Origin: Heterostelium album PN500
Taxonomy: Eukaryota; Evosea; Eumycetozoa; Acytosteliales; Acytosteliaceae
Direction: 5' to 3'
Assembly (NCBI RefSeq): GCF_000004825.1
Contig: NW_008805085.1
Location: forward strand, 1,054,001 to 1,118,000
DNA length: 64,000 bases
Position 1 is the first letter of the stretch. Each line of letters opens with the position of its first letter. Shown here in pieces: positions 1 to 64,000 of the stretch. The translations under genes and the position numbers were made by a program. A model generated the notes under the pieces. That model was not told the DNA's origin. It searched no databases and was given only the letters and a program-made list of their open reading frames with translations.

Positions 1-345
1 AGAAATTAAAACACACAACACCAATGCTCTTTGCAAATTAAACAAATTTAATTTCAAGATGTCGCCAAACTCCACAAAGTTTAAAAGCTATCTTTACCAA
101 CCAATCATAGTCATTATAAATCACATCATAGTATCTTCAAACAATCACAAAAAAAAAAAAAAGAAAACAAAAAGTTCTAATAAACTTATTCACTGTGATT
201 TGGGTTGTGGAGGTCACTGACCAAGCTTGTATTACAAGTAAATTGTTGGTGTTATCTCATTTTCTTTTTTGTAAAGAATCATTGTCAGAATAATATAACT
301 CTGTTGTTTTTTGTTTTTTTGTCATTGTTACTAATACTATAATAG

Positions 346-1305
346 GGAATACGATAAATGGTGGAATCGTGTTGATGAATTTCATCAAAGCGAGTATCTA
401 GATAATGAGTTTCATCAAAATAAAAAGCCAATTTTTGAGTTTATGAAATCCCTTACTGTTGGAGTTGCCAGACCAACAAACAACGAACAGAAAATCAATG
501 TATTAGAGTTGGCACCAGGTAAGATGAAGAAATCAATACGCAGTCGGAAGGATCAGTAAAATACGACAATCATGATTATAATTCCTGATCTGCTTTTGCA
601 AGCACCTTACAAATTAATTACTAAAACTTACAAATTAAATTTAAAACCCATTTAGGCACTGGAAATTTCACACAGTTTTTTTTGAATCAACCCAACCATT
701 TCAAGATCCAATGTGAAGAGGGTTCGCCCGACATGATAGATGTTTTGAAGCACAAGTATGGTGACCTCATTAGCGTTATGGGCGCAGACTTTAAGATCAA
801 CCAAACCAACTTGTTGTCTGATCAGTTCCAACCAGCTGAGAATAGCTATGACATCGTGTTCCTTGGATTCTTCATCAGCCATATCCCACCAGAACTGTTC
901 AACCTATTCTTTAGCAAAGTGTTCAAGTGTTTGAGGCCACACGGTAAAATAGTATTTGCAGACTCTTACTATCCAACCCGCTACAAGACGAGAGCACACG
1001 AGAACACTATTTATAGAGTCGAATATAAACCAGAGACCCAAACTGATTATTCAAGTAATTACAAAAAAAATAATCTAAATATAACCAATGAGAAGATATA
1101 ATTATATTAATTTAATTTCAATCTTATAATAGTTGAAAGACAGTTGACAAATGGAGATAAATACAGAATCGTTAAAATTGGATTCTCTACCGAAGATATC
1201 ATCTCTATTTTGAATTCTGTTGGATTCATTATGGAAAAGGGTGACACTTGTGCAGTTAACTCAACTTTTATCTATGGTAGTTTCTCTAAACCTATCGAAC
1301 AATAG
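346..1305 (+). CDS. SAM-dependent methyltransferase, 5' end unresolved
   Basis: A class I S-adenosylmethionine methyltransferase; the substrate cannot be read from sequence. Three exons join in phase: 346-519, 655-1054 and 1133-1305, with introns starting GTAAGA and GTAATT and ending TTAG and ATAG. Motif I (SAM-binding Gly loop) is LELAPGTGNFT and spans the first intron. A later motif-III-like stretch, SYDIVFLGFFISHIP, and a post-I acidic region follow, then CLRPHGKIVFADSYYP, typical of the beta-5 strand region. The first exon begins after an acceptor AG at 344-345 and needs one base from an upstream exon, so the true start lies further left; an ATG at 59 is a candidate but I could not connect it convincingly. 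The stop is TAG at 1303-1305. It converges on the FAR1-like gene. Fold assignment is fairly sure, substrate unknown. Confidence 0.72.
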
Positions 1306-1581
1306 AAAGATTACCTATTTGAATATTTTAATAAAATTAATAAAAGAATATCTATTAGTTTTTAGTATAAATATATGATTTACAATCTTTTTTGTTTTTG
1401 AAGTTCTTCAAACAATCAGTTGACACACTAATTAATAAAATAAGAGACTTAACTTTAATTAAATTAAATAATATAAACAAAGAATTTTATTTTTTTTTGA
1501 AACATTGGAATGTTTGATCTAAAGTTGGTAGTGAAGGTGGTGGTGATTGTGGAGAGTTGATTGATATAATGTATAGATACT

Positions 1582-3998
1582 TTAATTCAAGTTGGCAACC
1601 AAAGTATTGAAACGGGATTGCGGATGACTATATTGATAGCTATGACTGAATAGCTCGGTCTCTTTTTTGATTTGTGGGGTGGGAAGTGTAAAATTGTTTT
1701 GGTTCATATGTTGTTGGTTGCTCTGTGAATCAAATGAGACATTGTTGGATGAGTGAATAAATGATTGGTGTTGTAATTGTTGTTGAGTTTGTTGGTGATG
1801 TTGTTGTTGTTGATTGGCAATGGTACTTGAAGTAGCAAGTAAGAGAGTTGCATCGTCAGAATGTGGATAGTTATTGCTATTATTATGCGATGATGACAAT
1901 GGTAAGTTGGAATGAATCAAACAGAAATGTCTTTGGTAGTTTTGCTTTAACTCTTCCAATTGCTGTGGAGTCATGTGTGCGCTATGGTCGGCAATCTTTC
2001 TGACAACGGCCAATGACTTGTCGTCGGCATAGACAGAGATAACGATTCTCGATTGACATCCACACTTCTTGGAGACTGACTTCTTACGGCTGTTTGGTGT
2101 CTCTTTGGTTGGACTGGCACCGTCCTCCTCGGACTTTTTCTTTGGCAATCCGGCACGCGAACAAACATACTTTTGTGTCCACAGCAACTCACGCTTGGTC
2201 TTGCGAACACCGTTTCTTGGCTTCTCGTATTCGGCCTTGAGATTGAGTGTCTTACGGTCGGCATGAGCACCGATGACCTTTCCACCGGATTTAATGTAAG
2301 TGACACCACTGATCTTACCTTCGGTTTCCATCCACTCGTCGAAATACTCCAAGGGGACATTGAACTCTTCGCACTCCAGGGTGGCTGGAGTCTGTCCTGA
2401 GAGAGGTAATGTCTTGGCATCAGAGGGTGACGATGGCTTAACATGTTTGGATGCAAGACAACTGCAGACTGGTGCACTTGATTGAGGAGTTGATTGCATC
2501 GAACTGTTAAGAGCTGCATTAGTAGAGAAGGATAGTGCAGTGTGGTCGAACGATGGAGTGGAACTGGCAGTTGGTGTGGCTGGCAACGAAGCACTGGCAG
2601 TCAAGAGTAATGGTAATGAAATTGGGTGATGACTTGGCGACGATGGTGCACTGAAGTGATGTGGATGGTTGTGATGATTGTTATTATTGTTATTGTAGGA
2701 TTGTTGATGTTGATGATTATGTTGTTGTTGTTGTTGATGAATATAGCTGGACATCTCTGGTGAGATACTTCTTATTGAGGAGGATGGAGTGTGGTGAGCA
2801 CTGTTGCTGTTGCTGCTGTGATGGTGTGGGGTGGCAGGGGCAGAGGAAGACGAGGCAACCGATTCACTACTACGCGGAGCAAAGTTAAAGGAAGAAAGAG
2901 AGCTTGATCTCTCTAACTCGAAAGAATGTGGAGTGGTTGGTAAGGAGCTAGTCTCGTTGTGGTTGATTGAGGACTTTTGCTTCTTGCTGAGCATTTCCAT
3001 TTGCTGTTGGTGAAGGTAGGCTGCGACAGTCAGGTGACTAAAATCGTAGACCGATGATTGTTGTGGGATAGACTTCAAAGGTGTCTTTCTCTTTATATCA
3101 CGTTCGTAATCCTCGTGGGAACTCAATATGCAATAGGAAGGTGGAGCTTGTTGTTGCTGTTGTTGTTGTTGCTGATGTTGATGTTGGTGTTGGTGTTGGA
3201 GATAGGAGTTTGGTGACAAAACAGGTGATGAGTTTGGTGTAGTGTAATGTGATTGAAGAGCTGGTTGTTGTTGTTGTTGTTGATGATGTTGATGATGATG
3301 TTGTTGCTGATGCTGTTGTTGTTGTTGTTGTTGTTGAGCAGCAGTAGTTTGTTGTTGATGATGAGAGTATGCATGGTTGTTATGATTGTTGTTATTTACA
3401 TTTGAAGATGAGGATGATGATGGACCATTATTATGGTGAATGTTGTTTGTGTTGGAGTTGCTTGAACAGTGATCTGGTGATGATGGGACTGAAGAATGGT
3501 TATTATTTACACCCTCCCAGAACTGATTCTTATTCATAGACAAATGAATGTCTTGTGTTTGTGGAGCTTGGAATTGCGATGCAGACCAATTGTGTTGTGC
3601 TGCATACGATGAATTATTCAAATTTATATTTTGATTGAGCAATGATGGGAAGTTAGGCAACAGGATATGTTGTCTTGGTTCATTTAACTGTTAAAATAAT
3701 TTTAAAAGTTAATAAATGAATGAATGAATGAATGAATGAATGAATGAATAAACATTGATTGATTGATTGATTGATTATTACTTACTTTATCAACTGGAAG
3801 AGAAGAGTTATCATTCCAATATTGATAAGGAGACATGACGAGCTTGCTTAATCCCTTTGGATGCATCAGTTCGATTTGGTTGTCCTTGAGTGAACCGGAC
3901 GACGAAGTCGATGAACCGTTGGCTTGTTGCTGGGGCGGCAACTTTCCATTGATGTTGACTTGAGTGCTGACTGGATTGTTAGTATCTACAGGACCCAT
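1582..3998 (-). CDS. FAR1/WRKY-GCM-like zinc-finger protein, putative transcription factor
   Basis: Two exons on the minus strand: 3998-3786 and 3687-1582, joined phase 0 across a 98-base intron; 772 residues. Most of the protein is low complexity (poly-Gln, poly-His/Gln, Asn, Ser). The one compact domain lies at about residues 500-660. It starts EFNVPLEYFDEWMET, continues to KYVCSRAG, then KKCGCQSRIVISVY and ends IADHSAHMTPQQLEELK. The Cys...Cys-Gly-Cys...His-x2-His order, the basic RKTKREL stretch and the HxxH followed by a helix match the FAR1-type DNA-binding domain, related to the WRKY-GCM1 fold also found in Mutator-like transposases and FLYWCH proteins. No transposase core or SWIM motif is visible, so a domesticated DNA-binding factor is inferred. 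It sits next to a 5.8-kb upstream non-coding region, which suits a developmentally regulated gene. The family call is from the motif pattern only. Confidence 0.68.
3688..3785 (-). repeat. Tetranucleotide repeats inside the FAR1-like gene intron
   Basis: This intron (donor GTAAGTAATAATC, acceptor TTTTAACAG on the minus strand) holds two adjacent microsatellites: (ATGA)n at 3715-3748 and (TTGA)n at about 3755-3774. They leave the reading frame open on the minus strand, producing an artificial SINQ/FIHS repeat peptide if read through. Similar 4-6 base arrays occur in other introns of this window. Confidence 0.85.
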
Positions 3999-4670
3999 TG
4001 TGTTTTGTTTGGTTATTGTTATTTTTGTTGAAATAAATTCGTTTGCTTTTGAATTGCAACTTGCGTGATGTTGATGTTGTTGTTGTTTGTTGATGTTGTT
4101 TTAATTAAGAAAATAATAATAAAAATTATTGAAAAATGTTAAAATTTTTAAATAATATTATTAAGCCTTAATATTGGTTGGTTTGTTGGTTGGTTGTTTT
4201 TAATATTTGCGCAAATGTATGTTTTGTCTGATGATTATTATTGTTATTATTATTATTATTTTAATTACTAATAAATAGTTTATATATTTTAATTTTTTTT
4301 TTTTGTCTTTTTTTTTTAGATGTTTGCAGGTGCCTTGATGTTAACGATAGACAATCTCTTTTTTAAGATTATTTATTGATAAAGTTAACAGTTAAGTAGA
4401 AGTTTGTTAATGCTTTTTTTTTAGTTTGTTTTTTTTTTGTATGTTTTTTTTTTAAGTTTTTAGTTTTTTAGTTTGATTGATATTAGATAGGATAGATATG
4501 ATAAATTGATATTATAATTATAGTAATTGTAATGGTAGTAATTAGATAGATATTGTTTTTAATAAATAGTATATGTTATTGATTTGATTTGATTGATTGA
4601 TTGATGCTTTGGACAAGTGGTTTGAGGTGGTGTGATGATGAGAATAGAGAGCTAGCAATGAAATTTGACT

Positions 4671-4755
4671 AACTCTTTGAATCAAGATAAAAGTACACAC
4701 AATCGAAATTGGTTGTGTGTTGAATCAATAAGTATACAGGTTGTTTGAAAGAGTT
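4671..4755. other. Nested inverted repeat, candidate structured RNA or cruciform
   Basis: The outer arms are 4671-4685 and 4741-4755 and pair at 13 of 15 positions, including AACTCTTT with AAAGAGTT. Inside lies a perfect 8-base stem, ACACACAA at 4695-4702 with TTGTGTGT at 4713-4720, closing a 10-base loop. The two stems are coaxial, giving an 85-base hairpin with an internal loop. It lies in the divergent intergenic region about 0.7 kb upstream of the FAR1-like gene. The known dictyostelid class I RNA motif was not seen, so identity is open. Confidence 0.4.
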
Positions 4756-7040
4756 ATGATTGCAATGACTACTTTACTTTATAGGTAAGTAACACTACAA
4801 AGTATTAATAATAATAAATTCTATAGAACTATTAAATTATTATTACTACTTGATACCACTCCTAAAACAAACTGGTTTGTGTACTTTTTTTGTGTTTTTA
4901 GTTGGTTGGTTTTAAATTATTTTGAAAAAAGCAATTTTTTTTTTTTTGATGAATTTTAAAACTGATTGTCAGATTAAAAAAGGGTTGTTGGTTTTGTGTT
5001 ACAACAAATTTAAATGAAATGTGTAAATTTGTTTTTTGAAAATAAATAAATAAGATATATAAATAAAATACTAAAACTAAGTTTGTTATTCAGTACTTTT
5101 TGAAATATATAATAAATATAAAATATATAAATAGAAATAGAAAAAAAAAACAATAAAAAAAGAACAGCTATGGTCTTAATTAATTAAATTAATTTCTATC
5201 TATTTATAAATACTACTTCTATAATAATTAAAAATATATATATAAATAAAAAAGAAAAAAAGAATAAAAAAAAATTATTAGTAAATTTTTATTTTTTTCA
5301 AAATTTATTTTTTTATTAAATATAAAGATCAGATAATATTAAAAGATATATTAATTATTATTATATATAGTAATAAAAAGTAGTAGTAGGAAGAGATAGA
5401 TACATCATCAGCAAAGTTCAAAGTCGAGTGTTGCAAATTTTTGATTGTTTAAAGTATAGTTTGCGTAAAAAAAAAAAAGAAGGTGTTGAAAAAAAAAAAA
5501 GTTTTTGGTTTTTGTTTTTGAGAAAAATAGAGGGGAGCGAATTAACATGAAAAGTAGCCTGAAAGCTTGATATGAAGGGGTGTGTGACAAAAAAAGATTG
5601 CTCCTGGGCTTAAAGAGGTGACTTTGTGGTGTGGGGTTAGGTGCTCACTCTAACAAATTTTTTTTTTTTATTAAAATGATTGAGTGTGTTTTTGACTGGT
5701 ATTGTATTCACTTTTTTTGAACTAAAAAAAAACATTTTTAAAAAAAAAAAAGGGACCACAGAGGGGTGCACAGATGTTGAGTGTATTTCATTGCTAACAC
5801 CACTCAACTCATCATTTCACATGAAACTTTTAAATGAAAAACAAAGTGTGATGACAGATATCAATTCACTTAATCATTTAAACAAATAATAAATAGTAAT
5901 CTGACGAATTAATTTGGATGTTTATAAATTTGAGCTGTTTCGTTTTGTTGTGTGAAAAGAAAAAGGAGTGGAGAAATAAATAGAAAGAAAAGATTTAAGT
6001 TGAAACAAACAACAAATCGGTATGAAATTTGTTTGATTATGATTGATTTCTTTCATTTTGTTTTGTAAATACTTTTTGTGATATGGACTTTATATACAAT
6101 AATAAAAAAGTAATATGGTGTGTTGAAGTTGATATATTTTTATTATATATATGAGTATGTTGTTCAATACGGAGATTTAATTTGAAATGTGATGCAAATA
6201 CAACAAAATAGTAAAGGTGAAAATAATATTTTTGTTTTACCCAGTTTAAAGATGTATCCAGGCAAAGATTGACTTTTTTGAAGAAAAACAAAAAAGTTTT
6301 CAAAACAAAAAGTATATTATAGCGCAATAGCACAAGCCACAGCTGCAGCTGAGAGATATAGAATTATTTTTAATTGAAAAAAGTTGTTGGATGTTTGATG
6401 GTTGATTAGTCGACTGATTTTTTTTTTTATTTTTCTTGTGTGTTGGTGAGAGTGGGGAAGATAATTAAAAGTGGTGAATAGGGAGGAAAATTTTGTTTGT
6501 TTTGCAAAGTCTGTGGTGACACTTGGTAGTGTGATGCAAAAAACAAGGGAATAAAAATAAAAATTAGTTTTTGTATTTTGAGATTTTAGATAAGGTGGTC
6601 CAGACATCAAAACTTAAGGCAGTCACCATACTCTGACATCAAAATTGTCAAATTTGCAAAAACCAAAAAAAATGAAAATGGTTGTTTGGCTGAATGTGTG
6701 CAAATTCGTGTCGATGAAATGGGTTGATCAGTTTTTTGATTTATTTAATCAAAAACCATTTTTGGCTCTGAATGAGGTTGCGGAAGGGAATGGGAACTTT
6801 TTGTAATCCAAAAACAAAACTAAACTAAAAAGTATTTTTAATTTTCAAGTGTTTCGATTTGTTTTGCTTATAATGATGGATGTGACGTTGTGTTTATGTA
6901 ATGTCGAAAAAAAAAAAACATGTTATACGCAACAGGTGGAAAGTGTTAAATAATGATTTTGTTATATGATTTAATGATTATCATTATAAGGCGATATGTT
7001 TAGTGTGGTTATAACATTATCAATCTAGATATTTAGGCTT

Positions 7041-7081
7041 GTTGATATATCAACACTCCGAATTATCCGCCGATGGTGGAT
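7041..7081. other. Perfect palindrome followed by small hairpin
   Basis: GTTGATATATCAAC at 7041-7054 is a perfect 14-base palindrome. Ten bases later, ATCCGCC (7065-7071) and GGTGGAT (7075-7081) form a 7-base stem with one G-T pair around a 3-base loop. The segment is less A+T-rich than its surroundings. It could be a binding site for a dimeric factor or part of a structured RNA; no function is claimed. Confidence 0.35.
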
Positions 7082-9810
7082 TACTGATATATTTCTTCTT
7101 GATATACCAAAGATAAACAAAAATAACGATAAATTAAAACAACAATACTTACTAAATTAATATTTGTTTGTAATAACTCTTGATTGTGTACTTTTTACTT
7201 TACTTGGTTGCCAATGATGAGCTAATATTGGTAAAGTGAGAATAAAAATAGGAACTGAATGACTAAGAAATATGATATGTATGACAGGTTGATGGGTTGA
7301 ATAATAATTAATAAAGTGAATGTATATTTATTTACAAATAGAAAGAAACGAAAAAAAAAAAATAATAATAATAATAAAAAGATTTACAAACAAATAAGAA
7401 TTGATATCTACAAATAAATAAAGAAAGAAATACAACTTTGAGTTGATCTGTTCTGTTGTTGTTGTATTTGATTGGCAAAGTTGTTTTCTTTTGACTGTCT
7501 TTGATTGTCTATTTAGGATTTTTAAAGCAAATAAATCAAGAGTTTTTTATAGTGAAACAAGGAGGATCTAAGATTATATAAATTCAATTTAATTTATTTC
7601 AAATAGCCAGGCTTTTACTCATTTGACCTACACAAAGTTGACATTGGATGAAATGGCTATCAACTTCGGCTTGACTTTTTTCAATACATTTTCCTTTGAC
7701 CCGATGACTCGTTTTTAGTTGTTGTTTAAAGGTTGCAAGGTTACCCACTAGTGGCTGCTCTCAACTATTAAAACAAACCCTTTCAAAATCAAGTTGATTT
7801 TTTTTGTCTGATTGGCAAAGATTAATTAAAAAAAAACCAAAAAAAAGTGTTGATTTTTAAAAAAACTCCTATTTTAATAAACAGCCTTTTTAAAAGTGAT
7901 GTTCCGCCGACAATATTATTATCTAGATTTAATTTTCAGTTATATGTTGATAGTGTAAATCAAAACAACTCTAATTTAAACATTTGCAATTGTATTTCGA
8001 TTAAAGATGGGCTTTCTTTTAAATAATTTGAATATTTTGATCGTGATATGAAAAAAAAGGATTCATAGTTTCTATTGTCAAAATGAGGAAGACCCATTGA
8101 AAAACCCGATGAATGTCAAAAAAACACCCACACACCCAAAAAAGTGGCAAGCATTAATTTGTGTGAAGATTTACATGTTTTGTGTAAAACACAATCATTT
8201 AATCATATGGATATTTATTTAATTAAATTTTATAAACGATAAGGTGAAAGATGCCATCCAATAGAGAGATTATCGATTCAACTACACAACAACAAAAACA
8301 AAACTTAACATCCAAAGAAAGGAATGACAATTAAAAAAAAAACCCTTGGAGTTGAAAACAAATTCCTGCTTGATTGGCACTAAATAATAAAAAAAGTAAA
8401 TGGCATATTAACGGAACAAGCAAATCTTCTTTTTATATTATTGAAGTTGTTGTTATTGTTAAAGGAATAATAATAAGAAGCTTCGGACCTATTTTCAATA
8501 GGTTTTTTCATCTCTTTTTCTTTTAAAAAAATCAAACAAACAAACAAAATAAATAGATAAAGCTAAAACTTTGCCACCAGGCCAATGTAATTTAATCCAA
8601 TCCAACTTCGTTTACTCTTAGACGACAGTATCTCGAAGAACAAATAATATTGTGTTGTGTCTATTATTATATTTTAATACTAGCAAAAACATTGCCAAGC
8701 GATAAACATATTCTAATATCGATATTATATTTCTCTCTTACTAGTTTGATGAACAAACGACAAGAGACAAACAAAAACTTTGCAATCTTTACTATAATAA
8801 ACTAACTAAATAGACGGCATAGAATCTATATATTTTTTTGATGTAAATCCAAGTTTTAATTTACTCTTTTTAATATGATTAATTTAAGAAAAATAAAACG
8901 TTCTACATTTTCATTAAAATTTTATAAAATTGATCTAAAAAACCGATTTTTTTGTTTGTAAATAAGAGAAAAATTTCATTGAAAAAAAGCACCAAACACA
9001 CACACAACTTAATCCTTTAATTGCAATTTGTGTGTTGGTTTTTTTTTTAATTGTTTGTTGTTTTTTATTGTATTTGTGTTTAATTAATTTTTAATGTATG
9101 TTAATTAAAATTTTACTTAAAATTTAAAAAGTATATTTTAATTATTATCTATTATTGTTATTATCATTTTTATTGTATTGTTATTATAATAATCTATATA
9201 TCTTTCTTTTTGTTTTTTTTCCTTTTAAAAAGAAAGGGTATTATATCTTTTTATATTAAAATAATAAAACAAACATTTATATATTTTTTTATTTTGTAAA
9301 CAATCCAAAGTTGTAGATCATATCATAATATTAGAAATTTTAAAGAATATCAATCAATCTTTTAGCAAAAAACAAAAATTGTTGGATTCTGCAAAGTCTA
9401 AAAAACCAATAAAAAATCCTTTCACCAAACAAGATCTTTGTTTGTTTGTTTGTTGGATAGTAAAGTTTGCAAGATTGCTATAATTGATTTATTTATCAGT
9501 TTTTTTTTATTATTAATCAAAAGAGAATAAAGTTAGTCATTGTCATACAGTCATAGATTCATAGTCATAAGAAACAAAACATCACACAACATTCATTCAT
9601 TCACAAAATACAGTCACCATTGCCATTACAAATCTTTTATATTCAATCATAATTATTTAAATAATAATAATAATAATATTAGAGCAAACCAAAACAGATT
9701 ATCATTATTGATTTGACAAACCAAACTAAAGATTATAGATAGAATTATATATATATATATTAGAAGTAGTAGATTTAAATAGCAATAGGCTTGACTTTTA
9801 TGAATAAATA

Positions 9811-11633
9811 ATGTCATTTAAATCACCTTCAACCTTAAATTTAAGTGCACATTATGATTCACTATGCAATATGGTGATAAGACCGCCAAGATGTCAGTAT
9901 ACTCTAGAAGATATGGGTCCAAAGGCATTTTCAATTGCCGGTCTTTCTTTTGTTAGAAACGATTTTGAAGTATGTTATCATTTTATAGCTTTAAACTTAG
10001 CTTTGCTACTAATCATTTCAAATCATAATATTAATAATCAACTATAACTATTATCTAGCTTGTTAATGGCAGAGGTTTACCAATACAATGTAGTCACTTT
10101 AAACCTGCTGAGTATTGGTCAAATGGAAAGTGAGTAGTTTTATTCAAAAAAAAAAAAAAAACAACCAACAACAACAATAATGATAATAATATTAATCGAT
10201 TATTAATATTTTATATTTAAAAACAATAGACAATTACCATGTGTTATATATTGTCATGGAAACAGTGGTTGTAGATTAGATGCATTGGAGTGTGTGAGGA
10301 CATTGTTACCAATCAATATTACGGTGGTTGCTTTCGATTTCGCTGGCTCTGGTTTGAGTGGCGGTGAATATGTATCGCTCGGTTACTACGAGAAAGAGGA
10401 TATCGGAACGATTGTAAAGCACCTACGTGAAACAGGCAAGATTTCAACGATAGGATTGTGGGGACGTTCTATGGGTGCTGTCACTTCGATTCTCTATGCA
10501 AAGGAGGATCCTTCGGTTGCCGGAATGGTACTGGACAGTCCGTTCTCGAATCTCTCCAAGGTTGCAGAGGAACTGGTACTCTCGACCGTACAGAAGATGC
10601 CCAAGATAATGATTTCACTCGGTTTGAAAATGATCAGAGGATCCATCAAGAAACGTGCACACTTTGACATCAAAGATCTCGATATCGTACCGACAACCGA
10701 GCAGGTATTCATACCCGCCCTCTTTGCACATGGTAAAGATGATACATTTGTTAGACCACATCACTCCGAGAAATTGTAAGTCAATCATCATCATCAACAA
10801 CAACTACTTTACCATTCTAATTATATATTTGAATCAAATGCATTTAGATTTGAAAAGTATCAAGGTGACAAAAATAGAATACTTTTAGATGGAGATCATA
10901 ATAGTGATAGACCACATTTCTTTTTCGAATCAGTTTGTATATTCTTTGTAAATACTCTTAAACCAGATCCAATCATGAAGGAAGCAAAGTAAGTTGTTGT
11001 TTTGTTATTTGATTTGATTTGATTATATAGTCAAGTTTGTTTATTGAATCTAATTTATTTCGTTTCAATAAATCTAGTTTCTATTTTGATGACGAAGAAC
11101 ATGATATTTCATATGAAGAGCAACAGCTGAGAAAAGCTATTTTACTATCGATACAAGATCCAGCGTTTGTAAATAACAGTATAGAGTATCAAGCGATTAT
11201 AAAGCAACAACAACAACAACAACAGTTATTACAACAACAGCAACAACAAGCTCAACAACAACAACAGCAACAACAACAACAACAATCACAAAATGGTCAC
11301 AATACACCACAACATCCCGAAAACATCATAGAGACATGCAGAAAAGAATCAATCAATTCAACGACATCTTCAGAATTGTCAAATAGCAACCACAACAACA
11401 GCTACGTTCATAGCAATGGAAATAGTAATGGTAATGGTTATAGCAACCACAACAATAACAGTGATTACACACCACCACTGCCTCCACCAACAGCAACCAC
11501 TACAACAAATTCATCGACAACAACCACAACCAATATTGATAATCAGACACCTTCCACGACATTGAATGGAAACACCTCGATAGAGTCATCTACAACAACA
11601 ACCACCACCACCACAACAACTTCAGCAACCTAA
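9811..11633 (+). CDS. Alpha/beta hydrolase with UIM-like C-terminal motif
   Basis: Five exons (9811-9969, 10059-10129, 10230-10775, 10848-10988, 11078-11633) give 490 residues. It belongs to the serine aminopeptidase/ABHD-type hydrolases. The oxyanion region is CVIYCHGNSGCR. The nucleophile elbow is GLWGRSMGAVTS, with Ser at about residue 157. The acid lies in HGKDDTFVRPHHS and the catalytic His in DGDHNSDRPHFF. After the hydrolase core, DISYEEQQLRKAILLSIQDP fits the ubiquitin-interacting motif (acidic run, then Ala-x3-Ser). Plant members of this hydrolase family also have such a tail, as I recall. The last 150 residues are poly-Gln, Asn/Ser and Thr low complexity. The substrate is unknown; a thioesterase or peptidase role is inference. 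The next gene, transcribed towards it, is the proteasome ubiquitin receptor. Confidence 0.85.
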
Positions 11634-11950
11634 ACAACAACAACAACAACAGACATCAGATGTAATATTAATATATATCATAGACGAACCCCCAACTATA
11701 GTTATTTTTTTTTCCCTCAATTCCTTCCTTCAAAAGATAAATCAAACTTCCTTTTCTCTTCAGCATCCTTCTTTTTTTTTCTTCATTTAAATTTACTTTT
11801 TACAAAATCATTTAGAAAGATAGATGAAACAAACAGACAACCAAGCTTGCCTGTTAGATTAGATTACAGTTTACAATAGTGAATTTTTTTATTATATAAA
11901 TATAATAAATATTTAAATATTATTTTATATTACAAATACTATTATTATTA

Positions 11951-13691
11951 TTATTTTTGTTGTTGTTGTTCTTGTCTCTTTTTCTTTTTGTTGGTACCCT
12001 CTTGGATACAATTGAGAAAGTTCTCGATGTTCATGATCATCGATGGTTCCAAACCCATCTGTGCAATGATGTCGTTTCCATGTCCATCATAGATGGCGTA
12101 GTTAAGTTGATCGATTGCCTGTTGGAATTGTGGTGTGTAGAGCAGCTGCATGATATCACTTGTATTTCTATTGTTCTCTGGCAAGTACTCGAGTAGCTCC
12201 TTCTGCACAGTCTCATCAGAGACAATAGGTGTAAGATTCTCTGGTGTCAAAACATGACTCAATGTCAATCTACTCTTTGCTATAAATAATCAATTAATCA
12301 TAAATCAATAATCAGTATATTAAATTACTGGATCACATCACATAATTATAAAACAACTTACCAGTTGGTTGAAAATTGGCTATATAGTTGGCTAATTGAC
12401 TAAAGTTATTTGGATCGAAACCGGATGTTGATGATGATGATGATGATGATGTTGGTGCAGTAGATGTTGTAGTAGGTGCAGGTGCAGATGAAGCTGGTGT
12501 TGTATTTGTAGTTGTAGCCGCAGGTGCAGGAGTAGCTGATGTAGTAGTGGTTGTTGGCTCAGTGGACATTGACTCATCATCATCTTTTTATAATGTTAAT
12601 TAAATAAAAATAAAAATAAAAATAAAAATAAAAATAAAAAAGCAAAAGAAATAAAAGGTATCAATTAGAATATTAGTTTAATTACATTATAAAGATAACA
12701 ATAAAAGTAGTTTATTCCTCCTCTTTCTCCTATTGTAATTTGTTGTTTTTGTTGTTTTGTTTGGTTCAAAGCTGGTATATATGTTTATGGATTAAGGTTG
12801 TTGGATTTTAAGATTTACATAACTAAGTAAGAATAAAAAGAAAAAGCATTATTATTACATGCACATGATGTTTTTGTTTTGTATTGATTTGTTATGTTAT
12901 GTTATGATATGATTGTTATGTTATGTTTTGTTCGTATAAATAAAAGTTGATGAATAAAATAGTTGTGTTGATAATATAATATATAAATATGTTGATTGAT
13001 TGATTGATTGATTGATTGATTTGTGTTTGGTTTTGTTTTGTTTTGTTGTTGAAAAAAGAAGAAATAATAATAATCAAAATCAAAATGATAATAATAATTG
13101 TTGTTGTTAAATCTTACCTGGTTGATATGCAGCGATGGCAGCGATTGCTTCTTCAAGCTTTGTATCATTATCTGGGTTTGGTTCTTGCAGCCAGAAGAAC
13201 TCTTTGTTGTCTGATGTACTAAAGTGTAAATAATACATTCTTCCGTCTTTGCATGAGCTCACTTTCTTGAAAATCAATTCACCCGGTGCCAAGTAGTATT
13301 CATCTTCCGCTTCCTTTGAATCTCTGACAAACCATTGTACGAAAATTAAATCATCTTGCTGTATGTTTGTTTGTATGTATGTATAGGTATTAAAATTGAA
13401 TGAATGAATGAGTAAATGAATGAAATCTATAAATAGATCCAATCAATAATGCTAATGATGATGACTTACAATACTGAATTTCAAAGTTCCTTTTCTAGTA
13501 TCGGATGTAATGGTTTTACCTTCTAATTTTGCTTTACCAGCTTTAAACTCAACGTTTTGTGGCTTTGCTCTTCTTAACTATAATATATAACGAAACAATA
13601 TAAAGATCCACTCTACTGTTAATAAATCCTATCAAAACATATCATATCATATCATATCATTTGATTAACACAAATATATACATACACTCAT
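11951..13691 (-). CDS. adrm1: Proteasomal ubiquitin receptor Rpn13/ADRM1
   Basis: Five exons on the minus strand: 13691-13686, 13577-13470, 13358-13118, 12583-12362 and 12279-11951; 301 residues, all phases closing. The N-terminal PRU domain (about residues 8-115) has [18 protein letters not shown], then [12 protein letters not shown] and the hallmark [13 protein letters not shown]; this pleckstrin-like fold binds ubiquitin and docks on Rpn2 of the 19S cap. A Thr/Ala/Pro linker follows. The C-terminal DEUBAD domain (about 195-285), starting [14 protein letters not shown], recruits the deubiquitinase UCHL5/UCH37. The first exon is only six bases (ATGAGT, coding Met-Ser) with a GTATGT donor; this start was chosen because it is the only one that fits phase 0 to the next exon. 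Introns hold (AAAAAT)n and (TTGA)n arrays. Confidence 0.9.
12584..13117 (-). repeat. Microsatellite-bearing intron of adrm1
   Basis: At 533 bases this is one of the longest introns in the window. It contains (AAAAAT)n at about 12605-12640 and (TTGA)n at about 12992-13020, in otherwise A/T-rich sequence. The downstream reading frames within it are low-complexity artefacts. Boundaries are the GTAAGATT donor at 13117 and the AAAAG acceptor at 12584. Confidence 0.75.
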
Positions 13692-14251
13692 CTTTAAAAT
13701 GTTTAATATATAATTGATCAAAAAAAAAAAGAAATTTAAACTTATAAAATTTCACCTGTGTGATGTTCAACAAAGTTTGAAAAAACTTCAAAATTAATTT
13801 AATTCTCAAATTTATTTAATTAAATATTTTAAAGCTAGTATTTTTCGTATTTGTAAATTTGAAAAGTAATTGTGTGATAATTATCATATCTTTTAAATAT
13901 TTTAACTCTATCTCTGAAGAGGTGCCTAAAAATAAAATGATTTATTTTAAAGTAATTATATTTTATCTTAATATTATTGCACCATAGTTTAATAATGTTT
14001 GACATTGAAAAGAAAAAAGATATATTTGAGTGACTTTATCTAAAATATATCTTAAAATATTCACGAGTTTCTATGATTGTTTAGAAAAAAAAAAGAAATA
14101 CAAGTTTTCTGATTTTTTTAATCTTATTGGTATTGCAATTTGTAAAAAAAAATTTGGTGATCACAAAACAACTTTTTTTAAAATTTTTTTTATTAATTAA
14201 ATTATTATTTATCAAGTAATAAAAAAAAAAAAGATATATATATATTATAAA
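13692..14251. other. Divergent intergenic region
   Basis: The 560 bases lie between the starts of adrm1 (minus) and the ubiquitin-like gene (plus) and must carry both promoters. They are A+T-rich with oligo-A and oligo-T tracts, as expected for dictyostelid core promoters. No gene or clear motif seen. Confidence 0.55.
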
Positions 14252-14759
14252 ATGGTAAGATAATAATAATACAGCTAGTAGTAGCTGAACGATTCTTTAT
14301 ACATTGCGATACTCATTTACAATTGCTTATGGTGATAATAAAAGTCATTATATTTTAGAATAAAGAGATTAGAACAAACCATTTTCTTGTCGGCAGAGCC
14401 ATCTGACACCATTCAAAGATTGAAAGAAAAAGTTGCCATCATCAATAAACTTACCGACAAGCAAGTCACCGATTACATTCGTTTCGTCTTCCAAGGTGGT
14501 CCCCTCGAAGACAAAAAGACCATTCAACAATATAATATTCCAAACGATTCAATTATTTTTATGGTTTACAAGCAAAGTATGTAGATACACTTAACTTGCT
14601 TTCATCAATATACTGTATTGATTTACTTACATACTTACTATTAAAATTACTCTCTCTATTACTATTATTTATATTAATCTTTAATCTTTAATCTTAATCA
14701 TTCACTTAGATGACGGATCATATGAAGATATTGCACCATCTTTATTACAATTGAAATAA
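14252..14759 (+). CDS. Small ubiquitin-fold protein, elongin-B-like
   Basis: A ubiquitin-like fold of about 88 residues. The main exon, 14366-14576, reads TIFLSAEPSDTIQRLKEK, then FVFQGGPLEDKKTIQQYNI and NDSIIFMVYKQ. This beta-grasp order (TIFL...DT...LK..., then PLEDKKT.) and the tail DGSYEDI (exon 14710-14759) resemble elongin B and related Ubl proteins; no C-terminal Gly-Gly is present, so it is not a conjugated modifier. The start is difficult. An ATG at 14252-14254 sits directly before a GTAAGA donor. Joining it in frame requires the acceptor AG at 14364-14365, not the stronger TTTTAG at 14358. The first exon would then be the bare ATG. An alternative is an unseen exon giving a few more residues before IKRLEQ. 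Elongin B identity is moderate. Confidence 0.6.
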
Positions 14760-16653
14760 ATAAAGATATATATATCAAGAAAGAAAGAAAAGAAAAGAAA
14801 AGAAAAGAAGAAAACAGCAAACAATCAATCAATCAACCTTTATAAAACAAAACATGTTAAAATAACTTATTAAAATAACGAAAAGATTAGTTGATCGTAA
14901 TGAACAATCAATCAAATTAATCATGTACATCCCAACAATAAAACAGCAAAGTTAGTAATATACTCAATGTAGATTGAGTTATCAACTTTACTTTTATAAA
15001 TTTAAAACTTAAAAAAAATATATATAATAAATAAACTTATACTTTGTTTTTCTTTATTCACAATAAGAATTGAATAATAATCTTACCTTTATCTTTATTT
15101 TTATTTTTATTTTATTTATTTTAAGATATTTCTTAATTAAGATTGATTTTTAATTAAGTATTTATTAATAATATTTTATTTTAGGTGGTGTCGTCAACAG
15201 GTAACATCAATATTACCCATGTTGTTCATCCATTATCATCAAACACTGATATTGATCTATATCATCTACACAGTCGGTCTCCCTCCAAAAAAAAAATTAA
15301 AGGACCGCCTTTTTAATCAGTGTTAAAACTAATGAATTATTTTTATTTTTATTTTTATTTTTTTATTGAAAAAAGAATGTAGAAGGGGAATAACAGCACA
15401 TCACACACACGATTATAACCTAAAACTAGAAGGTTTTCAGTTGAGTTGATGTCTTCGAAAAGTTGTTGCCAATCTTGCGACAGAAAAACAAACACAAATA
15501 ATGTGATGTGGTTGTGAAACAACGAACACTGTCCTCATATCGAGCCATCAAAAAAGGTGACACAAATGATTTTTTGCTTTCGTTTTTTTTTTTTTTTTTT
15601 TTGATTTTGATCAAAAAACCCTTTTTGAGATAATTTATTAAATATTTTTTTGCTTTTGTTTGAAAAAAAAGCACTATCCATCCATCCAACAACAATAATT
15701 TATAAACAATTTCATACTTGTGTAAAAGTTATTTTTCTTTAATTCTTGAAGTCTTTTCCAAAAGGCATTGTTTTATCCATCTATCAATCCATTCCATCCA
15801 CAAACAAACAAAATTAAAAGAAAAATAATAATACCTTACAACTCTACTCTTTATTTTATATCAACAACATTATAAATTAATTTTATATCTCATAACACAC
15901 ATTTAAAGTTTATTTTATTTAATTTATTTTTTTTTAAAAATAGATTAAGAGATAATAGATATTTACAGATAATCATTTTATAGATATAATATATAATAGT
16001 AGTAGTATTATTATTTGCAGACACACACAACAACAACAAAAATTAATTTGAAAATTTTCATTTTTTATTTTTTGTCTTATTTTTTTTTTTAATTTTTTTT
16101 TTAATCCACCCGTTCATTCGTATCATATCATTTGCAGTATAAACTAGTTTATACATTAACTTTCATTTTCATACATTACATATAATATTTCAAAATATAA
16201 GGAATTAAAATACTTAATCAGAATCAAAAAGACAACTTAGGTTAACTTTACCAAATCCAATCAAAAGCAAAATTATTGAAAAAACAATTAATGTTTATTG
16301 TTTTGTTGTTGTCTTTTTTTTCTTTTTTTGTTAATTAATCTTATTATTGTGTCCATTTCCATATCCATTATCCATTTTTTATATTAATTTAATTTATTTT
16401 TTTATAATTATTTTTAAGATATTTATTTTATTTTTTTATTTATTTTATTATTTTTGAATTTTTTTTTTTTTGGATTTATTATTTTTTTTTTAATTTTAGG
16501 TGAAGTAAAATAGAATCTATTTTGCTTGATCTTTTATTAAAAAAAAAACAAGACATTATTTCGAAAATTACAGTCGCTACATCACCCAACACCACCACCA
16601 CCAACACCAACACCACCGCCACCGCCTATATAGAACCTCCAACCAAACATAGA
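14760..16653. other. Intergenic region upstream of serine palmitoyltransferase
   Basis: No gene supported. A segment at about 15181-15320 is less A+T-rich and contains complementary 8-mers ATCAATAT (15206-15213) and ATATTGAT (15249-15256). It begins after an acceptor-like TATTTTAG and ends in GGTCTCCCTCC plus an A run, so it could be an untranslated exon or a small RNA. The reading frame of the next gene is open upstream of its first ATG from about 16508, with Thr/Asn codons. This may be 5' untranslated sequence or the end of an unrecognised exon. Confidence 0.45.
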
Positions 16654-18404
16654 ATGAGAGACGTCGACAACGAAGAGGGAGATATCGATGATATCGATTA
16701 TTGGACGATATGTTGGATTTATATAGCCTATGGTATCATTATCTTTGTTGGTAAGATTGCAGATCTCATAGATAAGATTAGAGGTCATCGTTATTTCATT
16801 ACACCAAAGGTATGTTTAGTTTAGTCACATTATGTGAAGACAAATAAATAGAGATCTCTTACTAACTAAATCAAAATCTAATCTGTTTCAAAAATCAATA
16901 ATATGAAAAAACAAATAATAGGGATATGCACCATTGTTTGTAGAGTTTGAATATTTCTATCAAATGCGTTTATATAGTAGAATTAAAGATTGTTGGGATA
17001 GACCAATTTGTAGTTTACCAGGTGCATGGATAGATGTAATGTTGCGTACAAACCAACACTATTCAGAACCATTAGAGTATGTTGTTTTATAAATGTGTTT
17101 AGTTTTAGTTAGTTGGTTGGAATATTGGATGGATTATTAACTTTTTGTTTGTTCCGCAACAAATTTAGAATCACTGGAGAGACAAAGAGATGTTTAAATC
17201 TTGGATCATATAATTATTTGGGATTCGCACAAAACGAAGGACCAATTGCAGAGGCTGTTATTGAATCGATGTACAAGTATGGTGGATTCACCAGTTCGAC
17301 ACCGGCTGAGGACGGTACCACTGAACCATTCCGTTTGTTGGAGCGTGAGACTGCCCGTTTCGTTGGAAAGGAAGACGCATTGGTGTTTGAGATGGGTTTC
17401 GCCACCAACTCTGGTTCACTGCCAGCGCTCGTTGGTAAGGGTGCACTGATCATCTCTGACAGTTTGAATCACGCATCTCTCGCAACCGGTTGCAAGAACA
17501 CCGGCACCAAGATCAAGGTTTTCAAACACAACGACACCAAACACCTCGAACAAGTCATTCGTGAATCCATCATCCAAGGTCAACCAAAGACACACAGACC
17601 ATGGACAATGATTCTGATCATCGTCGAAGGTATCTACAGTATGGAAGGTGAAATCGGTAATCTTCCAGAAATCATTAGAATTAAAAAGAAATACAATGTA
17701 AGTATTAGTTGTTACTTTTTTTTTTGTTGTTGTTGTTTCTTGAAAAGTTGTTAATATATCTCTGTTGTTATTGTTATTAGTGTTATTTATATGTTGATGA
17801 AGCACACAGTATTGGTGCTTTGGGTAGTCATGGAAGAGGAGTTTGCGATCATTATGATGTCGATCCAAAGGATGTTGATATTTTGATGGGTACTTTCACA
17901 AAATCGTTTGGTTCGATTGGTGGATATATTGCGGCAGACAAATCGTTGATCGACCATCTCAGACAATCGAGTTTCGCTTATCTCTATGCCAACAGTATGG
18001 CACCACCCTGCGCAATGCAGGCCTATCAGGCGCTCAGAGCGATCGCCGGTGACGACGGAACCGACATTGGTGCACGCAAGATCAAGCAGCTCAAGGAGAA
18101 TTCCAACTTTTTCCGTGAGCGTCTACGTCAAATGGGATTCCAGATTCTCGGTGGTAAGGACTCACCCGTCGTTCCACTGATGTTCTACAATCCATCAAAG
18201 ATCGCTACTTTCTCACGTATGTGTCTCGAACGTCATATTGCCGTGGTGGTCGTCGGTTATCCAGCGACACCACTCACATCGCCAAGAGCTCGTTTCTGTC
18301 TATCGGCATCACACACACGTGAGGATCTAGAGTGGGCACTCGAACATCTCGACACCATCGGTGACCAAATGAACCTTAAATTTAAGAAACCAATAAAAGT
18401 TTAA
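16654..18404 (+). CDS. Serine palmitoyltransferase subunit 2 (LCB2/SPTLC2 type)
   Basis: Catalytic subunit of the PLP enzyme that condenses serine with palmitoyl-CoA, the first step of sphingolipid synthesis in the ER membrane. Exons 16654-16809, 16922-17076, 17169-17697 and 17781-18404 give 487 residues, close to the usual length. A membrane segment lies near the N-terminus (YWTICWIYIAYGIIIFVGKI). The conserved core includes LNLGSYNYLGFAQN, YGGFTSSTPAEDGTTEPF, YVDEAHSIGALGSHGRG and the PLP lysine in GTFTKSFGSIGGY (Lys about 321). The C-terminal SPRARFCLSASHTREDLEWAL matches the alpha-oxoamine synthase family. I chose the ATG at 16654 because no upstream in-frame ATG exists in the open stretch. 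An extra upstream exon cannot be excluded. LCB1 is not in this window. Confidence 0.93.
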
Positions 18405-18836
18405 AATATTATTAAATTAAGAAATCAGTTACAAAGATTATCATTACAAAAGAGAGAGACACACAGAGAGAGAACAATACTGAAAACCATTACCATTCCT
18501 ATCATCAAAAGATACACTTAATTAAAAGTGAAAAAAAAAGATTAATTAACAACAACACATGATGAGGAATGTGTACAACCGACAAACATACTTTGATTAA
18601 TTAGTTATTTCCATTAAAATTGTTTTTTTTTTTTTAAAAATTTAATATTTATTTATGTTATGTTTGTAATTTAATTAATTAGATGGTTAGTCAAACAATC
18701 ATTCTCAAGAAATATTTATTTATTTAGAATATAAAAGATAGATTATAATATATATATATAGTTTTAAGTAAAACTGAATCTATAATCTATTAGCAGTTAG
18801 AGTTATTCGTATACAGGTTTTCGATCGAAAAGCATC
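18405..18836. other. Intergenic region
   Basis: A+T-rich spacer between two genes on the plus strand. It must hold the 3' end signals of the SPT2 gene and the promoter of the SUMO protease. Nothing else seen. Confidence 0.5.
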
Positions 18837-21305
18837 ATGATGATTACTAGAAAGAAAAGAAATAATTTAGGATTTCCACCAATCAATCTAAAGTATGATA
18901 GACATGGAATACCCTATGAGACAGACTCCTCTGGTAATCCATTGGAATCACTTACAAAGCCACCAAGAAGAACTGCAGCACTACAATCGATTCAGAGTAT
19001 AACTCGTTCAATACAGTTGGAAGCAGACGACTACGAACAAGATAGTACACCACAGTTCATGGTAACCGATAAAAGAGGTACTTCCGACGATCCTTTTGTT
19101 CTTGATGAAAGTGATGACGATGAAGACAATGACAAACATGTTAATAATAATAATATTAATAATGGTGACAATACTACTTCCTCAAATGTATCTGAACGAA
19201 CAACTACAACAACGACAACTACAACAACGACATCGTCATCATCATCATCATCGACTTCAACAGATGATAAAGATCAAAGTATAAATGGTGATAACAATAG
19301 TGAAGATAGTAATAATAATAATAATAATAGAAATGGTGATGAGGATACATCGAATATGGTTGTATCTACGGTTGCTACACATGATTCAGATGGTAATATA
19401 CAGTTGATTGCAAGAGGTATTTCAGTGTATGTAGAGTACGACTATCCTTTGACATCACCGGTGTTGTTCAAAGAGGAGTACATCGAGATTAAAGCACCAT
19501 TCTCTGCAATCAATACCAATAACAGACAGAAATTCGATATAGTCATACAGATTAATTATGAAGATTTAACAAAGCTCAATGTAATATTTACAATACGATA
19601 CGATCGATCGATCGATCTTTCAAAACAACCTTTTTTGAAACTAATATTTAATTGTGTAACGATACGATTGTGATTTATTTATTTATTTAGGTAAACTTCT
19701 TAAAAGAGAATACATCGATTCAAATTGGAACCAAAGCATTTAGTTTCACAAAACATTGGTTGAAGATTCCTAAAATATGTAAAAGTAAGTGTTATCGGTA
19801 GCAACAACCTAAATTAATAACAACAACAACCATTCATTCTAATTGATTGTTATTGTTATTATTATTATTATTTGTATCTATATAGATTATGATTTAGGTA
19901 TTCCAAATCAAATTTGGTTAAAGGGCATCAGTAAAAGCGATTACAATGGAATACAACAATTAATTTGCGATAAATCACATTGGATAAAACTATTATTGAA
20001 AACAGAGTACGTGTCTACATATATATATATATATATATTATTAGTATTGAAATAGAATTAAAAATTAATATGATTTTCATCAAAATATATATATAGAACA
20101 CATGGACTGAAGAAAGAAAAGATAGTTGCAAGATATCCACCACCCAAAGAAAATCCAAATATAATGGACATTGTAAAGATCACATCTGATGACATGCACA
20201 AATTGGAACCATTTCAATATTTAAACGATTCAATCATTGATTTCTATACAAGGTATTTAGTTTTAGTTTAATCTAAATATTAATGTTCAACCAGTTATAT
20301 TTAATTTACATGTTCTCAACAACAGATATATTAAAGATCATTATGTAGCGGATGAAGATAAAGATAGATTCTACTTTTTCAATACATTCTTTTATAATAA
20401 TCTGTCGACCAAGAAGAACATGGATGAGGCATACAAAAAGATTGCGAAATGGACTGGCTCAACCGATATTTTCTCAAAGGATTTCTTATTTATACCTATT
20501 TGTGAAAAGTAAGCTAATAATGTTGATTGCGGTCAATCAATTATGTGATTTGTAATTAATGAGTGTTGTTTAAATACTAACCAATATACGATTTCATTAT
20601 GATTTTAGTTTCCATTGGACACTTTGTATCATTTCATTTGCTGGACAAGATTATGAAACATCGACAGCCAGTAATAAACCTTGGATTATCTTTTTGGATT
20701 CGCTGAATAGTCATCGGTTGGTATCGATCACGGGAAAGATTAGGACGTATCTATCGATGGAGTGGAAGTATAAGAAGTCGGATCCTTCGAATGGTGCAAT
20801 TGCAGAGCGTGTCTACACCTCTAAGAATCTACCGTCCTACAGGCCGTCGGTGCCCAAACAGGATAATATGTGTGACTGTGGTGTGTATCTGCTGCATTAC
20901 GTTGAGTTGTTCTGTAGGAATCCAGAGAAGAACTTTGAGAGTCCGTTGAATCGTCCAAAGTGGTTCCCCAAGGAGGAGATCGCAGCGAAGCGTGAGATTA
21001 TCAAGGGTCTACTCGAGAGATTGCACTATGAGCAGATGGATGAAGAGGAACTCGCCGAGGAAATGAGAGAGGAAGAGAGAAGAGAGAAAGAGAGAATGGA
21101 AAGAGAGAAGTTGCTGGAGTCTAAAAGTATAAACATCAACGATAGTTTCGAAGAAGTCGATAAAGAAAAGGAAGAGAAAGAGGAAAATGAAAAAGGAAAA
21201 GAAGAGGAAAAGGAAAAGGAAGAGGTAGATAAAGATAAAGATAAAGAGGAAAAAGAAGAGGAAAAGGAAGAGATAGAGATTGAAAAGAGGAAAAGGAAGA
21301 GATAG
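18837..21305 (+). CDS. Ulp1/SENP-type SUMO protease, tail frameshifted
   Basis: Cysteine peptidase of family C48, which matures SUMO and removes it from targets. Six exons: 18837-19580, 19691-19784, 19886-20006, 20097-20252, 20326-20508 and 20609-21305; 664 residues as read. The N-terminal half is Ser/Thr/Asn/Asp-rich with a possible folded part. The catalytic domain (about 365-575) begins KLEPFQYLNDSIIDFYTRYI. Its triad is His in ENFHWTLCII (about 435), Asp in IIFLDSLNSH (about 463) and Cys in NMCDCGVYLLHYVE (about 523), with Gln in VPKQDN as oxyanion helper. After the domain comes a K/E-rich coiled tail. The frame ends at TAG 21303-21305, but the neighbouring frame continues the same K/E-rich composition to 21913, so a one-base deletion is likely (see next entry). 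Confidence 0.9.
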
Positions 21306-21913
21306 AGATTGAAAAAGAGGAAAGTGAGACAGAGAAAGAAAAGGAAGTGGTCAAAGAGGAAGATATTAGAGTAGACGGAAAAGAAATGGAAATTGATAAA
21401 GAGATTAAAACAAATAATGAGAAAGTAGAGATTGAAAATAAAGAGCCAGCAGTTGGCGAGGTGGTAGAACAAGAAAAAGTAAAAGAAAAAGATGACGAGA
21501 AGATGATAGAGAATGAAAGCAAAGAGATAGAAGGTGATAATAAAGAGAATGACAAAGATATTAACAAAGGTAACAACAAAGAGAAAGAGGATATAGAGAT
21601 TCAGCAGATAGAAAAGAATCAAATAGACCAAAAAATCGAATCAACTACTCCCATCGAAACAAAAGAGGAGGAGAAGGATTTAAATGTAGAAACACCGGAA
21701 GATATTACTATCAAGTGTGATATAGCAGATATGGAACCACTAAGCGAAAATCAAAATGAACAATACAATGATTCGAATGGCATCGTCTCAAATGATAATG
21801 AAGAAAACAAAGGTGATAGTTTATTAAAAAGAAAGTTTAGTGAAACCAATGATAATCTTAATAGCGATAATGACAATTCGGAAGAGTCAGCTTTAAAAAA
21901 ACAAACAAAATAA
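21306..21913 (+). other. Out-of-frame continuation of the K/E-rich tail
   Basis: From about 21306 to the TAA at 21911-21913 a different frame is open. It codes a Lys/Glu/Asp/Asn-rich stretch of about 200 residues ending LKKQTK, of the same composition as the preceding tail. Two copies of a unit containing GAGATAGAGATTGAAAA lie at about 21269-21286 and 21299-21316. The first has four As before GAGG (21283-21286), the second five (21312-21316). Adding one A to the first would make the frames continuous, so either a real frameshift or an assembly error truncates the protein. The minus-strand Ser/Phe-rich frame across this region is a shadow. Confidence 0.65.
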
Positions 21914-22697
21914 ATCGTGATAAATTTTATATACCTGCAAACTTTATTTATTATCAAACAAACAAACTTTATATAATGGGATTTATATCCAAAATTGATA
22001 TTTATTTATGAGATGTTAATTAATGTACTAAGACATTTATAGGTGATAAATAAAATTCTTCTACTTTGTCAAAGAATGAGAACTTGGAAGGGTAGATTTC
22101 ACTTTGGCATAGCTAATGTTTCTAACTGTGATTTGGATGAATCAGAACGAAATGGTGCTGTACTTTTAATTAATTGATTGCGATGCTAAATTGAATATCG
22201 GGTTAAGTTTGATTAATTACACACCACCCTTATGATTTATAAATAGAATGATCATTTTTAATTAATTATGATTTTGATTGGTTTTGTGTTTTTGCAAAAA
22301 ATCTATTTCATAGCATTTTTATTGGTTAGCTTTTTTTGCCCATTCCTCTAATTAACACTAATGGTGGTTCATTTTTGTTGTATTCAATCTCAAGTTTAAG
22401 AAATCACACACTCACAAAGGAATTGAATAAGAAGCGGTGAAACTGACCACAACTCATTGCCAACGGATAGATTTGTACCTGTTTGTAATTTTTCTCAAAT
22501 CAGGTTTAAAACCCTACACCTCATCACTCTTTATAAAAGGTTATATTTCTTCTTCTACTCAAACATTAGATTATTATATATTATTATATATATAACCTTT
22601 AATCTCCTTGTAACCATCAATCAAATCAGTATTATTCTTGTGATATTTAAAACATTCAACAATCCGATCTTCAATCACTCATCTTTACTTTTAAATC
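21914..22697. other. Intergenic region with a short codon-like island
   Basis: Mostly A+T-rich. An island at about 22068-22175 is less A+T-rich and keeps one plus-strand frame open for about 35 codons (starting ATG 22077, including GRFHFGIANVSNC). It may be a remnant exon; support is weak. The Ile/Phe-rich open stretch at 22457-22792 overlaps the P450 start and is not taken as a gene. Confidence 0.35.
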
Positions 22698-24610
22698 ATG
22701 ATACAAATAATATTAATCTTAATATTATTTTTGATTTTAAATTCTTTTGTAAGATTAATACTAATTCCATTTGTTATTTTTTTATTTACTAATAAAAAAA
22801 AAAGATAAATAAAAATAAAAAATTTAGTAATCAAGATCCTCAAGGTCCACTTGGATTACCTATATTTGGAAGTTTATTGTCGCTCGGTGCCAAACCACAT
22901 TTAAAGATTTCCGAATGGAATCGAAAGTTTAAAGGAGGTATCATTAAATTGTGGATGGGAGATAACTACACCATCATTGTCAGTGATCCTGTTATTATGA
23001 AAGAGATTTGGCTCAAAGACTTTAAGAAATTCTCTGACCGTCCAGAGTTCCCAACACTCGCCAAATTCTCCTTTGGATACAATGACCTCGTTATGGCAAA
23101 ATACAATAGCTGGAAAGGTCGTCGTGAGTTTATCTCCAACGCATTTACCAAAACCAAGCTAAAAGTTGCCAATCCAATTATTGAACAAAATGTCCAATAC
23201 CTTGTTGATACAATGAAGAAGTATTCAAAGACTGAAGAACCTGTAAGTAAATGATAGATTAAGAATAATACTTTATTTAATAACTAACATGAATTGATTT
23301 TTTAAAAAACATATTAGTTTGTTCCAAAATTCTTTTGTAAAAAATTCTCATTAAATATTATGATGATGGTATGTATTTTGGAACAACTGGAAGTTGTTTC
23401 TTTTAAATTAACTGTTTATTTATTAACTTTATTAATTTATATTTTAATAACTTTAATTTTAATCTTAATTTCCAATTCATTTATTTTAGTATGCCTATAG
23501 TACTAATATTCCTTTCGAAGAGGGTGTTGACGAGGGTGTTGTCAAGAGAATTGCACAGCCAGTCGATGATGTTATTCGTTTGTTAGCTGCCGGTAATTTA
23601 GTTGATTATATAAAATGGTTAGAGCCACTCTTCCATTTAAAAAACAAATTTGTAAAGCATGGAATCGATGTTGTATATGAAATTATGGCTGAAATTTATG
23701 AAGAACACATAAAGAATATTGACAAAGAAAAGTAAATTTTAAATATTATAACATATCAATTATAAAAACAACTTTATTAAATTAATTATTTTAGTCCAAA
23801 AGATATGTTAGATCATCTTATATTAGCAATGCCCAATGAAAAAGAAGCAGTTATTTTAGTTTCATTAGATCTTTTCTTAGCTGGAATAGATACTTCTGCT
23901 ACTGCAATAGAGTGGTTAATTTTAACACTTTGTAATCACCAGGAAATTCAAGAAAAGATTCATGCCGAGTTGAAAGAAGCTGCCAAGGGTACTGGCAAGA
24001 TTGATTTGACTCAACGTGGAGAAACCCCATACCTCCAAGCCGCTATCAAGGAAATTCTTAGATACCGAACAATTGTACCTCTAGGAATACCTCGTGTCGC
24101 TCTTGAAGATGCCATAGTAGAAGGTTATTACATTCCAAAAGGTGTATGTATATTTTTATAATTAAATTATAAATTATTAATGATTTTAATATTGTTTTTT
24201 GTTTGTTTTATTTTTCTTAAAAATAGACTGTGCTAATTAATAACATGTATGAATTACACCATAATGAAGCAACCTACGAAAAACCACATGAATTCATTCC
24301 AGAGAGATTTTTAAATGATGATATATCTAATGATTGGATGCCATTCAGTTTGGGACCACGTAATTGTGTAGGTTTGAAGTAAGTACATTCTATTTTAGAT
24401 TTCTCACATACTTGAGTTACTCTAAATATTAACTAATTGTTATCTTTTAGTTTGGCATTAGACGAAATCTATATGGCTAGCGCTAATATCTTATTGAACT
24501 TTAAATTGCAACCATACAATTGCGATTATATTGATTTAGATGATATGTTCGGTGTGACACTTAGACCTAAAGAAGAATATCCAATATCACTTCAATTTAG
24601 ATCAATTTAG
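22698..24610 (+). CDS. Cytochrome P450, tandem copy 1
   Basis: Membrane-anchored haem-thiolate monooxygenase, probably in the ER; substrate unknown. Seven exons: 22698-22748, 22805-23242, 23318-23368, 23490-23731, 23795-24143, 24227-24378 and 24451-24610; 480 residues. Exon 1 is a 17-residue hydrophobic anchor. The proline-rich hinge is NQDPQGPLGLPIFGSL. The I-helix oxygen-binding motif is FLAGIDTSATAIEW, the ExxR of helix K is KEILRYRT and the haem loop is PFSLGPRNCVGLN (Cys about 424). The exon 2 acceptor was set after AAAAG at 22804 because the resulting INKNKKFSNQDP aligns with the same junction in the neighbouring P450. Reading through without the intron meets a stop. Copy 2 lies 490 bases downstream in the same orientation. 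Confidence 0.93.
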
Positions 24611-25099
24611 ATTTATATATATATATATAAATACAAATATATCTATAAATATATCCATATTTATTTATTTCTTTCATATCTTTTACTTCTTCGAAAAATA
24701 AATTTATTTTAACCAACCAAGTTTTTAATAATAAAAATAATAATAATAATAATTAGAGTAGTAAATAATACCTATTACAGAAGTAGTAGTATATTGTTGA
24801 ATATCTTATCTTAAAATCTGTGTGCTGTGTGAGTGTTAAAATTGAAAAACATTAAACTATCAACTTTTACAATTAATTGTAAATGTTCCTATTACCACTA
24901 CTCCAAACACAATGAGGTTACTACTAACCTCAATAAATTTTGTTATTAATATGTTCTTAGAGATATTAAAAAAAGGTGTTAGGAAATCTTTTTATTTATT
25001 CATAACAAGAAAATGTATATATATTTTGTTATATTTATAAATAACAAAATGTTGTAATTCTCTCTCACAATTCAAAATTTAAAAAAATAGTAATAACAA
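24611..25099. other. Spacer between the two P450 genes
   Basis: A+T-rich sequence with the 3' end of copy 1 (AATAAATTTATTT near 24697) and the promoter of copy 2. An imperfect tract with ATTACCACTACTCC and GAGGTTACTACTAACC near 24890-24930 is less A+T-rich. No gene seen. Confidence 0.5.
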
Positions 25100-26881
25100 A
25101 TGATTGTTTTATATATTTTTTATTTCTTTATAGCTTTGACACTCTATTCTTTTGTAAGTAGTAGTATAATATTCTATTGTTAAATTGTCATATTCATTCA
25201 TCATTAATAGTTGGATTGTTTTAAAATAGATTGATAAAAATAGAAGTTTTTCAAATCAAGATCCTAAAGGTCCAATCAATTGGCCTTTCTTCGGTGTACT
25301 ATTGAGATTGGGAGAGAAACCACATCTTACCTATCAGAAATGGAATAGACAGTATGGCGGAATCATTAAAATATGGCTTGGAAAGAATTACTCTATGATT
25401 GTCAGTGATCCGGTGATTATGAAGGAGATTTGGGTCAAGGATTTCAAGACTTTTGCCGATAGACCTAAATTCCCAACACTTCGCAAATTTTCTTTTGGAT
25501 TCCAAGATCTAGCTATGGTTGACTATGAATCCTGGAAAGGACGTCGTGAATTGGTTGCTAACTATTTCACCAGAGGTAAATTAAAGAACTCCATACCAAT
25601 AATAGATAGTAACGCCGAGAATCTAATTAGATTGATGAAGCCATATGCAACTTCAAAGCAACCTGTATGTAAATTAATTCGATTATTTGTTTGAAATTTA
25701 ATATTAATTTAATATTTTGTTGAAATTATGTTTAGATTTGTATAAATAAATATTTTAAGAAATATGCTTTGAATATTGTTTTAAATTATGTTTTCTCAAC
25801 GAATATTCCTTTTGACGAAGATATCAATGGTGGATATCTAAAGAGATTGGATACTCCTGTCAATGATGTCATTGGATTACTTACAACCGGTGCACTCATG
25901 GATTATATTACAATACTTGAATGGATCTACAATATCAAAGACAAGTACACTTCTCATGGATTTGATGTTCTCTATCAAATTATGAAAGAAATCTACGAGA
26001 AGCATGAAGAGAATCTAGATGTAGAAAAGTAAGTAACAACTCTCTAATATTAATATAAAAAATGAAATATATTATTTACTAAATAACTATAATTGCAATT
26101 ATAGTCCAAAGGATATAGTTGACTATTTAATTATTAATTTGAAAGAAAACGAAGGTGAGAATAAAAAGAATATAATCATTTTAATGTCTTTAAACATGTT
26201 CTTGGCTGGATTTGACACTTCTACATCTGCATTGGAATGGCTGTGCTACACATGTGCCAATTATCAAGATGTTCAAGAGCGAGTGTATAAGGAACTATCC
26301 GAGGTAGCTGCAGGAACAGGTAAAATCACTCTGGCCAACAGAACTCAAACACCCTATCTAAATGCAGTCCTAAAAGAGATCCTAAGATATCGTACACTCA
26401 TCCCGCTTGGAGTTCCAAGGGTTGCAAGAGAGGATGCAATTGTCTGTGGATATTATATTCCGAAAGGTGTAAGTTCAGATCAACCTTAACATTTCGATTA
26501 CTTACTGTACACCTAACACCTATTAATTATTTTCTAAATGTGTTGTTGAACAAATAGACTGTTTTATATAATAATATGTATGAAGTTCATTTCAATAAGG
26601 AAATCTATGAGAATCCAGAGGAATTCAATCCAGAGAGATACATGGTGGAAGATCACAAGCAAGAGTGGATGCCATTCAGTTTGGGACCACGTAATTGTGT
26701 AGGAATGAATTTAGGTCTTGACAAAGTGTATGTCGGTGCAGCCAATCTCCTATTGAACTATCATTTCAAACCACACAACTGTGATAAGTATGAGTATAAC
26801 GATACATTTGGTCTAACTCTAAGAGCAGACAAAGACTATCCTTTAACAATAACACTAAGATCTGAAATGGATAACAAATAA
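25100..26881 (+). CDS. Cytochrome P450, tandem copy 2
   Basis: Paralogue of the preceding gene; 489 residues in five exons: 25100-25153, 25230-25664, 25736-26028, 26105-26468 and 26558-26881. The anchor is MIVLYIFYFFIALTLYSF. The hinge is NQDPKGPINWPFFGVLL, the I-helix FLAGFDTSTSALEW, the K-helix KEILRYRT and the haem loop PFSLGPRNCVGMN (Cys about 429). The four introns it has sit at the same places and phases as in copy 1. Two copy 1 introns, after its NIMMM codons and inside its haem loop, are missing here. The catalytic set is complete, so it should be active. A tandem duplication with later divergence is clear. Confidence 0.93.
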
Positions 26882-27883
26882 TACTAATAAAAATATCTGT
26901 GTGTAAAAACCAAAAAAAAATAAATTGAAGATTTTTATTATTATTATAAATCTAATTAATTTGTAAGATCTCAATACTATTGATTGATGAAAGTTAGGTT
27001 AATCTTGGTAGTTATTGTGGTTATTCCAATTAATTTCGATATGCTAGAAGTTGTCTTTGCTGTTTTTTTTTGTATAATTACAAAAAGCAAAAATCAACAA
27101 AACCAAATCAAAATAAATTTCCAGTAAAAAATTTTGAAAATTTGAAAAAAAAAGAAAAAAAAAAGTGTTTTATGATGGAATGTTCTTTGAACTAAAGAGG
27201 AAAGCGACACAAAAAAATAAAAAATTAAATTAAATAAAAAATAGGCGCAATATATAAACATGTAATAACACAATGTATTAATAATTATCTAGTTTCATAA
27301 GAAATAACAAGCAGAACACAAAAAACAAAGATTTTGTGGCTATATTTAGATAAAATTAATTTATTATACAATTAATCAATATTTGTACACACATAAATAT
27401 TTTCACCTTTAATTTATATTATTAGTATTAGTATTCTTTTTTTTTTTTAATACTATTCACTCTCGCAATACTCTAATATTTGCTTATCATAATTATTATA
27501 TTTAGTTATAAATAGCAGTAATAGCAAATATTATAAACACTATATCAAATTTCAATTCACATAGACATACCACCCACTCTCAAACCACACTTTTTAAACT
27601 AAGCGTGAAGAGTATATCCTGGTATTCATTTATCAAATAATTTCTTTTTTATATTTTATTTTTTTAATTCGATTTTAATATTACCAACTACACTAATATT
27701 ATAATAGTTAGTTCTGAGGTTATATTTCATTTGCGATTTCACAGCTTTGCAATATATTAGATTCTGTTTGTTTTTTTAAGTAAAATCTGCAAATTTTCAT
27801 AGCGGTAAACAATTGTGTGTTTGTTTAATATTTAATTTTTTTTTATTTTAATTTTTATTATATTATATATCAAATAGTAAAAG
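26882..27883. other. Intergenic region
   Basis: About 1 kb of A+T-rich DNA upstream of the RCC1-BTB gene. Long A and T tracts at 27060-27180, 27420-27450 and 27830-27860 look like promoter tracts. A slightly less A+T-rich patch at 27550-27625 has no open frame of note. No gene seen. Confidence 0.5.
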
Positions 27884-30526
27884 ATGTCAGGTATGTAATA
27901 ATTAATTTTTTGGTTAATAATCTTTTTATTTTATTAGTTAACTAATTTTTATTTTGATTATTTTAACTTAGTCATTAGTTTTGGAGTTGGAAAACAAGGA
28001 CAATTAGGATTGGATGTAAATAAAGATCAACTGGATCCAGCTGTAATTCAATTGCTAAAGGGAAAGAGAATTAAACAGATTGCATGTGGTGAAGCACATT
28101 CACTGGCTGTCACAGAGTTTGGCGATGTATATAGTTGGGGACGTGGAAAGGAAGGTGAGCTTGGCCACCCACAGAAAGCAATGACTGCACCACCTGCTCT
28201 GATAAAAGCACTGGAACACGAGAGAATCGTCAAGGTTGCCTGTGGAAACTATCACTCGCTGGCGCTAACCGACACTGGAAAAGTATATCAGTGGGGACAA
28301 CTCCACGAGATCGATGCTACCAAGAGTGGTGTCAAGAGTCAGGGTGGTCTGGTAGAGATGACCGGTATCAAAAGTTTTGCCAGTAAGGTTGCTGACCACT
28401 CGTTGTCAATGTACTTGAACGGTGAGAAGGCAGCCTATGATGAGGAGTCCGCTTCGAGTAGTGTCCTACAAGATAATCCTACTGCCAATGGGCTGGTCAC
28501 CGACGATCAGGAGGAAGAAGAAGAGTTCTTACCGGAAGCGATTGTCGACACGCAACAAGAGCAACAGCCAGAGAAGAGTGGCAGTAAAGTAGGTGAGATC
28601 GTAGATAAGAATCAAATGACACCAGTACTTGTTGATTTCGGATCAAAGAGTATAAAGATTGTAGATATCAGTGCGGGTTGGGCATACAGTGCAGCAGTCA
28701 CATCAACCGGAAATGTATATACTTGGGGATTCAACGAGAAAGGACAGCTTGGCTTGGGTGATCGTTGGTATCATGGAAATCCAAGAGTGATTCGATCGCT
28801 ATCAAATAAATCTATTGTAAATATTGCATGTGGTCGTCAGCATATGGCGGCAATCAGCAAATCCGGTGATCTTTACACTTGGGGACTGGGTGTCTTTGGT
28901 CAACTCGGTCACGGTAAACTAAAGTCACTGCTTCACCCAAAGAAAGTGCTCTATTTCGAACAACAACAAAAGAAGATTGTACAGGTCGCAACCGGTGCCA
29001 ATTTCACTATGGCAGTATCAGAGAATGGTGAGTTGTTCTCTTTTGGTCATGGAGAGTACGGACAGCTTGGTGCCACTGAAGACACACAATATATGGATTG
29101 GAACAACAATGGTGACCGTGATGACCATTTGAAATATTCACTGCCAAAACAAGTGAAAGCTTTGGAGAGTGTAAAAGTAAGAAAAGTTGCATGTGGACAT
29201 CTCCATACCATTGCAGTGACCACCGATAATGATGTATATACTTGGGGATGGGGATCGTCAGGATGTCTGGGATTCGGTGACAGAAAGTTCCAGCTGGTTC
29301 CACAACGTGTGCCATCACTCTCTGGCGAGGAAATATCATCGGTCAGTGGAGGTGAGAAACACACGCTCATTGTCAGATCGTCGGATACCACCACTTTTGC
29401 TTTTGACTACAAACAGCTTGTCAACGACCAAAAGACTGGTGATATTGCATTCCTCGTTCAAAACAAATATGTATATGCACACAAACTGTTCATTCGTTCT
29501 CGTTGTCCAAAGTTGTATGGATCCATCTTGTTTAGCGATAGATTCTGTAAGAACAAGTTGGAGTACATCGATGAAGACGGACACATGGAGCAAGAAGGTG
29601 CTGTCAAGAAGGCAGTCGTCGAGATTGCAAAAGTTAAATACCAGATTTGGGTTTCATTTATGACCTACCTCTATACCGATCATCTTGTCATTGCTCCGCA
29701 TCTTAGAAAGGAGTTGTCTGATGTTGCAGCGGCCTGGGGTGTCAGTCGTCTGGTTAGTTTGTGTCACCGTTACAACTACAAGTTGCGTTTGACCGACAAG
29801 ATTCCACCATCGTCATTCAGTACCGACATCACAGAGCACATCGACAGCTTTGATTTCTCTGACATTCACTTTGAGGTTGCCAACAAAGAGTTTATTCCTT
29901 CACACAAATTGATTCTTGGTGCACGTAACCACTACTTCAAAACAATGTTTGAATGTGGATTCCGTGAGAAGGATCAGCTGAACTTCAACATTGGCAATGA
30001 TATCGAGAAGGAATCATTCAAGCTGATGATCGAGTATATCTATGGAAACAACGAAGCAGTCGTAAATCAAGAGAATGCTGTCGAACTTCTTTGTTTATCC
30101 GATCGATTCATGGTCGAAGATCTAAAGTTGGTCGCCGAAAGCTTCTTGGAGAGCATGGTTCGCGAGAGCATTCAACCAATCTTGACAACCATCAAACCAT
30201 CATCGCCAATCCAGAAAGATCAAGGCAATTCCTCCGAACAAACATCACCAGACAGCGCCAAAGAGAATATATCGGAAGACGCCATCATTTCCTTTGAAAA
30301 TATCTGTCTGCTACTCCAGGTCTCTGACAAATTCTTGGCCAAGAGATTAAAGCGATTCTGCATGGAAACCATTGCTCATCTAATTTCTACCAAGCAAATG
30401 ACATTCTTTTTCGATATTTTGAAAAAAGTTAGATACGAATCACCTCAACTCATCAGAGAGCTTGACCATTTCGCATCACTCAACACGACACTCAGCGCGA
30501 ATCAATTAATTTCACTCATCAGATAA
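27884..30526 (+). CDS. RCC1-repeat protein with two BTB domains
   Basis: 853 residues from a 7-base first exon (27884-27890, ATGTCAG) and one long exon (27972-30526). The first join gives MSVISFGVGKQGQLGLD, so RCC1 repeats begin immediately. Repeats run to about residue 465 with the usual signatures: IACGEAHSLAVTE, YSWGRGKEGELGHP, YTWGFNEKGQLGLG, YTWGLGVFGQLGHG, YTWGWGSSGCLGFG. They form a beta-propeller. A first BTB/POZ domain follows (GDIAFLVQNKYVYAHKLFIR) and a second (FSDIHFEVANKEFIPSHKLI). A glutamate-rich insertion breaks the propeller near residues 155-200. Related RCC1-BTB proteins act as cullin-3 adaptors or GTPase regulators; which applies here is unknown. The lack of introns in a 2.5-kb exon is normal for dictyostelids. 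Confidence 0.92.
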
Positions 30527-30922
30527 ATAATATTATCTAACATAATCTCTCCCAATCCATAAGTTTTATATCTAATGGATCAGAGCAGCCATTTATATAG
30601 TAAATAAATATCTATTTATTTTGTATCATATTATATTAAATACAAACCACTTGTCAATGTATAATAAGCTTTTTGGATAATTTAATATTATTTTGTTTTT
30701 AGGTCGAAACTTATATTTAATTTTAATTTTAACTTCACTGTATATTGATGTGGTGGTGATGATCAATGATCACCTGAAAATATTTACAAAATACATGTTT
30801 TTTTTAATCACGATAATATTTTGACACTACAAATTTTTTAATGATTTGCAATATGGTGGTATGAAAAATTTTTCAAACATCATACAGGTTTTCATATTAT
30901 GTTTAATCAATAACTAATTAAA
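30527..30922. other. Intergenic region and left edge of the duplicated unit
   Basis: A+T-rich. The last 100 bases resemble sequence upstream of the second esterase; for example TGGTGGTATGAAAAA occurs here near 30854 and again near 33782. This puts the left edge of the segmental duplication within about 30780-30860. Confidence 0.5.
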
Positions 30923-32784
30923 ATGAAAATTGGATTTTTTCTAGTATTTTTTCTTTTTTATTTGGTCAGTGCAAGAAAGAATGAAGATTTTTCTCGTGTG
31001 ACAATCAAACAAGGAACATTGATAGGAACTGTCTATAAAAATCATCGAAATTTTTATGGAGTTTGTATATAAAAGGTTTTTTTTTATCATATAATATAAT
31101 TCTTATTCAAAAATATATATCTTCAATAGATACCCTATGCAAAGCCTCCAATTGGTGAACAAAGGTGGAAAAATCCCATTCCTGATGAAGGTTGGGAAGG
31201 TATTAGAGATTGTACCTACACCAGAGATTCTTGTCCACAAGTAAAAGGAAACGATCCAATGATCTATCCTCCAAATGGAACCTCAGAGGACTGTCTTTAT
31301 ATATCAATTAAGACACCTATTCCATCGAACATGTTGAGTCCTGTCCTAATATATATTCCAGGTGGTGGATTTATTAGAGCATCTGCCGATTCCCCCGGGT
31401 ATGCAGGAGAATTATTTGCAAGAAAAGGAATATTAGTTGTTACCTTTAACTATAGAGTAGGAGTTTTGGGATTCCTTGCAAATGATGAAGAAAATTTGGA
31501 TGGAAATTATGGATTTTTAGATCAAAATTGAAGCTTCTGAAGTGGGTCAAAAAACAACATTGAGGCGTTTGGTGGAAATCCTAATGATATAACACTTGGA
31601 GGTCCATCAGCAGGTGCAATGTCAGTTGTTACTCATTTGGTATCACCTATATCTGCTGGTTTATTTCATAAATCAATCATTGAAAGTTGTCATATGCCTT
31701 CAGGATACAAAACAATGGAAAATGCAAAGGATCAATACAAAAGACTTTCCTATCAACTAAACTGTACAGATATTCAATGTTTAAGAGAATCCAAAGTTGA
31801 TGATATCCTCAAGATTCAAACACAAATGATGGCTGTTGATTTTAGATACCCTGCTGATGCATTTACTTTTTGGTCACCTGTTATTGATAAAAAAATACTT
31901 CCTGGTATGAAAACTTCTTTAATCTTAAGATAATAACTCTACTAAAATATATAAATATATATAAAAATAGGTTTGCCTTTTACTCTTTTTAGAACTGGTA
32001 GATATAACAAAGTTCCAACTTTAGTTGGATTTGTAGAATTAGAAGGAAATTATTTTGCATATGGATATTTTAAAACGTAAGATGTAAAATGAATAAAAAT
32101 AAAACAACTTTAGATAATAATAGCCTATATTATAGCCCTATTCCGCAAGGCGTTAGCAGTTCATTTGTAAAAAATATGTTGGATTCAGTTGACGATCAAA
32201 GATTTAAAAAGATAATTACCCACTACAATGCGACAGTTGGAGAAAGTGATGACTATCGAATTGCTCTGGTAAATTTTCTAACCGATTCAATGTTTAGTTG
32301 TCCAAATAGATTCTTTGTTAGAAATCAAAAAAGATTTAACACGGCCTCATATTTTTATAAGTATTCACACATCAACTCTGCCAATATCTATGAATATGCA
32401 AAACCTTATTGTACACACAAAAATTGTCATGGAGATGAAGGTACCGTTAAGTTTTATATATTTATTCAATAGATCGATAATGAAACTAATTTTCCTTAAT
32501 CTATAGTTCCCTACGTTTTCAACTCTTTCAAAGAGATTGGTTACCCAGCTACCGAAGAAGAAGAGAAAATCAGTCATATGATGTCAAACTATTGGACCAA
32601 TTTCATTATGACTGGTGATCCCAACATTGGATACCACGTTCCTGTTAGATGGCCAACATATGAACCATCACTCACAGCTGATAATTGCCTAAACATTAAC
32701 TCCAATGCAAAACCTTACAACTTTGATAAGGAATTTCAAATTTGTGACGTCTTTGATGAATTTGGTTATGAATCTTTTAAATAA
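30923..32784 (+). pseudogene. Type-B carboxylesterase, copy 1, broken
   Basis: Near copy of the intact esterase at 34120-35991 with the same five-exon plan (30923-31060; 31130-31904; from 31971; the 32152 region to 32440; from about 32508 to 32784). It keeps a signal peptide (MKIGFFLVFFLFYLVSA) and the nucleophile site GGPSAGAMS. Between 31523 and 31556 it has three single-base insertions relative to copy 2. They add up to three bases, restoring frame downstream, but create a stop (TGA 31529-31531) and another shortly after. The motif QSG after the nucleophile has become ESC. If the sequence is right the protein ends at about 180 residues, before the catalytic Ser, so it is inactive. Assembly error in one small patch is the main alternative. 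Confidence 0.8.
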
Positions 32785-32839
32785 ATCATATGATTACAAA
32801 AAATTTATTTTTTTTGGAAACAACAGATACTCTTTTTTT

Positions 32840-33352
32840 TTTTTTACAAGGTATCTCTGGCTACTGAATAGATTGTTGATAGAACCGGCTTGATAGCATT
32901 CTCTTTAATGTTGTGTAGATCGAATGGGAAGAATAGATCGTTCTTGTCGACACCGAGATGCACACTCTTGAAGGAAGAGATCGATGTTGTTCACCTGGAA
33001 GAACGGTCTTGGAAGATTATTGATTTTTTTGATACAATGGGGTATCAGTGCATTGAGAAGTCGACACAAAACAACGCCACTCTGCAGATGGTTGAGCAGT
33101 GGATCGCCATCGGGTGATGGCTGAGCTCTTCCAACTGGCGATCCAACACAGTTTTACATCTTCCTCCTGTTCCTGAGCAGTTCGATTCAATAGTTTGATG
33201 GTTAGACAGATCTTAGATTTACGAATTCCAGCCGATTGTTTCAAAAGTGGTGGACTGCTGCTGTTGTTACTTGATATCTTTGATCCCATTTCAACAATGA
33301 TGGTAAAAGTTGGTTTGATAGAGGGAGTTGTTGATTTTTTCACTTGGTGAAG
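32840..33352 (-). pseudogene. Truncated 3' copy of the CH-domain gene
   Basis: This stretch is closely similar to 36055-36615, the C-terminal CH-domain end of the neighbouring gene, in the same orientation. It lacks the last 30-40 coding bases, has a 13-base deletion near 33148 (bases present at about 36396-36408), and other small indels, so no frame stays open. At 33345-33360 it jumps from the equivalent of about 36617 directly to about 37363, losing the Ser-rich middle of the gene. There is no 5' half or start. It is a dead by-product of the segmental duplication. Confidence 0.85.
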
Positions 33353-33699
33353 ACATGACTTTTAAAACTGTTTAACTATACCAATTATATCCTATAATAT
33401 TCCAATATGATATCAAAATAGATTTATTTGATTTAAAGTTGTTTTCACTGTGAATGGAAATGTGTAATTTCTTTTTATCCCTCCCCCCAAAAAATGAAAC
33501 AATTTTACATAGCTTGTGTGCATTTTTCAAAAATAATGCGAGAAAACAAAAAAAAACCCAACCTATAAAATGAAATAACACAAATTACATTTTTCAATTG
33601 TAAAATATTTGTAAAACTACTATTATTCATAATATATTATTCTGGAGTTTATCTCTGGTTGTTAACTATAAATATTAAATGGATATTCTTTGATATATT

Positions 33700-34119
33700 A
33701 CAAAATCATTATTCGTGTTACTCACCCCCAAATATTATCATGATTTATTTTGATTACTACAAGTTTTGATTTTCAATCTTGTGGTGGTATGAAAAAATTT
33801 TCAAAAATATTATATTTAATTCAGTTTTTTGATATATACATAAAGTTCATAATAATGTCAGCTAATTCTGATTGAAAAACAACATCGATGAAAAAAGTTT
33901 TTTAGAGCTAAAGTTGCAAAAATCAACATTTTCGACAAGACTAAAAGTTGTTTATGAATAGTAAAAGGTGTTATAACAACTAATATACAAACAAACAACG
34001 ATTTTGGAAAATTAATGCGGTAAAATTGAAAAAATAGTGGGTTGAATTTTTTGACAGAATTAACTAACATCATCATCATATAGTTTTTGATATATTAATC
34101 AATAAACTATAAAGTTAAA
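33700..34119. other. Promoter region of the intact esterase
   Basis: About 420 bases of A+T-rich DNA directly upstream of the start codon at 34120. The part near 33775-33800 matches the corresponding region of unit A; the rest has diverged or is extra. No gene seen. Confidence 0.45.
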
Positions 34120-37100
34120 ATGAAACTTAGATTTTTTCTAGTATTTTTACTTTTTTATTTGGTCAGTGCAAGAAAAAATGAAGATTTTTCTCGTGTGACA
34201 ATCAAACAAGGAACATTGATAGGAACTGTCTATAAAAATCATCGAAATTTTTATGGAGTTTGTATTTATAGAGATTTTTTTTTAATATTATTTAACATAA
34301 CCAGAATTCTTATTTCCTAAAATATAAAAAATCAATAGATACCCTATGCAAAGCCTCCAATTGGTGAACAAAGGTGGAAAAATCCCATTCCTGATGAAGG
34401 TTGGGAAGGTATTAGAGATTGTACCTACACCAGAGATTCTTGTCCACAAGTAAAAGGAAGAGATCCAATGATCTTTCCTCCAAATGGAACCTCAGAGGAC
34501 TGTCTTTATATATCAATTAAGACACCTATTCCATCGAACATGTTGAGTCCTGTCCTAATATATATTCCAGGTGGTGGATTTATTAGAGCATCTGCCGATT
34601 CCCCCGGGTATGCAGGAGAATTATTTGCAAGAAAAGGAGTATTAGTTGTTACCTTTAACTATAGAGTAGGAGTTTTGGGATTCCTTGCAAATGATGAAGA
34701 AAATTTGGATGGAAATTATGGATTTTTAGATCAAATTGAAGCTTTGAAGTGGGTCAAAAACAACATTGAGGCGTTTGGTGGAAATCCTAATGATATAACA
34801 CTTGGAGGTCCATCAGCAGGTGCAATGTCAGTTGTTACTCATTTGGTATCACCTATATCTGCAGGTTTATTTCATAAAGCCATCATTCAAAGTGGTCATA
34901 TACCTTCAGGATACAAAACAATGGATAAAGCAAAGTATCAATACAAAAGACTTTCCTATCAACTAAACTGTACAGATATTCAATGTTTAAGAGAGTCCAA
35001 AGTTGATGATATCCTCAAGATTCAAACACAAATGTTGGCTGTTGATTTTAGATACCCTGTTGATGGATTTACTTTTTGGTCACCTGTTATTGATAAAGAA
35101 ATTCTTCCTGGTATGAAAACTACTTTATTAATTGATAACTATTCATACTAAATATTATAAATATATATATATATAAATAGGTTTACCGCTTTCTCTCTTT
35201 AGAAAAGGAAAATTTAACAAAGTTCCAACTTTGGTTGGAGTAGTAGAATTAGAAGGAAATTATTTTGTTTCTGGATTTTTTAGAGGGTAATTATTTTAAA
35301 TAAAAATATGAAAACATTACATAATAACAAATTCTGTCTAGTCCCATTCCTCAAGTAGTGAGTAGTACATTCGTGAAAAACATGTTGGATTCAGTTGACG
35401 ATCAAAGATTTAAAAAGATAATTACCCACTATAACGAGACAGTTGGAGATAGTAATGACTATCGAATTGCTCTGGTAAATTTTCTAACCGATACAATGTT
35501 TAGTTGTCCAAATAGATTCTTTGTTAGAAATCAAAAAAGATTTAACGTCACCTCATATTTTTATAAGTATTCACACATCAACTCTGCCAATATTTATGAT
35601 GATATAAAACCTTTTTGTTCAAATAGTCATTGTCATGGTGATGAAAGTACCTATTAAGCTATAATTCGTCAATTACCAATGAGACTAATATATTTATCAA
35701 TCCAAATTAATAGTTCCCTACGTTTTCAACTCTTTCAAAGAGATTGGTTACCCAGCTACCGAAGAAGAAGAGAAAATCAGTCATATGATGTCAAACTATT
35801 GGACCAATTTCATTATGACTGGTGATCCCAACATTGGATACCACGTTCCTGTTAGATGGCCAACATATGAACCATCACTCACAGCTGATAATTGCCTAAA
35901 CATTAACTCCAATGCAAAACCCTACAACTTTGATAAGGAATTTCAAATTTGTGACGTCTTTGATGAATTTGGTTATGAATCTTTTAAATAAATCATATGA
36001 TTACAAAAAATTTATTTTTTTTGAAAACACAGACCGTCAGTCCGTCAGTCGGTTTACAAGGTATTCGAAATATTTCTTAATTCATCCAAATGATTGGTTG
36101 CTCTGGCTAGTGAATAGATGGTCGATAGAACCGGCTTGATAGCGTTCTCTTTAATGTTGTGTAGATCGAATGGGAAGAATAGATCGTTCTTGTCGACACC
36201 GAGAGATGCACACTCCTGAAGGAAGAGATCGATGTTGTTGACCTGGAAGAACGGTCTTGGTAGATTATTGATTTTTTTGATACGATCGGGTATCAGTGCA
36301 TTGAGAAGTCGACACAAAACAACGCCACTCTGCAGATGGTTGAGCAGTGGATCGCCATACGGGTGATGACTCAGCTCTTCCAACTGGCAATCCAACACCT
36401 TTTGAATCCACAGCTTTACATCTTCCTCCTGTTCCTGAGCAGTTCGATTCAATTGTTTGATGGTCGGACCGATCAGAGGTTTACGAATTCCAGCCGATTG
36501 TTTCAAAAGTGGTGGACTGCTGCTGTTGCTACTTGATGTCGTAGATCCCGTTTCAACGATGCTGGTAAAAGTTGGTTTGACAGTTGGTGTAGTTGATTTC
36601 TTCACTGGTGAAGACAGGGGTGATGTCAGACTCAATGAGGGCGTGGGTGTTGAAGTGGAATTGGCACGTGCTCTTGTTGGAGTTTTGGTTGGAGTTGTTG
36701 GGTGACTTGAACTTGTTGTTGTGGAGCTGGATAGATGTGAATTGCTATGACGATTTGATTTATTTGGTGTGGTTGTTGTTGACGATGCTGATGTTTGTAG
36801 GGTGGGAGGTGAAGTTGAGCTGAGTTTGTTGGAAGATGATTGCGTCGATTGCATAAAGGATGAGGTGGAGCGACGCGATGGTGAAGGTGACGACGACGGT
36901 GAATTCGAGGAGGATGTCGAAGGAGATGAGAGCGTCGATGGTGAAGAAGCCGATGAAATGGAATTGCGTTGTCTTGGCGATGATGGTGCTGACTTTGAAG
37001 AAACAGAAGCGTGTGAATTGTGTCCGATATTTAGATGATGATTGTGTGAGTGTAAGTGGTGACCACTGTGATGCGGTAGATTGGTGGATGATGATACATT

Positions 37101-37560
37101 TGCTGTGGTGATAGAGGTGGAGGAATTGGTGCTGTTAGTGCCATTTGGTGAAAGAATCAATACTGGTGGTAACTTTAGTGATGAAGGAATCAGAGAATTC
37201 ATATCGGGATTGGACACTGCTTTTGAAAGTAAACCACCGCCATTTCCAAGTGAACCACCGGAATTTCCACCAATGAAAATATCTAAACTTGAAGAATCAT
37301 GATTGTTTTGTAGATTAATTTGATTGCTTTCATCTCCACTTGGTTGAATAACTTTTGGTGACTTTTCAAACTGTTTAATTATACCAATTAGATCCTATAA
37401 TATTCCAATATGACATCCAATAGATTAATTAGATTTTGTTTATAAATTTCTTATAGAAATATATGGAAATTACATTTTTCAGTTGTAAAATATTTGTAAA
37501 AGTACTATTATGCATATATAATTCTGGATGTTTATCTCTGGTTGTTAACTATAAGAATAT
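33720..37560. repeat. Segmental duplication, right unit (B)
   Basis: Counterpart of 30800-33690 and probably the ancestral arrangement, because both genes are intact. It spans the upstream region of the esterase, the esterase, the convergent 3' exon of the CH-domain gene, and part of that gene's intron. The duplication breakpoint therefore lies inside the CH-gene intron (37395-37635), which explains why unit A has no 5' exon. Confidence 0.8.
34120..35991 (+). CDS. Secreted type-B carboxylesterase (crystal protein/D2 esterase type)
   Basis: Serine esterase of the cholinesterase-like family, abundant in dictyostelids (crystal protein and esterase D2 are examples). Five exons (34120-34257, 34339-35110, 35181-35286, 35342-35646, 35714-35991) give 532 residues. 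A signal peptide, MKLRFFLVFLLFYLVSA, predicts entry to the secretory pathway. Family blocks: IPYAKPPIGEQRWKNP, SEDCLYISIKTP, the oxyanion loop YIPGGGF, FNYRVGVLGFL, and the nucleophile elbow GGPSAGAMS (Ser about 205) followed by IIQSGH. The acid is probably the Glu in VELEGNYF and the His that in SHCHGDE (about 437). Several Cys pairs suit an extracellular protein. Copy 1 in unit A is a broken paralogue. The natural substrate is unknown. Confidence 0.93.
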
Positions 37561-38156
37561 ATTTAAAAGGGTTATTCATTCATTTAATATATTAAAAACT
37601 TTCAAATTGTGATGAAAACTAGTTAACTACTTACAATTGGTGAACTAGGTGCTTCATGTGATTTATTGGAATTATTATTGTACAGTTTGGAGTTCTTTTT
37701 CAATTTTTTGACTAGTAAATACAGTTCTTCGACTTCTTCGTCGATTAGTAATCTCCACTCTGTGAATGCATGAACTATATCAATATCTGCTCCATTATTT
37801 AAAGGACTACCAATATTATTATTATTGTTTTGTATATGTTGTTGTTGTTGTTGTTGTTGTTCTTGATAGTCTTTTATATTATCATTGACCAATGTATTGT
37901 TCACTCTTTCTCTGGAATCGTTGAACTCTCTCAGAAATCCATCGATATCTGAAGCAATTCCTTTGTTGATTCTCTCTAAGTCTAAATTGTAATCATTCAC
38001 CAGTTGCTGATTATCATTGATATTTACACTGATATCTCCAAACAATGTTGATGACGACGACGATTGACTGAAATGACTTGATTCATCACCGATTTCCTCA
38101 TCCAACAATTTAATATCATTATTTAACTCGCTAATTAAATCATCTAAACTAATCAT
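36054..38156 (-). CDS. CH (calponin-homology) domain protein
   Basis: Two exons on the minus strand, 38156-37635 and 37394-36054, joined in phase 0 across a 240-base intron; 620 residues. Residues 1-174 are acidic and helical with a poly-Gln tract, including LIDEEVEELYLLVKKLKK. The middle (about 230-430) is Ser/Thr/Pro/Asn-rich. The C-terminus (about 495-612) is a single CH domain: VKLWIQKVLDCQLEEL, LLNHLQSGVVLCRLLNAL, FQVNNIDLFLQECASLGV, FFPFDLHNIKENAIKPVL. This is the pattern of calponin/transgelin-type (type 3) CH domains, which bind actin weakly or act in signalling. The start Met at 38156 begins MISLDDLISEL. It converges on the esterase with about 60 bases between stops. A 3' copy lies in unit A. 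Confidence 0.88.
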
Positions 38157-38515
38157 TTCATTTATCTATTTTAAACTAACTATAAATATTATATTATTGT
38201 CATGTATACAAAAATGAATAAAGATAAATTACTTGTTGTTTTTTGTTGTTTTTTTTTTTTTTGCAATCTGAAAAAATTAATCAGTAAAATAACACTATTC
38301 AGCTTAACCCAAAAAAGATTGTTGGGTTATTTATATTTTTTTCAAATAATTTTGTTTTCCCAATTTGGAATAGGTCACATTTTTTTCTTTCTTTTTAAAA
38401 TGTTTAGTTTATTTATTACCTTAAAAATATATTTATATTTTTTTAAAGAACATATATATGCATTTCAAAAAATAATAATAAGGAAATAAAATAATTTTGA
38501 AGAAAATAAATTTTA
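38157..38515. other. Intergenic region
   Basis: A+T-rich spacer between the start of the CH-domain gene and the end of the PIP kinase gene, both on the minus strand. T runs at 38250-38262 and A+T-rich DNA elsewhere; the Phe/Leu/Ile-rich open frame on the plus strand is not a gene. It should contain the CH-gene promoter. Confidence 0.5.
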
Positions 38516-41182
38516 TTAAATTATTTGTTCCCTTACGAAATTGATAAATCTTGCAGCATATTCAACAGGATCAACAGAGGATATCTCACCTCTATTAAAT
38601 AATGATTTATATGTATGTTCGATTTGTTTTCGGAAACTATATAACATCAAAATATCAATGATACCCATAAAGTAGTACTCACTCATAGGCACACCATTCT
38701 CATCTATACCTTGCATTCCACCTTTATCATGTTCAAATATTGAAATCCTAAAAAAAAAAAAGCAATAACAATTAGATATTATCGATAGCGTAAAATATAA
38801 TGTATATGAATGTTACATACTTTGGTTTAATAAGTGGTTTTGGACTGGTTGCATTTGGAAGTAGTGGTGGGAGATGGTGACTATCTAGTGGTTTCATATA
38901 GTCAGAGTTTTTGCGTTGAAGTTGTGCCGGTGCATCGTTGATGTTGTTCTGAACGTGTGTGTGTGCGAGATGCTGTTGTAACGTTTGAGCTTGTTGTGCC
39001 TGTTGTGCTTGCTGTTGAGCTTGTTGTTGAGCTTGCTGCTGCTGTTGGAAGTACTGCTTGGTTTGTGCAATCGATCTTATTCTCTTGGATGCACGTAGAT
39101 CGTTGCGATTGTCATCGTCGTCCGAAGAGGAATCATCGGTGTAGTCATCGTCGCCGCCACTCGATGAAACGTCTTCATCCATCAGTGGCGAAGGCGGCGT
39201 CGTCTGCATCTCCTGCACCATGTCCTCTTTTCGGTGCAGACCAATCAGCAAGCTGTAATCCATGATGTTCAGCTTCACCAAGAACTTACAGTCTTCGCCC
39301 AACTGGTGCAAGAACAGCCGCTTTCGGTCGGGACCGAGATGCAGCTTCATTCCCAACCGACGGAAATCCAAGTCTTTGTAGGTTGGCGACTTTTTCTTTT
39401 GTTCTTCCGGCGAGAGTTCGCGACCCACAGTCGAACCCTTGAGGTCGAATCTCATAGTGAGTGGTTTCGGTGTACAAAAGAGATTCTTCATCACCAGGAA
39501 ACGAACTTGTCTGCCATTCTTTGGACGTACTCTATGCAGACCAAAGAAGCGAGTCAGCAGGCTGTTTGGATTGCGCTTCATGTGCTCGTAGTACTCTGGT
39601 AGCAGAGATCTCAACAGCTTTGCCTCTCGTTTCGGCACCGTCTTTAACACATATTGATTATCGTAGGAGAAGAAGAAGATACTACCACTCTTGCCAGGAG
39701 TCGACACTTCATTCCACGGTTTACATAGCGAATAAATATAGGATTGTGGATCTATATTGAAAAGTTCTCTCAGTCTTGAGAATGCATGTGGACAATAATC
39801 TTTAAATGTAAAAGTTCCTGGTTGTCCTTCACTATAATAATATCATATATTAATAATCTACAAGTTAGATACATATGTATGTTGTTAACTTACATAACGG
39901 GTAATACATGATGTAATGATGAAAAGAATTGATCTGAATTCTCTTGAATCGATTGATGAGATGTTTTTGATATACAATTTAGAATACCGGTTTGGATGGT
40001 TCTCATGAGTAGCCAAGATGGATGTCCTTTGAAGATGGTCTCACCAAGACTGTTCTTCTTGTGCTCCAAGTGCAATCTTCTCTTCTTCTTCTTGATCTTT
40101 CTCTTCTTCTTTAACAGTTTACGTTCGATTTCATCTTTCTTTTCTTGCTGCTCTTGCATAGCCTCTTTGAATTCCTTCTCCAATTTCTTTTCTTTCTTCT
40201 TCTCTCGCTTTGTCATCAGAGTACTGGTGCTATCGGACAAACCCTTTGATTGGTTATCGAGATCGCCAATCGGTGGTATATAAGGTTGTGAGTCATTCCT
40301 GCCATTGCCACCGCCAACCGAACTCGTCAGATCATCGTTATCAATATAATAATTGTTAAATCCTTGATGATGTTCATCGATATCGTTACCACTGTTCACT
40401 TTTGGATTGTAATTGATGGTTGTTTGGAAATTACCAGATTCTGTTGTGGTCGTTGTTGTTTTACACTGTTGTTTCGATGTGTCCGCTTCCGAGAGGATGT
40501 TGGCAGCACTGGTTGAGAGCGTATCGCGATACACCACTCTGACAGTGTCATGAGGTGAGAGTGGAACATCGACCATCTCATCTTGTGCGTTGCCAACTAT
40601 CACGGGTGACACTGTCGTTGTATTATTAGTTGTTGTTATCAGCGTTGATGTTGTAGTATTATCGGTCACCTTCAAATCTCGTGGTGACTTTAACAATCGA
40701 TTGTTTCCAAAACTATAGTTTTGCAGCTGTGAAGATACCGCTCCATGTCCATTCGAGCCATTACCGTTGATATTCAGGAAATTCATTGGCTGTACCAAAA
40801 CTGAAGCGGATTTAGCTCTGCTGCTGTCACCAACACCACTATCTACATTTTCAGTTGCTGCATTATTGCTCTAAGGGTAACAATAATTAATTTTAGATTA
40901 GATTGACAAACAATAAAAATTGGAATAATTTGAAAGGAGAAACATAATACTTACGTCAGATGAAAAAACAAAAAATTCATCTTTATGATAGATCATATTA
41001 TCTTTTGAGAAATCATCAGTGTCATCGCCAATCAATTCATGGTCGTTATCATCATCACCACCGGCCAACGATGACATGACAGGCATCGATGAATTGGAAG
41101 TTGGTAAACTGTCCATCGGTGTTTCATTTGAAGATGATGGTAACGATGATAATATATGATTTTGATAATTATGATTATTCAT
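38516..41182 (-). CDS. Phosphatidylinositol 4-phosphate 5-kinase-like PIP kinase
   Basis: PIP kinase making a bisphosphoinositide, most likely PI(4,5)P2, at membranes. Four exons on the minus strand: 41182-40955, 40870-39894, 39831-38821, 38747-38516; 815 residues. The first 300 residues are low complexity. A very basic segment (KKKRKIKKKKRRLHLEHKK) could bind membranes. The kinase core begins GHPSWLLMRTIQTGI. Key motifs are the glycine-rich loop and lysine GKSGSIFFFSYDNQYVLKTV, MRFDLKGSTVGRELS, KLNIMDYSLLIGLHR, GIIDILMLYSFRKQIEH, and the activation-loop end SSVDPVEYAARFINFV. Between MDYSLLIG and IDIL a 150-residue acidic and Gln-rich insert interrupts the core. No transmembrane receptor domain is present, unlike the GPCR-PIPK fusions of dictyostelids. 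Type I assignment is likely, not proven. Confidence 0.92.
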
Positions 41183-43107
41183 TATTTATAAATTTTAATA
41201 ACTTATCCAAAACTATCATTAAATATATATATGTATATGTATGTATATGTATATTATAAAAAAACTATCTTATTTCTAATATAATTTTAATTTTATGAAA
41301 ACAACATTTATTTTATTTATTTAATTTCTAAAAATAATAATAATAATATATAAATTTAAACTAATTACAAAAAAAGAAATTATTTTATTTCTATAAATAT
41401 TACCAAGATATTTGATTGATGATTTTGAAATTAAATAAAATTAGTTTGTAGAAAAGGGAAATTATTATTAAAAAATTGAATAGGTGTTGTTTAATATGTT
41501 GATGGTTATTTTAATTTGGTGTCCAATTAGTTATGAGTATGAGTATGAATGCTTGAGATATTCTAGTGGTGAATGATAGTGGTTGGTGGTAAATCGTGGT
41601 AAATCGTGGTATTTGGTGAGTGTGTGGTGAATACTTTGATTCTGATTACCAACTAGGTATTTGGTCAAAATAAAATACTAACTAATGACAAATAAAAAAA
41701 TAATATTTTCCAATGCAATGATAAATTAAAATTTATTAAATTTATATTATCTATAATTGAAAAACAACAATAATAATAACAAAAACAAACAATGAAATGA
41801 TAATTTTCCTATTGTAATACAATCAATCATAAGGACAAAAAAACTATTGTTGTTGTTGTTGTTGTTGTTTAAATAAATCGTCAAAAGTGATATTATATAT
41901 TGGTTGAATCATAGCATATTAGAGAGATTCTATTATATTACCATTATGAAATGATTCATTTATTTTATTTACTATTTTGGTGAGTGTTGTGTTGTGGTGT
42001 GGTGTGATGTGGTGTGGTATTTTGTCTTTGTGAGTAATGTCTCAATTCAAATTGAAAAGATATTATAAAGTAAAGGACTATGAGTATATAAATGTGTGTG
42101 TTAAAAATCTAATAGATAAACAACAATAAAAAAATAATAATAATGAAATATTCTAAAAGAGTAACAACCAAACATCCTTTTCAATTGGATTGCGTGTTAA
42201 TGATGTTAGTGTGAATCATTCATTATCAACGGCAGTGCACGGACGGACTGATATTATTATTATTTTATATAACAAGATTCTATTGAATTTTCAATAACTA
42301 ATTAGTAAGTTGAAACGCTGTAGTTAAAAGCATCTGTTCATCTAAATTCTTAATCAAAATTAACATTTATTTTCATCAAAATCATATATAATTGTAATTA
42401 TTGTATGTAATTATGTATTTGATCATATATAAATAAATTTTATTGATTGATTGATTCATTGATTGATTGATTAGCTCAAGATTATACAATTATTTATAAA
42501 GTAATAAATCTTGACTAGACCTTCTTAGGAATAGGTGAACAAAACAAGTCTAACTGTTATACAGATACACATTACTTTCATTGTGTTCTTTTCAATATTG
42601 TAGTTGAAAAAAAAAACTACAACTATTCAAACATAATCTTATATCATTAATTAGAATTATATATATAGATATATTTTGCAAATAGTCATTATTGTTGTTA
42701 AAGACTGACTGACTTACTGACTGGTGAAAAAAGAAAAATGTGTGATGACCAGATTAGTTATACACGAAGAAAACAGAAAAGTTTTGAAAGGAAATCTGTT
42801 TTTTCACAGTGATATCAAAATCAGAAGTTCAATTAAAATTTTCAATCAACCTTTTTGTAATCGAATCATTCCATTTCATAATAAAAATAAATTTGATAAA
42901 AAAATAAGAAAAAAAAAAAAAAATTCTTCGTGAGGAAGGTGTGTTGCTTGTCAAAATAAAATAGATTACCTAAATTTATTTATTTATTATTATTTTTTTA
43001 TTTTATTATTAATATTAAAATCTTTTAATATTAGTTAGTATTAGCTATTAGATCTTATATTTATTGTGTTGATAGTAATAACTTGAAAAGATAATTAAAA
43101 AACAAAC
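41183..43107. other. 1.9-kb divergent intergenic region
   Basis: Lies between the starts of the PIP kinase (minus) and LAMTOR1 (plus) genes. A+T-rich with G/T-rich patches: a triplicated GGTAAATCGTGGT-like block near 41585-41615 and a TGTGG repeat near 41990-42025. (TTGA)n repeats occur near 42440-42475. A less A+T-rich patch with GGCAGTGCACGGACGGACTG is at 42230-42250. No open frame looks coding; the Lys-rich one near 42724 is composition only. Both promoters must lie here. Confidence 0.5.
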
Positions 43108-44115
43108 ATGGGTTGCAATCAATCAACTGCTAAAGGTAAAAACACAAGAACAACAAACAAACAAACCAACAAACAAAGCACAGCTGCAGCATTAATTCGA
43201 TATACAATATATAAATAGATAAAGATTAAAGATAATTAGATAATATTCACATGTTAACATGTAAATACATAACTATTTTTAAAGATAATGATCATAATGA
43301 TGATGATGATGATGATGATAATGAGAAAAATAATAATGAGATATTATTATTTTTTATTTTATTTTGCGAAAATGAATAGAATATAGTTGGATAGATAGAT
43401 AGATAGATAGAATATATGAATAACATAGATATTAATGAGATATTTTAATATTTATTGAAAATGTACAGATAAGCAAGAGGACAGACAAAGAACTCAACCA
43501 GCCAACAACGCTGGACAATCAACACAAACACAAACAGCATCGAAACAAATTGGTGTGCCAAATCAAGAGAATGAAAAGGAACCAGACGTATCCTACTCTC
43601 AAATGAGAGAGATGGACAATGACTTTTTCAAGGACATTATCGATAGAACCGCACAGAAATTCATTGATGTATCCACCGTTGGTCCAGACGCTAAAGATTC
43701 ATTCCCCTACCAAGAAAAAGATTATAGGTAAATAATTATCAACTAATAATAATATGATAACAAAAAAACAATCATTAAAACTAACTAACTTTTCTTACTA
43801 TTATTATTATTGTTATTAGTTCACAAATTAAAGAGACAACCATCAACAAATCAAATATATTATACTCATTGCCACATTTATCACAAAGCTGTCAGCCATC
43901 CAATTTACATAATCTTTTATCTCAGCCTGTACCATTTGATACTGATTTGGTAACTATTATTATTATTATTATATATCTTAAAAAATGAGTAATAACTAAC
44001 TAACTTTTTCTTTTAGATGTCACGTTGTTCATCGAGTATATCATCTGCTGTCAACAATATCAATATCAAGGATTGTGGAGAATTGGTTGTATTTTTCAAT
44101 CAAAGTTTAAGTTAG
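43108..44115 (+). CDS. lamtor1: LAMTOR1-like Ragulator subunit (p18)
   Basis: Probable lipid anchor of the Ragulator complex, which recruits Rag GTPases and mTORC1 to the late endosome/lysosome. Four exons (43108-43135, 43469-43727, 43820-43949, 44017-44115) give 171 residues. The N-terminus MGCNQST carries Gly2 for N-myristoylation and Cys3 for palmitoylation, as in animal p18. The central acidic helix region reads REMDNDFFKDIIDRTAQKFIDVS, matching the conserved LAMTOR1 segment. The end, around PFDTDLMSRCSSSISSAVN and then CGELVVFF, resembles the C-terminal part that contacts the other subunits. The 28-base first exon codes only the lipidation signal and is followed by a 333-base intron. The identity rests on order of motifs and length. 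Confidence 0.82.
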
Positions 44116-44540
44116 ACTATTTAAATAAATAATATTCTCGCAAATCAATTCAACAACTAGCAGCAATCAACAATCATTTACTATATCTTTAACTCCATTC
44201 CCCTTTTTATCTAAAAACGCAATTCCAATTCCTATTTAGATATTAAACATTTATATTATATTAAAATAAATAACAACAAATCATAACAATCAGTCAATCA
44301 AAATATATTATCACCAGTCACAACAACAACAACAACAACAACAATCATATCAATTTTAACATCAGTTACAATCATAGAAAGAATCAACAAGATAGATTTT
44401 AATCAATACAATTAAAATGTAATCTTTTTTAAAACATTTAAAATAAACTAGTTATAATTTATTATATTTATAAACTAAATATTTATGTTTGACTTTTGAC
44501 TTTATATATAATTTATATTTTATTATTTATATTCTATTTA
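44116..44540. other. Convergent 3' intergenic region
   Basis: Between the stops of LAMTOR1 (plus) and the BTB gene (minus). A+T-rich with (CAA)n near 44325-44345. Polyadenylation signals for both genes should lie here (for example AATAAA at 44268). No gene seen. Confidence 0.5.
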
Positions 44541-45684
44541 TTATTTCTTATTATACATTATATCTGCTAATTGTGTTATCTTTTGTTTAAATTCATTTAA
44601 TACTTGATCCTATATTTATTATAACAAAGTAAAGATAAAAGATAAATGTTAGTTTTGTATAATAGAATAGAATAGAATTCATTGAGTTGATGTGATGTGA
44701 TGTGATGTGATTAATAATTACAGCAGTAGGTGGCATATCAGTATTTCTATTTCTTGTATATCTCGTCCAGAATGTCACTTGAAAGAGATAGGAATGATAG
44801 AAGCTACTGAATTCTTCACTGAAAGAGACGTCAAGACCTTCGTTCATGAGGTCATGCAAGAGTAGTTCTCTGTTCCTCAGATTACTCACGAATGAATAAA
44901 ACTCTTCGGTTCCACTCGATGTCGATTTGAATTGAATGATCTCTGTTTGTTTACCTTGTTCTGCCGCGCGGAACAATGTCTCAATGATATGATCTTTGAT
45001 GCGTTGTAGTGTGTCGCCAAGCTGCGTGCGTGTTCTATGTAGCGACACCTTGAATAGCCGTTCACCAAGCGTTGCCATTGGATCATCCAACAACAGACCA
45101 GTACTACTTGATAAGTGAATTATTCCATTTGTCGTATTATTATTATTATTATTACTATTATTACTATTATTATTATTATTGTTATTAGTCGTCGTCGTGT
45201 TGATATAGTAATTACTATATCTTGTGGTTATTATTGGTAGTTGAAAGTAATCTATCTCCTTTTGGAGTTGTCGCCAGTTGTAGCCGATTGGTGGTTCGAT
45301 CGATTCGCCGCCCGTTCTGTAGAAATCGAGTATCGATTCGAACAGGCTCGACGATCGATCAAAGAAGAACTCGCCATTCTCATCGGGACACAGCAGATGT
45401 CGGTTTCGCTCACTGAACATCACACCGAGCAGCGAAGTAGGATACACGCTAAACGTTGATTTATAGGTCTCGAATCGTCGACCACCAACATTCAAAACAA
45501 CTCTATCTCCACTGACACTAACATTGTTGTTGTTGTTCACTTTCTTTCCAACAACATCTGCATCATAATGATCATTATTATTACTACCGCCGCTATTATT
45601 ATTATTATTTTCATCATTTTTTTTATTACAATTATTACAATCTATATTATTACATTCTATTATATTATTATTATTATTATTCAT
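44541..45684 (-). CDS. BTB/T1-domain protein, BTBD10/KCTD20-like
   Basis: Two exons on the minus strand, 45684-44722 and 44609-44541, joined in phase 0; 343 residues. The N-terminal 58 residues are Asn-rich. The T1-type BTB domain (about 59-155) reads RVVLNVGGRRFETYKSTFS, then LLGVMFSERNRHLLCPDENG, then FFFDRSSSLFESILDFYRTG and LQKEIDYFQLP. This VVLNVGG/LLG/FDR order is that of KCTD and BTBD10 proteins, with no channel segments. A second conserved region (about 205-300) includes TLQRIKDHIIETLFRAAEQG and YSFVSNLRNRELLLHDLM. These resemble the C-terminal half of BTBD10/KCTD20, regulators of Akt dephosphorylation in animals. Function in this organism is inferred only. The short second exon ends TQLADIMYNKK. 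Confidence 0.8.
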
Positions 45685-46368
45685 TATTTTATTTACATAT
45701 ACAATCTTAAATATCTTTTATATCCTATATTATTAAATATTCTTTACATATAAATAAAAAATCAATCAAATTTGAAAAAAAAAAAAAAAAAAACAAAACA
45801 ATTTATTTTTAGTATAAAAGTTGTCAATTAATTGGGATATTGAACAAGACAATTTGATTGGTGCAAAACAATCGTGACAGATAAAAAAATGCTTAAAAAA
45901 GTTTTATTTAACATTATTAATTAAAAGAAGGGAAAATGGTAATCATAAATGTTGAAAAATAAATCTAGATTATTTCATTTTCATAGTATTAATAGATTCC
46001 AACAGAACTGTCAATTTATTAGTTAGTTTTGAACAAAGTGATTAAAATCAATCCCCAACAACAAACAAAACAAAACAAAACAACAAAAATAATCAGATTT
46101 TTTGGTTTTCAAAATTGAAACTGGTAAATTTAAAAACAATTTCAAAAAATTTGTAACGAAATAAAAAAAAAAAAAAAACTAATTTAATTATTTTTTGTTC
46201 ATTTTTTAATTAATTATTTGATTTATTAATCATTGTATAGAATACTGTTTAAACTTTTATTTTAATTATCAATTTTGTGCGAAATAATAATAATTTATAT
46301 AATTTTATTTTATTTCAAATATATATATATCTATTTTTAATATCTATTTTTTATATATTTATTGTATA
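45685..46368. other. Divergent intergenic region
   Basis: Very A+T-rich sequence between two gene starts, with a run of about 19 As at 45774-45793 and A/T tracts near 46160 and 46290-46360. It should contain the promoters of the BTB gene and the HsdR-like gene. No gene seen. Confidence 0.5.
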
Positions 46369-49300
46369 ATGCAGTCAAACAACAACAACAACAACAACAA
46401 TAACAAGAATTCTAAAAGTAGTAATAGTGGTAATACTAATAATAATAATAACAATAGTAAAAACAACAGACAACAACATCAATATAGTAGTAGTTTTGGT
46501 TCTACTAAACCAATTGATATAAGAAATGCAAACAACAACAATATATTAGGAAGTGGCAGTAGTCATAGTAGTAGTAGTAGCAGCAGTGGTGGTGGTAGTG
46601 GTGTAAGGAGATTAAGTTCTTCACAACCCATTAATATACCTATAATGGGAAGTAGTGGTCATAGTAGTTATCATAGTAGTATATCACCAAGAACAAACAT
46701 CAACAATAGCAATAACAACAATAATAATAATAACAACTTTCTTAGAAGTTCAACATCACCTTCACCTTCGACATCACCAAACTCTCTGTTTTTCAAGCCG
46801 TCACCACCCACTATCTTGTTGAGACCTTCACCACCACCCAGTGCATTCCGTCCACCTTCACCATCGTCCAGCTTTCTCCGACCGCTCAGTCCACTCTCTT
46901 CGTCACCGGCATCCGCTTCACCCTCGCCCAGAGGCGGAACTTCACCGTTCCTAGTGCCGTCGTCGCCACACAGCTTCAACAGCGGCAACAACAACAGCAT
47001 GAATATGATGTTCAACAAGGTACCACCAAAACAATACTCCTATACATCGTCATCTGGCAAAACAACTACGATATCACCATCTAGCAGTGTCGGTAGTCTT
47101 GGCAGTGGAAGTGGCAGTGGCAGTGGAAGTAGCTATGGAAATAGCTATGGAAGTAGTAGTGGTGGATTTGGAAGTTTTGGACGTACAACTTCTTCTTCTT
47201 CTTCTGCTACGAACCAACCTACTAGAGCAACAGTCTCATCTGCTATAAAGAAAGAGATTGGTTTCAATGTTGTATCAAAGCAACCTGACACTACAAAAAA
47301 ACCAACAACATCTTCATCAACTACAACAACGACGACTACAACAACAACATCTAAATCATCGTCATCTTCATCTTCGTCGTCGTCGTCATCATCATCTAAA
47401 TCTAAACCTACAGTGAATCAACAACAACAACTGATAAAAACGAAACAAGAGAATGAAGATGATGAAATGGATATGCCTGATTATGATGAGGAATTTGGTG
47501 AGGTTGCAGATGAGGAGGAATATCAGGATATGAAGACAATCGACAAGTTTGAGGAGGAGCTATATCGTGAGTTGTCACCGACGATCGATACAGAAGACGA
47601 TAGACCGATATCGTCGACTTCCACTACTGATACAACAACAACAACCACTACTGATACAAATAGCAACAACAACAATGACAATAACAGTGGCGGTGGTGTG
47701 AGGAAGAGATCTGCAGAGAAAGAAAAGGAATGGTATGTCGATATTGCAACAGTGACACCAGAGAAGATCAAACAAATGGTTTTGGAAGGATGGGTAAAGA
47801 ATGAACCTAGATTGCATCAAGTCGATACCAACTATAAGATAATACTGGATCTACATGAACGTTATAAAAAAGATAAAGAAAAAGAATCAAAGGAGAAAGA
47901 TAGAGAATTAAAGGAGAAAGAAACATCAGTAGCATCATCACCATCACAATCATCATCAACAACTCATAGATCACCAATTTCATCACCAAAATCAACAACA
48001 CACAGATCACCTATTTCATCACCAATAAAATCACCAAGACAACAATCAACTACGACTACAACAACGACAACATCATCTTCTTCATCAACAACACCAAGTA
48101 AAAATGTAAATAGTAATAATAATAATGATATAGATACAATCGCAGCAGAACAAACACATAAAGATGTAAAAAACTATTTGATACAACATGCTGCTGGCTC
48201 TGGTAAATCTTTGACGATAGCGTCGTTGGTGTTCAATTTATATAGGTTGCGAGATGGCGAAGATAAACCACTGTTTGATTTGATTCTGATTTTGAACGAT
48301 CGATTGCATTTGGATACACAGCTGGGTGGCGTGGTCACTGGATTTCTCAAAAAGAATAGCTGCAAGTCCTACTGCCAGGTCAACATGGCCAAGAACTTGT
48401 CGTCGACCATCAACAACGGCAAGACACGTGTTGTCATTACCACCATGCAAAAGTTTGTCAATGTCATTGAGGACACTTCGACATCGCAGTTTGACTTGGC
48501 TGCTTTCAAAGCGAAAAAGATTGCACTGATCAGTGATGAAGCGCATCGCACCCACGGAAAGACAATCACGAGGAATATCCACAAGCTACTCACTGGCGAC
48601 ACTCGTCAGAATTCGAATATCACCTACTTTTGCTTCACTTGTACGCCTACACCTCGGTGTCTGGAGATGTTTGGCGAGCATCGTGGAAACACTCGCGTTC
48701 CTTTCTACTGCTACTCGTTGGAGCGGGCTCTCTCCGATGGACTGGTGATCAACGTCATCGAGAACTACACAACCGTCGCCATACTCACAAAGATCACAAG
48801 CAAACAGGGAGCGAGTAGCCAACTGGAGGTAGTCGATGAGAAGCGCGCATCCTACCACTTGATGACCAACGCCAAGAACGACAAGCGTATTCTCACTGAG
48901 AAGTCAGCGTATATCATTAAACACTTTGTAAAGATCCGCGAGATGATCAACAACGATCAGTTCAAAGCGAGAGCGATGCTGGTGACCAGCACACGTAGTC
49001 AGATTCTCCTGTACAAATCGATTCTCGAACGAATGGTAAAAGCGTTGCCAAAGGAGCAGCGATTCGACATCATCGCTTCGTTCTCGCCATTCATTGTCGC
49101 CAAGAAGATCAAGGATGAATCGAGTCGCACAGTCAACGGAAAGTACGCGCACTACTGCAAGGAGCGCGACGGAATCTCGCAGATCCTAAAGAACGACAAG
49201 AAACACAAGATTCAACTGATTATCGTTGCCGACAAGCTGCAGACTGGCTTTGACGAGCCGAGTCTCTCTGTGATGTATATAGACAAACCACTGAAGGGCT

Positions 49301-51591
49301 CGAACGCCGTGCAAACCATTGGACGTCTCAGTCGTATCGCACCCGGAAAAACGGCGAGCTACGTCGTTGACTTTGTAAATACACGTGAGGATATCTCTGA
49401 TTCCTATGGTAGCTACTGGCGTGAGACCGTACTGAAGGGAGCAACTAAACAGACGTTCAACGAGCTGCGTCTCTCCAAAGTACTGAGGAAACTCAATTCG
49501 ATCGAACCAATCTCCAAAGGCAATCTCCAAGAGTCGATCGACTACATCATTCAGGACGATGAACAGCGTCGAAAGGAGAAACGCTCCGGTAGTATCGTTG
49601 ACGATCTAACTACATTCCTGGATCTTTGTAATCAGTTGCAATGGGACAACAATTCATCACCGCTTTCCTTCAAATTTGCTTTCTATTTACGCGATTCCGT
49701 ACTTCTGAAACGTAACCAACAGAATATTCAAATTAAAAAGTTAAAAGGGTAAATGTTATTCCATTAAGTTGAATACAACAACAACTTAACCAATAATATC
49801 ATCTAACAATTTGTTGTTCTTTCAAAATATTCAGATATTTGTTGAGTGTAGAAAATCAAGCAATCAACTATGGAGAAACCACTGGAAAATTGGATATACC
49901 AAATGATTCAGTTTTGAAAACAAGCAACAAAACAGGAAGAGTAAGAAGAAGAAGAAGAAGATGTTATTATAATTTCATCAACTTTATGTATTAGTGTCAG
50001 TTACCATATTAACATATTTTTTTATAATTAGTCTAATTTGAATAGGAGTTTGACAACTACCAATCAGATTATTCAGAATCTAAATAAAGCGGAAGCTTTT
50101 AGAGTTGCCAATATATTGGCTGACAATCCGACTATTAGCAGCAATCCAAAGGAAGATACAATGGATTTGGATGCCGATGGTTTGGAGTTTGCTCGTCAGA
50201 TTTGGTCGTCGAATCCGGCAATCAAGCTGCACAAACGTTTCTTGACCGACGACTATGACGATGGAAGTGGAGCGAGCGGTGGCGGCTCACTCAATCCGAA
50301 AGCTTTGGAATCCGATACGATCGATCAATCCATGGATTTGATGGTTGATTTCGTAGTGAGAAATGGTCCTGCTTTTGAAAATCTGGTACACAGTCAATCG
50401 TTGGTCACTGTCTTTACATTCTTGGATCCGGCAAATCCCTCACACAAGATCTACAAGGAGAAACTAAACATTGCACTCAAGAAACAGAATCAACAAAGCA
50501 ACGAACATCACCCACTGCCCCAGCCAACAACTGTTGTTTCACAATCACCAAAGACCTCCGGTGTATTTATGTTGACATCATCCGCTGGATTCCTAACGAC
50601 ACCATCTACCTCAGCACTTCAAAATCAACCAAATCAACAGCAGCAACAGCAACAACAACAACAACAACTACCACCAGCAAATGTTCATCACCAGCAACCA
50701 GCTCAACTTCAACTGACATCAAGCGGCAGCACAGATATAGTCATGTCAGACTCCTCCAGCTCCGTTGGAAGTAAATCAACTAATCAAGCATCGTCCGCTT
50801 TGCTACAGAGCATGGAGATTCCACTGCCTGTCAATCTTCCTACGGTCGCGCCAGAGCTGATAGTTGGTAAGCCGCATTCCGCTGGCAGAGGTGATTGTCT
50901 GTTGGGTGATTGCATCCTTTCGTTCTGTCACGATCTCGAGTCAAAGGATCCGGGCATGCGTGTCTTTGCAATTCAAACACTCCAAAAGATGTCTGCCGAG
51001 GGTATCCACAAGAACACGATACATGAGGCAGTCGGATCGATCAACAAGATTCTCTTCAACAAATTCGAAGTGTCCAGCACCAAGATGATTGCTCTCGACC
51101 TGCTTGCCACCATTGCCTACAACGACGAGCCAACCATCCTCCAGATCCTGGAGCACAATTTGATTGGCACCGTCATCAAGCTGATTTGCACCAACGAAGA
51201 AGCGATCAAAGCGAAATGCTGCAAGTTCCTCACGACCATGTCGAAGGAAGTATCTATCGTGTCGTCGCTACACGAGAACCAAGGTATTCCAGCAATCGTA
51301 TCGCTACTCGATAGCTACGATTACTTTGTAACGGAGAATGCACTTCGCTTGCTCACCGCTCTCTCCACTGAGGAGCGTTCGATCAAGTCGATCCGGCCAC
51401 TGATCGATCCCACCATGTGGAGCAGACTCGAACACCACAAGATACCGAGCATCCAAGAGTTGACCGCTCAAATCAAGCTTCTAATCTCTGGATCGAAGCG
51501 AACTCACCAGCAGTTCCAACCTCTCATTTCCAACACCAAGCGAATCAGATCATCCAGTCAACAAACACCTGTATTGACCAAATCAAACTAG
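46369..51591 (+). CDS. HsdR-like superfamily 2 helicase fused to armadillo-like repeats
   Basis: 1681 residues in three exons (46369-49748, 49835-49940, 50032-51591), phases closing. Residues 1-450 are Asn/Ser/Pro low complexity. The core (about 455-1010) matches the motor of bacterial type I restriction R subunits (HsdR). A Q-motif-like RLHQVD lies at about 481. After a 110-residue low-complexity insert comes Walker A, NYLIQHAAGSGKSLTIAS (about 600-617). Motif II is LISDEAHRTHG (about 721). Later motifs are ADKLQTGFDEPSLSVMYI (about 954) and NAVQTIGRLSRIAPGKTASY, followed by VVDFVNTREDISDSYGSYW. No PD-(D/E)xK nuclease domain is visible before the motor. The C-terminus (about 1440-1655) has helical armadillo-like repeats, for example AIQTLQKMSAEGIHKNTI and ENALRLLTALSTEERSIK. 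Nuclear or cytosolic role unknown; ancient transfer from bacteria is inferred. Confidence 0.85.
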
Positions 51592-51986
51592 AATCTAATA
51601 TTCTTTTGTTTTTCCTTCAACACTAATTAAATACAAACAAACAAACAAACACATTGTAAATTAACCAATCAAAAAAAGCAAAGAATGAAACAACCTTTTT
51701 TTTTTTTTCTAGTTAATTTATGAAATATTTATATTCTTATTCTACTTCTTCTTCTACAAGTTTTGATAAATTACATTCTTAAAAATGTATATTATCAATC
51801 ATTGTATGATGATGATTATTTAGATAGAAAGAGTACAGCGCTGTCATGATAATAAATGTTGGTGTTGATCTAAATCTAAATCGACTTGAACCATACTCTG
51901 TCAATCTATCCTAATCCTTATTCCTTTGTCCAACCAATTTACATAGGTTGGCTTTGTAAAGTATTTTGGCTACAATGTGAAAGTAT
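51592..51986. other. Convergent 3' intergenic region
   Basis: Between the stops of the HsdR-like gene (plus) and the UPF3 gene (minus). A+T-rich, with a T run at 51697-51709 and less A+T-rich sequence at 51835-51950 without coding features. No gene seen. Confidence 0.5.
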
Positions 51987-52669
51987 TTAACCTTTTCCCT
52001 TTTTTGAATACTTTGATTTCTTCTTTCCTGACTTTTTCTTTCTTAACTCTTCGATAATCAATGAAGTAGGTTGTTGTTCTATTTTTATATATTTGTTAGT
52101 TGTTTGTTTGTTAGTAAGTTAGTTAGTTAGTTAACAATAACAATAACAATAATATTAACATACTCTTTTCAATAGAGTTTACTAATGACTCTAAACTTGG
52201 TGGTTGTACTTCTGGTGCGTTAAGCTGTTGGAGGAATGACAAGTAGGTCTTTGATGTCTCGACAGTGTTATTGTGTTTATTGTTTGCCGGTCTAGCTACA
52301 CTCAGGTAGTAGATGACTTTTTCGAGAGTCGATCGCTCTTCGACACCTCTACTATTTACAAAAGGTCGACCATCCATATAATCGATGAAAGCATCAACAC
52401 TCGACTTGTTAATCTTAACATAACATCTAGTAGCTACATTCTCTTTTGGACTATATAAATAAATGATAAAATGTAAACAACATTTTATTAATTTGTTTTG
52501 CGCGCTTTGTTAATAATATTATTAATGAATAACGTAATTACCCTGCAAAACCTTGTGTGTACTCAACTATTTGCACTTGTTCTTGAGTGAATGATTGTGT
52601 GATCAACGATTGCAACTTTATTTCCTCCAAGTTATAAGGAAGATTTCTTATTACATAGATATCAGCCAT
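51987..52669 (-). CDS. upf3: UPF3/Smg-4 nonsense-mediated decay factor, short form
   Basis: Three exons on the minus strand (52669-52542, 52450-52164, 52078-51987) give 168 residues. Nearly the whole protein is one Smg4/UPF3 RRM-like domain: IYVIRNLPYNLEEIKLQSLI as the first strand and helix, TRCYVKINKSSVDAFIDYMD as the central strand and helix, and GRPFVNSRGVEERSTLEKVI as the 'VD.kG' part. It is followed by YLSFLQQLNAPEVQPPSLES and a Lys-rich tail (ELRKKKSGKKKSKYSKKGKG). In the family this domain binds UPF2 in mRNA surveillance. The long C-terminal region with the exon-junction-complex-binding motif of animal UPF3B is absent. Start is the only ATG before the domain. Family assignment is good though divergent. 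Confidence 0.78.
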
Positions 52670-53578
52670 AATATTACTTTAAATATATATACAAAAATTA
52701 AAATAACTAAACCCGATTCTTATGATATTAATATCTAATTATAATGGACAACAAAAGAATTATTTTCTCAGCTGATTTACCAATTTATTTTTTCTTTTTT
52801 TTCTTTTTCATTGTTTTTTTTTAAAAAAAAAAGAAAAGTGTAGAAAAATGAATGAATGAACTAAAATCTCAAAAGTAAGTCAATAACTTATAACAGATGA
52901 TAAGTTTGATCAAAAGAATGATTCTTATTTGTAATAATATTTGTTGTTATCAAACTTTGATTGTTACCAACAACAATAAAATAAGGGTCATTCATTGAAA
53001 ATAACTTCAAATCAAAACCATTTTTTTTAAAAAAAAACAACAAAAATATCAAATTAAAATAAAATTTACCCCGATTGTGTGGGTCAACTCAAAAAGATAC
53101 ACCCACTCATTTTTTTTTTGACAATTTTACTTTCATTTGGTGTAAATACAAATTAGTCATCTTAAAGTTTTTTTCTGCTAATTAGATAATAATACAATTA
53201 TTGTATTTTAGTCATTTAAGTATTAGTTATAATAGTTGTATTTTTATCATTATATTCTAAAATACATACCATATCATATATACACCTTATAAAATATATA
53301 GTTTTATTTATTTATTTATTTATTTATTCTTGTAAATTAGTAATAACAATATTATCATCATTTTCAATTTCAATCTGCAAAAAAATAAAAAATAAAAACG
53401 CACCCTATCTGGCTCATAAAACAATCAAACACACACACACAACTAAACAACCAACCAACACTAACACACAATCAGGTCAGGTCAAACAAGTCAAAAACAA
53501 AAAATAATCAAATCTGTCATATAAATATCATAATCAATCAATCATTATAACAAAACAAATCTGTCAACAACAACAACA
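52670..53578. other. Divergent intergenic region
   Basis: A+T-rich DNA between the UPF3 and SET-MYND gene starts. It has (TTTA)n near 53308-53328 and a C/A-rich stretch at 53400-53480 with AGGTCAGGTCA. The immediate 5' flank of the SET-MYND gene is CAA-rich. No gene seen. Confidence 0.5.
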
Positions 53579-54919
53579 ATGTCTACAACAGCATCAGCAT
53601 CAGCATCACCAACAAAGACAGCAACAACAGCAACAACAACACCTCCACTACCTACACCAACCAAAAAGAAGGTAGACTACAAAACATGGCACGGTGATTA
53701 CAATATAAAGGTGATGTCGCATCCGATCAACGGTCGTTACATTGTCGCTACTAACGATATGGAGGAGAGCACCGTCATTCTGCATGATCTGCCCTATGTG
53801 TGGGCGGTCGACACCACCGCTAAGAACTTTGTGTGCCAGCAGTGCTTCCTCGAGGTGCCACTCACCTCGCAGCAGAGCGAAGACGAACCCGAATACTTTG
53901 TGATGTGCGAGCGTTGCAACTACGTCGGCTACTGCTCCGACGAGTGTCGCCAGCTCGACGCACTCCAACACAACCTGGAATGCGCCATCTTTGAGCACTT
54001 TGATACCAACGAGTACACCGACTCACTCATCTCCGAAGTCAAGCTGCTCGTGCGTACACTCTCCCGCAAATGGCTGGAACTATCGCTCAACGAACAAGAC
54101 TCTCCCTATTCCAAATACAAAGTGAAAACAGCCATACCCCAAGAGAATGGATTGAGATATCGTGATTATGAACAATTAGTTTCCAACATGTAAGTTAGTT
54201 AGTTATTACAATTGTTTGATAATAATGAGTGAATGATATTATTCAAATTGTTAACAATAATAATTGACATTAATTTGACACATTAATTTTTTTTATCATT
54301 TTCCAGAAATTCATTTTGTCCAACACTAAAAGAGAGTTTGTTACATTGGATTTGCAATAAGGTTATGATATTGGCAAAGCGATACACCGGTAGAAAAGAA
54401 GATGAAATCGATCTGCTCAATGTTATCTTGAGAAATCGGTGCAATGCATTCTACATTCAGGGACGTCCAAAGGCTGGTGGCAATGGAGAGTCGCGCGGCT
54501 GCGGTGTCTACGTGAGAAATTCGTTTTTCAATCACAATTGTAATCCCAATGTCAACTACTGGGTGGTCGACAACACCCTGGAGGTCGAGTGTTCACTGAT
54601 GAGAGCGGTCAAGGCCGACGAAGAGCTGTGCATCAGTTACATCGACACATCGGCGCCACTCAAGGTGCGAAGAGATAAACTGTCAGAGGGATACCTATTC
54701 CACTGCCGTTGTGAAAAGTGTCTTGAAGATGAGGCATTAGATACCAATACTACCAATACTGAAGACACACCAGTATCACTTGTAAAATCGACTGAGGAAA
54801 ATCAATCACAAACAACACAATCACAAATATCACAATCATCGCAATCACAATCACAGTCACAGACATCATCGTCAGAATCACAAATCAACGCAACACCCGA
54901 TACTGTGATAACTGATTGA
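53579..54919 (+). CDS. SET and MYND domain protein
   Basis: Putative lysine methyltransferase of the SMYD type. Two exons, 53579-54189 and 54307-54919; 407 residues. The SET domain is split by a MYND zinc finger. The first SET part includes INGRYIVATNDMEESTVILH (about 43-62). The zinc finger (about 80-135) has FVCQQCFLEVPL, then MCERCNYVGYCSDECRQLDA and HNLEC, giving the usual Cys/His set. The second SET part includes GVYVRNSFFNHNCNPNVNYW, which holds the NHxCxPN SAM-binding signature, and EELCISYIDTSAPLKVRRDKL with the catalytic Tyr. The post-SET zinc cluster is FHCRCEKCLED. The C-terminal 50 residues are Gln/Ser/Thr-rich. Dictyostelids have many such proteins. The target is unknown. Confidence 0.93.
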
Positions 54920-55399
54920 TTTGCAACAACATCATTCAACTCCACACATCACATCAAACAAAACAATTTGTCCAAATATAATAAAATAAACTAACAACAA
55001 CAATAACAAAAATATCGTCATCATCATCATCTAGATGCTACTGCTAAATATATATCATATTTTGGTCGGTCACACAAGAATGACATTCCAATCTTACATA
55101 ATAGTGTGTAAGACAAAAAAGTCAAACAAATAAAAATCAAAAAAAAACATCAAAATCTTTAAAATGTTGGAACCAACAGTGCAAACCTTTGTTTTTTTTT
55201 TTTTTTTAAAATTTACAAAAAAATGATGATCAAGTCCTTGACAAAAAATAATTTATTGGTTTTATTTTTTAAATTATTTTTGTTTTTTTTTCATTTTTTT
55301 TTAATTATTGCGAACATCAAAAACATAAAACACACTTAAAATTCATTTCATCACAATTATTTTTTTCAATTATCAATAAATAAAATATATATTTAAATC
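54920..55399. other. Intergenic region
   Basis: A+T-rich with T runs at 55192-55207 and 55285-55302. It must contain the 3' end of the SET-MYND gene and the promoter of the small mitochondrial protein gene. No gene seen. Confidence 0.5.
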
Positions 55400-55807
55400 A
55401 TGTCTATGCTTAGAACTGTTGTAACACGTACATCTGTACTTAGACCAAGATTGGCTACTTCATCCAATGTCTTTATGGCCAGAAGCAAGGACTCTATCAA
55501 AGACAGAGAGGATGCTCTCGAGACTGAATACGTCAGAATGAAGGAGAAGGAAGATTTGAAGAAGTTCAAGGAGGTAAGTAAATTGCAACTAAAAAAATGA
55601 TTATATATTATTAAGTTTTGTAATATTAACATATTTTTATTATTATTACGTAAAACACATTAGAAAATGGACAAGGAAAAAGAAGAAAACGAAAAGAAAC
55701 AAAAGAAGGCCGAAAAGAAAGACTCAAAAGATAAGGAAATCGATCAAGTAGAGAAGCAAATCAAAGACTTGCAAGAGAAACTCGAATCATTGAAGAAGAA
55801 GAAGTAA
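55400..55807 (+). CDS. Mitochondrial ATP synthase inhibitor IF1-like protein
   Basis: Two exons, 55400-55573 and 55664-55807; 105 residues. The N-terminus MSMLRTVVTRTSVLRPRLA is Arg-rich and amphipathic, a likely mitochondrial presequence. The following SIKDREDALETEYVRMKEKE resembles the inhibitory segment of IF1 (K-RE-A-E--Y------), which blocks F1-ATPase on loss of membrane potential. The C-terminal half is a highly charged Lys/Glu coiled coil with heptads (IDQVEKQIKDLQEKLESL), suited to dimerisation. The size agrees with the family. The match is short, so a different mitochondrial coiled-coil protein is possible. Confidence 0.68.
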
Positions 55808-56124
55808 ATAATCCAAAATAATAATAAACTTGAATTATTTATGTAAACTACCTTCCATCATCCATCAAATCAATCTTTAAGCTTTAGAAACAAAACCAAA
55901 TTAAAATATAAATATATCGATCTCTACTACTAATCCTTAACACAATTGGGGATTTTGTATAAATAAAAATTAATCTTTACTTTTTAATTAAAATAAAATA
56001 AACTAGACTTAGTTATCTTTTTTTTAATAAAAACATTGTATACAATTATATATATTGTTTTATAGTATTAATTTGATTTATTTAATAAATATTACAAATT
56101 TGATTAACAAACTAACTAGATCGG
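55808..56124. other. Convergent 3' intergenic region
   Basis: A+T-rich spacer between the stops of the IF1-like gene (plus) and EIF1AD (minus), with AATAAA-like polyadenylation signals near 55830 and 55960. No gene seen. Confidence 0.5.
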
Positions 56125-56714
56125 TCAGTCAGTATCTTCTTCCTCTTCATCTTCATCATCATCTTCTTCTTCTTCTTCATCGTCATCAGTATCACTATCT
56201 TGTACACCTCTATGATTTCTATTTGTAAAACCAAGATCATCTAATCCACCATCGCTATCACTGTCATCATTCATTTGATTCATATTGATTTGATTACGAT
56301 CATTAGGTTCTTCTGTAAATTCAATTGGCCTTAATATAAATAACATGTTATTGTTAGATTGATTGATTGATTGATTGTATATTAATTCTTTAATTATTAT
56401 TATTATAATTACCATTCATTTGATTTCTTTATGTATTTAACATTGTCGGGTGTCAAAAGATGTACGATAGATGTACGAATCTTCTTTGTGGTTTCATCCT
56501 CTTTCTCGATGATAGCGTATGCACCCTTTTTGATCCAGAGCTTTCCCTTGAATTTCGAGGGTATCATAGCGAGTACAGTGGAACCGTTGGCATACTGAAC
56601 GTCTGTGATATTACCACCTCTGAGTCCGATGATCTTTACGATCGATTGACCTTCGTCCGGTAGAATTTCAGAGTTCAATGCTGTTATTGTGACATGCTTA
56701 CGAGCGTGACTCAT
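56125..56714 (-). CDS. EIF1AD-like protein (eIF1A-domain)
   Basis: Two exons on the minus strand, 56714-56413 and 56329-56125; 168 residues. An S1-like IF1/eIF1A OB-fold covers residues 1-100. It begins MSHARKHVTITALNSEILPD and has QSIVKIIGLRGGNITDVQYA, STVLAMIPSKFKGKLWIKKG and IRTSIVHLLTPDNVKYIKK. The PSKF(R/K)..(I/L)WIK(K/R)G block is diagnostic of EIF1AD rather than of initiation factor eIF1A. The C-terminus is an Asp/Glu tract, also seen in EIF1AD homologues. In yeast and animals the family acts in late 40S maturation and in stress, so a nuclear/cytosolic ribosome-biogenesis role is inferred. Confidence 0.88.
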
Positions 56715-56989
56715 CTATCACTCTTCTTATATCTAATCACAAATCTTAGTTTGTTATTATAATTATTATGATTGAACTACTACTAGTATTATTTATTTTT
56801 TTTTAATAATTGTAATTAATTAAAATAATAATTACTACTAAAAAGAAAAAAAAAACGAATGATAAATTTATCTCTCGTTTTTTATTGATTTTATTTTTAT
56901 TTTTATTTTTAATTTAACCAATTTAATTGATTTTTAGAATAATATTTAAATTATTTATTTAATACAATTTATTTATTTATTTAGAGTGG

Positions 56990-57510
56990 TGGATAAAGAG
57001 ATGACGCATTCTACCCAAGGTTGAACTGATGATTTATCCGAAGGACGTTGAAACATTACTTTTCGCAAGTTTAATTAATTAGTGTACACAGCGAATCAAT
57101 GCCAAAATGTTTAAGCCACGAAATTCCATATTCTCTAGAGCTCCCTCTACATGTATGTTGTCATGAATACGATCATGTCAAGTTTAGTTTCTAGGTTTTG
57201 GTCATTATACATACAAGACAGTCACTGATAAAGAAGAAACAGTTGATTTTAATGACATACTCAAGCTGTCGGTGGCCTCACTCGATGTACGTGCTCTTTC
57301 AAACTCTCTACAACCCTACAAGTTCTAGTCCTATTCTACAAGAAAAGTAGTTGAATCTTTTGTTAAATATATCAGAGAAAGCGAATATATACCGAGATCA
57401 GTAATAGCTCTCTTGTCTATTCCTCCAACATCCTTTGGAAATAACATGCCAGGGTTTGCAAAAGTGAATCATGAGACACCAAATATTTGTGATTTATTGA
57501 AATAAATGTG
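56990..57510 (+). pseudogene. Degenerate protein-coding remnant, family unknown
   Basis: About 500 bases stand out from the A+T-rich surroundings by their codon-like composition, but no long frame stays open. Plus-strand pieces include LPKVELMIYPKDVETLLFAS (near 57015-57075), MPKCLSHEIPYSLELPLH (from 57100), GFGHYTYKTVTDKEETVDFN (about 57197-57255) running to SVASLD, and VVESFVKYIRESEYIPRSVI (about 57348-57410) ending NHETPNICDLLK at a TAA near 57505. They lie in different frames or are broken by stops. Short GT..AG stretches (about 35 and 42 bases) could restore two joins but would be too short for normal introns here. I do not recognise the family. A relic of a gene is the best reading. Confidence 0.4.
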
Positions 57511-57830
57511 ATTTTCAATATAGGCACTAAAATTTGAATTTATTATCAATATTGACATCATTTGAGATATATCTTATCTAAAATTGATATACTAACAGGT
57601 GTGGATTATAAAGCCGAACAACCTTGGGTAAAATGAGTCATCTCTATTTTATTTGTAAGTGTTTGATTTTTGATGATTGTTTTTTTCAGGACAAAAATGA
57701 TCTGTTTCTTAAAAAAAAAAATATGATTTATTAATAAAACACAAATTTAGAAGTTCATTTATTTGCAGTGTGTGAATGACAAAGTTAAGGTAGTTATTGC
57801 TTCAAAAACAACAAAAACAAAAAACAATTT
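57511..57830. other. Intergenic region
   Basis: A+T-rich DNA following the remnant and preceding the Asn/Ser-rich gene. A fragment with GTGTGGATTATAAAGCCGAAC near 57600 is less A+T-rich and may belong to the remnant. No gene otherwise. Confidence 0.4.
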
Positions 57831-59178
57831 ATGATGTATGATAATAGTATTAAATCATCTTCATCGTCGTTGTCGTCGGTGTCTCCTACCGCGATGAGAT
57901 TCGTACTTAGACAGAGTCCACAGAAATCTAGAGTTACCAACAACAATAGTAATAATATCAATAACACTCTAAATGATCATGGAATATCACGTACCAATAA
58001 CAATAGTCACTATCGCTCTGCTTTACCTTCATCATCATCATCATCAGTTTCTTCTTCTCATTCCTCTTCAATGTTAAATACGTCAAACAACTCTTCACTT
58101 CCTGATTTCTCTGATTTACATCTAGATGATAGTGGTTTGTCTACCGATGACAATAGCAATAGTCACTATCACAATAACCATACCTCTACAGATATAGATA
58201 GTAGTACCAACGATATCAATAGCAATAATAATAGTAATAGTAATATAGTAGATGTAGATCGTGATCCAATACCTCAATCTTCAATTTCATCGCATTCATT
58301 ATCACCATCATCGACCTCTACAAATAGAACTCCGAATAGACCGACAACCAATAGAACTCCGAATAGACTATCTACACAATCGCCAGCAACATCAATATCA
58401 TCACCAAGAAGATCATCTTCATCTTCAACAAACAATTTAACTACAAATACAAATACACCATCAAGATTTACACAGACACAGATACAACAAGAAGAAGATG
58501 ATGATAGTAGCGAATTTCAATTCCAGCAACAGCAACAACAACAGAATAATGATTCATTCGATAGTATTGATCAGTTTGAAGAGAGAACCAACAAACTATT
58601 ACATTTCATTGATGAATATAGTCATGTATATAATACCAACAACAACAACAATCAAAACAGAAATAATAATATTCAAAACACCAATTTAGTTAGTCCAACT
58701 AATATTTACAGATATCACAGTAATAACAACAGTTATTCTGATACATTTAATAATCAAAATAATAATAATCATCAAAACATTAATAACAATAACAATAACG
58801 GTAATAGTCATAACAATGTAAATGTATCCAATAATAATAATAATCAAGAATCATCTAGAATGATGAGTAACAGTAGTATCAACATGAACAGTACGATTGC
58901 ATCGAACAGAAAACAACAGCTCTCAACCAATCTAAATCTTATAAGACAAGCTTTAGAAAGAGAAATGAATGTTCTATATAGGTATGTCATAACAATATCA
59001 ACTAGTTAAATTCTTAAGAGTTATATTCTAACAACAAATATTCTATTCTTTTAGTAAACTTCAACAACTAAACAGTAATAATAGCAACAATATTTTAAGA
59101 CAAGAAATAGAAAATGAAATCGAATCAAAGAAATTACAACTTTCACTTTTGGAACAATCATTGGAATTACTACTCTAA
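57831..59178 (+). CDS. Asn/Ser-rich protein with C-terminal coiled coil, function unknown
   Basis: Two exons, 57831-58981 and 59055-59178, give 424 residues. I do not recognise the family. Residues 1-220 are Ser/Asn/Thr-rich with two tandem copies of TNRTPNR. A Gln-rich stretch follows, then one short conserved-looking helix (SFDSIDQFEERTNKLLHFID, about 243-262) and more poly-Asn. The last 55 residues are helical: RKQQLSTNLNLIRQALEREM, then SKLQQLNSN and a final IESKKLQLSLLEQSLELLL with heptad leucines. The spliced second exon, which completes the coiled coil in frame, is the best evidence that the gene is real. It may be a scaffold; nothing more can be said. Confidence 0.72.
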
Positions 59179-59774
59179 AATAAAACAAAACTGTTTTAAC
59201 TAAAGATCTTCCTACCTATTGATGTTCAATTCTTTAATTATCATTAATATTTTATGATATCTTTGCTACACAATGTCCACCCACTATCTAAGATTCCTTA
59301 TGATTCCCACATCAATCCCTGACTTGACAAGCTGTATAATCATCATTAATATCTAAAGATTTTAGTGAAATTTCTACTGTTATTTTTGCAATAATGTCTT
59401 TGGGAAAACAAAAAGGTTAGATTTTTTTGATAATCATTTTTTTTGCAAGCCAACACAACAATTGCAATGCATTTAAAAAATTTCGATTAAGATCAAAAAA
59501 ATATATTTTAAATAAATGATTTGTTTCATTTTTGTTTGTATTTTTTGTAAAAATTGTAAAACACTCAATATACATATTTTTTCTAACTTTTAAACACAAG
59601 ATAATAACATATTGTTGTTTTCATATTGTTTATATTAAATTAACATCACACATAGACTAATCAATCATTTTAGTTTAGTTATTTATTAATTCATTTATTA
59701 TTATTAATATATATTAGTTATATCATATTATTATATAAAAACATATATAAAAGAGATAGATAGATATTTAGAAA
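59179..59774. other. Intergenic region
   Basis: Between two plus-strand genes. The first 170 bases are less A+T-rich 3' flank; the rest is A+T-rich with promoter-like A/T tracts close to the guanine deaminase start. No gene seen. Confidence 0.5.
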
Positions 59775-61273
59775 ATGATTTCAAATGTTGCAAATAAGTA
59801 AGTTTTTTATATTGAAATTGTATAATTAAAACTTTTTTTAAATATGTTTCATTTTTTAATTTTCTAATTTTTTGTTAGAATTTCAAAGGTTTTCAGAGGA
59901 ACTATTATTCATTCATTGGAGATAAACAATGTTGAGATATTACAGAATGCTGCATTGGGTGTCGGTGAGAGTGGATCGATTGTTTTCCTCAAGAGAGACG
60001 TCGCCGATGACCAAGTGTTTGGTGAGATTGCAAAGGAATATTCATTCACAGACTCGCAGGTCGTCAATCTTGGCAAGAAGTTCTTGATTCCAGGATTCAT
60101 CGATACTCATGCACACGCACCACAATACCACAATGCCGGTACCGGTACTGACTTGCCACTACTGAAATGGCTCGAGAAATACACATTCCCAGTGGAATCG
60201 AAATTCCGTGAACTCAAGTTTGCCCGTGATGTCTACACCAAGGTAGTCGATCGTATGTTGAAAAACGGTACAACCACATGTTGTTACTTTGCCACCATTC
60301 ATTTGGATGCAACTCTGTTGCTGGCCGACATTGTCGGAGAGCGTGGACAGCGTGCATTCATCGGAAAGGTTTGTATGGACCGTAATTCACCGGACCACTA
60401 CGTAGAAACCACCGAACAATCGATCCAATCCACCAAACAATACATCGAAGAACTAAATAAACGTGGAAATCCATTGGTCCAGCCAATTATCACACCAAGA
60501 TTCGCTCCAACTTGCACCGACCACCTCCTTAAGGAACTTGGTGTCATCGCCAAAGATAAAGGAACAATGATTCAATCACATATCTCTGAGAATATAGATG
60601 AAGTTGCTTGGGTTAAATCAATTTTTCCAGAATTGAAATCATATACCGATGTATGTTGAAACCTAGCCGAGCAAAACAAAACAAACAAATGAGTTCATTA
60701 ACTAACTGTCCAAACATTTTTTTTTAGGTCTATAAACATTTTGATTTGTTAAATAAGAAAACAATTATGGCTCATGCAATTCACTTGAGCGATGAGGAGT
60801 TGGATACATTTGAAAAGTGTGAAGCTGGTATTTCACATTGTCCAGTGTCAAACTTTACTTTGGGTAGCGGTGCAATGGACGTTAGAAAAGTGTTGCGAAA
60901 GAATATTAAACTTGGTTTGGGTACTGATATCAGTGGTGGATACAGCAGCAGCATTCTCACTGTTATCAAAGACTCTTTGAAATGTTCAAACTCGATCTTC
61001 TTCCACGATAAGTCACACACTCCACTTAGCTACGAGGAAGCATTCTACCTTGCAACCGTCGGTGGTAGCAAGGTAGTTGAGCTGTCCGATCGTATAGGAA
61101 ACTTCTTGCCCGGCAAGGAATTCGACGCACAAGTCATCGATCCATTCTCTGCCAACTCACCATTCGATGTCTTTGAAGCCGACACCACTCACGATATCTT
61201 CCAAAAGTTTATTTTCAATGGTGATGATCGTAATGTAGACAGTGTATATGTCAAAGGAAGAAAAGTTATCTAA
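59775..61273 (+). CDS. gda: Guanine deaminase
   Basis: Zinc amidohydrolase converting guanine to xanthine and ammonia in purine catabolism, cytosolic. Three exons (59775-59797, 59879-60650, 60728-61273) give 446 residues, the family's usual length. Metal-binding His pair is in LIPGFIDTHAHAPQYHNAG. The HISE motif (MIQSHISENIDEVAWV) and a later His in TIMAHAIHLSDEEL supply further ligands, and the essential Asp lies in GLGTDISGGYSSSIL. The ring-binding RFAPTC (ITPRFAPTCTDHLL) is that of guanine deaminases rather than of chlorohydrolases. The 23-base first exon codes MISNVAN. Its join to KISKVFRGTIIHS is in phase. No peroxisomal or secretion signal is evident. Confidence 0.95.
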
Positions 61274-61793
61274 TAAAATAAAAAATAATTTAAATCATTC
61301 TTGAAATATGCAGCTGTTTGAAATTTTTTTTCATAATATTTGTTTTTTTTTTTTCTATTGATTTTAGAAGCAGTTTAAAATCAAACTAGAAATAAAAGTA
61401 CATCAAAATAACTAATTAAGTAATTTTATTTAATTTTATTTACCGTTGTTTTTAGAGCTTCTCTTTGAAATTGTTTAGAATAGGATGGATTCGACTCTAT
61501 TATAATAATATTCTTTGGATAAGTTAGAAGTTTGAAAACTCCCTTCTTTTCATATTAATTGGTCTAGCTTAAAGTATAAAAGAAAAGACTTTGGTTTTCT
61601 CTCCAGATAAAATAAAAATCTTATGCATTTATTATCTTTAAATCAAAAACTAAAATAAAAAAAACAAAACTACAATGTATTATTTATTTCTTATGATAAT
61701 TGTTTAGATTTTATTTAAAGAATATTTAGATTAGAGAACTGGATAAAATGATGAATAATTTTTTTTTAATTTTTAAATTTTGAGTAATAAAAC
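61274..61793. other. Convergent 3' intergenic region
   Basis: A+T-rich DNA between the stops of guanine deaminase and the B-box gene. No gene seen. Confidence 0.5.
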
Positions 61794-63253
61794 TTATAGT
61801 TGATACAATGTGCTTGCGCATTCCGATCGATCAGACTGATCATCTTGGAGAATCTTTTCCCATGTACCATTTTCAATAGAGAACATAAAATTTCTATCTT
61901 TTCCTCGGAGTGAATAAATATAGCTTTGGCCATCTATTGAAAGATAGATCAAACTGTGGTTGGAATCTGTTTTGGTTTTACTGTTGTCAAATATTTTGAT
62001 CTCATAGGTTTCGATATTGATTCGATGTAATCCTAATTCTGATTGAACATATATGTTGCCATTGCCGTCGGTACATACTCCTCTCGATGTGTATTTTGGT
62101 ACTCCAATTGGTAGGTCAATTGTTGATTTGTTGTTTATGTCAAATTTTAAAATCTTTTGGATCGCTGGTGTGAAGACATAGATAAAGTCTTTGAAGAAGA
62201 ATGTGAAATGATGGCAAGTTGCATCGAGATTGATTGTTGAATATTTCTCGAATGTTGAACTGTTTATGTTGTACCTGTAGATACTTGCTTTTGGTGAATT
62301 ATATCGATCGAACAAATAGATATGATCATGGCCATCGTAGCAAGCTGATACAAAAGAACATTTATCAATGCCTTTCATTTCATTAGTTTCTAATGATTTA
62401 TTGCCTATAGAATATTTTGTAAAATTATTATGTTTCGTTTTCAAACCACCAAACATGTAGATAAAGTCACCAACATTGACGCCAGAATTGTATGGAAATG
62501 TGTTCGTCATTTCTATATTTTGTTTCTCGAAATGAATGTTTTTTATATCTGAAATATTAATAATGGATATTTTACCATTTGTATCAGTTGATAATATATA
62601 TGATTGTCTGTTTTGATTGAATAGTTTCAATTTAATTGATGATTGAATTTGATTCTTGATGAGATTGATTTGCGCTTTGCTTACAATAAATTGATACTGT
62701 TGTGGTTTTGGTTGTTGATCGTATTCACTAACACTATTCAACTTGAGTATACTGTTGTGCTCGAGTAATATATTTAAAATGGAATGATCATCATTGTTTA
62801 ACTTGTTGGTGCCATCCATATAAAACACAGTATTTTTGTTGTTTTGAATGAATTCATTGTGATTTGATGATTGTGAAATCGATGTTATTATTGTTGATAT
62901 TTGATAACTCTCCGTTGTATCTGGTGATATCGATAGAGAAGATGATTGTGAATCGGATTGATCTATATTATCCTTTGGTTGGATGCTTGTGATTCGATTA
63001 TTGATAGAATTCAAAGATTTCATGACCATGATTTGTTTATCTATTTGTTGTTCGAGCTGTGCTTTGCCACTGACGATTGGCACCTTTAGCTTGTGTTCTT
63101 CGACAACAAGGAAATCATGTAAATCTTTGAATTTGTTTGATATTTCATTCTCGGTTTGTTGTAATTGTTGATACTCCTTTACTTTTGATTTCAAAGCATC
63201 GAATGTTGACTGAATACTTGCTTGAACTCTTAATCCTGATAAGATATTATTAC

Positions 63254-63284
<31 letters not shown>

Positions 63285-63464
63285 TGTGGTACTGGTCGTA
63301 TCTACAGTAACTCTATTGATATTTGATTTAATATTATCAATATGATCGAATGAGTGGCGTGAGTGTTGTGGTGCACAAGCAGGACACATTAAAACATTAC
63401 AATCATAACAAATGAAATCAGTACTTCTATTATGACTTCCACAAAAATTATTATTAATATTCAT
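61794..63464 (-). CDS. B-box zinc-finger protein with kelch-like C-terminal repeats
   Basis: A single exon on the minus strand; 556 residues. The N-terminus has a B-box: FCGSHNRSTDFICYDCNVLM then CPACAPQHSRHSFDHI, giving the Cys/His order C-x2-H-x8-C-x2-C...C-x2-C...H-x4-H. A coiled coil follows (about 85-170, with KSKVKEYQQLQQTENEIS and LEQQIDKQIMVMKSLNSI). The C-terminal 300 residues contain repeated strands such as GDFIYMFGG, GHDHIYLFDRYNSPKASIYR, FKDFIYVFTP and GNGNIYVQSELGLHRINI, which look like a kelch/propeller type. B-box-coiled-coil-propeller proteins form a large dictyostelid family; cell role unknown. The neighbouring partial gene is a close tandem paralogue. Confidence 0.82.
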
Positions 63465-63754
63465 ATTTAACTGTTAATAAATTTAATTTAAAAATGTTTT
63501 GAACAAATCGGGCATTTATTTTTTTGAGCATGAGTAGAATTTCTTGTTTCCCTCTTCACTCTATTTTTTTTGAACTAAAAATTACAAAAAAATAAATTAA
63601 TAATTATTTAATGATTATTTAAAATAGAAATTAATTAATATGAACTTCAAAATCGATAGCAGATCACACATGAGTTTAGAGAAATAATTTGTAAAATCCA
63701 ATATTTTTTTTATTTAAAATAGTTGATTATATTTAATTTAGGAAGCAATATTAA
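63465..63754. other. Short spacer between tandem B-box genes
   Basis: About 290 bases between the start of the complete B-box gene and the stop of the next copy, both on the minus strand. A+T-rich and without other features. It should carry the promoter of the complete gene and the 3' end of the next one. Confidence 0.5.
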
Positions 63755-64000
63755 CTATAGACGATACAATGTGCTGGCGCATTCCGATCGATCAGACTGA
63801 TCATCTTGGAGAATCTTTTCCCATGTACCATTTTCAATAGAGAAAATAAAATTTCTATCTTTTCCTAGGAGTGAATAAATATAGCTTTGGTCATCTATCG
63901 AATGATAGATCAAGTTGTGATGTTTGTAACTCGTGTTGATTTTACTGTTGTCAAATATTTTGATCTCATTGGTTTCAATATTGATTCGATGTAATCCTAA
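63755..64000 (-). CDS. B-box/propeller protein paralogue, 3' end only
   Basis: The last 81 codons of a gene that continues beyond the window; stop TAG at 63755-63757. The visible part is closely similar to the C-terminus of the complete copy: LGLHRINIETNEIKIFDNSK, then SIENGTWEKILQDDQSDRSE and ECASTLYRL against ECASTLYQL. The nucleotide match is nearly perfect over the last 130 bases and lower upstream (SYKHHNL against SNHSLIY), suggesting recent tandem duplication or local gene conversion. The B-box itself is not visible. Confidence 0.85.
   Translation of the reverse strand, partial: LGLHRINIETNEIKIFDNSKINTSYKHHNLIYHSIDDQSYIYSLLGKDRNFIFSIENGTWEKILQDDQSDRSECASTLYRL

Follow-up and report, generated by a model that had tools for sequence, protein, structure and literature searches.

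The question raised by gene A of the social amoeba Heterostelium album PN500 is how a motor of bacterial restriction type came to lie in a large eukaryotic protein and what it may do there; restriction-modification enzymes are usually regarded as prokaryotic. The gene is located on the forward strand of a 64 000-nucleotide stretch of contig NW_008805085.1 (the window), to which all coordinates refer. Our preferred reading, with a probability of about one half, is that A is a domesticated, nuclease-free HsdR-type ATPase, anciently acquired and re-targeted by Surp and armadillo-like (ARM) modules as a nuclear dsDNA translocase.

Gene model and family of the motor

Gene A was modelled with three exons (46369–49748, 49835–49940 and 50032–51591) separated by GT-AG introns and encodes 1681 residues. 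Exon 1 carries an N-terminal low-complexity region, a PRLHQ motif, a low-complexity insert, the HsdR-type motor and a short helical part. Exon 2 (106 nt, 32% GC) contains no recognised domain, and exon 3 comprises a linker, a Surp module, a Gln/Ser-rich linker, ARM/HEAT-like helices and a basic C-terminus. Intron 1 (49749–49834; 86 nt, 24% GC) is in phase 2 and intron 2 (49941–50031; 91 nt, 22% GC) in phase 0. The flanking genes are eukaryotic (BTB upstream and UPF3-like downstream), and the claims of an earlier note, that the motor lies within a eukaryotic gene and that this gene has two introns, both hold for this model. Canonical splice sites were preferred; 44 GT-AG combinations leave the frame open within the ranges tried. 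These many in-frame alternatives, the domainless exon 2, a model drawn from genomic sequence alone and a stop codon in frame directly after the intron 1 donor at 49749 (GGG TAA) would suit a modelling error in which the motor stops within intron 1 and the Surp–ARM part is a separate gene. Such an error seems very improbable, since exons 1 and 3 are separated by only 283 nt, exon 3 offers no ATG until 129 nt into its sequence, and intron 1 has a counterpart in intron 3 of a paralog, gene B, of identical phase and equally far from the VDFVN motif; the modelled exons of B downstream of intron 3 carry the protein on.

All five motor peptides quoted in the earlier note lie in a single reading frame of exon 1, in the quoted order. 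The NCBIfam hsdR profile matches residues 589–1019 with E = 5.5e-45, covering model positions 256–671 only; neither A (154) nor P0001, an R subunit from a bacterial plasmid (204.9), reaches its whole-protein cut-off of 284.55. Among Pfam families the motor is matched by SWI2_SNF2 (2.2e-22), ResIII (4.7e-14) and T1R_D3-like (3.3e-13). At E values up to 1, exon 1 yields these three families and DEAD only, with no match to the SNF2 N or C profiles, and the sole family of SNF2 type, PF18766 (SWI2_SNF2), also hits P0001 and a second bacterial R subunit, P0003. A custom motor HMM, built together with nuclease and tail HMMs from 68 bacterial R subunits (68 of 80 loci used), scores A at 291 bits and B at 266 bits. 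Given the Pfam, NCBIfam and custom-HMM scores, the resemblance is not due to chance. On sequence grounds, the motor falls among the R subunits of type I restriction enzymes (HsdR) and not with the familiar eukaryotic helicases, as the earlier note had argued in setting it apart from SNF2, DEAD-box and RecQ proteins; the profile check did not favour a eukaryotic helicase. A and SNF2-type remodellers would nevertheless be alike in placing a dsDNA-translocating SF2 motor, a function that we infer for A, in a large eukaryotic protein.

The motor core (residues 593–1020; 48145–49428) is delimited by custom-HMM stretches 593–746 and 746–1020, the hsdR profile and an AlphaFold2 model. It is preceded by PRLHQ (47806–47820), the counterpart of the bacterial PRYHQ that precedes Walker A, in which Pro480, Arg481 and Gln484 are the same in all 48 bacterial rows of the alignment (48 of 96 usable references). 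Walker A, YLIQHAAGSGKS (48175–48210), was located by alignment with the bacterial rows. Motif II (DEAH, residues 723–726; 48535–48546) is identical across these 48 rows, A and B. Motif III (TCTPT; 48637–48651) corresponds to TATPK in bacteria, with changes common to A and B, and the motif V–VI block (QTGFDEP ... QTIGRLSR; 49240–49335) retains both arginines. Among the 62 columns that do not vary in the bacterial rows, 45 are retained in A and 50 in B; residues retained in both include the Walker A lysine, DEAH, Q-T-G and D-P of motif V and the two arginines of motif VI. The ordered motifs and the hsdR and T1R_D3-like profiles are thus shared with HsdR proteins such as EcoR124I and the subfamily with YLIQHSAGSGKS found on the Selenomonas plasmid pSRC6.

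The AlphaFold2 model of the core has pLDDT values mostly of 70–95, with few low loops. For the ATP-dependent dsDNA translocation of HsdR, which A may share, the observations are motif retention and this predicted fold. Foldseek places the EcoR124I HsdR first (E 2.2e-17), unlike VIA-align, in which RIG-I, RadD and FANCM are level with or above HsdR; fold comparison was therefore dropped as proof of identity and membership is argued from sequence. The structural ties to RadD and FANCM bring up a repair or replication translocase of that type, remodelling forks or joint molecules. We regard this as improbable, since such ties are widespread among SF2 enzymes and Pfam reported no repair domain in A. 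In sequence, A is less similar to RadD, a bacterial DNA-repair SF2 protein, than to HsdR.

Paralog, relatives and missing restriction parts

An hsdR profile search of the 32.9-Mb genome returned two loci only, A and B. Gene B (contig C3) is modelled with five exons and 937 residues, has the same motor as A and no Surp or ARM module, and is flanked by Myb-like and aspartyl-protease genes. A and B depart in common from residues that 95% or more of the 48 bacterial rows share (e.g. A758C, K761T, T764C and N988S) and are sisters in a 36-row tree (100/99). Outside the motor their likeness is not significant: shuffles scored as well in 310 of 2000 cases for the C-termini with a QFQP motif, 136 of 2000 for a DAD..FA..W motif after the motor, and 400 and 239 of 2000 for the stretches before and after the intron, respectively. 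The intron argument accordingly draws on equal spacing and phase alone, and as such supports the gene model of A and a single acquisition predating the A/B duplication.

Identity between A and bacterial R subunits is about 30%, with the best plasmid match to the motor at 30% over 93% of a 527-residue query. The best 80 of 584 genome relatives span many phyla, all at 28–34% identity; they are R-subunit-like genes, mostly adjoining HsdM- and HsdS-like genes (56 of these 80 loci). A viral scan with A alone as query gave no close relatives, and one with an alignment identified 153 of 176 candidate stretches as relatives. Of the best 80 of these 153, 67 also have HsdM-like and HsdS-like matches and hence look like phage- or prophage-borne M–S–R systems; none is a nearer donor. 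A recent or specific donor was dropped as a candidate, owing to the similar distance of the best 80 genome relatives across many phyla.

Two trees were built, from 52 and 36 of 91 rows, the latter including a random 28 of the 79 genome rows and the former lacking the four H. album helicases of eukaryotic type that would have served as outgroup; row L025 was left out because Walker A is absent by regular expression. In both, A and B sit together on a long stem outside a supported bacterial-subfamily group (31 rows in the 52-row tree and 23 in the 36-row tree), with an exact placement that is unsure because the stem meets other long branches. The phylogeny proposed in the earlier note pairs A with B at full support and names no donor. 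Codon usage was likewise dropped as an indicator of recent arrival. GC3 reaches 57.8% in the A motor and 53.1% in exon 2 of B, compared with 18.8–46.2% for seven further coding stretches in the window, and gives no conclusion since the eukaryotic Surp/ARM exon of A is also high (49.8%).

The PD-(D/E)XK nuclease (HSDR_N) had no Pfam match in A, B or the genome; P0001 and P0003, which were scanned as bacterial examples, both contain it, as do nine of 14 control genomes. The C-terminal helical tail of HsdR docks on HsdM. Nuclease and tail HMMs found nothing in A and weak sub-threshold stretches only in B (tail: best i-E 0.015, whole-protein E 6); all four plasmid R subunits match both, the tail at 6.6e-73 or better. 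HsdM and HsdS (N6_Mtase and Methylase_S), searched exon by exon, had no match in the genome, the two control searches being positive in 9 and 13 of 14 genomes. The type I way of marking self from non-self and of cutting therefore looks lost. Phagotrophic hosts meet much bacterial DNA, and a translocase derived from a defence enzyme might act in the amoeba to detect or process foreign DNA from bacteria or viruses; we give this role a small chance, as no nuclease, methylase or specificity part was detected in gene or genome and the identified neighbours of A and B do not point to defence. Relative to HsdR, A also has introns, low-complexity regions and inserts. With nuclease and tail undetectable and Surp and ARM-like modules added, domestication of the motor is plausible, in partial support of the earlier claim of horizontal acquisition and domestication.

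Modules outside the motor

Residues 1–455 (46369–47733) are Ser/Asn/Thr/Pro-rich and of low complexity by composition, with no nuclease domain detected. A Ser/Thr-rich insert (residues about 500–592; 47866–48144) is indicated by composition, spacing and low pLDDT: PRLHQ and Walker A lie 123 residues apart, start to start, compared with 24 in most bacterial proteins, and model residues 76–144 (protein residues 530–598) have pLDDT below 50, while the stretch preceding 523 is modelled as helix.

The Surp module (residues 1263–1308; 50332–50469) matches PF01805 with E = 7.8e-08 and 32.7 bits (cut-off 21.1), and the SF3A1 Surp 2dt6 in phmmer with E = 2.8e-05. It is one of five Surp places in the genome and separates the motor from the armadillo-like helices. 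Surp proteins of the SF3A1/SFSWAP/SR140 type carry RRM, G-patch or CID parts, none of which was reported in exons 1 and 3 of A (Pfam, E up to 1); they are not known to have a helicase motor.

The module suggests RNA-processing partners at least as much as defence or repair. The motor might thus have moved to RNA or RNA–protein complexes and act with splicing factors through Surp, by analogy with the Surp/G-patch protein SUGP1 and the helicase DHX15, motor and adaptor here forming one chain. Mammalian Surp domains bind SF1-type splicing factors (PMC4666396) and SUGP1 and DHX15 share one complex (PMC10760632). The Surp score above the Pfam cut-off, the closeness to SF3A1 and structural ties of the motor to dsRNA-type SF2 enzymes would fit such a role, which we nonetheless hold to be rather unlikely: the closest sequence family of the motor is a dsDNA translocase, paralog B carries the same motor without Surp, and the customary G-patch, RRM and CID companions are missing from the exons named above.

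The ARM/HEAT-like helices (approximately 50971–51372) are less secure than the armadillo repeats of the earlier note. Pfam Arm and ARM_PUB (9.8e-07) both fall under their cut-offs. The top PDB match, the engineered protein OR497, which we take to be an armadillo design, reaches a total E of 2.6e-11 over overlapping repeats and 0.036 for its best single stretch; the named armadillo entry 4d4e reaches 0.0025. Folded alone, exon 3 gives a helical but poor model (mean pLDDT 42.5). Near the C-terminus, KRTHQQFQPLISNTKR (51496–51543) resembles a bipartite NLS by pattern, and a similar stretch ends B.

Proposed history and function

Under the preferred reading of a re-targeted dsDNA translocase, one prokaryotic or phage R-subunit gene would have entered the Heterostelium album lineage long ago. 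The ancestor of A and B would have gained at least one intron before duplication and lost, or arrived without, the nuclease and HsdM-docking tail, in an order that we infer; the Surp and ARM-like modules may be a later gain in A or a loss in B. The two RecA-like domains of A would have retained ATP hydrolysis and, like type I enzymes, would move duplex DNA, though without cutting it. Translocation by an R subunit with a mutated nuclease is described in PMC3874165. The Surp module and ARM-like arm would replace HsdM and HsdS in recognition, the long N-terminus would serve as a flexible tether, and the likely outcome is a nuclear translocase brought to chromatin or nascent-transcript sites, where it could strip or remodel protein or R-loop obstacles on DNA.

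These features suggest that a bacterial defence motor has been re-employed in the nucleus. Two diverged intron-bearing eukaryotic genes have kept the motor half of such an enzyme, of type I, together with its ATPase motifs, and the cutting and recognition halves are undetectable. A and B thereby offer a natural experiment on how a long-range DNA translocase can be re-targeted, in a social amoeba in which their function is directly testable. More tentatively, and with the odds against it, A and B may be the founders of a eukaryotic family, as yet undescribed, of HsdR-derived translocases that have no nuclease, with A a Surp-steered nuclear machine that couples duplex-DNA pumping to transcription or splicing. 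The word 'undescribed', used earlier of this system, agrees with the listed titles and abstract openings of open-access text, which name no dictyostelid HsdR. The absence of detectable nuclease, tail, HsdM and HsdS, the Ser/Thr-rich insert, paralog B and the Surp module had been overlooked in the earlier note.

Gene model and motor family

Gene A (46369–51591, + strand) comprises three exons that translate to 1681 residues: exon 1 (46369–49748; 46–47% GC in its motor part), a small exon 2 (49835–49940; 32% GC) and exon 3 (50032–51591; 46–47% GC). The two introns (86 and 91 nt; 24% and 22% GC) are both GT-AG. All of the peptides quoted for this gene in the earlier note are present in the same order. 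A low-complexity insert of ∼90 residues (47866–48144, + strand) lies between the PRLHQ motif and Walker A, an odd placement inside a motor core.

By its sequence, the motor is of the HsdR type (the R subunit of type I restriction enzymes), as the earlier note had proposed and profile searches bore out. Exon 1 matches the Pfam families SWI2_SNF2 (2.2e-22), ResIII (4.7e-14), T1R_D3-like (3.3e-13) and DEAD (4.8e-09), and five PADLOC type I models match the gene. The NCBIfam hsdR model aligns to residues 589–1019 (E = 5.5e-45; model positions 256–671 of 674), with a score below its whole-protein cut-off, as is also the case for the bacterial plasmid-encoded R subunit P0001. Sequence matches in the PDB at E up to 0.1 are EcoR124I HsdR (2.3e-08) and RadD (6.9e-05). 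The structure predicted for residues 455–1126 from 49 aligned sequences (mean pLDDT 71, pTM 0.68) has EcoR124I HsdR chains as its top Foldseek matches (2.2e-17); on rescoring with VIA-align, RIG-I (23.4), RadD (23.3) and FANCM (22.3) score above HsdR (21.8), which means that HsdR does not stand out by fold. Across 48 bacterial rows 62 columns are invariant; 45 of these are kept in gene A and 50 in gene B, the second such motor gene of this genome; those kept in both include the Walker A lysine, DEAH, Q-T-G and D-P of motif V and Q-T-R-L-R of motif VI.

Motor, nuclease and tail HMMs were built from the R subunits of 68 of the 80 genome loci and run on six sequences (A, B and four plasmid R subunits), to which the E-values refer. 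The motor HMM matches all six (A, 291 bits; B, 266 bits). All four plasmid subunits match the nuclease (9.7e-95 or better) and tail (6.6e-73 or better) HMMs; in this search gene A matches neither, and gene B gives weak stretches only (whole-protein E of 0.044 and 6, respectively). HSDR_N, N6_Mtase and Methylase_S have no match in the genome when searched exon by exon.

Paralogue B and origin of the motor

The hsdR and T1R_D3-like profiles identify exactly one locus in the genome besides gene A. This gene B (L016:3254-6403, contig C3) was modelled with five exons and 937 residues. It is 51% and 47% identical to the motor of A in two aligned blocks, has a Gln/Gly/Asp-rich insert separating the two motor halves and contains neither the long N-terminus of A nor its Surp and ARM parts. 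Intron 1 of A and intron 3 of B, both in phase 2, are equally far from the VDFVN motif (126.67 residues, 383 nt from its first base), which supports the gene A model. We read them as one ancestral intron, gained before the duplication; similarity between the flanking protein stretches is not significant by itself. Changes common to A and B at positions at least 95% conserved in the 48 bacterial rows (S608A, T643N, A758C, K761T, T764C and N988S) point in the same direction.

On plasmids, the best relatives are R subunits that share ∼30% identity with gene A; methylase and S genes adjoin the R gene in three of the four plasmid stretches inspected and not in the other. In the best plasmid match, Selenomonas plasmid pSRC6, a RhuM-family gene lies between hsdS and hsdR (L017:3945-4949). 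HsdM-like (methylase) and HsdS-like (specificity) matches accompany 56 of the best 80 genome relatives on the stretch fetched and 67/80 viral-collection loci. A and B join in both trees, a thorough one with 36 rows (support 100/99) and a quick one with 52 rows (SH-aLRT 99). Neither tree places any bacterial group as their nearest kin, and their placement is unsure owing to a long stem. The trees name no donor for the horizontal acquisition suggested previously. The simplest account is acquisition from prokaryotes before A and B split; alternatively, HsdR-type motors may have an older and wider presence in eukaryotes, the relatives having been drawn from plasmid, genome and viral collections. 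The open-access titles and starts of abstracts surveyed name no dictyostelid protein of this kind, and the main text of the Acanthamoeba genome paper (PMC4053784) contains neither 'restriction' nor 'helicase'. Gene A may already bear an automatic label in eukaryotic annotation databases.

Exon 3 and proposed function

Exon 3 encodes a Surp module (32.7 bits, Pfam cut-off 21.1; nearest PDB match SF3A1, E = 2.8e-05), one of five Surp places in the genome. Where the earlier note proposed armadillo repeats, exon 3 encodes a helical region; its ARM-like Pfam matches all fall below cut-offs, and it resembles armadillo entry 4d4e (E = 0.0025). The region also matches the engineered protein OR497 (total E = 2.6e-11, best single stretch 0.036). 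Prediction without an alignment gave a helical but poor model (mean pLDDT 42.5). Within the genome, nothing else matches exon 3 at E ≤ 0.01.

For gene A, the motor family, the kept motifs and the Surp module are established, and the nuclease, tail and partner subunits are undetectable. We favour, at roughly even odds, a translocase that works in the nucleus and is brought to sites of transcription or splicing. The motor would move along duplex DNA, driven by ATP and without cutting, in a protein located in the nucleus and targeted by its Surp and ARM parts. This reading draws on two reports: nuclease mutations in type I enzymes can abolish cleavage and leave translocation unaffected (PMC3874165), so nuclease loss need not disable the motor, and the splicing factor SF1 is a binding partner of Surp domains in mammals (PMC4666396). 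The first rival, an RNP remodeller, appears rather unlikely. The role in genome defence or repair suggested in the earlier note is possible, but the present results lend it no specific support.

Genomic neighbourhood

The genome spans 32.9 Mb in 39 contigs, and its size, AT-rich spacers and Asn/Gln/Ser runs fit a dictyostelid. Gene A is flanked on the opposite strand by a BTB_2 gene upstream (44593–45684) and, just downstream, by a Smg4/UPF3-family match (52126–52377; 25.5 bits, cut-off 24) that is probably one exon of a gene for a nonsense-mediated-decay factor; Myb-like and aspartyl-protease genes flank gene B. Given these eukaryotic-type neighbours, neither gene looks like bacterial contamination. 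The window also contains a long open frame with RCC1-like repeats and two BTB stretches (27938–30523, + strand), MYND zinc-finger (53534–54190, +) and amidohydrolase (59868–60656, +) matches and a B-box/Kelch open frame (61797–63473, −).
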